NCBI GenBank assembly: GCA_958296385.1
Contig: OY282494.1
Coordinates: 219,416 to 283,415 of the forward strand
From: an uncultured Dehalococcoidia bacterium
GTDB taxonomy: Bacteria; Chloroflexota; Dehalococcoidia; Lucifugimonadales; UBA3495
DNA length: 64,000 bases
Direction of reading: 5' to 3'
In this document: positions 1-64,000 of the stretch, piece after piece
How positions within the stretch are numbered: the stretch's first letter is position 1
Layout: every line of letters starts with the position of its first letter
The notes under the pieces: generated by a model
Database searches by the model: none
Told to the model about the DNA's origin: nothing
Seen by the model: only the letters and a program-made list of their open reading frames with translations
Translations under genes and position numbers: made by a program

Positions 1-516
1 GGCGCCGGCTTCGCGGGAACGCTGGGCGTAGGACGTGGTTACCAGGTAGGGGTTGGCGTAGCCGGAGAGGGGTTCCCAGGCGGCGCGTTCATCATCGTAG
101 AGGCGGATGCTGGGGGCGAGGCGGGCGAGGTCGTCGGCTGAAATCAGGGAGGCGGGGACGCCAAGTTCCTGCTGCATGGCGACGTTGCGTTCCAGTCCGG
201 CGGCGTCAACGTCCTCTACTACTACCAGGTAGCCGGTGCCGACGAAACCGGATTGGCCGCCGACGCGGGCGTCAAAATCGGAGAAAACCTGCAAGCTTTG
301 CCACGCGAGTTCGGTGGTGACGGGGTTGGAGTAGTGCATCCGGCAGATGGCCTGGGAGCGGCCGGTGCTGCCGGCGGCGAGGACGCTGCGCTCCAGGACG
401 ACGGTGTTGGGGACGCCCAGCTGCGCCAGATGGTACTGGATGGCGCAGCCCATGACGCCGCCGCCGATGATGACGACGTCGGCAGTGGCGGGCAGGGGGC
501 TGCTGCTACTGGTCAT
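1..516 (-). CDS. FAD-dependent oxidoreductase (DAO family), N-terminal part
   Basis: The gene runs off the left edge of the window, so only the first 172 residues are visible. Residues 14-23 read VVIIGGGVMG, a Rossmann GxGxxG dinucleotide-binding site, followed by a typical helix and an acidic residue (VVLER) for the FAD ribose. This is the DAO fold seen in sarcosine oxidase, dimethylglycine dehydrogenase and related amine oxidases. The start ATG at 514-516 lies inside the end of the upstream PPOX gene (11-base overlap), so the two are probably co-transcribed and translationally coupled. The substrate cannot be told from this part; the nearby gcvT/gcvH genes make a role in N-methyl amine or glycine metabolism an attractive guess only. 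Confidence 0.8.
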   Translation of the reverse strand, partial: MTSSSSPLPATADVVIIGGGVMGCAIQYHLAQLGVPNTVVLERSVLAAGSTGRSQAICRMHYSNPVTTELAWQSLQVFSDFDARVGGQSGFVGTGYLVVVEDVDAAGLERNVAMQQELGVPASLISADDLARLAPSIRLYDDERAAWEPLSGYANPYLVTTSYAQRSREAGA

Positions 517-928
517 CGCCTTTCCACGACATAACGCGGTTGACGTCAATTACGATGGCAACCAGACGCTGGTCGCTAGCGGTAAGGTCGTTGGCGTCCT
601 GTTCGCCGCGTTCGGCGCCCTCGTAGCGGGAGAAAATGCTGCGCACGGTGTCGCGCAGGTTGGAGCTGTCAACGGTGGCGTTGCCCTCCAGGATGACGTA
701 CTGGTAGGGCCATTCGTCGGTGGCGACGGAGATGGCGACTTTGGGGTTTTGGCGGACGTTGCGGGTTTTGACCGCGGAATCGCCGGAGACGACGGTGACC
801 TTGCCGTCGGCCCACTGATACCAGACGGGGGAGACGTGGGGGGTGCCGTCGGGCCGGATGGAGGCGAAATGCGCGACGTGGGGGCCGTCCAGGTAGGCGT
901 CAATCTCCGGTGGGGTGAGTCGGGGCAT
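506..928 (-). CDS. Pyridoxamine 5'-phosphate oxidase-like (F420/FMN split-barrel) protein
   Basis: This 140-residue protein belongs to the PPOX/FMN-binding split-barrel family, whose members bind FMN or F420 and reduce small molecules. The pattern AHFASIRPDGTPHVSPVWYQ near the N-terminus, followed by VAISVATDEWPYQYVILEG, is characteristic of F420-dependent TIGR-type members. I chose ATG at 926-928 because GAGG lies nine bases upstream; ATG 937 and TTG 955 are in frame upstream. Its stop overlaps the start of the FAD oxidoreductase. With three luciferase-like monooxygenases elsewhere in the window, F420 use by this organism is plausible but not proven. Confidence 0.8.
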   Translation of the reverse strand: MPRLTPPEIDAYLDGPHVAHFASIRPDGTPHVSPVWYQWADGKVTVVSGDSAVKTRNVRQNPKVAISVATDEWPYQYVILEGNATVDSSNLRDTVRSIFSRYEGAERGEQDANDLTASDQRLVAIVIDVNRVMSWKGDDQ

Positions 929-1071
929 TGATGGCATCCTCGGTTCCGGCGGCAAGCAAAGGTGGGCGGCCGGGCTGACAAGCGTAACTTGGCGTATATC
1001 ATAACATACGGATGGGCGCCGGGCGGGAGGGTGGGGATGGAGTTCGCAATCGGTTGGGGTGAAAATAATCG

Positions 1072-1100
1072 TTGCGCCCGCAACGGCATGGCGGTATGAT
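1072..1100 (+). promoter_or_regulatory. Candidate sigma-70 promoter for gcvT-gcvH
   Basis: TTGCGC at 1072-1077 and TATGAT at 1095-1100 are separated by 17 bases. This places a start of transcription near 1107 and a leader of about 75 bases before gcvT. Confidence 0.45.
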
Positions 1101-1157
1101 GAATCAGCGAAAAATCGGCGTCAGCCGGCTTACGCATCAGCCTGCCTATTCAATTCA

Positions 1158-1181
1158 ATCAGAGGGACGATCAGAGGGACG
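1158..1181 (+). repeat. Duplicated 12-bp ribosome-binding segment before gcvT
   Basis: The unit ATCAGAGGGACG occurs twice in direct tandem, ending exactly at the gcvT ATG (1182). Each copy carries an AGAGGG Shine-Dalgarno-like core; only the second is at normal spacing. It looks like a recent 12-bp slippage duplication. Confidence 0.6.
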
Positions 1182-2339
1182 ATGGCCGCGGAAACCGCTA
1201 ATTCGGACAACCTGCGTACCGCTTTGTATCAGACGCACGTCGGCCTCGGCGCGCGGATGGTGCCGTTTGGGGGGTGGGATATGCCGGTGCAGTACGCGGG
1301 GGTGATTGCGGAGGTGGGGGCGGTGCGCGGCGGCGCCGGGATGTTTGACGTTTCGCACATGGGGCGGCTGCACATCGGCGGGCCTAACGCGGCCGGGCTG
1401 CTGGATATTCTCTTGACGGGTTCGGCATCCGATTTGCGTTTGGGGCGGGCCCGGTACTGCTTTATCTGCAACCGGGACGGCGGGGTTATTGACGACACGA
1501 TATTTTACCGGCTGTCGGATGACGAGTTTTTGCTGATTCCTAACGCCGGGAATCGTCCGCAGGTTGTGCTGTGGTTTGACCGGCAGCTGGCGCACCATTT
1601 TGACGGGCGCGGGGTGCAGATTACCGACCGGACGATGCTGACCGGGCTGATTGCGCTGCAAGGGCCGGATGCGGCGCGCATCCTGGACGGGCTGTGCGAG
1701 GACTTTGCGCCGGGCGCGCGTCTGGCCCGCAATCCCGGCCGCTCGCCGCAGCCGTCGCTGCTGCGGCCTTTTGCGTGGGGGCGCGGGCATATCGACGGGC
1801 GGCGGGTGTTCGTGGGACGCACGGGGTACACCGGAGAGGACGGGTTTGAGCTGGCGCTGGGGGCGTCGGACGCGGCGGCGATTTGGGAGCGGCTGGCCGA
1901 GGCCGGGGCGGTTCCGTGCGGGCTGGGGGCCCGGGACGTGCTGCGACTGGAGGCCGGGCTGCCACTGCACGGGCACGAGCTTACGGAGACAATCACGCCG
2001 ATTGAGGCCGGGCTGAGCCGGTTTGTGCGGCGGGACGGCGGGTTCAACGGGGCCGACGTTCTGGACAACCAGCGGGTGTATGGGACGAACCGGCGGCTGG
2101 TGGGGCTGACGATGCCGGGGCGGAGCGCGCCGCGGGCCGGGTACGAGGTGCTGGCTAACGGGGCGCCGGTGGGGGCGGTGAGCAGCGGGAGCTATTCGCC
2201 AACGCTGGAGAAATGCGTGGCAATGGCGTTTGTGGAGACGGCATACGCCGAACCAGGAACCGAGTTGACCGTGGACATCAGGGGGCGCGCCGCCGCAGTG
2301 ACTACGGTGGAGCTGCCATTCTACCGCCGCGCCAGCTAA
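1182..2339 (+). CDS. gcvT: Glycine cleavage system T protein (aminomethyltransferase)
   Basis: GcvT takes the aminomethyl group from lipoylated H protein and transfers its methylene to tetrahydrofolate, releasing ammonia. The 385-residue product has the expected length. Visible family signatures are the N-terminal VPFGGWDMPVQY, GMFDVSHMG, the GGVIDD loop (residues 100-105) that holds the catalytic Asp, and RTGYTGEDGFE (213-223). The ATG at 1182 was chosen over upstream in-frame starts because AGAGGG sits six bases before it and family similarity begins there. gcvH follows 48 bases later in the same direction, so they form an operon; gcvP is not in this window. Related folate-dependent demethylases are possible, but the gcvH partner favours GcvT. 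Confidence 0.93.
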   Translation: MAAETANSDNLRTALYQTHVGLGARMVPFGGWDMPVQYAGVIAEVGAVRGGAGMFDVSHMGRLHIGGPNAAGLLDILLTGSASDLRLGRARYCFICNRDGGVIDDTIFYRLSDDEFLLIPNAGNRPQVVLWFDRQLAHHFDGRGVQITDRTMLTGLIALQGPDAARILDGLCEDFAPGARLARNPGRSPQPSLLRPFAWGRGHIDGRRVFVGRTGYTGEDGFELALGASDAAAIWERLAEAGAVPCGLGARDVLRLEAGLPLHGHELTETITPIEAGLSRFVRRDGGFNGADVLDNQRVYGTNRRLVGLTMPGRSAPRAGYEVLANGAPVGAVSSGSYSPTLEKCVAMAFVETAYAEPGTELTVDIRGRAAAVTTVELPFYRRAS

Positions 2340-2387
2340 TCCCGGCGGCGGTCAACGACAAAAAAATTACCCGGAGGATCTACCGAC

Positions 2388-2777
2388 GTGAATCCCGACG
2401 ACCGCAAATATACGAGGGAGCACGAATGGGTGCTCGTAGAGGACGCTGCCGCCGGCATGGCGCTGGTGGGGATTACGCACTACGCTCAGGACCAGTTGGG
2501 CGACGTGGTGTATCTGGAGCTGCCGCAGGTTGACGCTGCGGTGGGGTATCTGGCCAAGATGGGGGAGATTGAGTCGGTTAAGGCCGTATCGGATTTGTAC
2601 TCGCCGGTGAGCGGGGCGGTTACCGAGGTGAACGGCCGGCTGGCGCACGAGCCGGAGCTGGTCAACAACGACCCGTTTGGCGACGGGTGGATGCTGCGGG
2701 TGCGGATGAGCGCGCCATCAGAGCTGGACGAGCTGCTGGACGCGGCCGGGTACGAGGCTTATCTGGGCGAGCTGTAA
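2388..2777 (+). CDS. gcvH: Glycine cleavage system H protein
   Basis: This is the lipoyl carrier protein that shuttles the aminomethyl group between the P, T and L proteins. The 129 residues match the family length. The lipoylation site is Lys65 in GEIESVKAVSD, followed by the usual DLYSPVSGAVTEVN and FGDGWMLRVR segments. The start codon is GTG, with CCGGAGG upstream at suitable spacing. It is co-oriented with and close behind gcvT. Neither gcvP nor lipoyl ligase genes are visible near it. Confidence 0.95.
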   Translation: MNPDDRKYTREHEWVLVEDAAAGMALVGITHYAQDQLGDVVYLELPQVDAAVGYLAKMGEIESVKAVSDLYSPVSGAVTEVNGRLAHEPELVNNDPFGDGWMLRVRMSAPSELDELLDAAGYEAYLGEL

Positions 2778-2799
2778 GTTGGGGCGGCCGGGCCGTGAT

Positions 2800-2879
2800 G
2801 CGGCCGGGCCGTCAAGCAACCCGCCGGGCCGTCAGTCAACCCGCCGGGCCGTCAATCAATCCGCTAGGCCGTCAGTCAA
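2800..2879. repeat. Tandem 20-bp repeat array (four copies)
   Basis: Four near-identical 20-base units with the core CCGCCGGGCCGTCAGTCAA lie head to tail at 2800-2819, 2820-2839, 2840-2859 and 2860-2879. The fourth unit covers the TGA stop (2872-2874, minus strand) of the neighbouring serine hydrolase, so the array probably grew outward from the end of that gene, in the gap to gcvH. Confidence 0.85.
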
Positions 2880-4548
2880 CCCGGTAGAAATCGCCGCCGC
2901 CGGTCCAGCGGACGCGGAGGGCGGTTGGGCCTACTATGGGGTCAAAGCGCAGCTGCTCGGCTGATGGGGTTCCGGGTGGGCCTACGGTGAACCATCCTGA
3001 TGTTGTATCGGATGGGTTGCGGGGGGTGAGGCGTTCCTCGCCGCCATTGGGCCAGCAGAGGTAGGGGCGGCCCCGTCGCAGAATTATCCGGAAGTTGGAT
3101 ACGTAGGGGGCGTGGCTACGGTAATGGCCGGGCAGCGCGGCGTAACCCGGCGGGCTGATTGCCGGTTCCTCTAATGGTGCACTGCCCTCTCTGACATACA
3201 CTGTTGGGCCGTGCCAGACTTCAATCATCGTGCCGGCGGCGATGTCATCGGGCGTGGTACGGAAACGCAGGGGGAACGGGTCGAAAGCATCATGCGGGGC
3301 GCAGAAAGTGTTGCCGTTGATGTGCTGCAAGGTGATTGGGCCGGCGGCATCGGGATTAGCAGGGGTGGCAAGGTGCGCCCGGAGTTTATTGCCGTCGGGG
3401 TGGATATGCAGACGGCGGCCGTCGGGGGCGGTGTATTTGCCGGCGTAGCGGGGGGCGGCGGTGACGCGCTCCGGGTCGGGCAGTTCCGGGGGCGGGGGAA
3501 TTGCGGTTCCGTCGCGCGTTGCGGCGGCGACTTGCAGGGCGTAGCGGGCGGGGGCGTAGGTGTCAAGGCCCGTGCCGTTGCAGAGGAGGGCGGCGGCCAG
3601 GCCGGTGGTGAGGTCAACTAGCATTATGGCCTGGAAACCGACGGTGCTGCCGCCATGCCCGATGAAACGATGCCCGTCGGCGGTGTGGGAGATGATGCCG
3701 AAACCATAGCCGTAGTCGTGTTCGTAGGCAGCGCCGCGCTCCATTCGGATGGACGGGCGGATGATGCGGTCAAAGGAGGCGGGGGATACGATGGGGCGCT
3801 GGGGGCCACGGCCCCGGTTGAGCCAGAGGCGGGCGTAGCGGGCCAGGTCACCGGCGGTGGCGGCCGGGCTGCCGTCGCCGGCGGCGTATTCCATCCAGGT
3901 GGCCGGCAGCAGGGTATCGCCGAACCGATAGGGGCGGTCGTCGTGCAAAGGGGTGTAGCCGACGGCTTGGCGGGGGTGGGTGTGGTGGGTGACTACGGCG
4001 TCGGTGGCCGTCATGCCGAGGTGGGCCAGCACTTGCCGGGTCAGGATAGTGCCGTAGGGGGCGTGGGCGACGTCCTCGAGGAGCCAGCCGAGCAGCTTGT
4101 AGCCGGTGTTGGAGTAATGGAACCGGGCGCCGGGTTCCCAGGCGACGTCCACGTCGCGCAGGGCGTAGGCTTCGTAGCGGGAGGCCGGGGTGAAATCGGC
4201 GCCGGCAGGCAATCCGGCCGTGTGGCTCATTACGTGCTTGAGGGCGATGGGGCCGAAGCGGGAGGACGGGGCGAACCAGGGGAGATGGGAGCTCAAAGGG
4301 GCGTTGAGGTCGAGGCGGCGGGACTCGACCAGCTGCATCAGGGCCAGGGCGGTCATGGACTTGCCGATGCTGCCAATCTGAAAGGTGGTAGCGGGGGATA
4401 CCGGGTATCCAGCGGCGTAGTCGCGATAGCCGACGTGGGCGGTGTGCAGGGTGTGCGCGGGGGTGGTAATCGCCAGCGCAACGCCGGCGGCCGGCACGCG
4501 GGCCAGCCACTGCTGCAAGTAGTCGTCAATATGGGCGTATGCGGTCAA
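2872..4548 (-). CDS. Serine hydrolase, beta-lactamase class C/PBP4*-like
   Basis: This 558-residue protein has the serine beta-lactamase/D-alanyl-D-alanine carboxypeptidase fold. The nucleophile motif S-I-G-K is at residues 60-63 and the Y-S-N motif at 146-148; an HGG near residue 300 (FIGHGGSTVGFQ) takes the place of the KTG motif. After about residue 370 there is a beta-rich C-terminal extension (DUF3471-like) containing RYAGKYTAPDG and a second PGHYR segment. No signal peptide is visible, so it is probably cytoplasmic, unlike true beta-lactamases. Such proteins usually act as esterases or peptidases; the substrate is unknown. It is a single gene between gcvH (convergent) and a short dnaJ-like gene. 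Confidence 0.88.
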   Translation of the reverse strand: MTAYAHIDDYLQQWLARVPAAGVALAITTPAHTLHTAHVGYRDYAAGYPVSPATTFQIGSIGKSMTALALMQLVESRRLDLNAPLSSHLPWFAPSSRFGPIALKHVMSHTAGLPAGADFTPASRYEAYALRDVDVAWEPGARFHYSNTGYKLLGWLLEDVAHAPYGTILTRQVLAHLGMTATDAVVTHHTHPRQAVGYTPLHDDRPYRFGDTLLPATWMEYAAGDGSPAATAGDLARYARLWLNRGRGPQRPIVSPASFDRIIRPSIRMERGAAYEHDYGYGFGIISHTADGHRFIGHGGSTVGFQAIMLVDLTTGLAAALLCNGTGLDTYAPARYALQVAAATRDGTAIPPPPELPDPERVTAAPRYAGKYTAPDGRRLHIHPDGNKLRAHLATPANPDAAGPITLQHINGNTFCAPHDAFDPFPLRFRTTPDDIAAGTMIEVWHGPTVYVREGSAPLEEPAISPPGYAALPGHYRSHAPYVSNFRIILRRGRPYLCWPNGGEERLTPRNPSDTTSGWFTVGPPGTPSAEQLRFDPIVGPTALRVRWTGGGDFYRVD

Positions 4549-4585
4549 AATGGCCCCTGTGTGGAGAATCGTGCACTACGTCATC

Positions 4586-4618
4586 GAGATTCTTCGCTGC
4601 GCTCAGAATGACATTGGG
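4586..4618. repeat. Interspersed intergenic repeat (TTCGCTGCGCTCAGAATGACA type)
   Basis: The segment GAGATTCTTCGCTGCGCTCA and the AATGACATTGGG that follows it lie between two minus-strand genes. Degenerate versions of the same words recur at 5424-5493. It is not coding and looks like a dispersed genomic repeat. Confidence 0.5.
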
Positions 4619-4627
4619 TGGGGGAGG

Positions 4628-5311
4628 TCAGGCAATCAGATGGCGCCAGAGGAACGCGGCCATTCGCCCGAGGCGGTGCGGGGGGTGCAGGCGGGTTGTG
4701 ATGTAGATGTGGCCGTGGGTTCCGCCATCGGTGCCGGCGTTGCCCTGTCCGCGAAGGCGGAGGCGTTGTCCGTCGGTTACGCCGGGGGGGATGGTGGCGT
4801 GGAGCTGCAACTCGCGGTGGAGACGCTGGGCGCCGGAGCAGCGCCAACATCCGCTGCGCTGGAAAGTTTCCTCCGGCTCGATGCCGCTGCCCCGACAGCG
4901 GGGGCAGGTTTCCAATCGCTGCACGGGGAACGACTTGCGGACGCCCCGACGGGCTTCGCGGGGGCTGATGGAGACGGCGGCTTCGATGTCGGCGCCGCGC
5001 TGGGGGATGGGGGCGTCGGGGCGGGGGTCAAGGACGACCCGTGCGCTGCGGCTGGCGTTGGCGCGGCGGGCGCGCGGGCTGGCGTGGGCCGGGCGCTGGG
5101 TGAGGAGGGCGGAGGCGTCGTACTGCCGCCGGCGGGCCGGGTTGGAAAGGGTGTCGTAAGCCTGGTTGATTTGCTGCATCCGGGCCTCGGCCTCCGGGCC
5201 GGAGTTTAAATCGGGATGGTAAAGCCGGGCCAAGCGACGATAGGCCGCGCGGATTTCGTCCGCGGAGGCCGTGGGGATGACGCCGAGAATCTGATAACAG
5301 TCGGATGCCAT
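4628..5311 (-). CDS. Short DnaJ-like co-chaperone
   Basis: The 227-residue product starts with a J domain (residues about 3-67) containing the HPD motif at 32-34, which stimulates Hsp70 ATPase. Unlike canonical DnaJ (about 370 residues with four CxxCxGxG zinc motifs), it has only two CxxC pairs: C136/C139 in CPRCRGSG and C155/C158 in CWRCSG. One partial substrate-binding domain follows (IPPGVTDGQRLRLRGQGNAG). The G/F-rich linker is replaced by an Arg/Ala/Pro-rich stretch, and the second C-terminal domain and dimerisation region are absent. ATG 5311 was chosen because the J domain begins there. No dnaK or grpE is nearby. Confidence 0.85.
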   Translation of the reverse strand: MASDCYQILGVIPTASADEIRAAYRRLARLYHPDLNSGPEAEARMQQINQAYDTLSNPARRRQYDASALLTQRPAHASPRARRANASRSARVVLDPRPDAPIPQRGADIEAAVSISPREARRGVRKSFPVQRLETCPRCRGSGIEPEETFQRSGCWRCSGAQRLHRELQLHATIPPGVTDGQRLRLRGQGNAGTDGGTHGHIYITTRLHPPHRLGRMAAFLWRHLIA

Positions 5312-5423
5312 GGGGTTGCGGTGGAAAAGTGGCCGGGTTTTAGTATTGCGCCGGGCAAATGTCATCGGAGAATAGCATATTTGGCGGCAGCGGGGTTGTG
5401 TGGCTGGGGGACTGGAAAACGCT

Positions 5424-5493
5424 GCTTTGCTGTGCTCAGAATGACAGTAGCAGGGGGAGTTCAGAATGACATTGGGTTGTGCTTGGGATGACA
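5424..5493. repeat. Degenerate copies of the interspersed AATGACA repeat
   Basis: Three variants of the word (G)CTCAGAATGACA/CTTGGGATGACA occur within 70 bases upstream of the tRNA gene, related to the copy at 4586-4618. No open reading frame of note is present. Confidence 0.4.
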
Positions 5494-5510
5494 GCGGTTG
5501 GACGGCGTGG

Positions 5511-5516
5511 TATAGT
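5511..5516 (+). promoter_or_regulatory. Candidate -10 box for tRNA-Pro
   Basis: TATAGT lies 13 bases before the first base of the mature tRNA, as expected for a -10 element. No convincing -35 hexamer is seen at 17 bases; ATGACA at 18 bases is the best match. Confidence 0.35.
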
Positions 5517-5529
5517 GAACGTGTCGGGG

Positions 5530-5606
5530 CGGGGCGTAGCGCAGCCCGGTAGCGCACCTGCATGGGGTGCAGGGGGTCGCCAGTTCGAATCTGGCCGCCC
5601 CGACCA
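5530..5606 (+). tRNA. tRNA-Pro (anticodon GGG)
   Basis: A full cloverleaf can be folded by eye. The acceptor stem CGGGGCG pairs with CGCCCCG, the D stem is GCGC/GCGC, and the anticodon stem CCTGC/GCAGG carries the loop ATGGGGT with anticodon GGG. The T arm is GCCAG-TTCGAAT-CTGGC. The CCA tail is encoded in the DNA (5604-5606). Confidence 0.97.
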
Positions 5607-5620
5607 TTTGGAGATTGAGC

Positions 5621-5646
5621 AGGGGGACGGCCAACGCTGTCCCCCT
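5621..5646. terminator. Terminator hairpin between tRNA-Pro and the convergent SDR gene
   Basis: AGGGGGAC pairs perfectly with GTCCCCCT across a 10-base loop, followed by GTAATGTTTTA. It sits 15 bases after the tRNA and 26 bases after the end of the convergent SDR gene, so it may serve both strands. Confidence 0.6.
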
Positions 5647-5671
5647 GTAATGTTTTAATGCAGTTGGCGCG

Positions 5672-6433
5672 CTACATTGCGGTGCGGCCGCCGTCGATTA
5701 CTACTTCGCTGCCGGTTACGAAAGATGATTCGTCTGAGGCCAGGTAGATGACGGCGTAGGCGATGTCCTCAACGCGGCCGATGCGTCCCAGGGGGGTGCG
5801 CTGGCGCTGCTGTTCGTCGGAGAGGCCGCTGCGTCCGCGGCGGGATTCCTGCAACATGGGGGTGTCGATGGGGCCGGGATGGACGGAGTTGCAGCGGATG
5901 CCGTCCGGGGCGTGCTGGATGGCGGTGGACTTGGTGAACAGGCGAACGGCGCCTTTAGTGCTGCTGTATCCGGCGAGGTTGTAGTCGTTGCCGACGAGGC
6001 CGGCGGTGGATGAGATGTTGACGATGCTGCCGCCGCCGGCGGCGCGCATGGCGGGCAGCGCGGCTTTGGTGCCGAGGAACACGCCTTTGGCGTTGATGTC
6101 AAAGAGGCGGTCCCACTCGTCGGCCGTCATTTCCTCGATGCTGCGTCCCAGCACGATGCCGGCGTTGTTGACCAGCACGTCAAGTTTGCCGTACTCGGAT
6201 ACGGCGGCGTCAACGGCGGCGGCCCAATCCGCTGCGCTGGTGACGTCCAGGTGAACATAAGTGGCCCGGCCGCCGAGTTCGCGGATCTCGGCTTCAACCA
6301 TGCGGCCCTCATCGTCCAGAATATCGCCAAAAACTACGCAGGCGCCCTCAGTGGCAAACATCAGGGCTTCCGCAGCGCCCTGCCCACGGGCGCCGCCGCT
6401 AATCAGGGCAACCTTGCCGTCCAGTCTGGCCAT
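5672..6433 (-). CDS. Short-chain dehydrogenase/reductase (classical SDR)
   Basis: A 253-residue NAD(P)-dependent oxidoreductase of the classical SDR family. The cofactor motif GGARGQG is at residues 13-19, NNAG at 89-92, and the catalytic Ser141/142, Tyr156 and Lys160 (YSSTK) are present. D37 after the second strand (VVFGDI) favours NAD over NADP. The ending FVTGSEVVIDGG is typical. The closest described types act on cyclic or steroid-like alcohols, but the substrate cannot be inferred. It lies 53 bases downstream of a luciferase-like monooxygenase on the same strand, which suggests a shared oxidative pathway. Confidence 0.93.
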   Translation of the reverse strand: MARLDGKVALISGGARGQGAAEALMFATEGACVVFGDILDDEGRMVEAEIRELGGRATYVHLDVTSAADWAAAVDAAVSEYGKLDVLVNNAGIVLGRSIEEMTADEWDRLFDINAKGVFLGTKAALPAMRAAGGGSIVNISSTAGLVGNDYNLAGYSSTKGAVRLFTKSTAIQHAPDGIRCNSVHPGPIDTPMLQESRRGRSGLSDEQQRQRTPLGRIGRVEDIAYAVIYLASDESSFVTGSEVVIDGGRTAM

Positions 6434-6486
6434 GTAATGCCTCCCTAGTGTGAATTGTGACGGGGTAAAAAAAGGGACGCCGGTCG

Positions 6487-7395
6487 CTACCCGGCGACGA
6501 CGTCCTTGAACTCGCGGATGGCGTTGATGTGGGCGTCCGGGGTGGTGAGGTGGGCGGACATGGTGTTGACGGAGAAATGGGATGCGCCCAAGCCACGCCA
6601 GACCTCAGCGCGGGCCTGCCAGAACTCTGGGTCGCCGTCGCCGTAATTGACCCGGGGCTCCATGCCCAGGGTGTCGGGATCGCGGCCGGCGTCGGCGGCG
6701 TACTGGCGGACCTTGGCGATGATGGATTCGGCCTGGGGGTCGTCGGGCTGGAACTGGGGGAACCAGCCGTCGGCGCAGCGACCGACGCGGCTGAGCACGC
6801 GGTCAACGGGAACCGGGCCGCTGCGGCGGCTGCCGGCGCCCATCCAGATGGGGATGGGGCGCTGGACGGGCAGGGGGTTGATGCCGGCGTTGGTGATGCT
6901 GTGGTGTTTGCCGTGGAAATCGACGACTTCCTCCGTCCACAGGCGGCGGAGCAATTCCATTTGTTCCTCAGCGCGCCGGCCTCGGGTGGTGAAATCCTCG
7001 CCCAGGGCCTCGTATTCGACGTGGTTCCAGCCCACGCCAACGCCGAGACGCAGGCGGCCGTTGCTGAGTACGTCAATCTCGGCGGCCTGCTTGGCCACCA
7101 GCGCGGTTTGCCGCTGGCCGAGAATCAGGATGGCCGATACCAGTTCCACGCTGGTGGTTAAGGCGGCCATGTAGCCGAAGAGTACGAAAATCTCGTGGAA
7201 CATACTCTCTTTCGTGTAGGTACCAACCCAGGGCTGGTGGTAGTCGGTATCGGCGCCGAGAACGTGGTCGTAGGCGATGATGTGGGCGTAGCCAAGCTGC
7301 TCGGCGGCCTGCACGTAATCGCGGACTGCGATGGGGTCGGAACCGATTTCAGTCTGGGGGAACACTGCGCCAATCTGCATATTACGGTTCGGCAT
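6487..7395 (-). CDS. Luciferase-like monooxygenase (F420/FMN, TIGR03619-type)
   Basis: A 302-residue TIM-barrel flavin enzyme of the bacterial luciferase-like superfamily. It begins MQIGAVFPQTEIGSDPIAVRDYVQAAE and shows the hallmark segments AYDHVLG, LVAKQAAEIDVLSNGRLRLG and GVGWNHVEYEALG. These enzymes use FMNH2 or F420 to oxidise or reduce organic substrates. ATG 7395 was chosen because GGAGG stands nine bases upstream; a second Met is five codons further in. Two more paralogues occur in this window (39329-40498 and 55936-56850). The SDR gene downstream is probably co-transcribed. Confidence 0.92.
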   Translation of the reverse strand: MPNRNMQIGAVFPQTEIGSDPIAVRDYVQAAEQLGYAHIIAYDHVLGADTDYHQPWVGTYTKESMFHEIFVLFGYMAALTTSVELVSAILILGQRQTALVAKQAAEIDVLSNGRLRLGVGVGWNHVEYEALGEDFTTRGRRAEEQMELLRRLWTEEVVDFHGKHHSITNAGINPLPVQRPIPIWMGAGSRRSGPVPVDRVLSRVGRCADGWFPQFQPDDPQAESIIAKVRQYAADAGRDPDTLGMEPRVNYGDGDPEFWQARAEVWRGLGASHFSVNTMSAHLTTPDAHINAIREFKDVVAG

Positions 7396-7506
7396 TCCGG
7401 AAAACCTCCAGGTACGTTGAGTTGAGCTGAGATGAAAAAGGCCGGCGGTGAACGGCGCCGGGACGCGCACGATTGTACTCTGCGGCGTACAGTGGGGCAA
7501 TCGGGG

Positions 7507-7701
7507 TTAGGGGGTGGCCCATACCAGGTTCCAGATCAGGAAGAAGGCTAGTATTGCGAACCAGCCCAGCGCCATTCCGATGCGGTACATCCGGTTGAAC
7601 CAGGGGTATTCCCAGATGGGCAGCCGGCGCTCGCGGGCGCGGACGGATGCGGCGTCGCTGCCGGCCCACAGCCAGCGCCCGAACTTTCTGACTAGCGGCA
7701 T
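7507..7701 (-). CDS. Small single-pass membrane protein, function unknown
   Basis: The 64-residue product begins with a basic stretch (MPLVRKFGRW...RARERR) and ends with one hydrophobic helix at about residues 41-61 (IGMALGWFAILAFFLIWNLV), suggesting a cytoplasmic N-terminus and one transmembrane segment. I recognise no family. It lies between the transporter ATPase gene and the monooxygenase on the same strand, 100 bases from each, so it could be part of that transcript. Confidence 0.55.
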   Translation of the reverse strand: MPLVRKFGRWLWAGSDAASVRARERRLPIWEYPWFNRMYRIGMALGWFAILAFFLIWNLVWATP

Positions 7702-7801
7702 GGCGGTACGGTGGTGGAGTGATGCGGATTGGCCGGGGGGGTCATCGCCTTAACCAGCGGTGTTATTCAGCAATGGGGTTTATCAATCGGGGGATTTGCG
7801 A

Positions 7802-8566
7802 TTAGAGGATTTGCGACAGGAAGTGCTTGACCCGCTCGTGCCGGGGGTTGTTGAAGAAATCGTCGGGCGGCTGGTCCTCAACGATTTGGCCCTCGTCAAA
7901 CATTATGATGCGGTCGGCAACTTCGCGGGCGAATCCCAACTCGTGGGTGACGGCGAGGATGGTCATGTGGGAGGCGGCCAGTTCGCGCATTACTTCGAGG
8001 ACTTCTTTAATCATCTCCGGGTCGAGGGCCGACGTGGGTTCGTCGAACAGCATGATGTTGGGCTGCATGGCCAGGGCGCGGGCGATGGCGACGCGCTGCT
8101 GCTGGCCGCCGGACAACTGGGCGGGGTATTTGTCGGCTTGCTCCGGGATGCCGACGCGTTCGAGCAGCTCCATGGCGATGTTTTTGGCCTGATCTGCGGG
8201 CAGCTTGCGCACTTTGGTGGGCGCCAGGGTGATGTTGTTGATGACGGTGAGGTGGGGGAACAGGTTGAACGACTGGAAGACCATGCCAACGTCCCGGCGG
8301 ATGGCGTCGATGTTGCGCACGTCGTTGGAGAGTTCGAGGCCGTCAACGAAAATATCGCCGCGCTGGTGCTGCTCCAGCCGGTTGATGGTGCGAATAAAGG
8401 TGGACTTGCCGGAGCCGGAGGGGCCGATGATGACGACCACCTGCCCGCGCTGGACGGTGGTGGTGATGCCGCGCAGGGCGTGGAAATTGCCGAACCACTT
8501 GTGCACGTCGTTGCAGACGATGATGTTATCGTCGGTGTCCGATTTTCCGTTTGTAGTCATAGTCAT
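7802..8566 (-). CDS. aapP: Amino-acid ABC transporter ATP-binding protein
   Basis: A 254-residue ATPase that powers polar amino-acid import. Walker A is GPSGSGKST (48-56), the Q loop MVFQSF (95-100), the signature LSGGQQQRVAIARAL (151-165), Walker B IMLFDE (171-176) and the H loop VTHELGFA. The sequence is of the GlnQ/AapP class. Its ATG (8564-8566) overlaps the stop of a small coiled-coil reading frame in TCATGA, implying translational coupling. Binding protein and permeases lie upstream on the same strand (aapJ, aapQ, aapM). Confidence 0.95.
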   Translation of the reverse strand: MTMTTNGKSDTDDNIIVCNDVHKWFGNFHALRGITTTVQRGQVVVIIGPSGSGKSTFIRTINRLEQHQRGDIFVDGLELSNDVRNIDAIRRDVGMVFQSFNLFPHLTVINNITLAPTKVRKLPADQAKNIAMELLERVGIPEQADKYPAQLSGGQQQRVAIARALAMQPNIMLFDEPTSALDPEMIKEVLEVMRELAASHMTILAVTHELGFAREVADRIIMFDEGQIVEDQPPDDFFNNPRHERVKHFLSQIL

Positions 8567-8841
8567 GAGGAACGCTCCATTGCGGCGCAGGCGGGCTTGC
8601 GCGGCATACTGGGTGGATTGCGCCGGGCTAGTTTGGCTTCCAGTTCGCGGATGCGGGCGTTGGCGGCATCGCGTTCTTGTATGATTGCGTCACATTCTTG
8701 CTCGGCCTCGGCCTGTTCTCGTTGGATAGCGGCTAGTTCTCGTTCTGACTCGGCCAGTTTTTCCTCGGCTTTGATGCGCCGGCCCATTTCTCCCCAAAAC
8801 AGCATAGCGTCCAGTCCTCCCAAGATGCCGTTTGCTAGCAA
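8563..8841 (-). CDS. Truncated duplicate of the adjacent membrane/coiled-coil gene
   Basis: The reading frame (92 codons from a TTG, or 80 from ATG 8805, which has GGGAGG ten bases upstream) encodes a coiled coil rich in Glu, Ala and Gln. It is clearly a copy of the next gene upstream: LANGILGG-DAM-FW-E-GRRI-AE and ERDAANARIRELEA-LA are shared. DNA similarity continues to about 8915, but one base is missing near 8840, which breaks the frame and removes the N-terminal membrane segment. The stop overlaps the aapP start, so the remnant may still be translated. It is either a decaying duplicate or a soluble short form. Confidence 0.5.
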   Translation of the reverse strand: MLANGILGGLDAMLFWGEMGRRIKAEEKLAESERELAAIQREQAEAEQECDAIIQERDAANARIRELEAKLARRNPPSMPRKPACAAMERSS

Positions 8842-8938
8842 AATATGGACATTACGCGAAGCATCGGCTGGCCGTCGGTTAGTTCCGGCGCGGTGTGGCT
8901 GATGCGATTTTTCCGGTTAGTCAACATGGGTATGCGGC

Positions 8939-9421
8939 TTACCCGGCATCGTTGGATGGGCTGCGCTGGGCTAGTTCGGCTTCCAGTTCGCGGATACGGG
9001 CGTTGGCGGCGTCGCGTTCTTGATCGGTTTCAGATTGCCTTTGCAGAACTTCGGTCAGTTTCTGCGCGATTTCGGCTTGCTTTTGCCGAGATTCGGCCAA
9101 GTCTTGAGCGGTTTCAGCCTGCTTTTGCCACGCTTCGGCCAGTTTCTGAGCGGTTTCGGCTTGCTGTTGTAGGGCTTCGGTCATTTTTTGCTCGGCTTCG
9201 ATGCGGCGTCCTGATTCTCTCCAAAACATCATGGCGTCGGGGCCTCCTAAAATGCCGTTTGCCAGCAGGATTATGGACATTACGCGGAGCATCAGCTGGC
9301 CGTCGGTTAGTTCCGGTTCGGTGTGGCTGATGCGGTATGCGATGATGCCTACGATGATGTCCAAGCCTATGTAGAGGCTGATTGACAGCAGCCTATCGTA
9401 AATCCGCTTTAATTTTTGCAA
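8939..9421 (-). CDS. Membrane protein with long coiled coil, in amino-acid transporter operon
   Basis: The 160-residue product has two N-terminal hydrophobic segments (about 12-30 and 45-58) and then a coiled coil of roughly 90 residues built from imperfect heptad/11-residue repeats (AEALQQQAETAQKLAEAWQK and variants). The start is a TTG. No family is recognised. It is sandwiched between the permease gene aapM and the ATPase gene aapP, with a truncated copy of itself directly downstream. It could be a scaffold or regulator of the transporter, but nothing in the sequence proves this. Confidence 0.6.
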   Translation of the reverse strand: MQKLKRIYDRLLSISLYIGLDIIVGIIAYRISHTEPELTDGQLMLRVMSIILLANGILGGPDAMMFWRESGRRIEAEQKMTEALQQQAETAQKLAEAWQKQAETAQDLAESRQKQAEIAQKLTEVLQRQSETDQERDAANARIRELEAELAQRSPSNDAG

Positions 9422-9475
9422 GGCAAGGACACTCTGATGCCATTTTAGCAGAGGATGGCCGGGCAGGGGCGCCGG

Positions 9476-10735
9476 CTAACGCTCGCCAACCCCCAGCTGG
9501 CGCTCGATGTGCCGGCTGACGTAGGACATTCCGTAGGTGAATACCCAGAAGACCAGTGAGATGAAGATGAATACTTCGGGGGCGTTGTCCAGGTATTGGG
9601 TGTTGCCGCTGACGAACCGGTAACCGACTCGTACTATGTCCACCATACCGATGATATAGACCAGGCTGGTGTCTTTGAAGAGGCCGATGAACTGGCCGAC
9701 GATGGCGGGGATGACGTTGCGGATGGCCTGGGGCAGGGAGATGAGCAGCGTAGTTTGCCAGCCGGGGAGTCCCAATGCGCGGGCGGCCTCGGCCTGGCCA
9801 GGGTGCAGGGCTTGCAGGCCGCCCCGGATGTTCTCGGCCATGTAGGCTGCGCTGAACAGGGTGATTACTACGGCGGCGCGGAACAGGGGGTTCACCGGGA
9901 AGTTCTGGGGAAAGGCCAGCGGGAGCAGGTGCTGGGACATAAACAGCAGCGTTATCAGCGGCACGCCACGGAATACCTCAATGAAAGTTACGCACAGGGA
10001 CTTTACCACCGGCAGGTTGCTGCGGCGTCCCAACGCCAGGGCAATGCCGATGGGCAGGCTGAGTACGATGCCGGCTACGGCCAGCACCAGATTCAGGGTC
10101 AGGCCGCCCCAGTTCTGAACCAATACCGGCTGCAATCCGGGAACGCCGGGCACTCCCCGCAGCAGCACCAGTGTTATCAGAAAGACTGCTACGGACAGAA
10201 TTACAATCCAGCGCGCGGTGCCCAGGGCGGTGTAGCGGGCCAGGGCCCATCCGGCCAGCAGTGCTGGGAGGTTGGCGATGAGCAGCAGGCGCACGTCCAG
10301 TCCCATCTTGTCCAGGCTGTAGGGAAGGAAGGCGAGCAGTGCAATTGCTATGGCGGCAATGAGGGCGATGCGTTTGGCCAGTCCGCCGGCGGCGACGCCC
10401 CATCCCATGCCCAGCAGCAGCGTCACCAGCAGCAGCGCAGCCTGGGGGCGCCAGAAACAGTTTTGTCCGGGGCAGGCTTGCTCCGAGTTGTACGAGCCGA
10501 TGATAAACTGACCGCCCAGCGTGGTTACTACGGTCCATTCCGCATCCAGCAGCACCCAGTCCAAGCCGTACCAGAGGGCCAGAACCAGGACTGCGCCGGA
10601 TGTGACGGTAAGCAGGCCGCTGAGCCAGGTGCTGAAGAGGTTGGCCCGAATCCAGCCGGCCGCGCCTACGCTCATCCGGGGCGGCGGCAGCGCGGAGGAC
10701 AACGGGGGCGGGGCGGGATTGCTTTCGGTTGCCAT
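9476..10735 (-). CDS. aapM: Amino-acid ABC transporter permease (AapM-like)
   Basis: A 419-residue inner-membrane permease with about eight to nine hydrophobic helices. The C-terminal half is a His/Glu/Gln permease domain with the EAA loop EAARALGLPGWQTTLLISLPQ that docks the ATPase. The extended N-terminal half, with the NCFWRPQ segment, is characteristic of AapM in general L-amino-acid transporters rather than of shorter GlnP-type permeases. It starts seven bases after the stop of aapQ, so the two are one transcription unit. Confidence 0.93.
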   Translation of the reverse strand: MATESNPAPPPLSSALPPPRMSVGAAGWIRANLFSTWLSGLLTVTSGAVLVLALWYGLDWVLLDAEWTVVTTLGGQFIIGSYNSEQACPGQNCFWRPQAALLLVTLLLGMGWGVAAGGLAKRIALIAAIAIALLAFLPYSLDKMGLDVRLLLIANLPALLAGWALARYTALGTARWIVILSVAVFLITLVLLRGVPGVPGLQPVLVQNWGGLTLNLVLAVAGIVLSLPIGIALALGRRSNLPVVKSLCVTFIEVFRGVPLITLLFMSQHLLPLAFPQNFPVNPLFRAAVVITLFSAAYMAENIRGGLQALHPGQAEAARALGLPGWQTTLLISLPQAIRNVIPAIVGQFIGLFKDTSLVYIIGMVDIVRVGYRFVSGNTQYLDNAPEVFIFISLVFWVFTYGMSYVSRHIERQLGVGER

Positions 10736-10742
10736 GGTAATC

Positions 10743-11945
10743 TCAGCTGAACCGGATGCGCCGGTTGTACAGGTTGCCGATCAGCGACCAGGTGAGGCTC
10801 ATTGCCAGATATGCCGCCATCAGCATGATGAAAATGGGTATCGGCGGCGCGAGCTGGGTCATCGTTTGGGCCACGCTGGTGAGTTCGGTAAAGCCGATGG
10901 CCAAGCCCAGGCTGCTGTTTTTCGTGAGGTTCAGGCACTGGCTAATCCAGGGCGGGATGATGACGCGGAGGGCCTGGGGAAAGGTTACTTGCCGCAGGGT
11001 GTTCAGCTGCGACAGGCCGAGCGCGCGGGAGGCTTCGGTTTGCCCCCGGCCTACGGACTGGATGCCGGCGCGCACGATTTCGGCGATAAATGAGGCGGTG
11101 TACATCACCAACCCGATGAGCAGCACTATCATGCCGGCCCGGGCGGTGAACCCGCCGTCGATGCGGGCGAAACGGCCCTGCGGTTCCGGGGTCGAGATGG
11201 CCAGGGGCGCATCGCCGGCAAAGGCGTTGACCAGCAGCCAGCCGAGGGCGCCAATGGCAACTGCCGCCGCACAGCCGAGTAGGACCGGGTAAGACGTCCG
11301 GCCGGTCTCCACTTCTCGCCGGCTTAGACGCCGACTTACGACAAAGCCGGCGATTATCGCTACTACCGCCAGTATCAGCCAAATTAGCGTCGCTATCGGT
11401 TGGCCCGTTCCCGTGGGCCAGGGGAAAGATACGCCGGCGTTGTTGACATACAACTGCCCGGCGATGACGTAGCCGTCCCGCTCCGGGGGCAAGACCAGCA
11501 TGATGAAGAACCAGAAGAGCAGCTGCACCAGCAGGGGCACGTTGCGGAAGAACTCGATGTAGGCCAGCGCCAGCCGGGACACCAGCCAGTTTCCCGACAG
11601 GCGAATGACGCCGATAAAGATGCCCAGCAGCGTTGCCAGGATGACGCCGGCCACCGCCACGACCAGGGTGTTGAGGGCGGCGACTCCGAAGGCGTAAAGG
11701 TAGGTGTCGGAGGGCTCGTAGGGAACGAAGGTATCGCCGATGGGGGTATGGTACTCGCGGGACAGGAAGCTGAAGCTGTAGGAGATGCCGCGTTCCTGAA
11801 CGGCGTTGGCGACGTTGGCGAAGAACCAGGCGACCAGGGCCACGACCACGATGGCGGACAGGATTTGCGCCGCCCACTGGATAACCCGGGTGTGGCGCCA
11901 GACCGGGATGCCCTGGTAGGTCAAGATGCGTGCTAGTTCCGTCAT
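10743..11945 (-). CDS. aapQ: Amino-acid ABC transporter permease (AapQ-like)
   Basis: A 400-residue membrane permease partner of AapM. AapQ features include the N-terminal RVIQWAAQILSAIVVVALVAWF helix region, the large periplasmic part containing YSFSFLSRE, and the EAA loop EASRALGLSQLNTLRQVTFP near residue 315. ATG 11945 was chosen at the beginning of the family similarity; 21 upstream codons in frame lack it. A strong terminator separates it from aapJ, so permeases are probably made in smaller amount than the binding protein. Confidence 0.93.
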   Translation of the reverse strand: MTELARILTYQGIPVWRHTRVIQWAAQILSAIVVVALVAWFFANVANAVQERGISYSFSFLSREYHTPIGDTFVPYEPSDTYLYAFGVAALNTLVVAVAGVILATLLGIFIGVIRLSGNWLVSRLALAYIEFFRNVPLLVQLLFWFFIMLVLPPERDGYVIAGQLYVNNAGVSFPWPTGTGQPIATLIWLILAVVAIIAGFVVSRRLSRREVETGRTSYPVLLGCAAAVAIGALGWLLVNAFAGDAPLAISTPEPQGRFARIDGGFTARAGMIVLLIGLVMYTASFIAEIVRAGIQSVGRGQTEASRALGLSQLNTLRQVTFPQALRVIIPPWISQCLNLTKNSSLGLAIGFTELTSVAQTMTQLAPPIPIFIMLMAAYLAMSLTWSLIGNLYNRRIRFS

Positions 11946-12090
11946 ACGAGTTTTGCGGTTCCGCTCCGGGCGATATTCTAACGCATTGGCGGCGAATATG
12001 CTCGCCAAAACGGAACGAACTTGCCGGGCATTATCATCAATCGCCCGCGGTCATTCCCCCGCGGTCATTCTGACTGATTGACTGCCATGC

Positions 12091-12126
12091 AAAAAAAGGA
12101 GCGACCAGCGCGTTGCCGGTCGCTCC
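12091..12126 (-). terminator. Rho-independent terminator between aapJ and aapQ
   Basis: Reading the minus strand, GGAGCGACC and GGTCGCTCC form a perfect 9-bp stem with an 11-base loop, followed directly by seven T residues. It sits 41 bases after the aapJ stop, inside the operon, and would let only part of the transcripts continue into the permease genes. Confidence 0.85.
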
Positions 12127-12166
12127 CCTTTTTAGCTCCCTTGCGGGGGCTGGTGAGGCGTGATGC

Positions 12167-13342
12167 TTACCGCAGGGGCGCGGCGTACACCTGGCCGCCC
12201 TTGGGGCAGTCGGTGCAGGGGGCGTTGGCCCACAGGGCGTTGCGGCTGCCTTCCCGCTGCAAGTCCAGCGGGGTGAGGTGGCGGTCGTAAATCTCGCCGT
12301 AGTTGCCGACGGCGCGGATGACGTCCTGGGCGGCGGTCATGCTCAGGCCCATGTCCTCCTGGCCGTAGGAACCTTCCAGGCCGAACAGCCGGTCAATGGC
12401 GGTGTCGCCGGTGACGGCGGTGGGAACGGAGCTGGAGGTGATGCCGTAGGCTTCGGCGTAGATGAGCATACTCATCACGGCGCTTACCAGGTCAAACCAC
12501 TGCTCGTCGCCGTGGGGAACGACCGGGCCCAGCGGCTCCTCGGAGATGGTGCCGGCCAGGATGGTGTGGTCGTCGGGGGATGCAAAGCCGGCGCGGGTGC
12601 TGACCAGACCGGAGCGGTCGGTGGTCAGTGCGTCGCACTGCCCGCTGGTGTAGGCGGCGTTGGTGGCTACGTTGTCCGGGAAGACTACTACTTCGATGTC
12701 CAGGTCGTTCTGGGCGATGAAGTCCTGGAGGTTCAGCTCGGTAGTGGTGCCCTGCTGTACGCAGACGCTGGAGCCGCCGAGTTCCATCATGCCGGAGACG
12801 CCCAGGTTCTTGGGAACCATGAAGCCCTGCCCGTCGTAGAACATGGTGGGAGCGAAGTTGCCCCAGGTGGCGTTGCGGGAGCTGGTCCAGGTGGTGTTGC
12901 GGGACATGATGTCCACTTCGCCGGACTGCATCGTGGGCCCGCGCTCGGAGGCGGTGGTGGGCCGGTATTCTACGGCGTCGGCGTCGCCGAGTACGGCGGC
13001 GGCCACGGCGCGGCACAGGTCGATGTCAAAGCCAGTAATGTTGCCGCTCGCGTCAGCAAATCCGAAACCGGCCAGGCTGTCGTTGCTGGCGCAAATCAGG
13101 GTGCCCCGGCTCATTACGGAGGCCAGGCGGCTGTCGCCCTGGTTCGTCATGGAGGTGGACTCGGAGTCGGCGGGCATTGCGGTGGCTTCGGCGGTCATAG
13201 CGGCGGGTTCGGTGGGAGCGGTTATAGCGGCGGTGGGCGCAGTGCTTTGGGCGGGCGGCTCAGCGTCCTGCTGGCAGGCCATTGCAGCAAGGGCAATGAC
13301 CAACAGGACGGCGCCGGCCATGTATTTCAAGTATCGATTCAT
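12167..13342 (-). CDS. aapJ: Amino-acid ABC transporter substrate-binding lipoprotein (AapJ-like)
   Basis: The 391-residue protein starts with a lipoprotein signal (lipobox ending LAAMAC, Cys23), then a Thr/Ala/Pro-rich linker to about residue 70 and a family 3 solute-binding domain. RGTLICASNDSLAGFGFAD and GFDIDLCRAVAAAVLGDADAV are AapJ signatures, as is MSRNTTWTSSRN. It is anchored on the outside of the membrane and delivers general L-amino acids to AapQM. The lipid anchor fits an organism with a single membrane or a non-classical envelope. It is the first gene of the operon, with a good promoter upstream and a terminator downstream. Confidence 0.95.
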   Translation of the reverse strand: MNRYLKYMAGAVLLVIALAAMACQQDAEPPAQSTAPTAAITAPTEPAAMTAEATAMPADSESTSMTNQGDSRLASVMSRGTLICASNDSLAGFGFADASGNITGFDIDLCRAVAAAVLGDADAVEYRPTTASERGPTMQSGEVDIMSRNTTWTSSRNATWGNFAPTMFYDGQGFMVPKNLGVSGMMELGGSSVCVQQGTTTELNLQDFIAQNDLDIEVVVFPDNVATNAAYTSGQCDALTTDRSGLVSTRAGFASPDDHTILAGTISEEPLGPVVPHGDEQWFDLVSAVMSMLIYAEAYGITSSSVPTAVTGDTAIDRLFGLEGSYGQEDMGLSMTAAQDVIRAVGNYGEIYDRHLTPLDLQREGSRNALWANAPCTDCPKGGQVYAAPLR

Positions 13343-13402
13343 CGGATATTTTCACCTACCTTTTTAGTGTTGCGAGCCGTGTTGAGATTAAAACCGCCAA
13401 TT

Positions 13403-13431
13403 ATGGTAGCAAGCGGCCCTTGATTTTGCAA
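13403..13431 (-). promoter_or_regulatory. Candidate promoter of the aap operon
   Basis: On the minus strand, TTGCAA (13431-13426) and TACCAT (13408-13403) are 17 bases apart, about 60 bases before the aapJ start. Confidence 0.45.
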
Positions 13432-13485
13432 CGCTGCCGACATACCGTTTTGCGATGATTTGGGCGTTTGGAACGGTGTCGCCGG

Positions 13486-14268
13486 TTAGGCAAACTGCCA
13501 TAACCGGAGGGACGTACCGCCGAAAATCTGATCCAGGTCGGCGGGCGGACACCACGACGTCATCTGCTCGATGGTGTACCGGAGTGCGTTGCGGTAGCCT
13601 TCGCGGTTGGCAACCCGGGGCCAGTCTGAGCCCCATACCATGCGCTCCGGGCCAAAGGCGTCGTAGGCCATTTGCACGTAAGGCGGTATGTGCCGGTAGG
13701 GAAAGGGGGGCGCGCTGATTTCGCCCATGCCGTGAATCTTTATGACGGTGTTGGGGTAGCGGGATAGGGTTAGCGCGGTGCGAAAGAGGCTTGCGTCGGG
13801 CATGGCCGGCGCGCCGATGGCATGGATGCCCATGCCCGCCAGGTGTTCGATTATGACGGTGAGGCTGGGCAGTTCCGCTACCAGGTTGGAGAACTCAGGA
13901 GAGGCGAAACCCGCGGCTGGGCCGCCAACGCTGACCGACATTCCCAGGTTGGCCGCCGCCCGCCATACGGCCAGCGGGTCGTTGCCCGGCGAGCGGTGGA
14001 AGTTGCGGAGGCGCACCGTTTCGGCGCCGGCGTCGCGCAGACCCTCCAGGGTGTCCGGCGCGGCGGGGTCGTCCACGTCCACCCGGCAGACTACGGACAG
14101 GCGGCCCGGAAAGCGGGCTTTGGATTCCAGCACATAGGAATTGTCCAGCGTGGCGGTGGACTGAACCAGGACGGTTTTGGCGACGTCGTTCAGCTCCATT
14201 TGCGCGAGGAGGAGTTCGACGGGTTCGTAGTGGTTGAGGCCGATGTGGACGTGGGTATCAACTATCAT
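13486..14268 (-). CDS. Amidohydrolase family 2 (COG2159 TIM-barrel hydrolase)
   Basis: A 260-residue metal-dependent hydrolase. The N-terminal metal motif DTHVHIG (H6, H8) opens the barrel, and WGSDWPR near residue 220 supplies the last metal ligand Asp. Members hydrolyse or decarboxylate cyclic and aromatic acids (for example 2-pyrone-4,6-dicarboxylate lactonase). ATG 14268 was chosen because the barrel motif starts at once; the upstream 37 in-frame codons are not conserved in character. It is 20 bases from the neighbouring coiled-coil gene on the same strand. The substrate is unknown. Confidence 0.88.
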   Translation of the reverse strand: MIVDTHVHIGLNHYEPVELLLAQMELNDVAKTVLVQSTATLDNSYVLESKARFPGRLSVVCRVDVDDPAAPDTLEGLRDAGAETVRLRNFHRSPGNDPLAVWRAAANLGMSVSVGGPAAGFASPEFSNLVAELPSLTVIIEHLAGMGIHAIGAPAMPDASLFRTALTLSRYPNTVIKIHGMGEISAPPFPYRHIPPYVQMAYDAFGPERMVWGSDWPRVANREGYRNALRYTIEQMTSWCPPADLDQIFGGTSLRLWQFA

Positions 14269-14288
14269 GGTGGGCCCAAGGCAGGGTT

Positions 14289-15059
14289 TCAGCTGCCGGC
14301 CAGCGTAAATGCGGTCAGGACAATGCCAACTACCGCAGTGTTGATTGCTATACCGGCAATCATCACGCCGACCATCCACTTTATTAACACGGCCTGCTGA
14401 TCGCGGGCTTCGATGGCTACGGAGGTGGATAGTGCGGCGAATTTTTCGTTCATTTCAGAGCGTAATTCGCCAATTTGCTGGTTGAACTCTACTCGATGCT
14501 CGGCAAGCATTTCGCGCATTTCGGCACGGAGCGCGGCAGACGTTGCGCGCATCTCGGTGCTTAGCTCGTCAAACTTTGCGCTAATTTCGGTACGGTGTTC
14601 GGCGAACTTTGTGTTCATCTCGCTCTGGAGTGCGGCAGACGTTGCGTGCATTTCGGTGCGGTGTTCGGCGAACTTTGCGTTCATCTCGCTCTGGAGTGCG
14701 GCAGACGTTGCGTGCATTTCGGTGCGGTGTTCGGCGAACTTTGCGTTCATCTCGCTTTGGAGTGCGGCAGACGTTGCGTGTATTTCGACGCGATGCTCGG
14801 CGAATTTTTCGTGCATTTCAGTGCGGAGCCTGGCAAATTCTCCGTGTGTTTCGGTGTGCAGTTCAGCGAATCGTCCGATAACGTCGATGGTGGAGCGGTT
14901 GAAATCGTCACGCAGTTGGTTCAGGTCGTCTTTGGAGGCGAGGGAGCCTTCCAGTACCATGCGGCCGGCCAGGTTGAGCATTTCGTCAACTTGCTCAGGC
15001 GGGTGGCCCTGGTCGATCAGGGCTGATCGGACGTCATTGAGGGTTGTCATCGTGGTCAT
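14289..15059 (-). CDS. Coiled-coil membrane protein with internal 22-residue repeats (DUF1640-like)
   Basis: The 256-residue product has an N-terminal helical part (ALIDQGHPPEQVDEMLNLAG), a coiled coil from about residue 45 to 215, and one C-terminal membrane helix (about 228-250, MVGVMIAGIAINTAVVGIVL). The coil contains 22-residue repeats of the type EMHATSAALQSEMNAKFAEH, three of them nearly identical at DNA level. The architecture resembles DUF1640/CCDC90 proteins. A much longer open frame runs upstream through the Rieske gene in antisense, but only this part is credible. ATG 15059 begins MTTMTTLND. Confidence 0.75.
   Translation of the reverse strand: MTTMTTLNDVRSALIDQGHPPEQVDEMLNLAGRMVLEGSLASKDDLNQLRDDFNRSTIDVIGRFAELHTETHGEFARLRTEMHEKFAEHRVEIHATSAALQSEMNAKFAEHRTEMHATSAALQSEMNAKFAEHRTEMHATSAALQSEMNTKFAEHRTEISAKFDELSTEMRATSAALRAEMREMLAEHRVEFNQQIGELRSEMNEKFAALSTSVAIEARDQQAVLIKWMVGVMIAGIAINTAVVGIVLTAFTLAGS
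14587..14784. repeat. Three 66-bp tandem repeats inside the coiled-coil gene
   Basis: Units at 14587-14652, 14653-14718 and 14719-14784 differ at only a few positions and each encodes 22 residues in frame. A fourth, diverged unit follows. The near-identity indicates recent in-frame expansion, which would change the coil length. Confidence 0.9.
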
Positions 15060-15185
15060 TGTGGTTACTCTCAGCGCGCCGGGTGCGTTGTCCGGTGCGT
15101 ATCGGTTGGGGCCAGCATAGCAAATCTCTGCGGCAACTGCTACTCTGGGCGGTGGCAACTTAGCTACGGACAGGAGGTATGCGCC

Positions 15186-16490
15186 ATGATTTCGCAGGCT
15201 GACAACATTGCTTTGACACAGGTGGGCGCGGGTACGCCGATGGGGGAGCTGCTGCGCCGCTACTGGATGCCGGCCCTGCTTTCCTGGGAACTGGCCGAGG
15301 CGGATGGGGCGCCGGTGCGGGTGAAATTGCTGGGCGAGCAGCTGGTGGCTTTTCGGGATACGGAGGGGCGCATCGGGCTGCTGGAGGAACTTTGCCCGCA
15401 TCGCCTGGCCTCGCTGTGGCTGGGGCGCAATGAGGAGTGCGGGCTGCGCTGCGTGTATCACGGCTGGAAGTTTGACGTCAACGGGCAGTGTCTGGATATG
15501 ATGAACGAGCCGGCGGACAGCGATTTTCCGTCCAAGATGACGACTACGGCCTATCCTACTTTGGAGTTGGGCGGCGTCATCTGGGCGTATTTGGGGCCGC
15601 CGGAGCAGAGGCCGCCGCCGCCCAAGTTTGAGTGGGCGGCGGCGCCGGAAACGCACCGGCACGTTACCAAGAACATCCAGCAGTGCAACTGGCTGCAAGC
15701 GCTGGAGGGCGGGATAGACTCGGCGCACGCTACCATCCTGCATCGCACGCTGCGGGCCGACACTACTCACGCCGGGCTGCGCATTGACTCGGCTCACGTG
15801 CAGGGGCGGCCGCCGGAACTGGAGGTGGACATCACCGACTACGGCTATCGGTACGCCGGCATCCGGTCGCTGGGCGACGAGGGCAACCACGTGCGGGCCT
15901 ATCACTTTGTGATGCCGTTCCATCAGATTCGGGCCAGCCAGCGCGGATACCGGGGCCGGCCGGGGCCGGTGGGGTTCCTGGCGTCGGGGCATATGTGGGT
16001 TCCGATGGACGATAATTCGGTGATGGTGTGGAACTGGGACTTGTCTTACGACGACGCCATTGACGGCGCGGAGCGGGTGGAGATGGACCGCAGCTATGGC
16101 CGGGGGCCGGAGCATATGCGGGACAAGTTCAACACGCGCGTGAACCGGGACAACGACTGGATGATTGACCGGGCGGTGCAGAAAACGGAGACTTTCAGCG
16201 GAATTGACGGGGTGAACGCGCAGGACGTGGCCGTGCAGGAAAGCATGGGCTACGTGGTTGACCGGACGCGGGAGAATCTGTCCCGCACCGACATGGCCAT
16301 CGTGTACGCCCGGCGGCAGCTGTTGCAGGCTACCCGCACCGTGGCCGAGGGCGGCTCCCCGCCCGGCGCCGGGGACAATTACTACCTGCTGCGCCCGGCC
16401 CAGGCCGTGCTGCCCGCCGGCGTGGACTGGCGGGACGCGATGTGGGACGATCTGTATCCCGACGGGTCGCAGGAACGCAACGGGCGGTAG
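15186..16490 (+). CDS. Rieske non-heme iron oxygenase, large subunit (phthalate dioxygenase-like)
   Basis: A 434-residue oxygenase. The Rieske [2Fe-2S] ligands are C70-x-H72 (CPHR) and C89-x2-H92 (CVYHGW). The mononuclear iron site is EGGIDSAHATILH, with D178, H181 and H186 in the expected positions. The size and ending resemble phthalate 4,5-dioxygenase and related O-demethylases or aromatic hydroxylases, which need a separate reductase; none is adjacent. AGGAGG lies 9 bases before ATG 15186. It is transcribed divergently from the coiled-coil gene and followed by a strong hairpin, so it is monocistronic. Confidence 0.93.
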   Translation: MISQADNIALTQVGAGTPMGELLRRYWMPALLSWELAEADGAPVRVKLLGEQLVAFRDTEGRIGLLEELCPHRLASLWLGRNEECGLRCVYHGWKFDVNGQCLDMMNEPADSDFPSKMTTTAYPTLELGGVIWAYLGPPEQRPPPPKFEWAAAPETHRHVTKNIQQCNWLQALEGGIDSAHATILHRTLRADTTHAGLRIDSAHVQGRPPELEVDITDYGYRYAGIRSLGDEGNHVRAYHFVMPFHQIRASQRGYRGRPGPVGFLASGHMWVPMDDNSVMVWNWDLSYDDAIDGAERVEMDRSYGRGPEHMRDKFNTRVNRDNDWMIDRAVQKTETFSGIDGVNAQDVAVQESMGYVVDRTRENLSRTDMAIVYARRQLLQATRTVAEGGSPPGAGDNYYLLRPAQAVLPAGVDWRDAMWDDLYPDGSQERNGR

Positions 16491-16522
16491 GCGGCGGGCG
16501 CCGGCAATCGGGTAAGTCCAGA

Positions 16523-16556
16523 GTGCCGCCGGCGGGTTGCTAACCGCCGGCGGCAC
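16523..16556 (+). terminator. Hairpin after the Rieske gene
   Basis: GTGCCGCCGGCGG pairs perfectly with CCGCCGGCGGCAC (13 bp) around an 8-base loop, 33 bases after the stop. There is no T tract, so it may be a 3'-end stabiliser or factor-dependent terminator. The next gene begins 15 bases later. Confidence 0.55.
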
Positions 16557-16570
16557 TGGAGCGCAGTGGT

Positions 16571-16945
16571 ATGGCTACCGGCGAAATGGAATCACATCGG
16601 CAGAAACATTCCCGGCTGGCTTGGGAATTGCTGGGCCAGGCGGACCACGAATTGATGGCCGGCGATTTGCTGCAATCGTCGGAAAAGCTTTGGGGGGCGG
16701 TTAGCCATGCGCTCAAGGCGTTTTGCGAAAGCAGGGGGTGGCGGCACGGCATAGACGGCCAGCGCGAGTACGCCGTCAAGCGGCTGGCTGAGGAACGGGG
16801 CGATGAGGGCATCGTGCCGTCATTTAAGGTGGCGGAATCTTGCCACGCCAATTTTTATTACGATTGGATGGAGGTTAAAGACCTGGACGAGAACCGCGTC
16901 ATCGTGCGGCGGCTGGTGGAGAAAATACTGGCGGGGGTTGAGTGA
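16571..16945 (+). CDS. PaREP1/HEPN-like helical protein
   Basis: A 124-residue all-helical protein. The pattern LAWELLGQADHELMAGDLLQ-SSEKLWGAVSHALKAFCESRGW closely follows the PaREP1 domain, a HEPN-related family first noted in Pyrobaculum and found in scattered bacteria. HEPN proteins can be RNases or partners of nucleotidyltransferases, but the catalytic R-x4-6-H is not evident here, and no MNT gene is adjacent. Function unknown. It stands alone between the Rieske gene and otsA. Confidence 0.7.
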   Translation: MATGEMESHRQKHSRLAWELLGQADHELMAGDLLQSSEKLWGAVSHALKAFCESRGWRHGIDGQREYAVKRLAEERGDEGIVPSFKVAESCHANFYYDWMEVKDLDENRVIVRRLVEKILAGVE

Positions 16946-16969
16946 CGCGGCCGTTGGGATGGGGTTGCA

Positions 16970-16998
16970 TTGACCGGCCGGCGGGGGTGTGGCACAAT
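16970..16998 (+). promoter_or_regulatory. Candidate promoter for otsA
   Basis: TTGACC (16970-16975) and CACAAT (16993-16998) are 17 bases apart. Transcription would start near 17005, giving a leader of about 145 bases. Confidence 0.5.
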
Positions 16999-17148
16999 CG
17001 GGGGCGATATTTGCCGACGATGTTGTTGTTTATACCCTGAAAAATCCCGTTATTTATTTCTCTTACGGCAGTTGCGGATAACGGCAGCTGCGGATGCGGC
17101 GACGTGGCAGCGCCGCCGGACAGCGCTCCAATTTGGAGGATGTCAGCC

Positions 17149-18657
17149 ATGTGGACCAGCGCTGAATTACAGCGGTTGATGCAAAGAGAGATTAGCCGAT
17201 ACCGGCTTATTGTCGTATCCAACCGCCAGCCTTACGCCTTTCGGATGGAGGAGGGCAGGCTGCTGGGGGAGATGCCGCCGGGTGGGCTGACGGCCGCTAT
17301 TGACCCGCTGATGCGGGCGTGCGGGGGCACCTGGATTGCCCAGAGCGGCGGCGATAGCGACCGTCTGGCTATGGATGGGGACGGGCGTATTGCCGTGCCG
17401 CTGGATTCGCCGGCGTACAGCTTGCGTCTGCTCAATCTGACTGAGGCGGAGAACGACGGGTTTTACTACGGGTTTGCGAACGAGGGGCTGTGGCCGCTGT
17501 GCCATATTGCCTACACGGAACCCGTCTTTGACGTCCAGCATTACGAGGCGTACAAGTCCGTCAACCGCAAGTTTGCCAATCTGGTGCTGGACGAGATTGG
17601 GGACGAACCGGCTATCGTGCTGGCGCAGGATTATCATTTGGCGCTGCTGCCGCGCTACATCCGGCAAGTCAGGGATGACGTCATCATCGGGCAGTTCTGG
17701 CATATTCCATGGCCTAACCCGGACACCCTGCGCATCTGCCCATGGCAGGGGGAGCTGCTGGACGGGATGCTGGGCAACGATTTGCTGGGGTTTCATCTGT
17801 CAAGCGACTGCCAGAAGTTTCTGGACGCGGTGGAGCTGAACCTTAACGCTGAGGTTGATGCTCAATACGGTTTGGTGGATTATCAAGAGGACTTGACGCT
17901 GGTGCGTCCTTTTCCAATCAGCGTGGATTTTGACATTCTGGATGCGGAGGCGCGGTCGGCGGGAGTGCTGGGGGAGATGGAGCGGCTGGCCGGGGAGTTG
18001 GGGCTGGACCGGGGGCGTATTCTGGGGCTGGGGATTGACCGGCAGGATTACACGAAGGGGATACCGCACCGGCTGCGGGCGGTGGAGCGGTTTCTGGAGA
18101 AGTGGCCGGAATACCGGGGGCGGCTGGTGTTTCTGCAAGCGGGGGCGGCGAGCCGCGTCAACATTGACTCGTATATGCAGCTGACGATTGACATTGAGGC
18201 GACGGTGAACCGGATTAACGAGCGGTTTGCGGAGGGGGACTGGCAGCCGATATTGCATTGGCCGACGTCGCTGCCATCGGAGACGTTCTCGGCGCTGCGC
18301 CGGCTGGCCAGCTTTTGCGCGGAGAGCAGCCTGCACGACGGGATGAATCTGGTGGCCAAGGAATACGTGGCGTCGCGGGTGGATGAGGACGGGGTTTTGA
18401 TTCTCAGCGCTTTTGCCGGCGCGGCGCAGGAGCTCAGCAGTTCCATTATTATCAATCCTTATGCCACCGAGCAGTTTGCGGACGCTATTCACCAGGCCCT
18501 TACGATGGGGGATGATGAGCGGCGGTTTCGGATGCGCCATATGCGGGGCATCGTGCAGTCGAACAACATCTATAATTGGGCGGGGCGCATAATGATGAAC
18601 CTGATGCAGGCCAGCACGCCGGACCACGCCCGGCTGCCGGCCGCCGGCGTCATCTGA
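17149..18657 (+). CDS. otsA: Trehalose-6-phosphate synthase (GT20)
   Basis: OtsA transfers glucose from a nucleotide sugar to glucose 6-phosphate. The 502-residue product shows GT20 landmarks: RLIVVSNRQPY and PGGLTAAIDPLM at the N-terminus, AQDYHLALLPRYIR, GQFWHIPWPNPDTLRICPW, GLGIDRQDYTKGIPHRL and ESSLHDGMNLVAKEYVASR near the C-terminus. ATG 17149 was chosen because GGAGG precedes it by nine bases; ATG 17140 lies too close to that site. otsB follows 34 bases later, so the pair forms the standard two-step trehalose operon for osmotic or desiccation stress. Glucosylglycerol-phosphate synthase is a less likely alternative. Confidence 0.93.
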   Translation: MWTSAELQRLMQREISRYRLIVVSNRQPYAFRMEEGRLLGEMPPGGLTAAIDPLMRACGGTWIAQSGGDSDRLAMDGDGRIAVPLDSPAYSLRLLNLTEAENDGFYYGFANEGLWPLCHIAYTEPVFDVQHYEAYKSVNRKFANLVLDEIGDEPAIVLAQDYHLALLPRYIRQVRDDVIIGQFWHIPWPNPDTLRICPWQGELLDGMLGNDLLGFHLSSDCQKFLDAVELNLNAEVDAQYGLVDYQEDLTLVRPFPISVDFDILDAEARSAGVLGEMERLAGELGLDRGRILGLGIDRQDYTKGIPHRLRAVERFLEKWPEYRGRLVFLQAGAASRVNIDSYMQLTIDIEATVNRINERFAEGDWQPILHWPTSLPSETFSALRRLASFCAESSLHDGMNLVAKEYVASRVDEDGVLILSAFAGAAQELSSSIIINPYATEQFADAIHQALTMGDDERRFRMRHMRGIVQSNNIYNWAGRIMMNLMQASTPDHARLPAAGVI

Positions 18658-18691
18658 GATTGGCTCGCTCCGGCCCGGCGCGCCCGCAATT

Positions 18692-19477
18692 ATGACGGAC
18701 ACTAGCAACCGCTGGCCGGACGTGCTCGAGGGGCTGGCGCAGCGACCGCAGATCCTGTTGGCGCTGGACTTTGACGGCACTTTGTCGGAGATAGTGGAGC
18801 GGCCTGAGGATGCCGTGCTACGCCCCGGCAACGCGGCATTGCTGGCGGAATTGGGGCGCAATCCCCGGTTCACCCTCGCCGTAATCAGCGGGCGCGCGCT
18901 GAACGACGTATCCGATCGGGTGGGAGTGCCGGGGCTGATTTACGGGGGCAATCACGGGCTTGAGCTGCGGGGGCCGGGGCTGGACTATTTGCATCCGGCC
19001 GCCGCCGCCGCCGTTCCCGCAATGGTGGACGCGAGCGAGCGGCTGGCCGTTGACCTCAGGGATATACCGGGGGCATTGGTGGAGTCGAAAGTGCTGACGC
19101 TCACAGCGCATTACCGGCTGACGCCGCCGCAGTACCATGACTCGGTGGCGATGCTGTTCCTGGACGCGGTGGGGCCGCTGCTGGCGACGGGGGCCTGCCG
19201 GGTAACGGCGGCCAAGATGGCGATGGAACTGCGGCCGGCGGTGGACTGGCACAAAGGGCACGCGCTGGACTTGATACGGTTTCAGCTGGCGCCGGAGGCT
19301 TTTACGATGTACGTTGGGGATGACGATACCGACGAGGATGCGTTTCTGGCGGCGCAAAATGCCGGGGGGGTGGGGATTTACGTCGGGCCGCCCGACGTTG
19401 ACAGCGGGGCTTTGCTGCGGCTGGATTCGCCGGCGGAGGTGACGGCGGCGTTGACCGAACTGGCGGCGTTGGGGTGA
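18692..19477 (+). CDS. otsB: Trehalose-6-phosphate phosphatase
   Basis: A 261-residue HAD-superfamily phosphatase that releases trehalose from its 6-phosphate. The nucleophile motif is LDFDGTLSEI (D26, D28), motif II is AVISGRAL, and the C-terminal metal motif is YVGDDDTDEDAF. HKGHALDL, the conserved Lys segment, lies between. It follows otsA directly in the same operon. Confidence 0.95.
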   Translation: MTDTSNRWPDVLEGLAQRPQILLALDFDGTLSEIVERPEDAVLRPGNAALLAELGRNPRFTLAVISGRALNDVSDRVGVPGLIYGGNHGLELRGPGLDYLHPAAAAAVPAMVDASERLAVDLRDIPGALVESKVLTLTAHYRLTPPQYHDSVAMLFLDAVGPLLATGACRVTAAKMAMELRPAVDWHKGHALDLIRFQLAPEAFTMYVGDDDTDEDAFLAAQNAGGVGIYVGPPDVDSGALLRLDSPAEVTAALTELAALG

Positions 19478-19495
19478 TTCGTGATTTTGGCGGTG

Positions 19496-19504
19496 TGCTA
19501 TCAT
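19496..19504 (+). promoter_or_regulatory. Candidate extended -10 promoter for the HAD gene
   Basis: TGCTATCAT combines a TGn element with the -10 hexamer TATCAT. It lies 77 bases before the HAD gene, directly after otsB. No -35 box is evident. Confidence 0.35.
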
Positions 19505-19580
19505 TGGCGGGCGCGGGCGCCCGGATGGCGGGCTGCCCGGCGGTTACAACGATGCCGATACGCTTACTCCGAATACGCTG

Positions 19581-20288
19581 ATGATTAAGGCGATATTTTT
19601 TGACTTTTACAACACGCTGGTGCGGTTCTGGCCGCCGCTGCCGGAGATTCAGCACGCGGCTTGCCAGAACGCGGGCATCCGGGTGCCGGCGGTTAATCTG
19701 GCGCGGGGTTATGCGATTGCGGACCTCTATTTTAACGAGGAGAACCATCGCCGCCCGCTGGGTGACCGCACGGCGGCGGACCGGGACGAGTTTTTTGCCC
19801 GCTACGAGCAGATTATTCTGGAGGAGGCCGGCGTAGCCGTTTCGCTGCGGATGGCCAAAGAGATTTGGGATATGGCGATTTCGGTTCCGAAAGAATTTGT
19901 GGAGTTTGAGGAAACGCGTTCCGTGCTTGGTGAGTTGCAGGGGCGGGGTTATCGTTTGGCTATCCTGACGAATCTGCGGCGGGATATGGACGAATTGACG
20001 CGGCAGCTGGGTATTCATCAGTATTTGGAGTTCACTATTACCGGGCGGGAAGTGGGGGAGAAGCCGGCTACGGCTATCTTTGAGGCGGGGCTGGAGCGGA
20101 TGGCGGTTTTGCCGGGGCAGGCGATGCACGTGGGGGACCAGCCGCGTTCCGACGTGGAGGGCGCGCGAGATGCGGGACTGCGTCCGGTGCTGATTGACCG
20201 GGGCGGGTATCACGCCGGGGTTGCCGACTGCGATCATATCGATAATCTGGAAGGGCTTTACCCGCTGCTGGAACGGCTGGCGGACTGA
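19581..20288 (+). CDS. HAD-family hydrolase (REG-2/dehalogenase-like)
   Basis: A 235-residue HAD hydrolase. Motif I is FFDFYNTLV with nucleophile D8 and Tyr in place of the second Asp, as in many subfamily I members of the haloacid dehalogenase/REG-2 type. Motif II is AILTNLRR (TN instead of S), motif III the Lys in GEKPATAIFEAGL, and motif IV HVGDQPRSDVEGARDAGL. A helical cap lies between motifs I and II. The substrate, probably a small phosphate ester, is unknown. Confidence 0.88.
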   Translation: MIKAIFFDFYNTLVRFWPPLPEIQHAACQNAGIRVPAVNLARGYAIADLYFNEENHRRPLGDRTAADRDEFFARYEQIILEEAGVAVSLRMAKEIWDMAISVPKEFVEFEETRSVLGELQGRGYRLAILTNLRRDMDELTRQLGIHQYLEFTITGREVGEKPATAIFEAGLERMAVLPGQAMHVGDQPRSDVEGARDAGLRPVLIDRGGYHAGVADCDHIDNLEGLYPLLERLAD

Positions 20289-20322
20289 CCGGCCGGCGCA
20301 TTTTGATTCTTGCATCATCTAT

Positions 20323-20350
20323 CTATCAGACGCAATCTATCAGACGCAAT
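20323..20350. repeat. Two 14-bp direct repeats in a leader
   Basis: CTATCAGACGCAAT occurs twice in tandem, with a third degraded half-copy (TTAGCAGACAC) following, just before the ribosome-binding site of the UGA-containing gene. Confidence 0.6.
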
Positions 20351-20380
20351 TTAGCAGACACTACCGACAGGAGCGTTATT

Positions 20381-21037
20381 ATGACTACGCAACCGCCCGC
20401 GCACAGCCATCCGGAGGACGCGGCTCCCGTTCACGTGATTGTCTGGTACGACTACGTTTGACCCTGGTGCTATGTCGGCCTGGAACGCGTCGACCGGCTG
20501 GAACAGGAATATGACATTACGGTTGAGGGGCGGGCTTATCTGCTGCGTCCGGATACGCCGGAGGGGGGACGGCCGCGGGAGCCGCGGGCCGGGGAAACGG
20601 AGGATGAGTTGACGGAACCGCTGCGGACTCAGGCGCGGGATGCGAACCTGGTGATGCGGCCGCCCCGCTACACGCACAACAGCCTGCACTCGTTGCAGGC
20701 CACGGAGTACGCGCAGCAGCAGGGCAAGTTTATGGAGTACCACCACGCCGCTTACCGCGCCTATTGGGACGACCGGGCCGACCTGGGGGACCCGTCGGTG
20801 CTGGCGGACATCGGGGCCAGCGTGGGGCTGGACGCGGCCGACTTGCGGCGCAGCGTTGAATCGGGCGAACACGCGCAGCGGGTGATTGGCCAGTACCAGG
20901 AGGCGTTGGGCTACGGTATCCGGGGGATTCCGACTTTTGTGTTTGACAACCTGCTGTTCACCGGCGCCCAACCCTACGAGGTGTTTCAACGGGTGATGGA
21001 CAAGGCGCTGGAGAATCGGGAGGCGGGCGCAGAGTAG
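20381..21037 (+). CDS. DsbA/FrnE-like thiol oxidoreductase, predicted selenoprotein (UPWC)
   Basis: The reading frame starts at ATG 20381 (AGGAG eight bases upstream) and contains one in-frame TGA at 20459-20461, codon 27. Reading it as selenocysteine gives 218 residues. The context is VIVWYDYV-U-PWC-YVGLERV, matching the CPWCYVG active site of FrnE/DsbA-like thioredoxin-fold proteins with the first Cys replaced by Sec. The rest of the fold continues without interruption: a helical insert, YTHNSLHSLQATEYAQQQGK, and the cis-Pro loop RGIPTFVFDN with the C-terminal helix. A candidate SECIS hairpin begins 14 bases after the TGA. No signal peptide is seen, so it is probably cytoplasmic like FrnE. 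A single-base pseudogene (TGC/TGT to TGA) is the alternative, made unlikely by a second gene of the same type at 32757. Confidence 0.85.
20475..20501 (+). promoter_or_regulatory. Candidate bacterial SECIS element of the FrnE-like gene
   Basis: The hairpin pairs TCGGCC (20475-20480) with GGCTGG-side bases 20496-20501 (with two G-U pairs at the base), then has a bulged T at 20481, GG/CC pairs, and an upper C-G stack leaving an apical CGT. A bulged U and a GU in the apical loop, placed some 20-30 bases after the UGA, are the features SelB recognises in bacterial SECIS elements. Folded by eye. Confidence 0.5.
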
Positions 21038-21070
21038 GACTGGCCGGGGCGGGGCGGCAGCGTTTCGTTT

Positions 21071-21113
21071 AGGGGGGACGCTGGGGGAAATGATTTCCCC
21101 CAGACCCCCTCGG
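21071..21113 (+). repeat. Palindromic intergenic element, copy 1
   Basis: CTGGGGGAAAT and ATTTCCCCCAG meet around one central base, nested inside AGGGGG...CCCCCT arms and followed by CGG. Near-identical copies lie at 32579-32622 and 35721-35764, always in the same orientation and directly behind a plus-strand gene or gene pair. A REP-like or terminator role is possible. Confidence 0.8.
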
Positions 21114-21148
21114 ATTCTTGAGGGCAGCTCGGAGTGACGGTGGGCGGA

Positions 21149-21177
21149 TTGCCGGTAGGACGGGGCTGTGCTAGACT
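21149..21177 (+). promoter_or_regulatory. Candidate promoter of the nuoE-nuoF-fdhA operon
   Basis: TTGCCG (21149-21154) and TAGACT (21172-21177) are 17 bases apart, about 95 bases before the NuoE-like start. Confidence 0.5.
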
Positions 21178-21272
21178 AGGCGGCGTTATTCTCCATTTGT
21201 AATGGATTTCACAAACGCTTGGTTTCGCTCAGGCATAGAACTTCAGGCACGCAGCCCTGCTATTCGGACGCG

Positions 21273-21752
21273 ATGGACAACGCTACTAAAAAGCTGATTA
21301 CCGACGCGGTGGGCAATCAGCCGCAAAGCACCGTGACGGTTTTGTCGTCGCTGCTGGCGGTTGAGGACGCCATCGGATATATTCCCAAAGAGGCGGTGGA
21401 GGCGGTGGCGCAGCGGATGGCGGCGACGGTGAACGACGTTTGGGCGGTGGCGACGTTTTATCCGAATTTCCGGTTTGACCCGCCTACGGAGCATCGCATT
21501 GAGGTTTGCTGGGGGCCGTCGTGCCACGTGATGGGGGCGACCGGCGTGATTGCCGCCGCGCAGGATGCGTTGCAGCTGTCGGATGAGGGGGATACGCCGG
21601 ACGGCAAGGCTACGCTGCGCTACAACACCTGCCTGGGGGCCTGCTCGCACGCGCCGGTGATGGCGATTGACCACCATCTGGCGGGGCCGGTAACTCCCGA
21701 TTCGGCCCGGGCCCGCATTGCGGCCAGCCTGTCCGCCGGCGGGCGGCACTGA
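21273..21752 (+). CDS. nuoE: NuoE-like [2Fe-2S] thioredoxin-fold subunit (24 kDa type)
   Basis: The 159-residue protein has the NuoE helical domain followed by a thioredoxin-like ferredoxin. The four cluster ligands are C79 and C84 (CWGPSC) and C120 and C124 (CLGAC), the normal C-x4-C...C-x3-C pattern. It passes electrons between the flavin subunit NuoF and other clusters. ATG 21273 was chosen where similarity begins. It heads a tight operon with nuoF (21 bases), an FdhA/NuoG-like subunit and an FNR-like gene; no membrane Nuo subunits are present, so this is a soluble NAD-linked complex rather than complex I. Confidence 0.92.
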   Translation: MDNATKKLITDAVGNQPQSTVTVLSSLLAVEDAIGYIPKEAVEAVAQRMAATVNDVWAVATFYPNFRFDPPTEHRIEVCWGPSCHVMGATGVIAAAQDALQLSDEGDTPDGKATLRYNTCLGACSHAPVMAIDHHLAGPVTPDSARARIAASLSAGGRH

Positions 21753-21773
21753 ACGGGGGCCGGGAGCGCAGAT

Positions 21774-23597
21774 ATGACGACAACCGCCGGAACTGAAATC
21801 GCCGGAACCGAAATCGCCGGGACTGAGGCCGCCGGAGCCGAGGCTGCTGAAACGGAATCGCAGTTTGACGGGATACTGGCGGAGGCGAACCGGCGCTGGG
21901 AGGCGCTGACGGCCGGCGATGCGCCGTGGGTGCGGGTGGGCACCGGACTGGCCGGCGAGGCGGCCGGCGGGTTTGAGACGCTGGCGGCGGCGCGGGCGGC
22001 TTTGGACGCGCAGGGCGTAAAGGCCAACGTGTCGGAGGTGGGTACGCTGGGGCTTTGCTTTGCGGAACCTTTGCTGGACGTGCAGACTCCGGGGGGGCCA
22101 CGGGTGTTCTATCAGAACGTTACGCCCGAGATGGCGGAGCGCATCGTTGCGGAACACGTGGGCGGGGGCAATCCGGTAGCGGAGTACGCGCTGGGTTATC
22201 TGGGGGAACGCGAGGCCGGGCCGGAGGGGATAGCGCATCTGGACGACCATCCGATGCGGGCGCTGGAGACGCGGATTGCGCTGCGGAACGCGGGGCACAT
22301 TGACCCGTCGGATATTTACCAGTACATCGCCAACGGCGGGTATGCGGCGCTGAACAAGGCGCTGACCGCGATGACGCAGGATGACACGCTGAACGAGGTG
22401 CGCAGCTCCGGGCTGCGCGGGCGCGGCGGGGCAGCGTTTCCGGCCGGGGTCAAGTGGGGGTTTCTGGCCGGCAATCCGGACCCGGACAAGTACATCCTTT
22501 GCAACTGCGAGGAGGGGGATCCGGGGGCTTTTAACGACCGGGGGATACTGGAGAGCGATCCGGCAACCGTCGTTGAAGGGATTACAATTGCCGGGTACGC
22601 CTGCCGGGCCAATCGGGGTTACATATTCATCCGGCACGGCCACAATCAGCCGATTGACAGAACCCGCGCGGTTATCGCGCAGGCTTACGAACTGGGTCTG
22701 CTGGGGGAGAACATACTCGGTTCCGGGTTCTCGTTTGACGTGGAGGTAGCGCTTACCGGGGATTCTTACGTGTCGGGTGAGGAAACGGCGCTGATGGAGG
22801 CGATCGAGGGCAAGCGCTCAATGCCCCGGTTCCGTCCGCCGTTTCCGGCGCAAGTGGGGGTTTTCGGGCAGCCGTCTAACATCAACAACGTTAAGACGCT
22901 GGCCTACGTGCCGGAGATTATCGCCAGGGGGGGGCAGTGGTTCGCGGATATTGGGACGCCGGCGGACCGGGATAATGGCATCAACGGCAGCAGCGGGACG
23001 GCTATCTTGTGCCTGTCGGGGGCGATTACCTATCCGGGGCTGGTGGAGGTGCCGCTGGGGATGACCTTGCGGCAGGTGCTGTTTGACATGGCCGGCGGGG
23101 CGCCTAATGGCAAGCGGATGAAACTGCTGCAAACCGGCGGGCCGCTGGGGGGCGTGCTTTCCGCCAGCGACGAAAACCTGGACCTGGTGCTGGACTTTGA
23201 CGTGTTCCGGATGGCCGGGGCTATTCTGGGTTCGGGCGGGATAATCGTGGCGGACGAGGATACCTGCGCGGTGGACTTGACGCGCAATCTGATAGCGTTT
23301 TGCCAGTACGAATCCTGCGGCAAGTGTTTCCCGTGCCGGATGGGGATGAGCCATCTGCTGGAAATTCTGGAGCGCATCAGCCGTCTGGAGGGCACCGAAG
23401 AAGACCTGACGCTGATGCGCAGCGTGGGCGAGAATATGCAGGCCGGCTCGCTGTGCGGACACGGGCAGCTGGGGTTTAACCCGGTGTCGTCGGCGCTGCG
23501 GTACTTTGGCGACGAGTTTGAGGCGCACATCCGGGAGAAACGGCACACCGGGGATTGCCCGGAGCAGGTGTTCTCGCCGCGTCTGACCCGTCGTTAA
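21774..23597 (+). CDS. nuoF: NuoF-like NADH-binding FMN/[4Fe-4S] subunit
   Basis: The 607-residue protein starts with a repetitive Ala/Gly/Glu tail (residues 5-28), then a thioredoxin-like domain to about 150, and the NuoF core. GLRGRGGAAFPAGVKWGFLAG binds FMN, NCEEGDPGAFNDRGILESDP the NADH/FMN site, an SLBB domain follows, and ESCGKCFPCRMGMSHLLEIL plus SLCGHGQ give the four ligands of the [4Fe-4S] cluster. This is the longer form seen in soluble NAD-dependent hydrogenases and formate dehydrogenases. It oxidises NADH or reduces NAD+ for the FdhA-like partner encoded 53 bases downstream. Confidence 0.93.
   Translation: MTTTAGTEIAGTEIAGTEAAGAEAAETESQFDGILAEANRRWEALTAGDAPWVRVGTGLAGEAAGGFETLAAARAALDAQGVKANVSEVGTLGLCFAEPLLDVQTPGGPRVFYQNVTPEMAERIVAEHVGGGNPVAEYALGYLGEREAGPEGIAHLDDHPMRALETRIALRNAGHIDPSDIYQYIANGGYAALNKALTAMTQDDTLNEVRSSGLRGRGGAAFPAGVKWGFLAGNPDPDKYILCNCEEGDPGAFNDRGILESDPATVVEGITIAGYACRANRGYIFIRHGHNQPIDRTRAVIAQAYELGLLGENILGSGFSFDVEVALTGDSYVSGEETALMEAIEGKRSMPRFRPPFPAQVGVFGQPSNINNVKTLAYVPEIIARGGQWFADIGTPADRDNGINGSSGTAILCLSGAITYPGLVEVPLGMTLRQVLFDMAGGAPNGKRMKLLQTGGPLGGVLSASDENLDLVLDFDVFRMAGAILGSGGIIVADEDTCAVDLTRNLIAFCQYESCGKCFPCRMGMSHLLEILERISRLEGTEEDLTLMRSVGENMQAGSLCGHGQLGFNPVSSALRYFGDEFEAHIREKRHTGDCPEQVFSPRLTRR
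21786..21845. repeat. Four 15-bp tandem repeats at the start of nuoF
   Basis: Units of the type GCCGGAACCGAAATC lie at 21786, 21801, 21816 and 21831 and encode AGTEI/AGTEA/AGAEA in frame. They form a non-conserved tail before the folded domain. Confidence 0.8.
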
Positions 23598-23650
23598 TCT
23601 CCGTACTCTCTTTCCAAATTCCGATACTCCCGTTCCCTTGAGGAGCCGCA

Positions 23651-26479
23651 ATGCCTGACGACATCACCATCTCCATCGACGGGGTTGAGATTAGGACGCA
23701 ACCGGGCCGGATGGTGCTGGAAGCGGCGATTGAGGCCGGGGTGTACGTGCCTTATTTGTGCTATCACTCCGGGATGAAGCCGTTTGGGGCGTGCCGGATG
23801 TGCGTGGTGGCCGTGGACGGCGGGCGGGGGTTTCCGGCGGCCTGCACCCTGCCGGCGGCCGACGGAATGACCATCTGGAGCGACACGCCGGACGTTACTG
23901 AGCTGCGGCGTTCCGTGATGCAAATGCTCATCGCGGAGCATCCAAACGGCTGCCTGACCTGCCATAGGGTGGACATCTGCGGGCCGTCGGACGTTTGTCT
24001 GCGTCATGTATCGGTCAATGACCGGTGCGTGACCTGCCCGAAGAACGAGCGGTGCGAGTTTAAGGATACCGTGCGGTATCTGGGGATGGAACTGGAATCG
24101 CCGATGACCTATATGTACCGGGATATTCCGCTGGAAGTGCAGGACCCGTTTTACGACCGGGACTACAACCTGTGCATTACCTGCGGGCGGTGCGTGCGGG
24201 CGTGTGAGGAAGTGCGGGGGGACAACGCCATCTGCTTTACGGAACGCTCCGGCAAGGCGCTGGTGGGGACGTCGTTTGGAACCTCGCTGCTGGAATCGGG
24301 CTGCGAGTTTTGCGGGGCGTGCATCGACGTTTGCCCGGTGGGGGCGCTTACGGAGCGGGATGGCAAGTGGGAGAAACCGGCGAACATCGCCCGGACTATC
24401 TGCACGCATTGTCCGGTGGGGTGCCAGATTAATTTGGAAATCAACGAGCAGGGGCGGGTGATTCGGGCGGTGCCGGAGCTGAACTCGCCGGCCAATCAGG
24501 GTCAGGCTTGCTACAAGGGCAAGTTCGGGATGGGCCATCTGACCGGCGGGCAGCGGCTGCGGCGTCCGATGATTCGGCGCAACGGACGGCTGGAAACGGC
24601 GAGCTGGGACGAGGCTTTGGACTTGGTGGCCGACCGGCTGCGTCCGCATCGGGACGGCAGCGGTTTCGGGCTGATTGCGGCGGCGGACAGCACCAACGAA
24701 GAGCTATATCTGGCGCAGAAATTCGCCCGCTCCGGGATGAACACCAACAACGTGGACCACTCCGGCAACATCCAGCCGTCGCTGGCGCTGGGGCTGGAGG
24801 AAGTGCTGGGCTATCCGGGGGCGTCAAACTCAATCTGGGACTTGGAGAAGGCCGGCTGCATCCTGGTATTCAACAGCAACCTTACCGAAAGCCACAACGT
24901 GGCCGGCGTGCCAATCAAGCGGGCGGCGCGGGGCGGCACGCCGCTGATTGTGATTGACGTGCGGGAAGTTGAGCTGACGCGGTACGCCGACATCTGGCTG
25001 CGTCCGGCGCCCGGCGCGGAACTGGCGCTGCTGGGGGCGATCCTCAAGACTATTTTGGATGAAGGGCTGGTCGATGCGGAGTGGCTGGCGGAGAACGTGG
25101 AGGCGCCGGACACGCTGGCGTATGAGCTGGAACGTATCGACGACGAGGCCATCGCCGCTACCGGGGTCGATAGAGAGGCTATCGAACGGGCGGCCCGGAT
25201 GTTTGCCGGGGCGGATGAGGCGGCTATCGTCTATGGGCTGGATAATGTTCCGGCCGCCATCGCGCACGACTGCGTGGTTGCGCTGGCGAATCTGGCGCTG
25301 CTGACGCACAGCGTGGGCAACGCCGGGGGCGGGATATTTCCGATGTTGCAAGGGGCTAATGGGCAGGGGGCCGCCGACGTGGGGTGTATGCCGAATCGTC
25401 TGCCGGGCGGCGGGGCGCTGTTTGACGACGGGCATCGCAGCCTGGTGGAGCGGACTTGGGGCATCACGCTGCCGGCGCAGCCGAGTATGGGCGCGGCGGA
25501 GATGCTGCAAGGGGCGGGTTCCGGCGCTATCAAGTCAATGCTGGTGATAGGGGACAGCGCCAACTTTGCCAACGGGCAGTTTCCGGACGGGCTGGCCAAT
25601 CTGGAGAAGCTGGAGTTTCTGGCGGTGTCCGAGTCGTTTCTGACGCCGGCGGCGCAGATTGCGGACGTGGTGCTGCCGCGGGGCACTTTTGCCGAGAAGG
25701 ACGGCACCTATACCAACCTGGAGCGGCGCATACAGCGGGTGCGCCCGTCGGTGGAGGTCAAGAACAACGACGCGCGGCCCGAAGGCTGGATACTGTCGCA
25801 GCTGGCGGAACGGCTGGGGATTGACGGGATTGACTACGCCGAGCCGTCGGCGGTGCTGGATGAAATTACCACGGTGACGACGGCTTACGCCGGCGTTAGT
25901 TACGACCGGCTGGCCGCAGCGTCCGCGCTGGTGATGAAAACCGGGATTGACGCGCCCAAGCCGACGCAGCTGCTGTACACCACCCGGGAGGAACGGGGGA
26001 TACAGTGGCCTTGTCCGGATGCGGCAAGCCCGGCGATGCCGGCGCTTTACCGGGATGGTTTTCCAGGCGGCAAGGCGGAGCCGGGGGCGCCGTTGTTCCG
26101 CATCGTCAATACCGCCGGCGGCGCTGATTATCCCGCTCAGTTTGCGCCGGGGCGGGTGCTGCTGCAACGGGAGCGGGATATGGAGATTGAGGCCGACGGG
26201 CTGAACCGCATCGTGCGCGACGAGCTGGTGCAAATCAGTCCAGCCGATGCCGCTAATTGGGGCATCAGCGAGGGGGAGTCGGTGGCGGTGGAGACGGCGC
26301 GGAACCGCATCACGGGGATTGCGTCCATAGACGCGGGGGTGCCGGCCGGCGTGGTGGGGATGACTACCCTCTTTGGGCAGCTGGCCGTCGAGCTGCAAAT
26401 GTCGGAGGACATCAACCCGATGGCGCGGGTGCCCGGGCTGGACGTTGAACCCTGCCGGGTAGTTTCGCTGGCCGGGTAA
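23651..26479 (+). CDS. FdhA/NuoG-like molybdopterin oxidoreductase subunit lacking the catalytic Sec/Cys
   Basis: The 942-residue protein has the layout of NAD-linked formate dehydrogenase alpha subunits. Residues 1-80 form a plant-type [2Fe-2S] ferredoxin (CYHSGMKPFGACRMC...C), then come a His/Cys-rich [4Fe-4S] segment, two [4Fe-4S] ferredoxin motifs (CITCGRCVRAC, CEFCGACIDVCPVG), a proximal cluster (CTHCPVGCQ) and a bis-MGD domain to a C-terminal dinucleotide-binding domain. In active formate dehydrogenases the catalytic loop reads D-x-C-A-R-x-(U/C)-H; here it is NNVDHSGNIQPSLALGL, with neither Sec/Cys nor the neighbouring His. The gene is one open frame with no internal TGA. It is therefore probably not a formate dehydrogenase; an NADH-linked electron carrier or an unusual molybdoenzyme are options. 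Confidence 0.85.
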   Translation: MPDDITISIDGVEIRTQPGRMVLEAAIEAGVYVPYLCYHSGMKPFGACRMCVVAVDGGRGFPAACTLPAADGMTIWSDTPDVTELRRSVMQMLIAEHPNGCLTCHRVDICGPSDVCLRHVSVNDRCVTCPKNERCEFKDTVRYLGMELESPMTYMYRDIPLEVQDPFYDRDYNLCITCGRCVRACEEVRGDNAICFTERSGKALVGTSFGTSLLESGCEFCGACIDVCPVGALTERDGKWEKPANIARTICTHCPVGCQINLEINEQGRVIRAVPELNSPANQGQACYKGKFGMGHLTGGQRLRRPMIRRNGRLETASWDEALDLVADRLRPHRDGSGFGLIAAADSTNEELYLAQKFARSGMNTNNVDHSGNIQPSLALGLEEVLGYPGASNSIWDLEKAGCILVFNSNLTESHNVAGVPIKRAARGGTPLIVIDVREVELTRYADIWLRPAPGAELALLGAILKTILDEGLVDAEWLAENVEAPDTLAYELERIDDEAIAATGVDREAIERAARMFAGADEAAIVYGLDNVPAAIAHDCVVALANLALLTHSVGNAGGGIFPMLQGANGQGAADVGCMPNRLPGGGALFDDGHRSLVERTWGITLPAQPSMGAAEMLQGAGSGAIKSMLVIGDSANFANGQFPDGLANLEKLEFLAVSESFLTPAAQIADVVLPRGTFAEKDGTYTNLERRIQRVRPSVEVKNNDARPEGWILSQLAERLGIDGIDYAEPSAVLDEITTVTTAYAGVSYDRLAAASALVMKTGIDAPKPTQLLYTTREERGIQWPCPDAASPAMPALYRDGFPGGKAEPGAPLFRIVNTAGGADYPAQFAPGRVLLQRERDMEIEADGLNRIVRDELVQISPADAANWGISEGESVAVETARNRITGIASIDAGVPAGVVGMTTLFGQLAVELQMSEDINPMARVPGLDVEPCRVVSLAG

Positions 26480-26556
26480 GCTTTTACGAGTAACAGACAA
26501 GCGTACCGGCGCCGCACCCGGCGTCGGATGGAATTTTGAATCAAACTGGAGATGAG

Positions 26557-27315
26557 ATGACGACCAACCTGCGTACTGCCCCCGTTTTGCGTGACCGCAC
26601 CGTGAACCTGCCCCGTGCCAAGCTGGTGGAGCGGGTGGATTACACCGATGACCTGATGGTTATCAAGATGGAACCCCAGGGGTTTGACTTCAACTTCAAG
26701 CCGGGACAGTACTGCACCCTGGGCCTGGACGGTATCGAGCGGGCCTACTCCATCGCCTCGGCGCCCCATGAGTCGGCGCTGGAAATCTTTGTCGAGCTGG
26801 TGCCGGATGGGGAACTTACGCCCCGGATGTGGCGGATGGACGTGGGGGATACGATGTCAATACGGCCCCGGCCCAAGGGGATATTCCTGATGGATGCGTC
26901 GGTGTCGCAGCACTTGATGCTGGGGACGGTTACCGGGGTTGCGCCGTTCGTTAGTATGGTGCGGGACTACTTGCATCACGGGCGCAGTGGGCATCGGTTC
27001 TACGTGCTGGAGGGGGCGTCTTACCACGACGAGTTTGTGTACGACGCGGAGCTGGCCGACCTGGCGGCGTCTTACCCCGACACGGTGACCTTTGTGCCGG
27101 CCATCAGCCGGCCCGCCGACGCGCGCAACGTCGGGTGGGAAGGGGCCACCGGCCGGCTCAACAACATCGTAGCGGAGTACCTGGACAAGTTTGGCCTGGA
27201 CAAGTCCGACGCCCTGATTTACGCCTGCGGCCACCCCGGGATGATTGAAACCAGCCGGGAGATTGTGACGGCGGAGGGGTGGAAGTGGACGGAGGAACGG
27301 TTCTGGAAGGAGTAG
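26557..27315 (+). CDS. Ferredoxin-NADP+ reductase-like flavoprotein
   Basis: A 252-residue FAD/NAD(P)-binding protein of the FNR family. FKPGQYCTLGL and RAYSIASAP bind FAD, GTVTGVAPFVSMVRDYL is the NADP-binding GTGxAP-like motif (the usual G-T-G is G-T-V-T-G here), and YACGHPGMIETSREIV is the C-terminal nicotinamide site. It ends in an aromatic residue followed by KE (RFWKE), similar to bacterial FprA. ATG 26557 was chosen for its GGAG five bases upstream; a TTG seven codons earlier is in frame. It follows the FdhA-like gene by 77 bases and probably connects the complex to NADP(H) or ferredoxin. Confidence 0.92.
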   Translation: MTTNLRTAPVLRDRTVNLPRAKLVERVDYTDDLMVIKMEPQGFDFNFKPGQYCTLGLDGIERAYSIASAPHESALEIFVELVPDGELTPRMWRMDVGDTMSIRPRPKGIFLMDASVSQHLMLGTVTGVAPFVSMVRDYLHHGRSGHRFYVLEGASYHDEFVYDAELADLAASYPDTVTFVPAISRPADARNVGWEGATGRLNNIVAEYLDKFGLDKSDALIYACGHPGMIETSREIVTAEGWKWTEERFWKE

Positions 27316-27345
27316 GCGGGGCGGGGAAGGCAGGCCGATGATGCG

Positions 27346-27367
27346 GGGGCGGATGGTTATTCGCCCC
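27346..27367 (+). terminator. Hairpin after the FNR-like gene
   Basis: GGGGCG and CGCCCC form a 6-bp GC-rich stem with a 10-base loop, followed by TAATTTGTG. It lies between convergent genes and could end the operon. Confidence 0.4.
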
Positions 27368-27379
27368 TAATTTGTGTCA

Positions 27380-28924
27380 TCATTGGCGGTGAAAGCGGCG
27401 AATGCGGCGGATATGTCGTACACCGGGGGGCCGGGATTCTGGGGGTTGCCCTTCCGCAGAACCTTTTGGAACGTATCTACCGTTTCCGACAGATTCCAAT
27501 CTGTCGTTGAAACTGAGTGCCATTTTAACGCTGTTGAGGTTCAGCTCTCTGCGCTCTTTGCTCAGTTCGTTGAACACAACGTCATCCGGCACCGGAGTTT
27601 GAGTTTTCGCAAAGATGTCCTCAACTATCAATGCGATTCCTTCGTCCAGGTGAATGGCGGGCCTCGTATAGCCGTGCTCGGTTAAACCGAATGTGCCTTT
27701 CCTGCCGATCCAAACGATGCCCCGTGCTGCAGATTCCGGGCGCACTAACGCAGCGTGCCAGTTGTGGGTTGAGGTTTGGTTTTCCGGAAACATCTGATTG
27801 CACAACTCAGCCAGCTCCTGGAAATGAGCTGCACGGCCCAATGTTCTGAGGGCTTCACGAAGCATACGACTTTGCGATTTGACGACTTGTTTGCCCCGAT
27901 ATTCATTCTCGGCAATAGCTACTTGTTCGCCATCGTGCTGCGATAGGAATTGCAAAGTTGCGCGGCGCTGAGCGTTCTTTTCCGCCTCGCTGGTATCCAG
28001 CCAAGCCTCAATAGGGCGCAAGGTATCGAGGTAGGGTACAACGGAATCATCTATTCCGATGAAGCGCAGATTTAGTCTGGATATGCGGGCAGTGTTCAGG
28101 CCGATGCTATCGATCATGAGGATGCGCCGTGGCGTCAAAGAGGATGGCGGGATTAGCAACGACCCGCCGGACTGGGCGAAATCATTGGCAAAGCCACGCC
28201 ACAGAATCAGAGAACATGGCGGACGGCTGAGCTTGTGCAAGGCTCGCTTTTGAATCTGACGAATTCGCTCCCTGGTCACACCGTAGAGAGCGCCAACTTG
28301 TTCCAGTGTTTCTCCCCGCGCGATGAAGTAGCCATAACGTCTTTGCAGCACGTCGGCGTCACGTTCGTCCAAACGCGTTAGAGCAGCAGCAACGGCATCA
28401 TCAAGCGACAGAGCAGAGCAGTCGTTGTCTGGTAACTCTCCGGTAAAAAGCACACTGAACGGCTCGATACCTTGCGGATTATCGGACAATACCGTTGCCC
28501 AGGGAAATACGAAGGTGCCAGGCGTATAACCGTCGGCGACCATACTGCGCCGCCGGCCAACGGCCAAGAGGGATGCCGGTACAGTATTCCATTGACAGGT
28601 ATCGAAAGCCAGCGCCATTTCGCGGGCGAGTTGGGGTGGGGTCAGGCAGGCTATTCCGGACTTGGCCCGCCGTATCGTGCTGTCAACCCACCATTGCAAT
28701 GCCGGGCGTACTCCCAGATAGCGGTTGCCCGATGGCGCCGTGTTCGGTGGTTCGCCCAAGAGCAAGATGGCTTGTTCAGCGCAGTGCTGGCGCAAGGCGT
28801 TTCCGATAGCGCCATCCTCATTTACCAAGTCGGCGTGAGCGGCGACGTCCGACGCTGAGAAAACGGCCGGCGCATTGGCTAATTTTGCGATTGCCTCGTT
28901 GACTAGTGCTGCGGTGTACGACAT
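27380..28924 (-). CDS. Sigma-70 region 4 protein with C-terminal HARE-HTH-like domain
   Basis: The 514-residue protein has three recognisable parts. An N-terminal winged-helix-like segment lies around residues 1-50. In the middle (about 190-240), DERDADVLQRRYG followed by ETLEQVGALYGVTRERIRQIQKRAL is a textbook sigma-70 region 4 helix-turn-helix, but regions 1 to 3 are missing. Near the C-terminus (about 370-440), MLREALRTLGRAAHFQELAEL...NWHAAL...GIVWIGRKGTFGLTEHG fits the HARE-HTH fold found in RNA polymerase delta subunits and restriction systems. It ends with a basic, Pro/Arg-rich tail. A role in transcription or as a DNA-binding regulator in a mobile or defence context is inferred. Base composition is lower in GC than in neighbouring genes. 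Confidence 0.75.
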   Translation of the reverse strand: MSYTAALVNEAIAKLANAPAVFSASDVAAHADLVNEDGAIGNALRQHCAEQAILLLGEPPNTAPSGNRYLGVRPALQWWVDSTIRRAKSGIACLTPPQLAREMALAFDTCQWNTVPASLLAVGRRRSMVADGYTPGTFVFPWATVLSDNPQGIEPFSVLFTGELPDNDCSALSLDDAVAAALTRLDERDADVLQRRYGYFIARGETLEQVGALYGVTRERIRQIQKRALHKLSRPPCSLILWRGFANDFAQSGGSLLIPPSSLTPRRILMIDSIGLNTARISRLNLRFIGIDDSVVPYLDTLRPIEAWLDTSEAEKNAQRRATLQFLSQHDGEQVAIAENEYRGKQVVKSQSRMLREALRTLGRAAHFQELAELCNQMFPENQTSTHNWHAALVRPESAARGIVWIGRKGTFGLTEHGYTRPAIHLDEGIALIVEDIFAKTQTPVPDDVVFNELSKERRELNLNSVKMALSFNDRLESVGNGRYVPKGSAEGQPPESRPPGVRHIRRIRRFHRQ

Positions 28925-29048
28925 TGTTAGTTCTCCACTGGCAAGCCGGATGCTATGGCCTGGCTGGTTGCCGCCGTGATTGCGGCGCTGGGCTTGGATG
29001 CGGAGGAAGTGGCTACCATCCGCCGGAACCTGTCTATTGAGCCGTCGG

Positions 29049-29429
29049 TTACCGGCCGGCGTTATGCGGGGGTTGGGGCGGCAGCGGGCGCCAGCGGGTA
29101 TTGGTTTCTGAGATTGTCCATAGGTAGCCTGTCCAATCCCGTTCCTCGAGCAGGGTGTGCGTTACCAGCCGGATTATTTCGGATGGGTGCATACCTGCCA
29201 AACGAAACAGGATTACGGCCGGGCGCGCCGGATGGGCCTGTCTGTAAATCAGCTCCCCGAAATCGGTATCATGGGTGGCTAGTATCCGGTCGTCCTGCTC
29301 TGCCCATGCCATAACATCGGGGTCGGGCAGCTGTGGCGCATCTTCGGCAATCGCTATCACGTCGTGCCCGTTGTCGCGTAGCAGCGTAACGATAACCTCC
29401 GACATATTCTCATCAATCATAAGACGCAT
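29049..29429 (-). CDS. DUF5615 PIN-like toxin
   Basis: A 126-residue PIN-like nuclease of the DUF5615/Mut7-C type. The start MRLMIDENMSEVIVTLLRDNGHDV supplies the first acidic pair, and RILATHDTDFGELIYRQ the central Asp motif. Such proteins are RNase toxins of type II toxin-antitoxin modules. The upstream DUF433 gene ends only seven bases before its start, the standard order of antitoxin then toxin. Confidence 0.85.
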   Translation of the reverse strand: MRLMIDENMSEVIVTLLRDNGHDVIAIAEDAPQLPDPDVMAWAEQDDRILATHDTDFGELIYRQAHPARPAVILFRLAGMHPSEIIRLVTHTLLEERDWTGYLWTISETNTRWRPLPPQPPHNAGR

Positions 29430-29436
29430 TTGCAGC

Positions 29437-29748
29437 TTAGTCCTGCTGCGCTACGATTTCCGGCGCCGGCAGCTTTCTTTCCTCCACCAATTCCCAATCA
29501 TCGCTCTCGAGAAAATCGTTACCCCTATACCAGTCCGGCTTTTGCCAGTTCAGATTTTCGCTGGCGTAGAGGCAGCAGGCCCGTATGTCCTCAACTGCTA
29601 GCTGAGGGTAGTATTTCACAATGTCGTTTTCGGTAGAGCCGCCGGCCAGCAGGTTCAGGATAAAGGAAACGGCAAGCCGCGTCCCCTGTACCCTTGGTTT
29701 GCCTACGAGGATGTTAGGATCAGTGACGATTCGCTCGCGCAAGTCCAT
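29437..29748 (-). CDS. DUF433 antitoxin
   Basis: A 103-residue DUF433 protein (VapB45-like helix-turn-helix antitoxin). MDLRERIVTDPNILVGKPRVQGTRLAVSFILNLLAGG is the family signature, followed by the YPQLAVEDIRACCLYA helix. ATG 29748 was chosen because GGAGG lies seven bases upstream; an in-frame extension to 29817 lacks similarity. It pairs with the DUF5615 toxin directly downstream and presumably represses the operon. Confidence 0.87.
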   Translation of the reverse strand: MDLRERIVTDPNILVGKPRVQGTRLAVSFILNLLAGGSTENDIVKYYPQLAVEDIRACCLYASENLNWQKPDWYRGNDFLESDDWELVEERKLPAPEIVAQQD

Positions 29749-29878
29749 AGGATTGCCTCCAGTCAACGATCTTCGGCCGTTACCCCTCTTGATGGGATTA
29801 TAGCATAGCCAAATCATCGGGCGAATCCGGTTTATCGTGTTCAGTCCCGTTGAGACTTGGTTGGGGTAGAATTGGGGT

Positions 29879-32578
29879 ATGTCATTGCAGCGACTTACGC
29901 CGGTCAGACGCCAGTATCTGACTATTAAGCACTCTTATCCGGATGCGGTTTTGCTGTTTCGGATGGGGGATTTTTATGAGTGTTTTGATGATGATGCGCG
30001 GACGCTGGCGGGGGCTTTGGAGATTGCGCTGACGGCGCGGACGATGGGGCGGGATACGCGGGTGCCGATGGCCGGGGTGCCGGCGGTGTCGCTGGAATCT
30101 AATTTGGCCCGGTTGATTCGGCAGGGGCATAAGGTTGCTATTTGTGAGCAGCTTAGCGATCCGGCGTTGTCCAAGGGGCTGGTGGAGCGGGGGGTGGTGC
30201 GGGTGGTTACGCCGGGGACGGTGCTGGAGGCGACGCTGCTGGAGCAGAACGCCAACAATTATCTGGCCGCGGTGTGCGCCGGGGACGGGGCCGATGCCGA
30301 GACCGTTGGGCTGGCTTACGTTGACGTTACTACCGGCGAGTTCACGGTGGCGCAGGTTGCGGCGGAGCTGCTGCCGCTAGAGCTGGCGCGTATCCAGCCG
30401 GCGGAGATTCTGATGCCGGCGGTATCGGCATCGGGAGCAGCATCGGCATCGGGAGCAGCATCGGCATCGGCATCGGCATCGGAGCTGCCGGGGGGGATGG
30501 GGCTGCTGCCGGGGGGGGTGGCTGGTACGGCGGTGGATGCGGCGTCTTTTAACGGGGAGGTGGCCCGGCGCAGTTTGCTGGATTATTACGGGGTGGTTTC
30601 GCTGGAGGCTTATGGGCTGGAGGCGATGCCGCTGGCGGTGCGGGCGGGCGGGGCGATTGTGGATTATTTGCGGTACGCTTACAAGGGCGACCAGCCGACA
30701 CTGAATCCGCCGGCGCCGTATCACGTTGACTCGCATATGACGCTGGATCCGCAGACACGGCGCAATCTGGAGCTGTTTGAGGCGGGGCGCTGGGATTCCA
30801 GCGACTGGTCGCTGCTGGCGGCGCTGGATGATACGCGCACGGCGCTGGGGGCGCGGCGGCTGCGGCGGTGGCTGGGGCAGCCGCTGCTGGATTTGCAGCG
30901 TTTGCGGCGGCGGCAGGATGCGGTGCAGTTTTTTTACGACGACGCTTTCCGGCGCAATGACGCGGGGACGGCGCTGTCGGAGATTGCCGATTTGGAACGG
31001 ATACTGAGCCGGTTGCAGACGCAGACGGCGACGCCGCGGGACTTGCTGGCGCTGCGGCGCAGTCTGGAGGCAACGCGGCAGCTGGCCGGCGTGCTGTCCG
31101 GCGGTCTGTCGGGCGATGACGAACAGGGGCTGTCGTGGCTGTTGGAGGGGTTTCGGCAGCCGCCGGACGTGGAGAGTCTGATTGAACGGGCCATCGCGGC
31201 GGAACCGTCGGGGCAGATTGGGGAGGGGGGCGTTATCCGGGAGGGGTTTGCGCCGGACTTGGACCGGGTGCGGGGGCTGGCCCGCGATACGCGGGGGGTT
31301 ATCGCCGGGCTGGAGGCGCAGGAACGGGAGCGCACCGGCATCCGCAACCTGCGGGTGGGGTACAACCAGGTGTTTGGGTATTACATTGAGGTGAGCCGGT
31401 CGCATCTGGCCGCCGTTCCGGATGACTACCAGCGCCGGCAGACGCTGGCGAATGGTGAACGCTACATTACGCCGGAGCTTAAGGAATACGAGAGCCAGGC
31501 GCTGGACGCGCGGGAGCGGCTGGATGAGCTGGAGCGCAGTATCTACCGGCAGGTGTGCAGCCAGATTACGGCCAACGGGCCGGCCATCTCGCGGCTGGCG
31601 GGGGCTGTGGCCGTTACCGACGTGTTCGTGGGGCTGGCCAACGTTGCGGTGCGTTATGATTACGTGCGTCCGGCGCTGAACGAGGGCAAGGCGATAGACA
31701 TAACGGACGGGCGGCATCCGGTGGTGGAGCGGGTGCTGGACGCGGGAAGTTTTGTGCCTAACACCGCTAATCTGGATGCTAACGACGCTCAGATTATGCT
31801 GATTACCGGGCCTAACATGGCCGGCAAGTCAACCTACATCCGGCAGGTAGCGCTGATTGTGCTGATGGCACAGGTGGGGAGTTTTGTGCCGGCGACGGCG
31901 GCGGAGATTGGGCTGGTAGATCGCATCTTTACGCGGGTGGGATTGCAGGACGATTTGGCGACGGGGCAATCCACGTTTATGGTGGAGATGCTGGAAACGG
32001 CCGCTATTCTCAATCAGGCTACGCACCGGTCGCTGGTAATTCTGGACGAAATCGGGCGGGGCACCAGCACCTACGACGGGCTGTCAATTGCTCATGCGGT
32101 GGTGGAGCATCTGCACAACAACCCGCGACTGGGCTGCAAGACGCTGTTCGCTACGCATTATCACGAGCTGACCGACTTGGCGGCTACGCTGCCGGGCGTG
32201 CGGAACTACCGGGTGGCGGTGTCGGAGGAGAACGGCGAGGCGGTGTTTCTGCGGCACATTGTTCCGGGCGGGGCGGATCGTTCCTACGGGGTGCACGTGG
32301 CCCGGCTGGCCGGGATGCCGCCGGCGGTGGTTAACCGGGCTCAGGAGATACTGGCCAATCTGGAGGCGGAGCATACGCCGGGGGCCCGGCGGGGTCGAGG
32401 TGGACGGCGCAATCAGACGCCAGCGCCGCAACTGGCGATGCCGCTGTTCGGGCCGCCGGATGACGCAATCGCTGAGTCAATCCTGCAAGTGGACATTGGC
32501 AACCTGACGCCGCTGGAGGCAATCAACAAGCTGTACGAGCTGCAAGAGCAGGCCCGGCAGCGGCGGGGCGTATCCTAA
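29879..32578 (+). CDS. mutS: DNA mismatch repair protein MutS
   Basis: MutS binds mismatches and, with MutL, starts repair. The 899-residue product begins with the mismatch-binding domain (TPVRRQYLTIKHSYPDAVLLFRMGDFYE, containing the Phe-x-Glu mismatch wedge region), followed by connector, lever and clamp domains, and the ATPase with Walker A GPNMAGKST at about residue 643 and DEIGRGTSTYDG. FATHYHEL and the C-terminal helix-turn-helix are present. A low-complexity Ser/Ala/Gly insert at about residues 183-202 is encoded by a hexanucleotide repeat tract. mutL lies 1.1 kb downstream in the same direction. Confidence 0.97.
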   Translation: MSLQRLTPVRRQYLTIKHSYPDAVLLFRMGDFYECFDDDARTLAGALEIALTARTMGRDTRVPMAGVPAVSLESNLARLIRQGHKVAICEQLSDPALSKGLVERGVVRVVTPGTVLEATLLEQNANNYLAAVCAGDGADAETVGLAYVDVTTGEFTVAQVAAELLPLELARIQPAEILMPAVSASGAASASGAASASASASELPGGMGLLPGGVAGTAVDAASFNGEVARRSLLDYYGVVSLEAYGLEAMPLAVRAGGAIVDYLRYAYKGDQPTLNPPAPYHVDSHMTLDPQTRRNLELFEAGRWDSSDWSLLAALDDTRTALGARRLRRWLGQPLLDLQRLRRRQDAVQFFYDDAFRRNDAGTALSEIADLERILSRLQTQTATPRDLLALRRSLEATRQLAGVLSGGLSGDDEQGLSWLLEGFRQPPDVESLIERAIAAEPSGQIGEGGVIREGFAPDLDRVRGLARDTRGVIAGLEAQERERTGIRNLRVGYNQVFGYYIEVSRSHLAAVPDDYQRRQTLANGERYITPELKEYESQALDARERLDELERSIYRQVCSQITANGPAISRLAGAVAVTDVFVGLANVAVRYDYVRPALNEGKAIDITDGRHPVVERVLDAGSFVPNTANLDANDAQIMLITGPNMAGKSTYIRQVALIVLMAQVGSFVPATAAEIGLVDRIFTRVGLQDDLATGQSTFMVEMLETAAILNQATHRSLVILDEIGRGTSTYDGLSIAHAVVEHLHNNPRLGCKTLFATHYHELTDLAATLPGVRNYRVAVSEENGEAVFLRHIVPGGADRSYGVHVARLAGMPPAVVNRAQEILANLEAEHTPGARRGRGGRRNQTPAPQLAMPLFGPPDDAIAESILQVDIGNLTPLEAINKLYELQEQARQRRGVS
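30423..30482. repeat. Hexanucleotide repeat tract inside mutS
   Basis: Ten hexamers: TATCGG, CATCGG and GAGCAG arranged as an 18-bp superunit twice, then four pure CATCGG copies at 30459-30482. Each hexamer adds two residues (Ser/Ala/Gly), so slippage changes length without a frameshift. The tract is in the linker between the N-terminal and connector domains. Confidence 0.92.
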
Positions 32579-32622
32579 AGGGGGTTCCGCTGGGGGAAAT
32601 CATTTCCCCCAGACCCCCTCGG
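32579..32622 (+). repeat. Palindromic intergenic element, copy 2
   Basis: This copy begins on the last base of the mutS stop codon region and shows the same nested arms as copy 1: AGGGGG, then CTGGGGGAAAT/ATTTCCCCCAG around one base, then CCCCCTCGG. It could serve as the mutS terminator. Confidence 0.8.
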
Positions 32623-32756
32623 CGTATGCTTGAGGGTGTGGGTGGGGGTTGGTGAAATGGTTTAAAGCGAGGCGCTGGCCCCTATGCCGGGGGGCTTGGG
32701 GGGGTATAGAATAGCGCAATGTCTTGCGGGCGTTGAATCCGCAGTTTGAGGTGTGT

Positions 32757-33131
32757 ATGGCTGAGAGCGCGACGCTTTATTGGTGGCCCCGTTGAAGCAG
32801 CTGCCGCAAGGTACGGGAGTTGCTCGTGCAGAATGGTGTTGCGGTGACGGAACGGGACTATTTTAAGGAGCCTTTTACCGAATCTGAGCTGCGCGCGCTG
32901 GTTGACGAAAGCGGCGATGCGGGCGTCAGCGGGATGTTTGCCAGTCGCAGTCCGTCGCTTAAGAAGATGGGTTTGGATGCGTCGGAGCTGTCGGACGAGC
33001 GCAAGCTGGAGCTGATGCTGGGGGAACCGCGATTGGTGCGGCGGCCGATTATCCGGCTGGACGGGCGGCTGGACGGGCGGCTGCTCATCGGGGCCAACAT
33101 CAAGGCGGTGACTGAGGCGCTGAACGCCTGA
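32757..33131 (+). CDS. ArsC/Spx-like reductase, predicted selenoprotein (USSC)
   Basis: The frame starts at ATG 32757 and has an in-frame TGA at 32793-32795, codon 13. Read as selenocysteine, the 124-residue product begins MAESATLYWWPR-U-SSCRKVRELL, the exact position of the redox Cys in the CxxC motif of ArsC/Spx/YffB-like thioredoxin-fold proteins. The rest of the family pattern follows: RDYFKEPFTESELRALVD, and RRPIIRLDGR near the C-terminus with the conserved Arg-Pro cis-Pro site. A good SECIS hairpin begins one base after the TGA. Without readthrough only a 12-residue peptide would be made. It lies between mutS and a HAD/mutL pair. Arsenate or another oxidised thiol/selenol target is possible; the substrate is unknown. 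Confidence 0.87.
32797..32823 (+). promoter_or_regulatory. Candidate bacterial SECIS element of the ArsC-like gene
   Basis: GCAGCT (32797-32802) pairs with AGTTGC (32818-32823), including one G-U; after one G-G mismatch, CCG (32804-32806) pairs with CGG (32814-32816). The 7-base apical loop CAAGGTA contains GGU, as in the loop of the Escherichia coli fdhF SECIS. It lies 12-18 bases after the UGA. Folded by eye. Confidence 0.65.
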
Positions 33132-33208
33132 CTGATCTCCAAGCTGGCATCACGTCAGCAATCAATCCGCAGCTAATCACGAATCTACCAGAGGGCCGCT
33201 AATCCAGA

Positions 33209-33646
33209 ATGAGAATATTCTTTGACGTTGACTACACTATCCTGGGGCTGGACGACACCCTGCGCCCCGGGACGATTGACACCTTCCAAAAGCTGCTGGA
33301 CGACGGCCACGAAATCCACATTTGGTCGGGGATGGGGGAGCGGTGGGAGGTTATTGAGAAGCACGAACTGCAACGGTTCGTTAGCGGGGTGTACGAAAAG
33401 CCGACGCATCATTACCACGAGCGGCTGGTGGAGTTGCAAATTCCGGTGGAGCCGGAGTTTGTGATTGACGACTATCCGGAAATTGTAGCGGCTTTCGGGG
33501 GAGTGTGGGTGCCGCCGTACTTCTTTTCCCGCAGCGTGGACAACGAAATGGATCGCATCTACCGGATAATTTGCGACTTCATCCGGACGGGGGATTCCGA
33601 AGACCGGCAATACCGGGCCAAAGGCACCAAGCTGCCGCTGTTCTAG
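33209..33646 (+). CDS. Small HAD-like phosphatase
   Basis: A 145-residue protein with the minimal HAD core and no cap. Motif I is FFDVDYTILGLDD (D6, D8), motif II IHIWSGMGERW, and the C-terminal acidic motif is FVIDDYPEIV. Its small size resembles capless HAD phosphatases. It ends seven bases before mutL, so both are probably one transcript. The substrate is unknown. Confidence 0.75.
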   Translation: MRIFFDVDYTILGLDDTLRPGTIDTFQKLLDDGHEIHIWSGMGERWEVIEKHELQRFVSGVYEKPTHHYHERLVELQIPVEPEFVIDDYPEIVAAFGGVWVPPYFFSRSVDNEMDRIYRIICDFIRTGDSEDRQYRAKGTKLPLF

Positions 33647-33652
33647 GAAACT

Positions 33653-35398
33653 ATGCCAATCCAGCAGCTTTCGCCTGACGTTGCCGCTCAGATTGCCGCC
33701 GGGGAGGTGGTGGAGCGGCCGGCTTCGGTGGTTAAGGAACTGGTGGAGAACGCTTTGGACGCCGGGGCCGGGCGTATTGAGGTGTCGGTCCGGGAGGGTG
33801 GGGTTGCGGAAATTCGGGTTACCGACGACGGGTGCGGGATTCCGGCGGGGGAAATTGACCTGGCGTTCCGGCGGCACGCTACCAGCAAGCTGACGACGGC
33901 TGCGGATTTGGAATCGGTGGCGACGCTGGGGTTTCGGGGGGAGGCTTTGCCAAGCATTGCGGCGGTGTCCAGGGTGACGCTGACGACCCGGACGCCCAAC
34001 GCTGACGCCGGGATGCGGGTTGACTACCGCTACGGGGAGCGGACGGCGGCGACGGAGCTGGGCTGTCCGGTGGGGACGACGGTGCAGGCGGTGGAGCTGT
34101 TTGGCAATTTGCCGGCACGCCGTCGCTTTTTACGCAGCACTGCCGCCGAAACCGCCCGGGTGCAGGAGGTGGTGACGCGCTACGCGCTGGCCTGTCCAAG
34201 CGTCCGGTTCTCGTTTATAGCCGATGGCCGGGGCGTGGTGAACACTACGGGCAGCAACCGTTTGTCGGAAACTATCCTGGCTATCTACGGCGGCGAGGTG
34301 GCAGCGCGGATGCTGCCGGTGTACACGGTGGATGCCGACGTTACCGTGGACGGCTACGCCAGCGCGCCGGAGTTGAGCCGGCACAACCGCTCTTTTATGA
34401 CTTTGCTGGTCAACGGGCGGTGGGTGTACGACCGGCGGATACTGTACGCCGTGGAGCAGGCTTACCAGGGGGTGCTGCCGGAACGACGCTATCCCATTGC
34501 GGTGGTCAACCTGGCGCTGCCGGCGGAGCTGGTGGACGTGAACTCGCACCCGACGAAGCGGGAGGTGCGGTTTCGGCAGGAATCGCGGCTGTTCTCAATC
34601 GTGCAGCGGACGGTGCGGGACGCGCTGCTGGCCCATGCGCCGGCCCGGACCGCGCGGCGGGGGCCGGCGGTGGTTGACGCACCGGAGTCGCCGCAGGATG
34701 GATGGGGCCGGTCGGCATCGGTAAGCGTCCCGTCCGGCGGGCAATCCGGGGGGGCGCAGCAAGGGGTTGATGCGGCGCTGCCGTCGGCGTTTCCGAGTCA
34801 AGCGGCACCGCTGCGGCAGACTTTGGCATCGCTGAGGGTGGTTGGTCAAATCCATCAGACCTATATCGTGGCAGAGGGGGATGGGGGGATGTTTCTGGTT
34901 GACCAGCACGCGGCGCACGAGCGGGTGGTTTATGACCGGATTATGGAGCAGTGGGCGGGCCGGCAGCATACGTCGCAACCTTTGCTGGCGCCATGCACTG
35001 TGGAGCTTACTTTTGCGCAGCAGGATACGCTGCGGGAGTACGTCGAGCTGCTGGCGGCGTCCGGGTTTGACGTTGCGCCTTTTGGGGATAACGCGTGGCT
35101 GCTGCGGGCGGTGCCGCCGGTGCTGGCGTCAAACGGGGTTGAGCCGGTGCAGGCGCTGACGGAGCTGCTGGACGCCGTGGCGGTGGAACAGGTGGTGATG
35201 GAGCGGGAAAAGGCGCTGGCGGCGACGCTGGCGTGCCACGGTTCGGTGCGGGCGGGGATGACGCTGACCACGGGCGAGATGACGGCGCTATTGAAACAAT
35301 TGGAGGTTACCGGGGAGCCTCATCACTGCCCGCACGGGCGGCCTACGGTGGTGCACTTCTCTGAGTACCAGCTGGAGCGGGAGTTCGGCCGGCGGTAA
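33653..35398 (+). CDS. mutL: DNA mismatch repair protein MutL
   Basis: The 581-residue protein has the GHKL ATPase domain with IAAGEVVERPASVVKELVEN, DDGCGIP and GFRGEALPSIA, then a flexible linker (about 335-395), and a C-terminal dimerisation/endonuclease domain. The metal motif DQHAAHERVVYD (usual last residue E), ACHGSVRAG and CPHGRPT indicate a nicking endonuclease type, as expected in bacteria without MutH. It is downstream of mutS, with the ArsC-like selenoprotein and a HAD gene between. Confidence 0.96.
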   Translation: MPIQQLSPDVAAQIAAGEVVERPASVVKELVENALDAGAGRIEVSVREGGVAEIRVTDDGCGIPAGEIDLAFRRHATSKLTTAADLESVATLGFRGEALPSIAAVSRVTLTTRTPNADAGMRVDYRYGERTAATELGCPVGTTVQAVELFGNLPARRRFLRSTAAETARVQEVVTRYALACPSVRFSFIADGRGVVNTTGSNRLSETILAIYGGEVAARMLPVYTVDADVTVDGYASAPELSRHNRSFMTLLVNGRWVYDRRILYAVEQAYQGVLPERRYPIAVVNLALPAELVDVNSHPTKREVRFRQESRLFSIVQRTVRDALLAHAPARTARRGPAVVDAPESPQDGWGRSASVSVPSGGQSGGAQQGVDAALPSAFPSQAAPLRQTLASLRVVGQIHQTYIVAEGDGGMFLVDQHAAHERVVYDRIMEQWAGRQHTSQPLLAPCTVELTFAQQDTLREYVELLAASGFDVAPFGDNAWLLRAVPPVLASNGVEPVQALTELLDAVAVEQVVMEREKALAATLACHGSVRAGMTLTTGEMTALLKQLEVTGEPHHCPHGRPTVVHFSEYQLEREFGRR

Positions 35399-35421
35399 AA
35401 GCCGGGCCAATGGGTTCGCGC

Positions 35422-35637
35422 TTACCGGCGGGGGTCGGTGCGGGGGTCCTGGGCGGGGTGAAAGATGGAGCCGGGGCCGGGAAACTCGGAGGCGGCTGCG
35501 GTGCGGGTGGCGCTACGGCCGAAGGGGAGCAGGCTGGCTACGACAGCGGCGCCGGCCACGCTGATGCCCATGATACCCAGGAACCGGCGGCGGGAGGCGC
35601 TTTTGGTGAAGGACAACTTTTTTGGCGTACTGCTCAC
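35422..35637 (-). CDS. Small protein with twin-arginine (Tat) signal
   Basis: The 71-residue product begins with a Tat signal: SASRRRFLGIMGISVAGAAVVASLLPFG, presented here as S-R-R-R-F-L-G followed by a hydrophobic stretch. Only about 30 residues (rich in Pro, Asp, Arg) follow, ending HPAQDPRTDPRR. GTG 35637 was chosen; GTG 35649 is also in frame. Tat export of so short a protein suggests it either rides with a folded partner or is membrane anchored. I recognise no family. It is convergent with mutL. Confidence 0.55.
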   Translation of the reverse strand: MSSTPKKLSFTKSASRRRFLGIMGISVAGAAVVASLLPFGRSATRTAAASEFPGPGSIFHPAQDPRTDPRR

Positions 35638-35720
35638 GGGACGTATCACTCCGCAAAATCAATTCTGAAATGTGATGGCGGGCGAAATGCTATCAGTTGC
35701 GCGGGGCACTGTCAAACTCA

Positions 35721-35764
35721 AGGGGGTGCCGCTGGGGGAAATCATTTCCCCCAGACCCCCTCGG
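35721..35764 (+). repeat. Palindromic intergenic element, copy 3
   Basis: Third copy of the nested palindrome (AGGGGG, CTGGGGGAAAT/ATTTCCCCCAG, CCCCCTCGG), differing from copy 2 only in the TGC/TTC spacer. It lies upstream of the aldolase gene, between divergently transcribed genes, so it cannot be a simple terminator of an adjacent plus-strand gene here. Confidence 0.8.
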
Positions 35765-35793
35765 TGTGTCTTTGGGGGTGGGGGGTAATCATC

Positions 35794-35802
35794 TGCTATG
35801 AT
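35794..35802 (+). promoter_or_regulatory. Candidate extended -10 promoter for the aldolase gene
   Basis: TGCTATGAT joins a TGn motif with TATGAT, 62 bases before the aldolase start. No clear -35 at the right distance. Confidence 0.4.
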
Positions 35803-35863
35803 AGCTGGCGGGGCAGCCTGGTCGGGCATCGTATTTGACGGCTGCAAGGAGCAAATCAGAATT

Positions 35864-36649
35864 ATGCGCGAGAATAAAGTTAAACGGGCGCTGCGGGAGA
35901 ATCGGCTGGCTTTGGGGACCTACGTTTCCTTTGCCGACCCGCAAATTGTGGAGATAATCGGGGCGGCCGGTTACGACGCGGCGTTTATTGACATGGAGCA
36001 CACCACCTTTGACCTGGGCCTGGTCAGTGAAATGATACGGGCGGCGGATCTGGCGGGCGTTACGTCGATGATCCGGATACCGGGCAACGACGAGCATTTG
36101 ATACTGCGACTGCTGGACGCCGGGGCGGAGGGGATTATCATTCCGCACATTGACGGGCTGGAGGGGGCCAAGCGGGCGGTGGACGCGGTGCGTTATGCTC
36201 CGCTGGGGAGTCGTGGGGGCGCCGGCGGGACGCGGGCGGCGCGTTTTGGCACCGTTTCGTGGGAGGAGCATACGCGGACGTCAAACGAGCAGATTGTGCT
36301 TTCGGTGATGACCGAGGACGAGAAAGGCATCAGTCAGATTGGGGACATCGCCCGGCTGCCGGGCATTGACATTGTGTCAATTGGGCCTACCGATTTCTCG
36401 GAGTACATGGGCATCCGGGACCCGCAAAGTCCGGTGATTCGGGCGCGGCTGGAGGAACTGGCGGCTGAGGTGAAAGCGGCCGGCGGGGCCAAGCTGTCCA
36501 TACCGATGAACCATCCGGCGTTTCCGCTGACGGCCGGCGAGTTGCAGGCGATGGGGGTGGGGTACACGCACGTGGCGCCGCCGCCGCCGGCGCTGCTGCT
36601 GCGGTCGCTGCAAGAGCGCATCGCGGACATTCGCGGGCAGCTGGGCTGA
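35864..36649 (+). CDS. HpcH/HpaI family aldolase
   Basis: A 261-residue class II pyruvate aldolase. LGTYVSFADPQIVEIIGAAGYDAAFIDMEHTTFD is the family N-terminus, with the metal-binding Glu of DMEH. GAEGIIIPHI and IGPTDFSEYMGI are the other conserved segments (usually IGPNDLA). Such enzymes split 4-hydroxy-2-oxoacids from aromatic or sugar-acid breakdown into pyruvate and an aldehyde. ATG 35864 was chosen as the start of similarity, with AAGGAG about 12 bases upstream. It stands alone, followed by a lipoprotein gene. Confidence 0.9.
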   Translation: MRENKVKRALRENRLALGTYVSFADPQIVEIIGAAGYDAAFIDMEHTTFDLGLVSEMIRAADLAGVTSMIRIPGNDEHLILRLLDAGAEGIIIPHIDGLEGAKRAVDAVRYAPLGSRGGAGGTRAARFGTVSWEEHTRTSNEQIVLSVMTEDEKGISQIGDIARLPGIDIVSIGPTDFSEYMGIRDPQSPVIRARLEELAAEVKAAGGAKLSIPMNHPAFPLTAGELQAMGVGYTHVAPPPPALLLRSLQERIADIRGQLG

Positions 36650-36666
36650 TTGGGCGGCGCTGGGCA

Positions 36667-37371
36667 ATGGGCTGTCCGCTCCGTTGGCGTCTGATGGCGC
36701 TGGTTGTGGTGGGTGCGGCGTTGTCGTGGATGGTGGCCTGCCAGCCGGGGGGGCGGGCGGTGCCGACGCTGATGCCGACGCCAACCGTGATGGCTACGGC
36801 TGCGCCGGTGATTATGGACACGGCAACACCGATGGCGACGGCGACGCAAGTTCCGGTGGCGACGGCAACCCGGATTGCTACTTTGATTCCCGCTACGTCA
36901 ATTCCGGCTACGGCGACGCTGATGCCAACGTTGGCGATGACTCCAACGGCGGCGCCGACGGAGGCAAGCAGTGGGCCAATAGTCCGCATCGGGCGGACGG
37001 CTTATCGGGTTGAGCTGGCTTTGACTCGGGGGGAACGGGCGCAGGGGTTGTCGGGGCGGCTGGCGCTGGAGCCGGATGCGGCGATGCTGTTTGTCTATGA
37101 TGATGATGGGGCGCAGACTTTCTGGATGCCGAATATGCGGTTTCCGCTGGATATGGTTTGGATAAAGTCGGATTGCACGGTGCGAGGGGTTACGGCGGAC
37201 GTTCCGAATCCGCCGGCGGATGTTCCGCTGGGGGATTTGCCCCGGTATCCGTCCACCGAACCCGTCCGGTTTGTGCTGGAGATTAACGCCGGACAGGCGG
37301 AACGGCACGGCATAGTCGCTGGCGGCAGGGTGGAGTTCGCCGGGGAGATTGCCGGGCGATGGGGGTGTTAG
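36667..37371 (+). CDS. DUF192 lipoprotein
   Basis: The 234-residue protein has a lipoprotein signal with lipobox ending WMVAC (Cys25), then a Thr/Pro/Ala/Met linker to about residue 103, and a DUF192 domain: VELALTRGERAQGLSGR...MLFVYDDDGAQTFWMPNMRFPLDMVWI. DUF192 domains form a small extracytoplasmic beta fold of unknown function. The Thr-rich linker (PTPTVMATAAPVIMDTATPM) probably spans a thick outer layer. It starts 17 bases after the aldolase stop. Confidence 0.85.
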   Translation: MGCPLRWRLMALVVVGAALSWMVACQPGGRAVPTLMPTPTVMATAAPVIMDTATPMATATQVPVATATRIATLIPATSIPATATLMPTLAMTPTAAPTEASSGPIVRIGRTAYRVELALTRGERAQGLSGRLALEPDAAMLFVYDDDGAQTFWMPNMRFPLDMVWIKSDCTVRGVTADVPNPPADVPLGDLPRYPSTEPVRFVLEINAGQAERHGIVAGGRVEFAGEIAGRWGC

Positions 37372-37447
37372 GGCGTCCGAATTAACGGGGGCCAGCAGCA
37401 ACAGGGGTTATCGTCAACGGGGCCGGCAGCAATGGCGGCCATTAGCT

Positions 37448-37456
37448 TGCTATCAT
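37448..37456 (+). promoter_or_regulatory. Candidate extended -10 promoter for the PfkB-family gene
   Basis: TGCTATCAT (TGn plus TATCAT) lies 55 bases before the start codon, the same sequence as that before the HAD gene at 19496. Confidence 0.4.
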
Positions 37457-37510
37457 GTCATCGCAAATCTTTACAATCGCAAATCTCTACGACACAGAAA
37501 GGAATGGACA

Positions 37511-38440
37511 ATGGAAATACTGGTATCAGGGGCTCTCGCAATCGACCGGATAATGACTTACAACGGGCGTTTTGGAGACCACATTGCTCCGGAGCGTGTG
37601 CACCGGATTAACGTGGGTTTTACCGTTGACGGGTTTCACGCTTACTTTGGAGGCACCGGGGGGAACATTGCTTACTCGCTGGCGATGCTGGGGGAGCGGC
37701 CCCGGCTGATTGCCGCGATTGGGTACGACTGCCGGGAGTACTTGGAGTGGCTGGGGCAGAACGGGATTGCTACCGACGACATCATTGTGGTTGCTGAGGA
37801 GGCTACGGCGTCGGCGTTTATCACGACGGACCTGGGGCACAATCAGATTACCTTTTTTAACCCTGGCGCGATGAAACAGCCGGTGGGGTTTGATTTCTCG
37901 GGCGTGAATCCGGAGGAATCAATCAGCATCGTGGCGCCTTGCAACCTGGCGGATATGGCCGATTTTACGGAGCAGGGGGCGCGGGCGGGTATCTATACCA
38001 TCTTTGACCCTGGCCAATCGCTGCCGGCGTGGGATGCGGAGGGGCTGACGACTGCCATCGGCAACAGCGATTTGCTGATTGCGAATGAGTACGAGATGGG
38101 GTTGATCGGAGATACGACCGGGCTGGACGAGGCGGGGCTGCTGGAACGCACCGGCGCCATTGTTACGACCCTGGGGGGTGGCGGCGTGCGGATTGCGACG
38201 GCGGACGGCGGGCAGTCAATTCCGTGCGTGCCGACTCCGGATGCGGTTGACCCTACGGGGGCCGGCGATGCTTTTCGGGGGGGGCTGATTTTGGGGCTGG
38301 CGCGCAAAGAGGGGCTGGAGCGGGCGGCACAGCTGGGCTGCGCCTGCGCGCATTTTGCCATCCGGCAGCCGGGGACGCAGGAATACCGCTATACGATGGA
38401 CGAGCTGGAGGCAGCGCTGCGGCGAGCCTACGGCGAATAG
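37511..38440 (+). CDS. PfkB-family carbohydrate kinase
   Basis: A 309-residue ribokinase-fold kinase. The N-terminus has GGTGGNIAYSLAMLG, and the C-terminal signature DPTGAGDAFRGGLILG contains the catalytic Asp. Substrates in this family are ribose, fructose, adenosine and similar sugars or nucleosides; the short lid and adenosine-kinase-like N-terminus (ALAIDRIMTYNGRF) hint at a nucleoside or sugar kinase but do not decide it. ATG 37511 has AAGGA eight bases upstream. Confidence 0.92.
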   Translation: MEILVSGALAIDRIMTYNGRFGDHIAPERVHRINVGFTVDGFHAYFGGTGGNIAYSLAMLGERPRLIAAIGYDCREYLEWLGQNGIATDDIIVVAEEATASAFITTDLGHNQITFFNPGAMKQPVGFDFSGVNPEESISIVAPCNLADMADFTEQGARAGIYTIFDPGQSLPAWDAEGLTTAIGNSDLLIANEYEMGLIGDTTGLDEAGLLERTGAIVTTLGGGGVRIATADGGQSIPCVPTPDAVDPTGAGDAFRGGLILGLARKEGLERAAQLGCACAHFAIRQPGTQEYRYTMDELEAALRRAYGE

Positions 38441-38458
38441 CTCTGGCCGGCCGCAGTT

Positions 38459-38487
38459 TTGCCACCGCTGGCCGGCGCATCTATAAT
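38459..38487 (+). promoter_or_regulatory. Promoter for the ThuA-like gene
   Basis: TTGCCA (38459-38464) and a perfect TATAAT (38482-38487) are 17 bases apart, 57 bases before the ATG. One of the two best sigma-70 promoters in the window. Confidence 0.65.
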
Positions 38488-38543
38488 CAACGCAATCGCA
38501 ATTCACATAACCGCAAGACTTATGCGGGTGGAGGGACGGAATT

Positions 38544-39245
38544 ATGAGGCTTTTGGTATTGTCGGGAGGGCGTCATCCTTACGAGGAATCGACGCCGGTA
38601 TTGGAGTCGTTTCTGACCGGGGCGGGCCACGAGGTTACGGTTACGGAGGATGCAGCGGTGCTGGCGGATGGGGTTGCGATGGACGGTTACGACGCGCTGG
38701 TGTTTAACACGCGACGGGAGAACGTGCCGGACTTTGGCGACTGGAGTTTGTCGGCGGCGGAGCAGGCCGGGCTGCGGGATTACATAAGCGGGGGCAAGGG
38801 GTTTGTGTGTTTGCACATTGCTACCTGCCGGGCCGCCGGGTGGCCGGAGTATCACGACATTACCGGCGGCGGGTGGATTAGCGGCACCAGCTATCATCCT
38901 CCCTACGGGCAGTTCACGGTTAACGTGAGCGACGCGGGCCACGCCGGGGTTAAGGGGGTTGGGGATTTTGACACCAACGACGAGCTGTACATGGGGCTGG
39001 CGCTGAACGAGGGGAACGACGTGTTCATTACCGGCACCGCTGAGGATGGCACTTATCCGTGGGGGCCGGAGCGGAATCCGCAGTTTATGCCGGGCGGCAC
39101 CTACCCGCTGGGGTGGACGCGGCAGTACGGGGCGGGCAACGTATTCGTGCTGCTGCTGGGGCACGACGGGCGGAGCTTTGAGACGCCGGAGTTTCAGCAA
39201 ATCGTGCTCAACGGCGTAGAATGGGCGGCGGGAGCGACGGCCTAG
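38544..39245 (+). CDS. ThuA-like (trehalose utilisation) domain protein
   Basis: A 233-residue class I glutamine amidotransferase-like protein of the ThuA family. MRLLVLSGGRHPYEESTPVLESFL, YDALVFNTR, GGKGFVCLHIAT, and the later GNDVFITG and YGAGNVFVLLLGHD segments are typical. ThuA-type proteins occur with sugar catabolism and as glycosyl-hydrolase-associated domains; the true reaction of most is unknown. GGAGG stands nine bases before the ATG. The trehalose operon is far away (17-19 kb), so a link is not implied. Confidence 0.85.
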   Translation: MRLLVLSGGRHPYEESTPVLESFLTGAGHEVTVTEDAAVLADGVAMDGYDALVFNTRRENVPDFGDWSLSAAEQAGLRDYISGGKGFVCLHIATCRAAGWPEYHDITGGGWISGTSYHPPYGQFTVNVSDAGHAGVKGVGDFDTNDELYMGLALNEGNDVFITGTAEDGTYPWGPERNPQFMPGGTYPLGWTRQYGAGNVFVLLLGHDGRSFETPEFQQIVLNGVEWAAGATA

Positions 39246-39264
39246 CACAGGCGAATGTAAATAG

Positions 39265-39294
39265 GCCCCGGTCAAGAAATGCGATGACCGGGGC
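39265..39294. terminator. Bidirectional terminator between convergent genes
   Basis: GCCCCGGTCA and TGACCGGGGC form a perfect 10-bp stem with a 10-base loop, placed 20 bases after the ThuA-like gene and 35 after the convergent monooxygenase gene. Confidence 0.65.
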
Positions 39295-39328
39295 TGGCGC
39301 CCGGGGTTAGTGTGTAGGGGTTGGGCGA

Positions 39329-40498
39329 TTAGCCGGCGCGTTCGGCGTAAGTTTGCCGGGCGCGGTCGATGGCGCGCACGCGGCCGCCAACGAGGTCATC
39401 CTGCCGCTCTTTGGCCCACTGATTGGAGGCTTGGGTGCTGAGGATGCTACCCTGGAAGTGGGGCATTACGTAGCGGGCCATCAGCTCGTAGCTGCGGAGC
39501 ATTTTGTCGCGGGGCGCCCAGTCGATGGTTTGGACGAGGAAGGCGCCGAAGCCGCCGCTCTGCTCGCCAAGCCGCTCGATGGCGGCGATGCAGTCGTCGG
39601 GGGTGCCGATAATCCAGCTGCCGGCGTCGGCCATGTGGTCAATTACCTTGTCCAGGGGGCCGTCGAAAACGGGCTTGCGGCCGTTGGTGCCTTCGCTGTA
39701 TTCGCGCAGGTAGCGGCCGGCGCCGAGGCGGGCGTCGGCGAGGGCTTCCGCACGGGATTCGGCCAGATGGCAGGGGAGTACGAGGCGCCAGTCGTCGCGG
39801 TTCATGGTTTGGCCGTGTTCGGCGGCGGATTCCTCGGCGATGTTCCAGAGTCCTTTGAGGTCGGATGGGCCGGCGGAGGGGTCGCGGGGGACGGTGATGG
39901 TGAGTACGGAGCAGCCGTGTTTGCCGGCCAGGGTTACGCCGGCGGGGGACTGGACGGAGGCGACGGCGGTGTGCATATAGGGGCGCTGGTAGGGGCGGAG
40001 CTGGAGCAGGCCCTCTTTCAGCTCGAACCAGTCGCTTTTATGGGAGATGGGCTCGGTTTCGGTAAAGAGGCGGAGGATGACGCCGAGGGATTCGTCCATG
40101 CGCTCGCGCTGCAATTCGTGGGGAATGCCCATCATGTAGGCGTCGCCGGGGAGGGCGCCGGGGCCAACGCCGAACAGCACGCGGCCGTAGGTCATGTGGT
40201 CAAGCTGCACCATCCGGTTGGCGACCATCAGGGGGTGATGGTAGGGGAGGCTGACTACGCCGGTGCCGAGTTTGATGCGGCTGGTGCGCTGGGCGGCGGC
40301 GGCGATGAACACCTCCGGGGAGGAGATGATTTCCCAACCGGCGCTGTGGTGTTCGCCAATCCACGCCTCATCAAAGCCTAACTTGTCCAGCCATTCCACG
40401 AGTTCCAGGTCGCGTTCAATGGCCAGAGTGGGGTTCTCGCCGACACGATGGAACGGGCCGAGAAAGATGCCAAACTTCATTCGCTCAGGAAACGCCAT
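39329..40498 (-). CDS. Luciferase-like monooxygenase (LimB/limonene monooxygenase-like)
   Basis: A 389-residue flavin-dependent TIM-barrel monooxygenase. MKFGIFLGPFHRVGENPTLAIERDLELVEWLDKLGFDEAWIGEHHSAGW, PYHHPLMVANRMVQLDHMTYGRVLFGVGPG and the long C-terminal part match the group that includes limonene monooxygenase and alkanal monooxygenases. It is longer than the other two paralogues and more likely uses FMNH2 from a separate reductase. GGAGG precedes ATG 40498 by ten bases. It stands alone. Confidence 0.92.
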   Translation of the reverse strand: MAFPERMKFGIFLGPFHRVGENPTLAIERDLELVEWLDKLGFDEAWIGEHHSAGWEIISSPEVFIAAAAQRTSRIKLGTGVVSLPYHHPLMVANRMVQLDHMTYGRVLFGVGPGALPGDAYMMGIPHELQRERMDESLGVILRLFTETEPISHKSDWFELKEGLLQLRPYQRPYMHTAVASVQSPAGVTLAGKHGCSVLTITVPRDPSAGPSDLKGLWNIAEESAAEHGQTMNRDDWRLVLPCHLAESRAEALADARLGAGRYLREYSEGTNGRKPVFDGPLDKVIDHMADAGSWIIGTPDDCIAAIERLGEQSGGFGAFLVQTIDWAPRDKMLRSYELMARYVMPHFQGSILSTQASNQWAKERQDDLVGGRVRAIDRARQTYAERAG

Positions 40499-40696
40499 AT
40501 CGGGTTGACCTCCAATGGGGGATGCAAGCTGGGGGATGCAAGCGGGTTGCCGCAGGTGCGGTTATTCTGCGCCTGGCGTTATGCGCTGTCAATCAGGGGT
40601 CAGCGGTGACACCGGGCGGGGGGGATGTAATACAATAGGCGGCGGCCCGGCGGGGGTTCCATACTACATTGATGGCCGGTTGGGGAGAGATGCGCT

Positions 40697-41761
40697 ATGT
40701 ACCCGTTCAATTCTGCGGTTGGTAAGGCTGGCGGCGGGTTTCGCTGGGCGTGGCCGGTTAAGATGCTGCTGCTGTCGGTGGCGCTGCTGGGTTTGGCGGC
40801 CTGCGCCGGGGGGGGCGAGCGGCCGGCTTGCGCCGGGGATTCGTTCAACGTGGGGTTTTACGCCTATTTTGCGCCGATGAGCTACAGCGCCAATGAGGAC
40901 CCGGCGTCGGACGGGTTTAATTCGCATCTGGGGTATGAGGCGGATTTGCTGACGGCGCTGGAGGTTATGGAGGGGCCGGGGACGACATTCACTCGGCGGG
41001 CTATTGCGGAATGGGACGGCATCTGGCTGAAGTCGGCGGGCCCGGACTTTGACATGGTGGGCGGCGGGATAACGGCGCTGGACTCCCGGACGATGGATGC
41101 GTCGGGGAACCGGGTGGTTAGCTTTACATCGGGCCACGTGTCGTTTCGGCAATCTTTGCTGGTGCGGGCCGATGATGAGGTGGAGCTGGCCGGGTATGGC
41201 GATTTGACGTCGGATAGGCGGGTGGGCGTGCTGGCCGGCACTACCGGGGAGGCGCGGCTGCTGCAACTGACGGGGCTGGCGGACGCTGACGGAGTGCTGG
41301 CCGCCGGTACGCGTCTGGAAACGGCGCAGGGGATGGTGACGGCCGACGGCAGTTCCGATTACACCATCGCCGCGTCCGGGGAGTCGGCGAATTTGGAGGG
41401 GCGGCGGATGCTCTATCCGCCGACGGATGCGATGCCGCAGGTGGTGTATCTGGGGGACGTGCTGGGGGAGACGGAACTGCTGGAGGCGCTGGCGTCCGGG
41501 GAGATTGACGCGCTGGCCAGGGGGGAAATCGGGAATCGTGATGCGGCCAGCGTTTCCGGGGGCAAGTTTGTGGTTACCGCGCTGGACGAATCAGCGGAAG
41601 TTGGCGGGTTCACGCTGGCGGCGGACGACTTGGAGCGGGCCACTTGCATCGATCGAAGAATTAACTGGCTGACCGACAACCGGAGCATCGGTTACGCCGA
41701 ATGGCTGGCGGATTCGCAAGTCTTTATGCGGCGGGCCGAAAGTTGGGGCGACGATTATTAG
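40697..41761 (+). CDS. Solute-binding family 3-like lipoprotein, copy 1
   Basis: The 354-residue protein has a lipoprotein signal (LLGLAAC, Cys36), then a periplasmic-binding-protein-like domain: FNVGFYAYFAPMSYSANEDP...GFNSHLGYEADLLTALEVM, MVGGGITALDSRT and VGVLAGTTGEARLLQL are of the amino-acid-type (SBP_bac_3) pattern. It forms a tandem pair with the next gene (about 80% identical by eye). No permease or ATPase is nearby, so it may feed an unlinked transporter or act as a sensor. Its leader (GAGAGATGCGCTATG) is also duplicated in the second copy. Confidence 0.85.
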   Translation: MYPFNSAVGKAGGGFRWAWPVKMLLLSVALLGLAACAGGGERPACAGDSFNVGFYAYFAPMSYSANEDPASDGFNSHLGYEADLLTALEVMEGPGTTFTRRAIAEWDGIWLKSAGPDFDMVGGGITALDSRTMDASGNRVVSFTSGHVSFRQSLLVRADDEVELAGYGDLTSDRRVGVLAGTTGEARLLQLTGLADADGVLAAGTRLETAQGMVTADGSSDYTIAASGESANLEGRRMLYPPTDAMPQVVYLGDVLGETELLEALASGEIDALARGEIGNRDAASVSGGKFVVTALDESAEVGGFTLAADDLERATCIDRRINWLTDNRSIGYAEWLADSQVFMRRAESWGDDY

Positions 41762-41826
41762 ACGGGGGGCCGCCAGACGGGAGTTGCTGCTGCGTGGTCA
41801 AGGTTCTGGTTGCGGAGAGGTGCGCT

Positions 41827-42894
41827 ATGTACCCGTTCAATTCTATGGTCAACAAGCACGGCGGCGGGTTTCGCTGGGCTTTGCTGGTCAAGATAGTGCT
41901 GCTGGCGGTGGCGCTGTTGGGGTTGGCGGCTTGCGGCGGCGGGGAGAAGGCGGCGGGGTGCGTGGGGGATTCGTTCAGCGTGGGGTTTTACGCTTATTTT
42001 GCGCCGATGAGCTATAGCGCCAACGAGGATCCGGCAGCGGACGGGTTTAATTCGCAGCTGGGGTATGAGGCGGATTTGCTGACGGCGCTGGAGGTTATGG
42101 AGGGGCCGGGGACGACGTTCGCGCGGCGGGGCATTGGGGAGTGGGACGGCATCTGGCTGAAATCGGCGGGGCCGGACTTTGACTTGATTAGCGGGGGGAT
42201 AACGGCGCTGGAAGCGCGGACGATGGATGCGTCGGGCGAGCGAGTGGTGAGATTTACGGCGGGCCACGTGGCGACGCGGCAATCTTTGCTGGTGCGGGCC
42301 GGTGATGCGGAGCGGCTGGCGGGGTATGCGGATTTGACTTCGGAGGTGCGGGTGGGGTCGCTGGCCGGCACTACGGGGGAGGCGCGGCTGCTGCAACTGA
42401 CGGGGCTGGCGGATGCTGACGGGGCGCTGGCGGCCGGCACGCGCGTGGAAACGCCGCGGGGGACGGTGATGGCCGACGGCAGTTCCGATTACACCATCGC
42501 GGCGGCCGGGGAGTCGGCGAATCTGGAGGGGCGGCGGTGGCTTTACCCGCCGACGGACGGGATGCCGCAGGTGGTGTATCTGGGGGACTTGCTGGGGGAG
42601 AAGGAACTTTTGGAGGCTTTGGCGTCGGGCGCGGTTGACGCGATGAGCCGGAGCGAAATCAGCAATCGCGACGCGGCCGGTGCTGCCGGCGGCAAGTTGG
42701 TGATTACCGCGCTGGACGAATCAGCGGCGGAAGTTGGGGCGTTCACGCTGGCGGCGGACGATAGGGAGCGGGCGGCGTGCATCGACGAAAGGATAAGCTG
42801 GCTGACCGACAACCGGAGCATCGGCTACGCCGAATGGCTGGCGGATTCGCAGGTGTTTATGCGGCGGGCCGAAACGTGGGGCGACGGTGACTAG
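41827..42894 (+). CDS. Solute-binding family 3-like lipoprotein, copy 2
   Basis: A 355-residue tandem paralogue of the preceding gene, 65 bases downstream. It keeps the lipobox (LLGLAAC) and the same fold, with differences concentrated in a few patches: ATRQSLLVRAGDAERLAGYADL here versus SFRQSLLVRADDEVELAGYGDL in copy 1. ATG 41827 matches the start of copy 1 exactly. The pair probably arose by duplication of one gene with its leader and is now diverging in ligand range. Confidence 0.85.
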   Translation: MYPFNSMVNKHGGGFRWALLVKIVLLAVALLGLAACGGGEKAAGCVGDSFSVGFYAYFAPMSYSANEDPAADGFNSQLGYEADLLTALEVMEGPGTTFARRGIGEWDGIWLKSAGPDFDLISGGITALEARTMDASGERVVRFTAGHVATRQSLLVRAGDAERLAGYADLTSEVRVGSLAGTTGEARLLQLTGLADADGALAAGTRVETPRGTVMADGSSDYTIAAAGESANLEGRRWLYPPTDGMPQVVYLGDLLGEKELLEALASGAVDAMSRSEISNRDAAGAAGGKLVITALDESAAEVGAFTLAADDRERAACIDERISWLTDNRSIGYAEWLADSQVFMRRAETWGDGD

Positions 42895-42956
42895 ACGGGG
42901 CCGCCAGACGGGGCCGCCAGAGGGGAGCCGTTCTCGCCAGTTAGAGGGGTGGGTTG

Positions 42957-42985
42957 TTACGGCGGGTTGCCGGATGGTGTAATAT
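42957..42985 (+). promoter_or_regulatory. Candidate promoter for the metallophosphoesterase
   Basis: TTACGG (42957-42962) and TAATAT (42980-42985) are 17 bases apart, 27 bases before the start codon. Confidence 0.45.
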
Positions 42986-43011
42986 GGGGGAGTAGTCCAA
43001 AAAAGGGCGGG

Positions 43012-43746
43012 ATGATGCGCTGTCTGGTAGTTGCGGACATACACGGCAATCTGGAGGCCCTTACCAGCGTGATTGAGCACGCTGGCGGGAATGGTGGGTT
43101 TGACCGGATTTGGCAGCTGGGGGACATTGTGGGCTACGGCCCGGAACCCGGAGGCTGCATTGACTTGCTCCGGCAGTATGAGCACGCCGGGGTTGCGGGC
43201 AATCACGACCTGGCGGCGGTGGGCAAGATTGGGCTGGAGCAGTTCAACAGCAGCGCGGCGGAGGCGGCGCGCTGGACGATGGAACAGCTGACCCCGGAGC
43301 AGGTGGAATATCTGGAGTCGCTGCCGCTGATGGTGGAGATTGATGATTTTACGCTGGTGCACGGCAGTCCGCGGGATCCGGTTTGGGAATATCTGGTCAC
43401 TGAGGAATCGGCGGAGCCGAACTTTGAGCTTTTCCATACCGTACGCTGTCTGGTGGGGCACTCGCATTTGCCGTTTTTGTGCCGGCACGATGGGAATAAG
43501 CCGACGTTTTACAGCTTTCCGCTGCACCTGCCAATCCGATTGATTAAGGATCGTTACATCATCAATCCGGGCAGCGTGGGGCAGCCCCGGGACGGGCTGC
43601 CGACGGCGAGCTACGCGCTGTTTGACTCGGCAACGGACACCATCACCCACCAGCGGGTTAGCTACGACATCGGCGCTACGCAGGCGAGGATGCGCGACTG
43701 CTGCCTGCCGACGTATCTGGTGGAGCGGCTGGCCAGGGGGCGGTAG
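43012..43746 (+). CDS. Metallophosphoesterase (YfcE/calcineurin-like)
   Basis: A 244-residue phosphodiesterase. The five metal motifs are present: VVADIHGN, LGDIVGYGP, AGNHD, VHGSP and GHSHLP. INPGSVGQPRDG near the C-terminus is the usual ending of this subfamily, often called diadenosine tetraphosphatase-like or PP2A-like. Possible roles are cleavage of cyclic nucleotides or other phosphodiesters. ATG 43012 is followed by a second ATG; GGGCGGG is upstream. Confidence 0.9.
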   Translation: MMRCLVVADIHGNLEALTSVIEHAGGNGGFDRIWQLGDIVGYGPEPGGCIDLLRQYEHAGVAGNHDLAAVGKIGLEQFNSSAAEAARWTMEQLTPEQVEYLESLPLMVEIDDFTLVHGSPRDPVWEYLVTEESAEPNFELFHTVRCLVGHSHLPFLCRHDGNKPTFYSFPLHLPIRLIKDRYIINPGSVGQPRDGLPTASYALFDSATDTITHQRVSYDIGATQARMRDCCLPTYLVERLARGR

Positions 43747-43818
43747 GCCGGCTGCGCCGCTGCGCCCCCTAGCTCGTTCGTCGCTTACCGGGTTGCGTTC
43801 CCTACCCGGTTTCGTCCC

Positions 43819-44586
43819 TTACTTGTTCTCGTCCTCGTCGTTGCGGGCGCGGGGGAGGAAGGGGATGTTGAAGACGCCGGAGTTGGGGTTGACGGTTTGG
43901 GCGCCGGCCATGCCGCCCTGTTCGACGTAGGACATTGCTTCCAGGGGGTCCATCTGCTTGAGGCCGATTTCCATGGGGGAGGCGATGCCGCCGGAAAGTA
44001 CCATCTGCATGGCTTCGGGGACGGTCATGCTGGCGTCGTAGATTTCCTGGATGGGGAGGAGGTTGACGAAGCCGGACTGGGGCATGGGGGCGGTGGGGAT
44101 GTACACCACGCCCATGACGGTGCCGGGGGAAACGGTGGTGATGGCGGTGAGGAAACCGACCATCCAGGCGCCTTGCCGGGGGTACTCCACGATTACCACG
44201 CGCTTAAAGCCGGCGGTGCTGTTGCCGCGCATGGAGTCCATCAGCTGGCGGGCGGGGCCGTAAATGGAACCGACGACCGGCACCTGAACGAGGTAATGCT
44301 GGAAGGTGCGGATAATCCGGCGGCCAATGCGCTTGTTCCAGATGAGGCCGCAGAGGTAGATGATGATGAGCAGAGCGATAACGCCCAGGCCCGGAATCGG
44401 GGTTTCGAGGCCGAACAGCTGAAAGAGGATGGGTTGCAGCGCCGGCTGGATAATTCCTTCGATTTTGAGGAATACCCAGACCAGCAGGCCGATGGCGATG
44501 GCGAAGGGGAGTACGACGAGTATTCCGGCGACCAGCGAGCCGCGAAAATGCGCGCCCAACTTGGAGAAAAATCCCTGCTTTTCCAT
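43819..44586 (-). CDS. DUF502 membrane protein
   Basis: A 255-residue protein with two N-terminal membrane helices (about 17-42 and 65-83) and a cytoplasmic domain with the family signature VPVVGSIYGPARQLMDSM, FKRVVIVEYPRQGAWMVGF and GVVYIPTAPMPQSGFV. DUF502 proteins are widespread in bacteria and plants (LCV-like) with no settled function. A textbook promoter lies upstream. The C-terminus is charged (RNDEDENK). Confidence 0.92.
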   Translation of the reverse strand: MEKQGFFSKLGAHFRGSLVAGILVVLPFAIAIGLLVWVFLKIEGIIQPALQPILFQLFGLETPIPGLGVIALLIIIYLCGLIWNKRIGRRIIRTFQHYLVQVPVVGSIYGPARQLMDSMRGNSTAGFKRVVIVEYPRQGAWMVGFLTAITTVSPGTVMGVVYIPTAPMPQSGFVNLLPIQEIYDASMTVPEAMQMVLSGGIASPMEIGLKQMDPLEAMSYVEQGGMAGAQTVNPNSGVFNIPFLPRARNDEDENK

Positions 44587-44660
44587 GATGCTCCTGGTTA
44601 TGGGGGTAGTGAGGTGATGGTACGCCGGACGACTGGCTTGGTGCGTTTGGCGGGAAACAA

Positions 44661-44688
44661 ATTATGGGCGATGACGCCAGTATGTCAA
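44661..44688 (-). promoter_or_regulatory. Promoter for the DUF502 gene
   Basis: On the minus strand a perfect TTGACA (44688-44683) is followed after 16 bases by CATAAT (44666-44661), about 75 bases before the start codon. Confidence 0.6.
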
Positions 44689-44713
44689 TATGGGCCGGGG
44701 CTGCCGGAACGTT

Positions 44714-47131
44714 TTAATTCCGGCCGCCGGTGGTAAGTGGGTGGTTGGCGGGGGTTGCGGGGCGGCGGGCCTGGCTGTTGCCGGGGTTATTCTGCTGGGC
44801 TTCGGCGAACTTTTGCAGGGCTTCGCCTACGGCGTCAAGCTCATCGCCGATTATGAGCAGGACGCCGGGGGAGGATTCGCCGAGGAACACGGTGCGGCCG
44901 TCCTCGTAGAGCCAGCGCTGGCCGGCGCCGCCGAGGCGTTCGCTGCGGGCGTTGGCGTCGGCGGTGGCGCTGGCCATGAAGGATTCGAAAGACTGGATAA
45001 ACTCGGTGTTTTCGCCGACGGCATCGAACACGAACATGGCCAGCAGCAGGCGGCCCTGCTCCGGGTGGCTCATTAGCACGTACTGGTCGCCGCCCCAGCC
45101 GTCGGCGGCGGCGGCGGCTTCGTCTGGGGTGAGGTATTCCTCCAGGTAGGACCGCAGCAGGAATTCGCCCATGGTGTCAATGTCGGTCAGGGACCAGCCC
45201 AGGCTCATTGTGTCGGCAAAGTCGGGGAATAATACGGGGACGGGGAGTTCACCGCTAATGTAACGCTCCGGGTGCAGCACTTGCTCGGAGCTGACCGGGG
45301 GGTCGGCGTAGGCGTCGTCCACGGTTGGCCAGTCGCCGCCGTGTTCGTACAGGGAGCGCACGAAATCCTGGCCTTGAATCAGGGGGAAAAGGACGGTTTT
45401 GCGGATTATGGGGGGCGCCGTCGCTAGGAGGTTATCGGATTGCGGCGTTTGCAGTTCGGCCAGAGCGTCGGGGTTTTGGGCGATTACGGTTTCAACGTAG
45501 CCGCCGGTTATCACGCCTACGTCCCCGGTAATCAGGGCGGTGGTGGCGCGAAAGCGGTCGCCGGTGTCGGCGCGGGCGTCATCGCGCAGTTTGGTTACGT
45601 TGAACAGGGCCTGTTGCAGGCCGCCCATGTAGGCGGCGGCGTAGCCTAGTTCTAGCTGGGGGGTAATCTCGCTGGCGTCGCTGAGCACGTACACCTCGCC
45701 GGATACGTCGTCAACCAGGGCGGAAACCTGCTGCAACTGGATGGAGAGCAGGGTTTGTTCCAGGTTGTGGTCCTCGGATATTACGCCGAGGGTTTTGTAG
45801 AGTTCCTCGGCGTAGAAGATCTGGTCGCGGACGTCGCGGCGGCGGTAGAAACCGAGGGTTATATCGCAGAGTTCACGGCGGGTGCGGAAGGTGGTGTGCA
45901 CGGGCGGGGGGTTGGTGATGCCGCGGAGCTGCTCAACCGCCGTTTGGGTGTCGGTTTGCATGGCCTGCAACTGGGAGATGGACTGGGCAACGTTGCCGGC
46001 GCTGGCGGTGGGGGTGGATTCCAGGCTGGCGCAGGGGTCGCCGGAGGCGGCGGCCGGGGCCTGGGCGACGGCCGGGGTGGTTTCATCGCCGCCGGCCGGG
46101 GCCTGGGCGACGGCGGGGGTGGTTTCATCGCCACCGAGGAGAAAGAACGAGGCGGCGGCGGCGATTAGTACCATTACGACGGCGACGCCGGCGGCCAGAA
46201 TCCACTTGGGGAGGCCGCCGGAGCTTTGGGCCGCCGGCGTGCCGGCACCGGCCGGCGCTGCGGCGGGACGGGGGGGCGGCGGCACGGCCCGGACGGCGGT
46301 AACGGTGATCCCGGCCGCAGTTTCCAGGGCCTGCACCATCTCGGTGGCTGATTGGAAACGGTCGTCGGGGTCTTTGGCCAGGGCCTTGAGCAGCACCATC
46401 TCGACGGTTTCGTCGATGTCGGGGTTCATCAGCCGGGGCATGGGGAGGGCGCGGTGGATGTGGGCCATGAGGGTGGCGGCCGGGGTGTCGGATTGGAACG
46501 GGGTTTGGCCGACGAGCATTTGATAGACGATGATGCCCAGGGAATAGAGGTCGGCGCGGTAGTCGGCGTCGGTGCCGAGGGCCTGCTCCGGGGCCATGTA
46601 CTCGGGCGTGCCGACGGCCTGCTGGGCCTGGGTGAACCGGGTGGAGGATTCCATCATCCGGGCCAGGCCGAAGTCGGCGAGGATGGGCTGTTCGCTGTCG
46701 TTGATGAGGACGTTGCCGGGTTTGATGTCGCGGTGGACGACCTGGCTGGCGTGGGCGAAGTCGATGGCCTCGGAGAGGGGGGCCATGTAGGAGATGACCT
46801 GCTCAACCGACATGGGTTCACCGATGAGCCGGTCCTGGAGGGTGCCGCCGGGCACGAGTTCGGAGACGATGTAGGTGTAGCCCTTGTCGTCGCCGAAGTC
46901 GTAGATTTGCAGGATGTTGGGGTGGTTGAGGCGGGCGATGGCCTGGGCTTCCTGGGTGAACCGGCCGAGGAAGGTGGGGTCTTCGGTGTAGTAGGACGGC
47001 AGGACTTTGACCGCGACGAAACGGTCGAGGTTGGGGTCGTGGCAGCGGAAAACGGTGGCCATGCCGCCGCGGCCCAACTGCTCGACGATGCGGTAGCGGC
47101 CTAAGGCGCTGCCGGGAGGAATCGTTACCAT
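44714..47131 (-). CDS. PknB-type Ser/Thr protein kinase with extracytoplasmic domain
   Basis: The 805-residue protein has a kinase domain at residues about 13-275: GRGGMATVF glycine loop, Lys42, HRDIKPGN (D135, N140), DFG (153-155) and GTPEYMAPEQ. A Pro/Ala linker leads to one membrane helix (about 310-335, WILAAGVAVVMVLIAAAASF), then a duplicated 14-residue acidic/Pro linker and a large extracellular region of about 430 residues with no PASTA repeats. The extracellular part has no recognised family. The kinase probably couples an outside signal to phosphorylation inside. It lies 60 bases downstream of the giant surface protein on the same strand, so it may be co-expressed. Confidence 0.93.
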   Translation of the reverse strand: MVTIPPGSALGRYRIVEQLGRGGMATVFRCHDPNLDRFVAVKVLPSYYTEDPTFLGRFTQEAQAIARLNHPNILQIYDFGDDKGYTYIVSELVPGGTLQDRLIGEPMSVEQVISYMAPLSEAIDFAHASQVVHRDIKPGNVLINDSEQPILADFGLARMMESSTRFTQAQQAVGTPEYMAPEQALGTDADYRADLYSLGIIVYQMLVGQTPFQSDTPAATLMAHIHRALPMPRLMNPDIDETVEMVLLKALAKDPDDRFQSATEMVQALETAAGITVTAVRAVPPPPRPAAAPAGAGTPAAQSSGGLPKWILAAGVAVVMVLIAAAASFFLLGGDETTPAVAQAPAGGDETTPAVAQAPAAASGDPCASLESTPTASAGNVAQSISQLQAMQTDTQTAVEQLRGITNPPPVHTTFRTRRELCDITLGFYRRRDVRDQIFYAEELYKTLGVISEDHNLEQTLLSIQLQQVSALVDDVSGEVYVLSDASEITPQLELGYAAAYMGGLQQALFNVTKLRDDARADTGDRFRATTALITGDVGVITGGYVETVIAQNPDALAELQTPQSDNLLATAPPIIRKTVLFPLIQGQDFVRSLYEHGGDWPTVDDAYADPPVSSEQVLHPERYISGELPVPVLFPDFADTMSLGWSLTDIDTMGEFLLRSYLEEYLTPDEAAAAADGWGGDQYVLMSHPEQGRLLLAMFVFDAVGENTEFIQSFESFMASATADANARSERLGGAGQRWLYEDGRTVFLGESSPGVLLIIGDELDAVGEALQKFAEAQQNNPGNSQARRPATPANHPLTTGGRN
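46053..46136. repeat. 42-bp direct repeat in the kinase gene
   Basis: Two adjacent 42-base units (46053-46094 and 46095-46136) differ at two positions and encode GGDETTPAVAQAPA twice, just outside the membrane helix. Confidence 0.85.
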
Positions 47132-47191
47132 AACGCAACGGCTCCGGATAGCGGCGGGTTAGCAGTGAGGCTGGGCATGGGGCGGTTGGAA

Positions 47192-50100
47192 TTAGCGGCG
47201 GCGGCGGAGCAGGATGGTGGCGCCGCCGCCGGCGATGGCCAGGATGATGACGGCGGCAATGCCAATCAGCAGCCAGGGGGCGCCGCCGTTGGGCTCAATG
47301 TCGTCGGGCGTTGCGGCGATTTGGGTTTCGGATTTGGTCACATTTCCGGGGGCGGCTCTGGCCGGCGCGATGGAGGTGGTTTTGGACTGCTCGCCGACGC
47401 GAACGGTTACCTGGGACAAGTCGTCCGGGGCGATGATGGGCAGCCGCAAATCCAGAGTTTCGCCGGGCGGGACGGTGACCGTTTGCTGCTGGACGGCCTC
47501 GCCGGCGACTTCAATGACGAGCTCGTACTCGGCAACGGCGCTGCCGCGATTGGTGATGGGGAACTGCATCATTACGGGGTTGCCGGGGTCGGGGTTGGGG
47601 TTGCTGAAGGTGATTGAGCCGATGGCGGCGGGTTCGGGTTCCGGGGCGATGGCCGGCTGCTGGATGGCGGCGGCTGCCGGGATGGGGGTGGAGGGGATGG
47701 CGACCAGCGGCGGGGACAGCGCGGGCGTGGGCGTGGGGGACTGCGCCGGGGGTGTGGTTGGCGCCGGCGTTGGGGCTTGGGTTGTCGGGTTCGCCGGGGC
47801 CGGGGTTGCGGTTACGGCGAGCGGACGGGGGGTGCCGACTACTACGGGCGCGGTGGCAATCTGGCTGCCGATGCGGACGGTGTAGGAGCCGGGGGTGTCG
47901 CTGACGAAGGTCATGTTAACGGTTTCGGTTATGCCGGCGGCGATGTCGAGCTGCGCGGTGCGGTTGATTTGGCCGTTGAGCCAGAGGTTGGCGAAGTAGG
48001 TTGCCGGGGCGTCGCTCTGGTTGGTGACGTCCACGGATACGACGGCGGGTTGGCCCGGGGCCAGCGCGGTTTCGCTGATGCGGAGGTTGTTCTCGATAAA
48101 GACAACTGCGGGGGCTTCGGTTTCGCCGGTGATGGCCCAGAGGGAGAAGCCGGGGACGGTTACGCTGAAATAGACTTTATCGTCGTCCTCAGAAACGCGT
48201 TTTACCGAGGTGGGCGTCCAGGCGGCGGTGGCGGGTTCGTAGCGGGTGAATTGTACTGACCATTGGTGAATCTGGTTGGAGCTGAGCCAGTCTTTTTCAA
48301 CGGAGAGGGTGGTGTGGGCGGTTACGAGGTCATCGCTGTCAAAGTTCTCGTGGGTGATGTCAACGAAGGCGTAGGGCGTTTGGCCGGGGGGTAGTTCGGC
48401 GGTGTTGGCGGGCTGGGTTTCGTGGTTGACGATGTTGGTTTTGGCGCCCTGGATGGGGGTTTCAAAGAGGGCGAGGACGTTCTCGACGGGGGCGGGGGAG
48501 CCGACGTCTTGCCAGGTGCCGCCGCCGTTGGGGTCATCGCCTTCCTGGGGGGTTTGTTCGGGGAGCCACGTTTCGACGGGGATGTAGTCGCTCAGCTTGG
48601 CAACGGCGTCGGGGTCGTCGGAGATGGTGCGCAGGGCGTTGGTGACGGCGTTGGGGTCAGCGCCGGCGGCGCGCTCGAGGGCTTCGCCGATGCTGGGGGC
48701 GTGGCCGTCCAGGGCGCGGCTGATAATATCGCCGGCGACGGCGGCGTCATCATTGCTGATGGCGACAATCAGGTCGGCGGCTTGCTCCGGGTTGGAGTCG
48801 GCCAGTTCGCCGATTTTCTCGGCGGCCTCTTGCGGGTTCGCATCGTACAGGGCCAGGATTTCCGGCGTCGTTGGCGGGGGCTCTGGCGTGGGGCCGGGCG
48901 TGGGGGATGGGCCCGGGGTTGGGGCCGTGGTGGGTTCGGGGGTAGATGCCGGCGCCGGGGCGCTGCCGCCGCCGCCGCCGCCACCGCTTGGCTCATCATC
49001 CTCATCGCCCGCGTCATCATTGTTGCCGGATGGTGTGCCGGATGGTGCGGCGGTTATGCTGACGGTTACGGTGAGGTTGGCGGCGGCGCCGAGTTGGTCG
49101 GTTGCCCGGACGGTGCAGGTGTGAGAGGACTGGGTGAGCGCGGTCCTGGCGGTTAGCTGGCCGCTGGCGCTGTTAAGGGCGAAGGCGGATTGGCAGGCGG
49201 CGCTGCCGGTCAAGACGATGCTCCGGGTATCGCCGTCGGGGTCGATGATGTTCAGGGGGCGGCCGATGCTGGCGCCGGCGGGAGCGCCGGCGGCGATGCT
49301 GCGGGCGGTGGAGGCGCCGGGGGCGAATTGGGGCGGGCGGTTGACTTGGGCAGAGGCGTGGGGCCCGGGGCGGTCGGCGTGGGCGGCGCGGAGGAGGAGG
49401 GTGTTTTGCGCGCCGTTGTAGAGGCCGGTTAGCGGGTGCGACGTGGTGGTGACGCTGCTGTCGGGGATGGGAGTCCAGGGCTGGTAGCGGTAGGGATAGA
49501 GGGCGCCGGCGTCGGACAGGGCGCCGTTGTTGACGCCGTTGGCGCCGATGATGACGGCAGCGTCGGAGAGGGCGACGGCGGTTCCGAATTCGTCCTGGCT
49601 GGCGGGCTGGCGGGCGACGAGTTTGGCGGTTTCGGTTTCGGGGGACCAGCCGGCGGCGGGTTTGGAGAAGAGGTAGGCGGCGCCTTGTCCGGCGGATGCT
49701 CCGTTAGCGCCGACGACGATGTTAGCGCCGTGTATGGCTACTGAGGCGCCGAAGCGGTCGTTGTTGGCGCGGTCGGAGGCGGTCAGTTTCGCAATTTTCA
49801 GAGTGGAGTTCCAGTTGCTGCCCGTTTTGACGATGGCGAAGGCGGCGCCGGGCGTGCTGCTGGTGCCGCTGGCGCCCACCACAACGGTATCGGCGGCGGC
49901 GTTGACGCCCAGAGATATACCGAAGTGGTCTCCGGCAGTGGAGTCTGCGCCGGCGGGTCTGATTGGCTGTGCAGAAGTGGAAATGCTGAATGGCCAATTG
50001 TTGCTGGTTAGCACGTGGAGGGCGCCCTTGAACGTGGAATCGCTGGGCATAGCGCCGGGTTCGCCGACCATAATCGAGTTGCTGCTGGCGACGGCTACGG

Positions 50101-51616
50101 CCCATCCGTAATTCCGGTCGTTTGTCCCCGGCGCAGCGGGTACCCGGTTCTGCTGTGTCCAGGCGGCGCTGTTGGCAGAGGGGCGGGTGAAGATGTACAC
50201 CGAACCGGCTACGGTGGAGTTGGAGGCGGGGGCGCCGACGGCGATGACGCTGCCGCGTATTGATACGGAATGTCCGAAGGCGCCATTTACGATGTTGTGA
50301 GACGGTTGCAGCGGGGTTGGCGACAGCTTGAGGGCGGTGGTGGTGGCCGTCCAGCCGGCGCTGGGCTTGGCGAATACGTAGGCGGCGCCGGCGTCGGCGC
50401 TGCTGCCGCTGTCGTGGCCGGGGGCGCCGACGATGATGGCGTTGCCGTCGATGGACACGGAGTGTCCGAACTTATCGCCGTTGGCGCCGTCGGAGGCGGT
50501 GAGTTTGGCGGTGGGCTGCCATTGTCCGTTGGCGTTGGTGAATACGTAGGCGGCGCCGGGGCTGGCGGCATTGCCGGGGGCGCCGGCTACCATCGTGTTG
50601 CCGTCCACCGCGACGGCAGAGCCGAGGCTGGCGCCGGCGACCGGGTCGGATGCGGCCAGTTGGGGGCTGCGGCCGACCTGGTAGAGCTGGTAGGTGAGGG
50701 GAGTAGTTGTTGCGGGCGGGGCCCACTCGAGGGTGGGGGCGCCGCCGGCGATGCGGGCGGTCAGACCGGCCGGGGCATCGGGGAAGGTCAGCACGGCGGG
50801 GGAGGTGCCTTTGGTAATGCTCAACGCTACGGAATCGGCGGCGGCCCAAGTCAACCCGGCGTTAGTCCAGGTGGCAGTAACAGCGGTACGGGTTCCTCCC
50901 GAACCAAGAACACAGGTGAGTGAGTTAATTTCGCGTGAGAAGGTGTCGCCAACGTTGAAATACCAGCCCGCGAGGTCGGTTCTGATTGCGGCACAGGTTG
51001 CGGGCGTGGTGTCGGAGCCGTAGCCGAAATGCAGGGTAAGGGTACCGGAGTTCACCAGCCTGATTTCGCCCAAATATATGGGGGGGAAGATGTCCCCCAG
51101 TTGAGTATCGTAAGTCAGGGTGGCGCCGATATAGCTTGCGTTGCCCCAGCCGCGGGGCCAGCCGCCGGTCTGTGCGCCGACGGTCATGGTGCCGTGCCAG
51201 GTGGGGCGGGCGATGACGCTGTGGTACGGCCCGGCGCCGGAACCGTTGACGGCGCGCAGGTTAAAGGTGTACGAGCTGCCGTTGGTCAGGCCGGCCACTT
51301 TGAATGAGTTAGCGTTGGCGCCGCCGGGGGCGCTGTCGGATATGTCCGTCCAGGCGATGAAATCCCCGGAACCGGCGCGGTGGCGGTACTGGTGTTTGGT
51401 GATGCCGGCAGCAGAGGAGGGGGTATTCCAGGACAGGGTAGCCGAGCCGTTGTTGACGGTTGCGGACAGGCCGGTGGGGGCGGCGGGAGGCGCGGATTCC
51501 TGCCCGGAAACTGCGACCGTCGTGAGTAGAATCCACCCGGCTATCGCCAGCGACAGCGCGAGGAACGCGGCGGCCGCTACTTTGCCAGACAGTGCGGGTT
51601 TCGTCATTCCGAACAT
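47192..51616 (-). CDS. Giant cell-surface protein: FN3, FG-GAP propeller, cadherin-like, PGF-pre-PGF-like, C-terminal anchor
   Basis: The 1474-residue protein has an N-terminal signal/membrane helix (residues 14-36), an FN3 domain (about 45-125), an unnamed beta domain with WTNAGLTWAAADSVALSIT, and a second FN3-like segment interrupted by seven FG-GAP-type repeats (blade marks such as FGHSVSIDGNAIIVGAPG) at about 300-700. A cadherin-like domain (IDPDGDTRSIVLTG), a Pro-rich linker, a helical segment, a PGF-pre-PGF-like domain ending GFSLWAITG, two CARDB-like domains and a final membrane helix with RRRR complete it. It is displayed outside and probably acts in adhesion. It is a tandem paralogue of the next gene, 124 bases away. 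Confidence 0.88.
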   Translation of the reverse strand: MFGMTKPALSGKVAAAAFLALSLAIAGWILLTTVAVSGQESAPPAAPTGLSATVNNGSATLSWNTPSSAAGITKHQYRHRAGSGDFIAWTDISDSAPGGANANSFKVAGLTNGSSYTFNLRAVNGSGAGPYHSVIARPTWHGTMTVGAQTGGWPRGWGNASYIGATLTYDTQLGDIFPPIYLGEIRLVNSGTLTLHFGYGSDTTPATCAAIRTDLAGWYFNVGDTFSREINSLTCVLGSGGTRTAVTATWTNAGLTWAAADSVALSITKGTSPAVLTFPDAPAGLTARIAGGAPTLEWAPPATTTPLTYQLYQVGRSPQLAASDPVAGASLGSAVAVDGNTMVAGAPGNAASPGAAYVFTNANGQWQPTAKLTASDGANGDKFGHSVSIDGNAIIVGAPGHDSGSSADAGAAYVFAKPSAGWTATTTALKLSPTPLQPSHNIVNGAFGHSVSIRGSVIAVGAPASNSTVAGSVYIFTRPSANSAAWTQQNRVPAAPGTNDRNYGWAVAVASSNSIMVGEPGAMPSDSTFKGALHVLTSNNWPFSISTSAQPIRPAGADSTAGDHFGISLGVNAAADTVVVGASGTSSTPGAAFAIVKTGSNWNSTLKIAKLTASDRANNDRFGASVAIHGANIVVGANGASAGQGAAYLFSKPAAGWSPETETAKLVARQPASQDEFGTAVALSDAAVIIGANGVNNGALSDAGALYPYRYQPWTPIPDSSVTTTSHPLTGLYNGAQNTLLLRAAHADRPGPHASAQVNRPPQFAPGASTARSIAAGAPAGASIGRPLNIIDPDGDTRSIVLTGSAACQSAFALNSASGQLTARTALTQSSHTCTVRATDQLGAAANLTVTVSITAAPSGTPSGNNDDAGDEDDEPSGGGGGGGSAPAPASTPEPTTAPTPGPSPTPGPTPEPPPTTPEILALYDANPQEAAEKIGELADSNPEQAADLIVAISNDDAAVAGDIISRALDGHAPSIGEALERAAGADPNAVTNALRTISDDPDAVAKLSDYIPVETWLPEQTPQEGDDPNGGGTWQDVGSPAPVENVLALFETPIQGAKTNIVNHETQPANTAELPPGQTPYAFVDITHENFDSDDLVTAHTTLSVEKDWLSSNQIHQWSVQFTRYEPATAAWTPTSVKRVSEDDDKVYFSVTVPGFSLWAITGETEAPAVVFIENNLRISETALAPGQPAVVSVDVTNQSDAPATYFANLWLNGQINRTAQLDIAAGITETVNMTFVSDTPGSYTVRIGSQIATAPVVVGTPRPLAVTATPAPANPTTQAPTPAPTTPPAQSPTPTPALSPPLVAIPSTPIPAAAAIQQPAIAPEPEPAAIGSITFSNPNPDPGNPVMMQFPITNRGSAVAEYELVIEVAGEAVQQQTVTVPPGETLDLRLPIIAPDDLSQVTVRVGEQSKTTSIAPARAAPGNVTKSETQIAATPDDIEPNGGAPWLLIGIAAVIILAIAGGGATILLRRRR

Positions 51617-51740
51617 TGGCTGTTCCGGCGATAGAGTTTATCTGTTAGGCCAATAAGCAAAGGGCTGTCCCTAGTGTACCACAATCGGAAAGACAATAGG
51701 GGCGCCGGCGTCCGGCGTTTTGAGACGGCGGCGGGTGGAA

Positions 51741-54700
51741 TCAGCGGCGGCGCATTAGCAGGGCGATGCCGCCGCCGGCGACGGCCAGGATGACGACGGC
51801 GACAATGCCCATCAGCAGCCAGGGGGGGCCGCCGTTGGGTTGAACGGCGTCGGGTGCTGCGGGGGCGGTTGGGGTGCCGGTGCCGGTTTCGGATGCGGGG
51901 CCGGCGTCGGCTGGGGCCGGCATCAGGGATGCGGTTTGGGACTGCTCGCCGATGCGAACGGTTACCTGGGACAGGTCGGCCGGGGCGATGATGGGGAGCT
52001 GCAAGTCCAGAGTTTCGCCGGGCGGGACGGTGACCGTCTGGCGCTGGACGACTTCGCCGGCGATTTCGATGGCCAGTTGGTACTCGGCAACGCTGACGCC
52101 GGGGTTGGTGATGGGGAACTGAATCATTATTGGGCTGCCCGGCGATGGGTTGGGGTCGCTGAAGGTGATTGCGCCGATGGCGGCGGGTTCCGGGGCGACG
52201 GCCGGCGTCGGGACGGCGGCGGCTACCGGGGCGGGGGTGGGGGCGGGTGGTGCGGTGGTGGGCGGCGGCGCAGTGGGGGACGGCGCCGGGGGCGGCGTGG
52301 GCGTGCTGGCGGGCGTGGGCGCCGGGGTGGGCGTGCTGGGGGCCGGGGTTGCGGTTACGGCGAGGGGCCGGGAGGCGCCGACGACGATGGGGGAGGCGGC
52401 AATCTGGCTGCCGATGCGGACGGTGTACTCGCCGGGGGTTTCGCTGACGAAGGTCATGGCAACCGTTTCGGTGGCGCCGGCGGCAATGTCCAGTTGTTCG
52501 GTTTGGTTGATGTGGCTGTTCAGCCAGAGGTTGGCGAAGTAGGTTGCCGGGGCATCGGTCTGATTGGTGACGTCAACGGAAACGACGGCGGGCTGGCCGG
52601 GGGCCAGTGCGCGCTCGCTGATGCGGAGGTTGTCCTCGGTGAAAGTAACGGCGGGGGCTGCGGTGGCGCCGGTGATGGCCCAGAGGGAGAAGCCGGGGAC
52701 GGTGACGCTGTAATAGACTTTAGCGTCGTCCTCGGAAACGCGTTTGACCGAGGTGGGCGTCCAGGCGGTGGTAGCGGGTTCGTAGCGGGTGAACTGGATA
52801 GACCATTGGTGAATCTGGTTGGCGCTGAGCCAGTCTTTTTCTACGGAGAGGGTGACGTGGGCGGTTGTGATGTCGTCGTTGACGAAGTTCTCGTTGGCGA
52901 TGTCAACAAAGGCGTAGGGGAGGCGGCCGGGGGGCAGGTTGGCGGTGTCCGGGGGCTGCTCCTCGTGGTTGACGATGTTGGTTTTGGCGCCCCGGATGGG
53001 GGTTTCAAAGAGGGCGAGGACGTTCTCGACGGGGGCGGGTGAGCCGATGTCTTGCCAGGTGCCGCGTCCGTTGGGGTCTTCGCCTTCCTGGGGGGCTTGT
53101 TCGGGGAGCCACGTATCAACGGGGATATAGTTGCCCAGCGTCTTGATAACGTTGGGTTTGTTGGAGATGGTTTGCAGCACCTGGGTAAGCGCTGCGGCGT
53201 CACTGCTGGAGGCGAGGTCGATGGCATCGCTGATACCGTCGGCGTGGTCGTCCAGGGCGCGGGTGATAATGTCGCCGGCGATTTGGGGGTTGTCCGCGCT
53301 GAGGGCGACAATCAGGTCGGCGGCTTGCTTGGGGTTGTCGTCGGCCAGCTGACCGACTTTTGCGGCGGCGGCGGCCGGGTCGTTCGCGTACAAGTCCAGG
53401 ATTTCCTGGGACGTTGGCGGCGGCGCAGGCGTGGGGTTTGGGGTGGACGTTGCAGTTGCGACGGGATCCGAATCCGAATCAGTACCGCCGGAGGGGGGAT
53501 TCGGATTGCTCGGGGTAGGGGTAGCAGGTTCGGGCGGGGATTTCGGGGTAGCCTGTACTGAGGCGTAGGGGCCGGGCCGGCCGTCGCGCACCGCGCGCAC
53601 CAGGAAAGTATGGGGGGCGTCGTTCTCGAGTCCGGTTAGCGTGCGCGTCAACGTGGGGGCGGCGCTGTCGGGTATGTCGGCCCAGGGGGCGTAGCCGAAT
53701 GGATAGACGGCGCCGGAGTTGGACAAGGCGTTGGCGTCGTATTCGCCGGCGCCGACGAATACGGTATTGCCGCTCAGCGCGACGGCGGTTCCGAATCCAT
53801 CGTTGGCGGAGCGTACTCCGGGCAGGAGTTGGGCGGTTTCGGTTTCGTCCGACCAGCCGGCGGCGGGTTTGGTGAACAGGTAGGCGGCGCCGAGGTTAGA
53901 GGCAGCCTGCGCTGCGCCGACGACGACGTTGGCGCCGTGGATGGCGGCGGATGCGCCGAATTGGTCGTTGCTGGCGCCGTCGGAGGCGGTTAGTTTGGCA
54001 AGGAGCGGCAGGGTAGAGGTAGAGGCGTCAAAGACGTAGGCGGAACCGGGGGATGCGCTGGCGCCGCTGGCCCCGACGACCAGGGTATCGGCGTCGGCGT
54101 TGACGGCCAGGGCGACCCCGAAACGGTTGCCGGGTTCGGGGGTGGTTCCGGACGCCCCCTGCGAGGACGGGTTGGCGGTATCCCACGCGCCGCCGGATTT
54201 GGAGTACACATAGACGCTGCCCGTGATGGCGCTGTTAGACGGGTTGCCGGGTCGGCCAATCACAACTGAATTGGCACTGGCGACGGCCACCGCCGCACCG
54301 AAGTAAGCGTTGGTTTGCGCCGTGGGAACGAATATTTCATCCTGGGTCCAGGTTCCGCTTTCGCCGGTGGTGGAGAATACATAGACGGAGCCGGAGTTAA
54401 TCTGGCCGGGGGCGGGGGGCTGGGGCGCGGGGGCGCCGACGGCGATGGTGTTGCCGCGTATGGAGACGGCGTGCCCGAAAGCGCCGTTCTTGATGTTCAT
54501 TGCGGGCGTCAGGACGTTGGTGGTGGTGGCGGTAGTAGTCCAGCCGGCGGCGGGCTTGGTGAATAGGTAGGCGGCGCCGGCGTTGGTGGCCTGGGGGGAG
54601 TTGTCGCGGCCGGGGGCGCCGATGAGGATGGAGTTGCCGTCAATGGACACGGCTTGTCCGAAAGCATCGCCGGGGGCGCCATCGGAAACGGAGAGTTTGG

Positions 54701-55844
54701 CGACTTGCCGCCATTGCCCGCCGGGTTGTTTGACAAAGACGTAAGCGGCGCCGGGGCTGGCGGCGTTGCCGGGGGCGCCGGCTACCATGGTGTCGTCGTT
54801 CACCGCGACGGAACTGCCGAGAGCGGCGGCGGCGGCCGGGTCGGATGCCGTTAGTGTGGCGTGGCGGGCTACCTGGTAGAGCTGGTGCAGGCTGACGGGA
54901 GGGGTGCTGGTTGAGGCCAGGGTGACCCGGCCGTCCCCGGCGTGGGCGGTGAGTGGGGACGGGGCATCGGGGTAGGTCAGCACGGCGGGGGACGCGTCCT
55001 CAGTAATGCTCAAGGCCAGAGAATCCCCCGCCGTCCAAGTCAGCCCGGAGTTAGCCCAGTCAAGAAACACGGTCGTTGTGACACCACCCGGGGGGTCATC
55101 CAGGGAAGCGCTGGCAACTTGGAATGATTGGGAACCGACGTTGAAACGCAGGCCGTCCAGCGCGGTGTACGAGTCGGTAGGGGTGGGGAAAGTGAACTTC
55201 AATCTAAGCTGCTGCTGCGGCTGCGGCGGTGTGCCCACGTTAACCGTCGCCACTCTGATTTCGCTGAAAGTGATAGTGTTGCCGGCATCGGTGGTCGACG
55301 TGTCGCTCAGGGAGGATCCGGTGTAGCCGGTGGGACTGGCGCTGTCCCAGCCGAGACGGCCGCTGGTGTGCGTGCCGACGGTTAGGGTGGCCTGCCAGAA
55401 GGGGCGGGCGATGACGCGGTGGTACTGCCCGGCGCCGGAACTGTTCACGGCGCGGAGATTAAAGGTGTAGCTGGTGTTGTTGGCCAGGCCGGAAACGGTG
55501 TACGAGGCGGCGTTGGCGCCGCCGGGGGCGCTGTTGGCAATATCCGTCCAGGACGTAAAAGCCCCGGCGCCGGCACGCTGGCGGTACTGGTGCTTAGTGA
55601 TGCCGGCATCCGAGGGGGGCGTATTCCAAGTTAGATTAATTGCGCCGTCGGCGGTGGTTGCGGACAGGCCGGTGGGCGGGGGCGGGGGGGTTGATTCCTG
55701 CCCGGAAACGCCGGCGGTGGTAAGGACAATCCAACCGGCGAGGGCGAGGGACAACGCGAGGGCGGCGAACAGGGCCACGGCGACCCGGCCCGGCGAGGCG
55801 AATTGCAGCACTCTGAACAGCGACCGTTCCATAACATCAATCAT
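51741..55844 (-). CDS. Giant cell-surface protein, paralogue without the cadherin-like domain
   Basis: A 1367-residue paralogue of the preceding entry with the same order: signal/membrane helix (about 20-43), FN3, unnamed beta domain (WANSGLTWTAGDSLALSIT), FN3-like segment split by seven FG-GAP-type blades, Pro-rich linker, helical segment (SQEILDLYANDPAAAAAKVG), PGF-pre-PGF-like domain, two CARDB-like domains and C-terminal anchor helix. The cadherin-like domain between propeller and linker in the other copy is missing. The C-terminal 600 residues are much more similar between the two than the propellers, suggesting a constant stalk with variable heads. An internal start at ATG 55832 is possible. 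Confidence 0.88.
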   Translation of the reverse strand: MIDVMERSLFRVLQFASPGRVAVALFAALALSLALAGWIVLTTAGVSGQESTPPPPPTGLSATTADGAINLTWNTPPSDAGITKHQYRQRAGAGAFTSWTDIANSAPGGANAASYTVSGLANNTSYTFNLRAVNSSGAGQYHRVIARPFWQATLTVGTHTSGRLGWDSASPTGYTGSSLSDTSTTDAGNTITFSEIRVATVNVGTPPQPQQQLRLKFTFPTPTDSYTALDGLRFNVGSQSFQVASASLDDPPGGVTTTVFLDWANSGLTWTAGDSLALSITEDASPAVLTYPDAPSPLTAHAGDGRVTLASTSTPPVSLHQLYQVARHATLTASDPAAAAALGSSVAVNDDTMVAGAPGNAASPGAAYVFVKQPGGQWRQVAKLSVSDGAPGDAFGQAVSIDGNSILIGAPGRDNSPQATNAGAAYLFTKPAAGWTTTATTTNVLTPAMNIKNGAFGHAVSIRGNTIAVGAPAPQPPAPGQINSGSVYVFSTTGESGTWTQDEIFVPTAQTNAYFGAAVAVASANSVVIGRPGNPSNSAITGSVYVYSKSGGAWDTANPSSQGASGTTPEPGNRFGVALAVNADADTLVVGASGASASPGSAYVFDASTSTLPLLAKLTASDGASNDQFGASAAIHGANVVVGAAQAASNLGAAYLFTKPAAGWSDETETAQLLPGVRSANDGFGTAVALSGNTVFVGAGEYDANALSNSGAVYPFGYAPWADIPDSAAPTLTRTLTGLENDAPHTFLVRAVRDGRPGPYASVQATPKSPPEPATPTPSNPNPPSGGTDSDSDPVATATSTPNPTPAPPPTSQEILDLYANDPAAAAAKVGQLADDNPKQAADLIVALSADNPQIAGDIITRALDDHADGISDAIDLASSSDAAALTQVLQTISNKPNVIKTLGNYIPVDTWLPEQAPQEGEDPNGRGTWQDIGSPAPVENVLALFETPIRGAKTNIVNHEEQPPDTANLPPGRLPYAFVDIANENFVNDDITTAHVTLSVEKDWLSANQIHQWSIQFTRYEPATTAWTPTSVKRVSEDDAKVYYSVTVPGFSLWAITGATAAPAVTFTEDNLRISERALAPGQPAVVSVDVTNQTDAPATYFANLWLNSHINQTEQLDIAAGATETVAMTFVSETPGEYTVRIGSQIAASPIVVGASRPLAVTATPAPSTPTPAPTPASTPTPPPAPSPTAPPPTTAPPAPTPAPVAAAVPTPAVAPEPAAIGAITFSDPNPSPGSPIMIQFPITNPGVSVAEYQLAIEIAGEVVQRQTVTVPPGETLDLQLPIIAPADLSQVTVRIGEQSQTASLMPAPADAGPASETGTGTPTAPAAPDAVQPNGGPPWLLMGIVAVVILAVAGGGIALLMRRR

Positions 55845-55935
55845 CTAGCCAGGGAATAGCATCCAGGGAATAAATTGGCAACCTAGTTTATCACGGGCGC
55901 GGGGCGATTGGGGCGTTTGGGCCGCCGGGCGTGGC

Positions 55936-56850
55936 TCAGGTTGGCCGGCTCTGGAACTGCTCCAGCTGGTGGATGAATTGCTGCTGACCGGCGGCGCGGG
56001 GTTCCAGGGCCAGGTAGGTCAGGCCGGCTTGGGCGTAGGCGGCGAGGTCGGCGGCGATTTGGTCGGGGGCGCCGCGCAGGGGGGTGCGGGTGGCGTCGGG
56101 CGGTGGGTTTGGCGTGATGTCGAGGCCGGCGCGGAGGGATATTGTGAAGTTGGCCATGCTGAGGCCGGCGGCGGCGCGCAGGCTGGCGATTGTCCGGACG
56201 ACGCGGCGGATGTCGTCGGGGGATTGGCGGACGCCGTGCCAGCCGTCGCCGAGGCGGGCGGCCCGGCGCAGGGCGGGAGGGGTGACGCCGCCGGTCCAGA
56301 TGGGGGGGCATGAGGCGCGGCGCGGCTGGGGGGCCATGGCGAGGCCGGCAATTTGATAGTGCTGGCCGTGGAAGTCCGGCGCGGTTTCGGTCCAGAACGC
56401 GCGGAGCAGGGCGATGTGTTCGTCGGTTATTGCGCCCCGGTCGGGGAAAGAGGCGTTCAGACCGTCAAACTCCTCCTCCATCCAGCCTACGCCGGCGCCG
56501 AGGATGAGGCGGCTGCCGGATATGACGTCCAGGGTGCCGAGCATTTTGGCGTTGAGCAGGGGATGGCGGTAGGGGAGTATCAGGACGCTGAATCCGAGGT
56601 CAACGCGGTGGGTCAGGGCGGCAAGGTAGGCGAGGGTGGTTACCGGCTCGAGGATGGGGGCGTCGGGGGCGAGGGGAAAGCGGCCGTCGGTGCGGTAGGG
56701 GTAGCGGGAGCGCAGGTCGGTGGGGATGGCGACGTGGTCGCTGAGGAAAATGCCATCGTAGCCGAGCGATTCGGCTTGACGGGCCAACTCGGATAGCACG
56801 GTAATATCGGCCAGGGGGCCTACGTTGGGGAGGATTACGCCGTATTGCAT
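55936..56850 (-). CDS. Luciferase-like monooxygenase (F420-dependent type)
   Basis: A 304-residue member of the luciferase-like superfamily. MQYGVILPNVGPLADITVLSELARQAESLGYDGIFLSDH, LPYRHPLLNAKMLGTLDVISGSRLILGAGVGWMEEEFDGL and PPIWTGGVTPPALRRAARLGDGWHG are characteristic of the TIGR03619 F420-dependent group. The substrate is unknown. It lies about 90 bases downstream of nothing on its own strand and divergently from citrate synthase, so it is monocistronic. Confidence 0.92.
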   Translation of the reverse strand: MQYGVILPNVGPLADITVLSELARQAESLGYDGIFLSDHVAIPTDLRSRYPYRTDGRFPLAPDAPILEPVTTLAYLAALTHRVDLGFSVLILPYRHPLLNAKMLGTLDVISGSRLILGAGVGWMEEEFDGLNASFPDRGAITDEHIALLRAFWTETAPDFHGQHYQIAGLAMAPQPRRASCPPIWTGGVTPPALRRAARLGDGWHGVRQSPDDIRRVVRTIASLRAAAGLSMANFTISLRAGLDITPNPPPDATRTPLRGAPDQIAADLAAYAQAGLTYLALEPRAAGQQQFIHQLEQFQSRPT

Positions 56851-56887
56851 GGGATTGTCCGGGTGTGAGGCGGGGGTTCGGGTTCGG

Positions 56888-56917
56888 TTGACACTCTGCT
56901 AAACCCGATGCTAGCAT
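56888..56917 (+). promoter_or_regulatory. Candidate promoter for citrate synthase
   Basis: A perfect TTGACA (56888-56893) and TAGCAT (56912-56917) are 18 bases apart. Transcription from here would leave an unusually long leader of about 205 bases before the start codon. Confidence 0.5.
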
Positions 56918-57128
56918 ACTTTGCCGCTCGTCCGAACATAATGCCAGAGGGTAATCGGGTGATGAGCGGGCGAGGTTTGACTAGAAACTCAGTTTGCTGG
57001 CAACGACACCGGCTGTGATATTCCGTACCGGGTGTTCCGGGTTGGGATGTTCCATCGGTCGTTGCCCTGGCACGCAACCGGCGCCGCTCGTATCGGGAGT
57101 TGGCGCACCCATGCCGAGGAGGACACTA

Positions 57129-58265
57129 ATGGCCGACCAGCCCGAACTGCATCGTGGTTTGATGAACGTGTACATGGACACCACCGAGTCCAGTTTCATT
57201 GACGGCGACATCGGAAAACTGCTTTATCGCGGGTACGACATCCACGACCTGGCCGAGAAGTCCACCTTTGAGGAAATCATCCATCTGGTGCTGTACGGCG
57301 AGCTGCCGACGGCGGCGGAGCTGGGGGAGCTGGACGGATACCTGCGGGCGAACCGGCGGATACCGGACCAGATTATCACCGTGATTGACGCGGTGAAGGA
57401 CGCGCACCCGATGGACGTGCTGCAAACGGCGATGATTGGGCTGGCGGCGTTTGACGACGAATCGGAGGATAACTCGCGGGAGGCGAACATCCGCAAGGCG
57501 CTGCGTCTGACGGCGCAGGCGCCGACTATCGTGACCAGCCACCACCGGCTGCGCAGCGGGCTGGAACCCGTGACGCCGAATCCGGACTTGAACCACGCCG
57601 GGAACTTCCTCTATATGCTCTTTGGCGAGGTTCCGGACGACGAGACCATATCGCTGATGGACGTGGACTTTATCCTGCACGCGGAGCATGGGGTGAACGC
57701 GTCGTCCTTTGCGGCCCGGGTCAGCGCGTCCACCAACTCCACGCTGCACGCCGCCGTGTCGGGGGCCGTGGGCACGCTGAAAGGGCCGGCGCACGGGGGA
57801 GCGGCGGAGGAAGTGATGAAGATGTCGCTGGAAATCGGGAATCCGGAGAACGCGGAAGAGTACGCGCGGAACAAGCTGGACAACCGGGAGCGGATAATGG
57901 GGTTTGGCCACCGGGTCTATAAGGCCGAAGACCCGCGGGCGCGGCACCTGCGGGAACGCTCGCAGGCGCTGGGCGAAAAGCGGGGCGACCCGCGCTGGTT
58001 CCAAATACTGACGCACCTATCCGAGGACGTGATGGCGCCGTACCGGGACCGGGGCATCTACGTGAACGTGGACTTCTACGCGGGTTCCATCTACCACCTG
58101 CTGGGGATACCGTCGGATTTGTTCATTCCCATCTTTGCGCTGGGGCGGGTGCCGGGCTGGTCGGCGCAGTGCATCGAGCAGTACGAGAACAACATCCTGC
58201 TGCGGCCCCGTTTGCACTACGTGGGGCAGATGGACCGGGAGTACGTGCCAATCGAGCAGCGGTAA
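57129..58265 (+). CDS. gltA: Citrate synthase
   Basis: The 378-residue enzyme condenses acetyl-CoA with oxaloacetate at the entrance of the citric acid cycle. Active-site regions are HAEHGVNASSFAARV (H187), LKGPAHGGAAEEVM (H222), MGFGHRVYK (H261) and VNVDFYAGSIYHLLG with the catalytic Asp. The size is that of the dimeric type shared by archaea and Gram-positive bacteria, and 2-methylcitrate synthase activity cannot be excluded. ATG 57129 follows GGAGG by eight bases. A terminator lies directly downstream. Confidence 0.96.
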   Translation: MADQPELHRGLMNVYMDTTESSFIDGDIGKLLYRGYDIHDLAEKSTFEEIIHLVLYGELPTAAELGELDGYLRANRRIPDQIITVIDAVKDAHPMDVLQTAMIGLAAFDDESEDNSREANIRKALRLTAQAPTIVTSHHRLRSGLEPVTPNPDLNHAGNFLYMLFGEVPDDETISLMDVDFILHAEHGVNASSFAARVSASTNSTLHAAVSGAVGTLKGPAHGGAAEEVMKMSLEIGNPENAEEYARNKLDNRERIMGFGHRVYKAEDPRARHLRERSQALGEKRGDPRWFQILTHLSEDVMAPYRDRGIYVNVDFYAGSIYHLLGIPSDLFIPIFALGRVPGWSAQCIEQYENNILLRPRLHYVGQMDREYVPIEQR

Positions 58266-58295
58266 AGGTTGGGCAGTACGACAGGCGATCAATGC

Positions 58296-58325
58296 GGCAG
58301 GGGCGAACCATCATTCGCCCCTGCC
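58296..58325 (+). terminator. Rho-independent terminator of citrate synthase
   Basis: GGCAGGGGCGAA and TTCGCCCCTGCC form a perfect 12-bp stem with a 6-base loop, followed by GGTTTTTC. It also sits at the 3' end of the convergent lipoprotein gene. Confidence 0.85.
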
Positions 58326-58331
58326 GGTTTT

Positions 58332-59246
58332 TCAGGGATAGACTTCCAGGTTGCCTAGATGCACTTCGGCGATAATTTCCCGGCTGGAATGGCCGTGTCC
58401 GTCGTCCGGGGCGCTGCCGGCTGCGGTGATGTCGTAGTGGGGGATGGTTACCAGGGTGCGGGCCTCTACAATCAGGCCGTCCCGCAGTAGTTCGTGGTGA
58501 TTGTTGGAGTTGAGGGTTACGCGTATCTCGTGGGCGCCGGGGGTTAGGCCGGTGAGTCGGTAGGATGGCGCAAAGACGCGGCTGATTTTTACGCCGTCAA
58601 CGTAGATGTGGGCGTGGCCCGTGCCGGGGACGTGGGGGGCGTCAACCTGGTCGGGCGCCCATTGCCAAGCCTCGGTGTCAATGGCGACGTCAACGGTGCC
58701 TTTGGATTCCACTTGGGCGGCGATGGCAACGGCAATGGGGGCGCCGGCGTCGATGGATTCGGGTTTGGCGGCGTGCCCGGATGAGTGGTCGTGGCTGTGG
58801 CTGTCGTTGCTGGCGGCGGGTTTGCCGTTTGTGGCGGCGGCATCGGCGGGGGCGAATACGTGGAAATTGATGCCAAAGCCGCCGGCGGTGTGGGCGTCAA
58901 GGGTGATAACGCCGGGCTGTCCGGGGGCGACAGCGGCGGTCAGGTCGTAGCCGTGCAGGTGAATCTCGCCGGCTTCGTCGGCGTCAAAGGCAAGGCGCAC
59001 CGTTTGGCCCTGGCGCACCCGCAAGTCCGCGCGGGCCAAGTCGCTGGCGCGGTTGGCGATGGTCATGTTAATCAGCGTCGCGTCGGCGGATGTTTGCCGG
59101 TCGGCGGTGTAGGGGGCTTGGGTTGAGTCGTTGGTTGTGAACGGGGCGTCGGATTGGACGCCGGTTTGGCACGCGGTTAGCGCTGCGGCGATGAGCAGCA
59201 GCGGGACGACGATGGCCCAACGGGCGTGGTGCGGGATTCGCAGCAT
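58332..59246 (-). CDS. Lipoprotein with cupredoxin-like and His-rich segments
   Basis: The 304-residue protein has a lipobox (AAALTAC, Cys26), then a cupredoxin-like stretch (residues about 70-135: LRVRQGQTVRLAFDADEAGEIHLHGYDL and GFGINFHVFAP), a His-rich linker (SNDSHSHDHSSGHA), and a beta domain with HAHIYVDGVKISR and GAHEIRVTLNSNNHHELLRDG. The many His residues suggest copper or zinc binding outside the membrane. A second gene for a His-rich membrane protein ends 97 bases upstream on the same strand. The exact function is unknown. Confidence 0.8.
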   Translation of the reverse strand: MLRIPHHARWAIVVPLLLIAAALTACQTGVQSDAPFTTNDSTQAPYTADRQTSADATLINMTIANRASDLARADLRVRQGQTVRLAFDADEAGEIHLHGYDLTAAVAPGQPGVITLDAHTAGGFGINFHVFAPADAAATNGKPAASNDSHSHDHSSGHAAKPESIDAGAPIAVAIAAQVESKGTVDVAIDTEAWQWAPDQVDAPHVPGTGHAHIYVDGVKISRVFAPSYRLTGLTPGAHEIRVTLNSNNHHELLRDGLIVEARTLVTIPHYDITAAGSAPDDGHGHSSREIIAEVHLGNLEVYP

Positions 59247-59343
59247 CGCGGGTTACCTCCGGGTGGTGCGCGGTACCGTTCCGGCGGTGAATGAATGATA
59301 GTCATGGCCGGCGGTCTGACGGGATAGATGGGGGGATGCGCGG

Positions 59344-59841
59344 TCAGGCTACCGGAGGGCGATGGGGGGGTGTCGGGTTGGCGCCGGATCGGATGGCCGG
59401 GTTGTCGTCAAAGCGCGGCCGGGGGGTGCAATCCGGACTGGCCGGCGGCGGGCGCAGTGGTTCGGGCGCCGGTTGGCAGGGGGCGGTTAGGACGGTTAGC
59501 AGCATGCTGCCGGCGTTGGGGGTCAGGATGACAACGGCGCCGCCGGCGGGGGGGATGGAGGCTCCGGGCGGCGGCGGGTGGACGTGGCGGCCGGCGTTGT
59601 CGTACACGTGCTGGTGCGGGGCGGGTGCGCCGTCTAGATAGAGGTGGTCGTGGGCGTGGGTGCGCTCGGCGAAATGGTGGTCGTCCAGGGGGCCGACGAT
59701 GGGGAGGGCCGTCCAGAACAGGGCCAGGCCGAGCAGCAGCAGGGCGGCGATGGACGGCGGGGCGGGCTGGCGGAGGGGGCGGGCGGGGAGTGACCGGGCC
59801 TGGGCAGCGTTCACGACTTTCGGCATAGTGGGGGGCGTCAC
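59344..59841 (-). CDS. His-rich single-pass membrane protein
   Basis: The 165-residue product has one membrane helix (about residues 32-50, IAALLLLGLALFWTALPIVG) followed by DDHHFAERTHAHDHLYLDG and HQHVYDNAGRHVHPPPPG, a dense set of His and acidic residues that would face outward, and a Pro-rich tail. No family is recognised. It precedes the cupredoxin-like lipoprotein in the same direction, so the two may handle a metal together. The start is a GTG (59841) or ATG 59826; no ribosome-binding site is obvious, which lowers confidence. Confidence 0.55.
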   Translation of the reverse strand: MTPPTMPKVVNAAQARSLPARPLRQPAPPSIAALLLLGLALFWTALPIVGPLDDHHFAERTHAHDHLYLDGAPAPHQHVYDNAGRHVHPPPPGASIPPAGGAVVILTPNAGSMLLTVLTAPCQPAPEPLRPPPASPDCTPRPRFDDNPAIRSGANPTPPHRPPVA

Positions 59842-59885
59842 TAATTCGACTTGAAAAAGTCGCTTCGGGGGGCGTCATTAATTCG
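59830..59885. promoter_or_regulatory. Direct repeats flanking a short palindrome (possible operator)
   Basis: GGGGGGCGTCACTAATTCG (59830-59848) and GGGGGGCGTCATTAATTCG (59867-59885) are direct repeats 37 bases apart, start to start. Between them CGACTT-GAAA-AAGTCG (59847-59862) is a 6-bp palindrome. The region lies between the divergent His-rich membrane protein and DUF1800 genes and may bind a regulator. Confidence 0.4.
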
Positions 59886-60043
59886 GAGGAACGTTAGTGA
59901 CCGGGGTATCGTTGACAGATGTATCAAGTCTAACAGATAATGTCCGGCAACTTGCCGTTGTGCCTGCGGTTGCGGGGGCGGCGGCGCGATGCGTCCGATT
60001 GGGGCGTTATCACATCCGGCGACAAGATATAGGAGGCATAGCG

Positions 60044-61447
60044 ATGGCATCCCAGGATATTGCCTTGATGGCTCACCTGATGCGTCGTGCCGGCTTTGGG
60101 GCCACCCGCGAGGAGTTGGAGACCAGGGCGGCGGCAGGATACGAGGCTACGGTTGAGGAACTGCTCAATCCGGAAAGCCAGCCGGCCATCGACCGGTACG
60201 AGTTGGTGCGGTACCATCCGTGGACGTGGCGCCCCGGCACCATTCAGGGGATGGGTTCGGCCGAGTGGCTCTACTTTATGACCAACACCAAGCGTCCGCT
60301 GGAAGAGAAAATGGCGCTCTTTTGGCACCAGGTGTTCGCTACGGGCGTCTCCAAAGTTGACCACTACGACGAGATTACCCGGATGGTGGCGCTGTTCCGC
60401 GAGAAGGGGATGGGCAACTACAAGGAGCTGCTGCTGGACATCGCGCGGAATCCGGCGATGATTTACTGGCTGGACAACTTCGAGAACCACGCGGACGCCG
60501 TCAACGAGAACTGGGGCCGGGAGCTGCTGGAGCTGTTCAGCATGGGCGTGGGCACCTACACCGAGGTTGACGTGCGGGAGGCGTCCCGGGCCTTTACCGG
60601 CTGGACTTTTGAGCCCAAGCTGCCCCGGGGGCCAATCGGTCGCCACGACTGGAACTTTGCCTATCTGCCGGAAGACCACGACGACGGGGAAAAGACTTTC
60701 CTGGGCGAGACGGGCAACTTCAACGGTGATGACATCATCAACATCATCTGCGACCATCCGGCCACGGCGACCTTTATCGCCCGCCACCTGTACAACTTCT
60801 TTGTGGCCGACGAGGCGCAGGTTCCGGCGTGGCAGGTGATTCCGCCGAAGGACGAGGCGGCGATTGAGCTGCTGGCCGACGCTTTCATTGACTCCGGCAG
60901 CGACCTGAAGGCCGTTTTGCGAGTGCTGTTCAACAGCGACTTTTTCAAGAATGCCCGCTACGCCCGCCTGAAGAGCCCCGCCGAAGTGGTGGTGGGCACG
61001 CTGCGGCTGGTGGGAGGCTTTGACTTCCCGGCGCCGGGTCTGGGCGAGATGGCGCGGCAGCCCACTTACATGGGCCAGGACTTGCTGAACCCGCCCAGCG
61101 TGGAAGGCTGGCACACCGGCGTGGAGTGGATTAACAGCGGCTCGCTGATGCGCCGCATCAACTTTACCGCCGACATGGTGAGCGACGTTACCCGGCCCGG
61201 AATCCGCTCGATGATTGACCGGATGCAGGCGCAGGGCGACTTGACGCCGGACACGATGGTGGACAGCTGCCTGGACTTGATGGGGCCGCTGGAAGTGGAC
61301 GGGGAAACGCGCACGGAGCTGATTACTCACGCGGCCGGCGGGGGCAACCTGACCTGGGGCACCAACGCCGACGTGGATGCGTCCGAGCAGCGCATATCCG
61401 AGATGCTGCAACTGATTGTGTCGCTGCGCGACTACCAGTACGCCTAG
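60044..61447 (+). CDS. DUF1800 domain protein
   Basis: A 467-residue DUF1800 protein. IALMAHLMRRAGFGATREELE, LYFMTNTKRPLEEKMALFWHQVFAT, NWGRELLELFSMGVGTYTEVDVREASRAFTGW and LLNPPSVEGW are family marks. ATG 60044 has a perfect AGGAGG seven bases upstream. DUF1800 genes almost always precede a DUF1501 gene, as here (49 bases). No signal peptide is present. The function of the pair is unknown; they are linked to secreted or cell-surface polymers in Planctomycetota and others. Confidence 0.92.
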   Translation: MASQDIALMAHLMRRAGFGATREELETRAAAGYEATVEELLNPESQPAIDRYELVRYHPWTWRPGTIQGMGSAEWLYFMTNTKRPLEEKMALFWHQVFATGVSKVDHYDEITRMVALFREKGMGNYKELLLDIARNPAMIYWLDNFENHADAVNENWGRELLELFSMGVGTYTEVDVREASRAFTGWTFEPKLPRGPIGRHDWNFAYLPEDHDDGEKTFLGETGNFNGDDIINIICDHPATATFIARHLYNFFVADEAQVPAWQVIPPKDEAAIELLADAFIDSGSDLKAVLRVLFNSDFFKNARYARLKSPAEVVVGTLRLVGGFDFPAPGLGEMARQPTYMGQDLLNPPSVEGWHTGVEWINSGSLMRRINFTADMVSDVTRPGIRSMIDRMQAQGDLTPDTMVDSCLDLMGPLEVDGETRTELITHAAGGGNLTWGTNADVDASEQRISEMLQLIVSLRDYQYA

Positions 61448-61496
61448 CGCACGGCCCACGCGAGAGTGAACGATTGACACTCACAGGAGCGACAAA

Positions 61497-62624
61497 ATGA
61501 CCGCGACGAAGAAAGACCCGGTTCTGGTAGTGTTGCAGCTCACCGGCGGCAACGACTACATGAACACCGTCATACCCCACGCCGACCCCCTGTACCGCGA
61601 AAAGCGGCCGGTGGTGGGCGTGGCCGACGACCGGATTATCAAGCTGAACGACCGCATCGGACTGCACCCGGAAGTGGGGCCGCTGAAGCGGTTCTGGGAC
61701 TCCGGGGACATGGCCATCATTCACGGCGTGGGGTACGCCAACAGCCCGCGCAGCCACTTCCGGAGCATGGACATCTGGCACACCTGCGAGCCGGACAAGC
61801 TGGGCACCGAGGGCTGGCTGGGCCGGGCCACCCGTGACATGGACCCGAACAAGGACAACGTAATCACGGCGGTGAACTTCGGCCCCAGCCTGCCCCGCGC
61901 GCTGGCGCTGCCCGGCGTGCCGGTGGCCTGCGTGGACGACCTGGACAACTTCGGGATGCTGACCAGCATTCAGGAAGAAATGCAGCGGGACAAGATTATT
62001 GACCGATTTACCCGCCTGTACTCGCCCACCATCGGCAGCGGGTTCGTGATGGACTATCTGGGCCAGACCGGGCTGGACGGCCTCAAAGCCGCCGACATCC
62101 TGAAGGTTGCGCCGGAGCAGTACAGCAGCACCATCGAGTATCCGGACACGCCAATTGCGCGCAAGCTCAAGGGCATTTCGCAGGTGCATCAGGCCAATCT
62201 GGGCACGCGGGTGTTCTACACCGACCACGGCAGCTTTGACAGCCATTCCAACCAGATTGGGATGCACGACGGGCTGTGGCGGGACGTGTCGGCTGCGGTG
62301 GGCAGTTTCTTTGACGACCTGCGGGAGAACGACTCCAGCGACGACGTTATCCTGCTGATGTTCTCCGAGTTCGGCCGCCGTGTCCACGACAACGGCAGCG
62401 GCACGGACCACGGCGCGGCCGGCCTGGTGTTCGTCATGGGCGATCGGGTCCAGGGCGGCGAGTACGGAGAGTTTCCGTCCACCCGTCCCGAAGACCTGGA
62501 ACAGGGTGACCTGGTGCCGGGGACGGACTTCCGGGGGGTCTATTCGTCCATCCTGGAGAACTGGATGGGACTGGACGCCAACTCCATCGTGGGCGGCGCC
62601 TTTGAGAAGCCGGCGTTCGTCTAG
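61497..62624 (+). CDS. DUF1501 domain protein (sulfatase-like fold)
   Basis: A 375-residue DUF1501 protein, related to the alkaline phosphatase/sulfatase fold. VLVVLQLTGGNDYMNTVIPH, IHGVGYANSPRSHFRSMDIWHT, FYTDHGSFDSHSNQ and FSEFGRRVHDNGSGTDHGAAG carry the conserved Asp and His residues. Most DUF1501 proteins begin with a Tat signal; this one starts MTATKKDPVLVV without any, so it may be cytoplasmic. AGGAG stands seven bases before ATG. It is co-transcribed with DUF1800. Confidence 0.92.
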   Translation: MTATKKDPVLVVLQLTGGNDYMNTVIPHADPLYREKRPVVGVADDRIIKLNDRIGLHPEVGPLKRFWDSGDMAIIHGVGYANSPRSHFRSMDIWHTCEPDKLGTEGWLGRATRDMDPNKDNVITAVNFGPSLPRALALPGVPVACVDDLDNFGMLTSIQEEMQRDKIIDRFTRLYSPTIGSGFVMDYLGQTGLDGLKAADILKVAPEQYSSTIEYPDTPIARKLKGISQVHQANLGTRVFYTDHGSFDSHSNQIGMHDGLWRDVSAAVGSFFDDLRENDSSDDVILLMFSEFGRRVHDNGSGTDHGAAGLVFVMGDRVQGGEYGEFPSTRPEDLEQGDLVPGTDFRGVYSSILENWMGLDANSIVGGAFEKPAFV

Positions 62625-62685
62625 AAACCGGGCCGGTGAACGGTTCCGGTACTGCGGGACACGCCATTGGGCAAAAAAACCGTCC

Positions 62686-62716
62686 GGGGCCAGTGGGTGC
62701 GAAATCTGCTGGCCCC
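62686..62716. terminator. Hairpin between the DUF1501 and NHL genes
   Basis: GGGGCCAG and CTGGCCCC form an 8-bp stem with a 15-base loop. No T tract follows on the plus strand; a run of seven A lies seven bases upstream. It may be an attenuator or 3'-end structure. Confidence 0.35.
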
Positions 62717-62788
62717 GTCGGTATGACGGCGGTACGACTTGACGTCAAGCCGGCGTCGGAATGCACGACAACAAGCAGGTAAAAGACT

Positions 62789-63850
62789 ATGCTAACGCAA
62801 ATCGCGAAAGGCCGCGTGTACGATTACAGCCACTCGGTGGGCCGGGGCGCGGCATCCGGCATGGGTTTCAGCCAGCCGGTGGCAATGGCCGTTGAGGGCA
62901 GCACGGTGTACGTGCTGAACCGGGGGCTGGAAGGCATATCCAACGTGCCGTGGAACAAGGTTGCTTACGGGGCGCGGGTCAGCGTCATTGACGTGGGCGA
63001 GACCGCCGGGGACGAAGAGTTCACCGGGGAGTTTGGCAAGTATGGTGACCGGGACGGGGAGTTTATCTGGCCCTCCGGCATGATACTCGGACCGGACGGC
63101 AACTTGTACGTATCGGACGAATGGCTGAACGTTATCTCGGTGTTCTCCAAAGACGGTGGTTTTGTCCGCAAGTGGGCGGCCGCACCGGCGGACGGCAAAG
63201 AGCACGGGATTGCCAACATCGCCAGCGACAGCCAGGGGAACATCTACTGCACGGACGGGCGTAGCCACGAAGTGCGGAAGTTCAGTCCCAACGGCGAACT
63301 GCTGGCCAGCTGGGGTTCGCTGGGCGATGGCGACGGAGAGTTCAACTCGCCCTGGGGCATTACGGTTGACCAGGCTGACGATTCGGTCTATGTGGCCGAC
63401 CATCGCAACCACCGGGTGCAGAAGTTCACATCGGACGGCGCTTGGGTGATGCAGTTTGGCGAGGCCGGTTCCAAGCGGGGGCAGCTGCACTTGCCGGTGA
63501 AGGTTACCGTTGACCCGCAGGGGGACGTGTACGTGGCCGACTGGAGCGACAACGGGATGCACCCCGGCAAGGTGCACGTGTTTGACCGCGAGGGTAACTT
63601 CATCATTTCGCTCATCGGCGACGCGCAGCAGCTGAGCAAGTGGGCGGACATGACCGTGCAGGCCAACGCCGACTATCTGAAGCGGCGGCGTGAGGTGGCC
63701 ACCACCGAATCGGAATGGCGGTTTGCGCTGCCGACGGACGTGCAGTTTGACGAGGAGCGCAGCCGACTGGTGGTGCTGGACGCGCAGCGCAGCCGGTTGC
63801 AGATTTACGACAAGAGGGCCGACTACATGGTTCCGCAGATGAACCTCTGA
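62789..63850 (+). CDS. NHL-repeat beta-propeller protein
   Basis: The 353-residue protein is made almost wholly of NHL repeats: at least five units like DGEFIWPSGMILGPDGNLYV-SDEWLNVISVF and DGEFNSPWGITVDQADDSVYVADHRNHRVQKF, forming a propeller. There is no signal peptide. Related proteins include peptidyl-alpha-hydroxyglycine lyase-like and scaffold proteins; the role here is unknown. It follows the DUF1800-DUF1501 pair in the same direction and probably belongs with it. Confidence 0.9.
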   Translation: MLTQIAKGRVYDYSHSVGRGAASGMGFSQPVAMAVEGSTVYVLNRGLEGISNVPWNKVAYGARVSVIDVGETAGDEEFTGEFGKYGDRDGEFIWPSGMILGPDGNLYVSDEWLNVISVFSKDGGFVRKWAAAPADGKEHGIANIASDSQGNIYCTDGRSHEVRKFSPNGELLASWGSLGDGDGEFNSPWGITVDQADDSVYVADHRNHRVQKFTSDGAWVMQFGEAGSKRGQLHLPVKVTVDPQGDVYVADWSDNGMHPGKVHVFDREGNFIISLIGDAQQLSKWADMTVQANADYLKRRREVATTESEWRFALPTDVQFDEERSRLVVLDAQRSRLQIYDKRADYMVPQMNL

Positions 63851-63860
63851 AGTTGGTATG

Positions 63861-63896
63861 GCGGGAGCGGGCCGTTGGATAGCGGCTTGCTCCCGC
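63861..63896 (+). terminator. Two-step hairpin after the NHL gene
   Basis: GCGGGAGC pairs with GCTCCCGC, and inside it GCCG pairs with CGGC, separated by GG/TT and an 8-base loop. It lies 11 bases after the stop; no strong T tract follows. Confidence 0.5.
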
Positions 63897-63952
63897 GCTG
63901 CTATCCTCCTGTTCCAACGCCCGCCGCGCGGCATGGCATTGACGGTCAACTG

Positions 63953-64000
63953 ATGGCTATAACCCGAGAGCAGGAGCCCGACTACATCCGTTTGGCGGAA
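63953..64000 (+). CDS. Start of an unidentified gene, cut by the window edge
   Basis: From ATG 63953 the frame stays open to the right edge, giving MAITREQEPDYIRLAE. The sequence is too short to identify, and no ribosome-binding site is clear, but position and direction fit the next gene of the DUF1800-DUF1501-NHL group. Confidence 0.4.
   Translation, partial: MAITREQEPDYIRLAE

Follow-up and report, generated by a model that had tools for sequence, protein, structure and literature searches.

Comparative evidence for a widely conserved ArsC/Spx-like selenoprotein with a covarying SECIS hairpin in SAR202 Chloroflexota

Proteins of the arsenate reductase type that contain selenocysteine (Sec) have been described in several settings. 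A 2005 study of the Sargasso Sea reported a Sec-containing arsenate reductase with a UxxS motif (PMC1088965), Zhang & Gladyshev in 2008 predicted from ocean metagenomes a selenoprotein family named 'Arsenate reductase 2', with a UxxC motif and assigned to cd03032 ArsC_Spx (PMC2398784), and a 2026 review places a UxxC arsenate reductase-like selenoprotein in the NCBIfam family NF041106, ArsC_rel_Se_1 (PMC13188914). Here we compare with these systems a gene at positions 32757-33131 (+) of a 64,000-nucleotide stretch of DNA (the window) from a SAR202/Dehalococcoidia bacterium of the Chloroflexota, whose genome is a single contig of 3.3 Mb. Like the Sargasso Sea protein, its product falls within COG1393, has a predicted Sec at the catalytic position and is accompanied by a bacterial SECIS, but its motif is UxxC rather than UxxS. 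With 'Arsenate reductase 2' it shares the ArsC/Spx fold, a first-position Sec in UxxC, a link to marine metagenomes and a bacterial Sec system; that family is known from metagenomic reads, and the likeness is one of description, with identity unproven. Members of NF041106 are likewise ArsC-related with Sec in UxxC, but the window protein reaches 26.4 bits where the cut-off is 85, the best E-value among 27 of its relatives is 2e-10, and a search of the host genome with this model returned zero members over the cut-off. Because UxxC ArsC/Spx-like selenoproteins were already predicted in ocean metagenomes (PMC2398784), this kind of protein is known, and the view in the original prediction that such a reductase has no established description holds at best for the lineage; our search of the open-access literature found SAR202 and selenoprotein together in no paper. 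What is new here, and given for the window family beyond what is described for 'Arsenate reductase 2', is the host lineage with its Sec machinery, a covarying SECIS, the distribution of the gene, repeated Sec/Cys exchange and a mutS-mutL context.

The gene runs from an ATG at 32757 to a TGA at 33129-33131 and encodes 124 amino acids plus stop. Its frame contains one internal stop, a TGA at codon 13 (32793-32795, +), and the read-through protein begins MAESATLYWWPR-U-SSCRKVRELL, with the motif in the context WWPR-U-SSCRK. This protein matches the Pfam family ArsC (PF03960) with 56.3 bits against a gathering cut-off of 24 (E 4e-15), which together with its ArsC fold places it in that family. U13 aligns to the catalytic Cys12 of Escherichia coli ArsC, whose sequence was matched against PDB 1i9d, and to Cys10 of Bacillus subtilis Spx. 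The second residue of the U-x-x-C pair, Cys16 (32802-32804, +), is a putative resolving Cys and is invariant in a 27-sequence alignment. Reading frame, Pfam match and alignment thus bear out the original prediction of a lone internal stop lying at the catalytic Cys of an ArsC/Spx-like gene. The nearest relatives at the protein level come from metagenome-assembled genomes of the SAR202 cluster, Dehalococcoidia and Chloroflexota, several of them of sponge or deep-water origin according to their isolate names, and a plasmid search for homologues gave distant Spx/ArsC matches and nothing nearer.

An in-frame stop could also arise through a sense-to-stop mutation or a sequencing error, in which case the locus would be a pseudogene or would start downstream at the TTG at 32820; indeed, standard gene finding yields at this locus a 103-amino acid frame alone (32820-33131). 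Comparison across homologues refutes these readings, and we give them next to no credence. A homologue is present in 145 of 197 genomes of the host's order, 137 of which have one in-frame TGA and eight of which have a Cys codon (TGC or TGT) there; for about 95 of the genomes with UGA its position was verified per codon, and for the others it is deduced from the number of stops. In those position-checked genomes the UGA occupies the same codon and the coding sequence upstream of it is kept, and the UGA exchanges with Cys codons and no others, so that an in-frame UGA stands where homologues hold Cys, as in other bacterial selenoproteins. Close relatives of the window gene have UGA rather than an intact Cys. 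In a phylum-wide sample, 47 of 400 genomes contain a homologue, 40 of these with one TGA, and the UGA form is present too in Smithella and other Syntrophaceae.

A reading as mutation or error is also at odds with a covarying hairpin just after the UGA. In bacterial SECIS elements the apical loop is small and includes a guanosine (PMC1088965). Such an element lies within the coding sequence at 32811-32829 (+), where a 5' arm (GUACGGG, 32811-32817), a loop (AGUUG, 32818-32822) and a 3' arm (CUCGUGC, 32823-32829) make up a 7-bp stem and 5-nt loop that begins 15 nt after the UGA, with 22 nt between UGA and loop. Across 47 divergent UGA sequences, 93.6% of the cells of this stem are paired, falling to 37-65% when the stem is slid to other registers, and five of the seven pairs show compensatory changes (40 cells), a result matched by 0 of 500 shuffles. 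RNAalifold recovers the hairpin unaided, all seven pairs form in nearly all UGA homologues, and a covariance model of it finds in the window (54 bits) its sole significant match in both window and genome. Of the 151 distinct UGA sequences, 129 have an uninterrupted stem of at least 7 bp with a G-containing loop; so does 1 of 13 Cys sequences and, among codon-shuffled controls, 5.9%. The second loop position is G in 113 of 117 distinct sequences, and in the 3' arm Leu is encoded by CTC or CTT in 145 of 151 UGA sequences, although CTG is the commonest downstream. An Rfam search of the window returned one tRNA and no other match.

The SECIS had originally been placed elsewhere, in a hairpin with a CAAGGUA loop that starts directly after the UGA. 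This structure does form in the sequence, with 10 pairs as folded, and is the minimum-energy fold of the window sequence; it and the 32811-32829 hairpin are mutually exclusive. As a SECIS we reject it: in 47 diverse UGA sequences 54% of its cells are paired, equal to column shuffles, all pairs are kept within the genus but 2-8 of 10 elsewhere, and no covariation across relatives was found, which together mark it as coincidental. Since the conserved hairpin is weak when the window sequence is taken by itself (codon-shuffle p 0.04) and the CAAGGUA-loop hairpin is the one of minimum energy, the case for the SECIS rests on comparison. A minority of UGA homologues, in families f20 and f74 and genus g74, lack a hairpin in the 32811-32829 register, though in most of them a different hairpin with a G loop lies close by; by eye and by stem search, the stem is bulged in f20 and shifted and shorter in f74 and g74. 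In genus g74, which belongs to family f29, the UGA loci L106, L217, L218 and L219 have, in place of the usual hairpin, a shorter, 5-bp stem with a GUC loop in another register.

Decoding of the UGA would require Sec machinery, and the host genome encodes it: selA (536 bits), selB (357 bits), selD (374 bits) and a tRNA-Sec, the product of selC, with a UCA anticodon (66 bits) all score above their curated cut-offs. The host selD (1766127-1767047 of the contig, -) has a single in-frame TGA of its own, as would fit a selenophosphate synthetase that contains Sec. Genomes with the UGA form tend also to have selB (odds ratio 9.6, Fisher p 6e-6, a p-value that is too small because related genomes are non-independent samples). 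Two Cys genomes (G031 and G042) have no selB over the cut-off, and in neither does a tRNA-Sec stand out clearly from the other long-arm tRNAs; the remaining six Cys genomes of the order retain the machinery. Five UGA genomes, all fragmented or incomplete assemblies, are missing a selB over the cut-off; in the three of these checked for tRNA-Sec, it scores clearly over the cut-off in G131 and G120 and not in G090.

Given the exchange of UGA and Cys at the exact codon, the covarying SECIS and the complete Sec machinery, a Sec-containing ArsC/Spx-type protein, as first proposed, is strongly supported. On this comparative sequence evidence we are confident that 32757-33131 encodes a selenoprotein whose UGA13 is read as Sec, and we regard the gene as a genuine, widely conserved predicted selenoprotein gene. 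The further claim that the window holds two redox genes with UGA at the redox motif is also confirmed: a DsbA-family gene at about 20378-21038 (+; PF01323, E 1e-33) has an in-frame TGA (20459-20461) at the first Cys of its redox motif, V-U-P-W-C, and is very likely a second Sec gene.

The Cys forms of the order are placed among Sec forms in a tree of 119 proteins, on which the Sec/Cys label switches at least eight times, at least four of them forced by starred branches. The tree was built from 117 columns by a quick method and is weakly resolved and unrooted; the direction of exchange is therefore left unpolarised. A SAR202-type copy (63% identity) also occurs on one contig that is listed under Flavobacteriales, probably through a binning error.

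The Sec gene lies between two mismatch repair genes on the same strand. Upstream is mutS (29879-32578, +; Pfam MutS domains I-V), kept in 31 of 81 loci, and downstream is mutL (33653-35398, +; Pfam MutL_C and DNA_mis_repair), kept in 36 of 81. Between the Sec gene and mutL is a gene for a small protein (33209-33646, +), kept in 19 loci, that matches no Pfam family and by eye has a HAD-like N-terminus. This mutS-mutL setting recurs in the host's family and was not seen in distant carriers of the Sec gene, among which the other neighbours, identified by eye, are msrB/msrA-like in some Dehalococcoidia (L167 and L169) and NUDIX-like in Smithella. The neighbourhood is thus too variable across carriers to fix the function. 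Adjoining genes of the DUF5615 and DUF433 families occupy 29049-29817 (-) of the window; such pairs are often regarded as toxin-antitoxin-like modules.

An AlphaFold model of the window protein (pLDDT 92.7) has its best structural matches in the PDB with Spx (Z 16.1), YffB (16.0) and ArsC (14.5-15.8), and comparison supports a single-domain ArsC/Spx-fold product with a U-S-S-C active site. Spx is the best match in sequence as well as fold, and the U-x-x-C lies exactly on its CxxC switch position. The protein could accordingly be imagined as a redox-controlled regulator of the Spx type that would bind RNA polymerase and in which a selenenylsulfide switch replaces the Cys10-Cys13 disulfide, all the more as its score against the NCBIfam Spx/MgsR model TIGR01617 (70.7 bits) stays just below the cut-off of 75.05 and it is the sole ArsC-family protein found in the host genome. 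We nonetheless consider this unlikely: the protein falls short of the cut-off of every Spx equivalog model, the structures of YffB and ArsC match it nearly as closely as Spx does, and, apart from having Sec for Cys, it lacks the Spx C-terminal tail and belongs to a homologue group in which Gly52 of Spx, the alpha-CTD contact, is not conserved, a difference that is suggestive only.

A selenium-dependent arsenate reductase is a still more doubtful reading. The protein does belong to the ArsC family, and Cys12 and Arg94 of ArsC correspond to its Sec13 and Arg96. Of the three arsenate-site arginines of ArsC (R60, R94 and R107), however, neither Arg60 nor Arg107 is matched by an arginine in the alignment. 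Further, the score against TIGR00014 (Grx-linked arsenate reductase) is 54.2 bits for a cut-off of 106.05, and arsenic genes are absent among the identified neighbours.

As only one of three arsenate-site arginines is retained and both a conserved Gly52 and the Spx tail are lacking, we favour an Spx/YffB-like thiol reductase, or redox switch, that would work through a Sec13-Cys16 couple; a reductase role for the Sec13 protein has, in our estimation, a slightly better than even chance. In our main reading, the ribosome decodes UGA13 as Sec by means of SelB, tRNA-Sec(UCA) and the 32811-32829 hairpin. Sec13 would most likely be the attacking nucleophile and would reduce either a disulfide or a small oxidised substrate; Cys16 would then resolve the Sec13 intermediate by forming a selenenylsulfide, and the couple would be regenerated by a thiol system of the cell. 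What comparison supports is the insertion of Sec, the signal for it and the fold; catalysis, substrate and reductant are what we infer. A bolder reading, to which we assign little probability, would see here a Sec-Spx subfamily that spans the lineage, in SAR202 and in other Chloroflexota, and is missed by current selenoprotein models; it may act as a selenium-based redox switch of transcription or, given its place between mutS and mutL, be tied to DNA repair.

These findings matter for annotation, as standard gene finding would shorten the Sec-containing Spx/ArsC-like protein and so conceal its active site. The repeated exchanges, in which the hairpin goes with Sec and is absent with Cys, offer natural pairs for probing the benefit of Sec in the ArsC/Spx fold. 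Finally, selenoproteins of a kind that metagenomes had predicted can now be tied to a named lineage of the deep ocean and of sponges, for which there is a genome in one contig and a testable SECIS.
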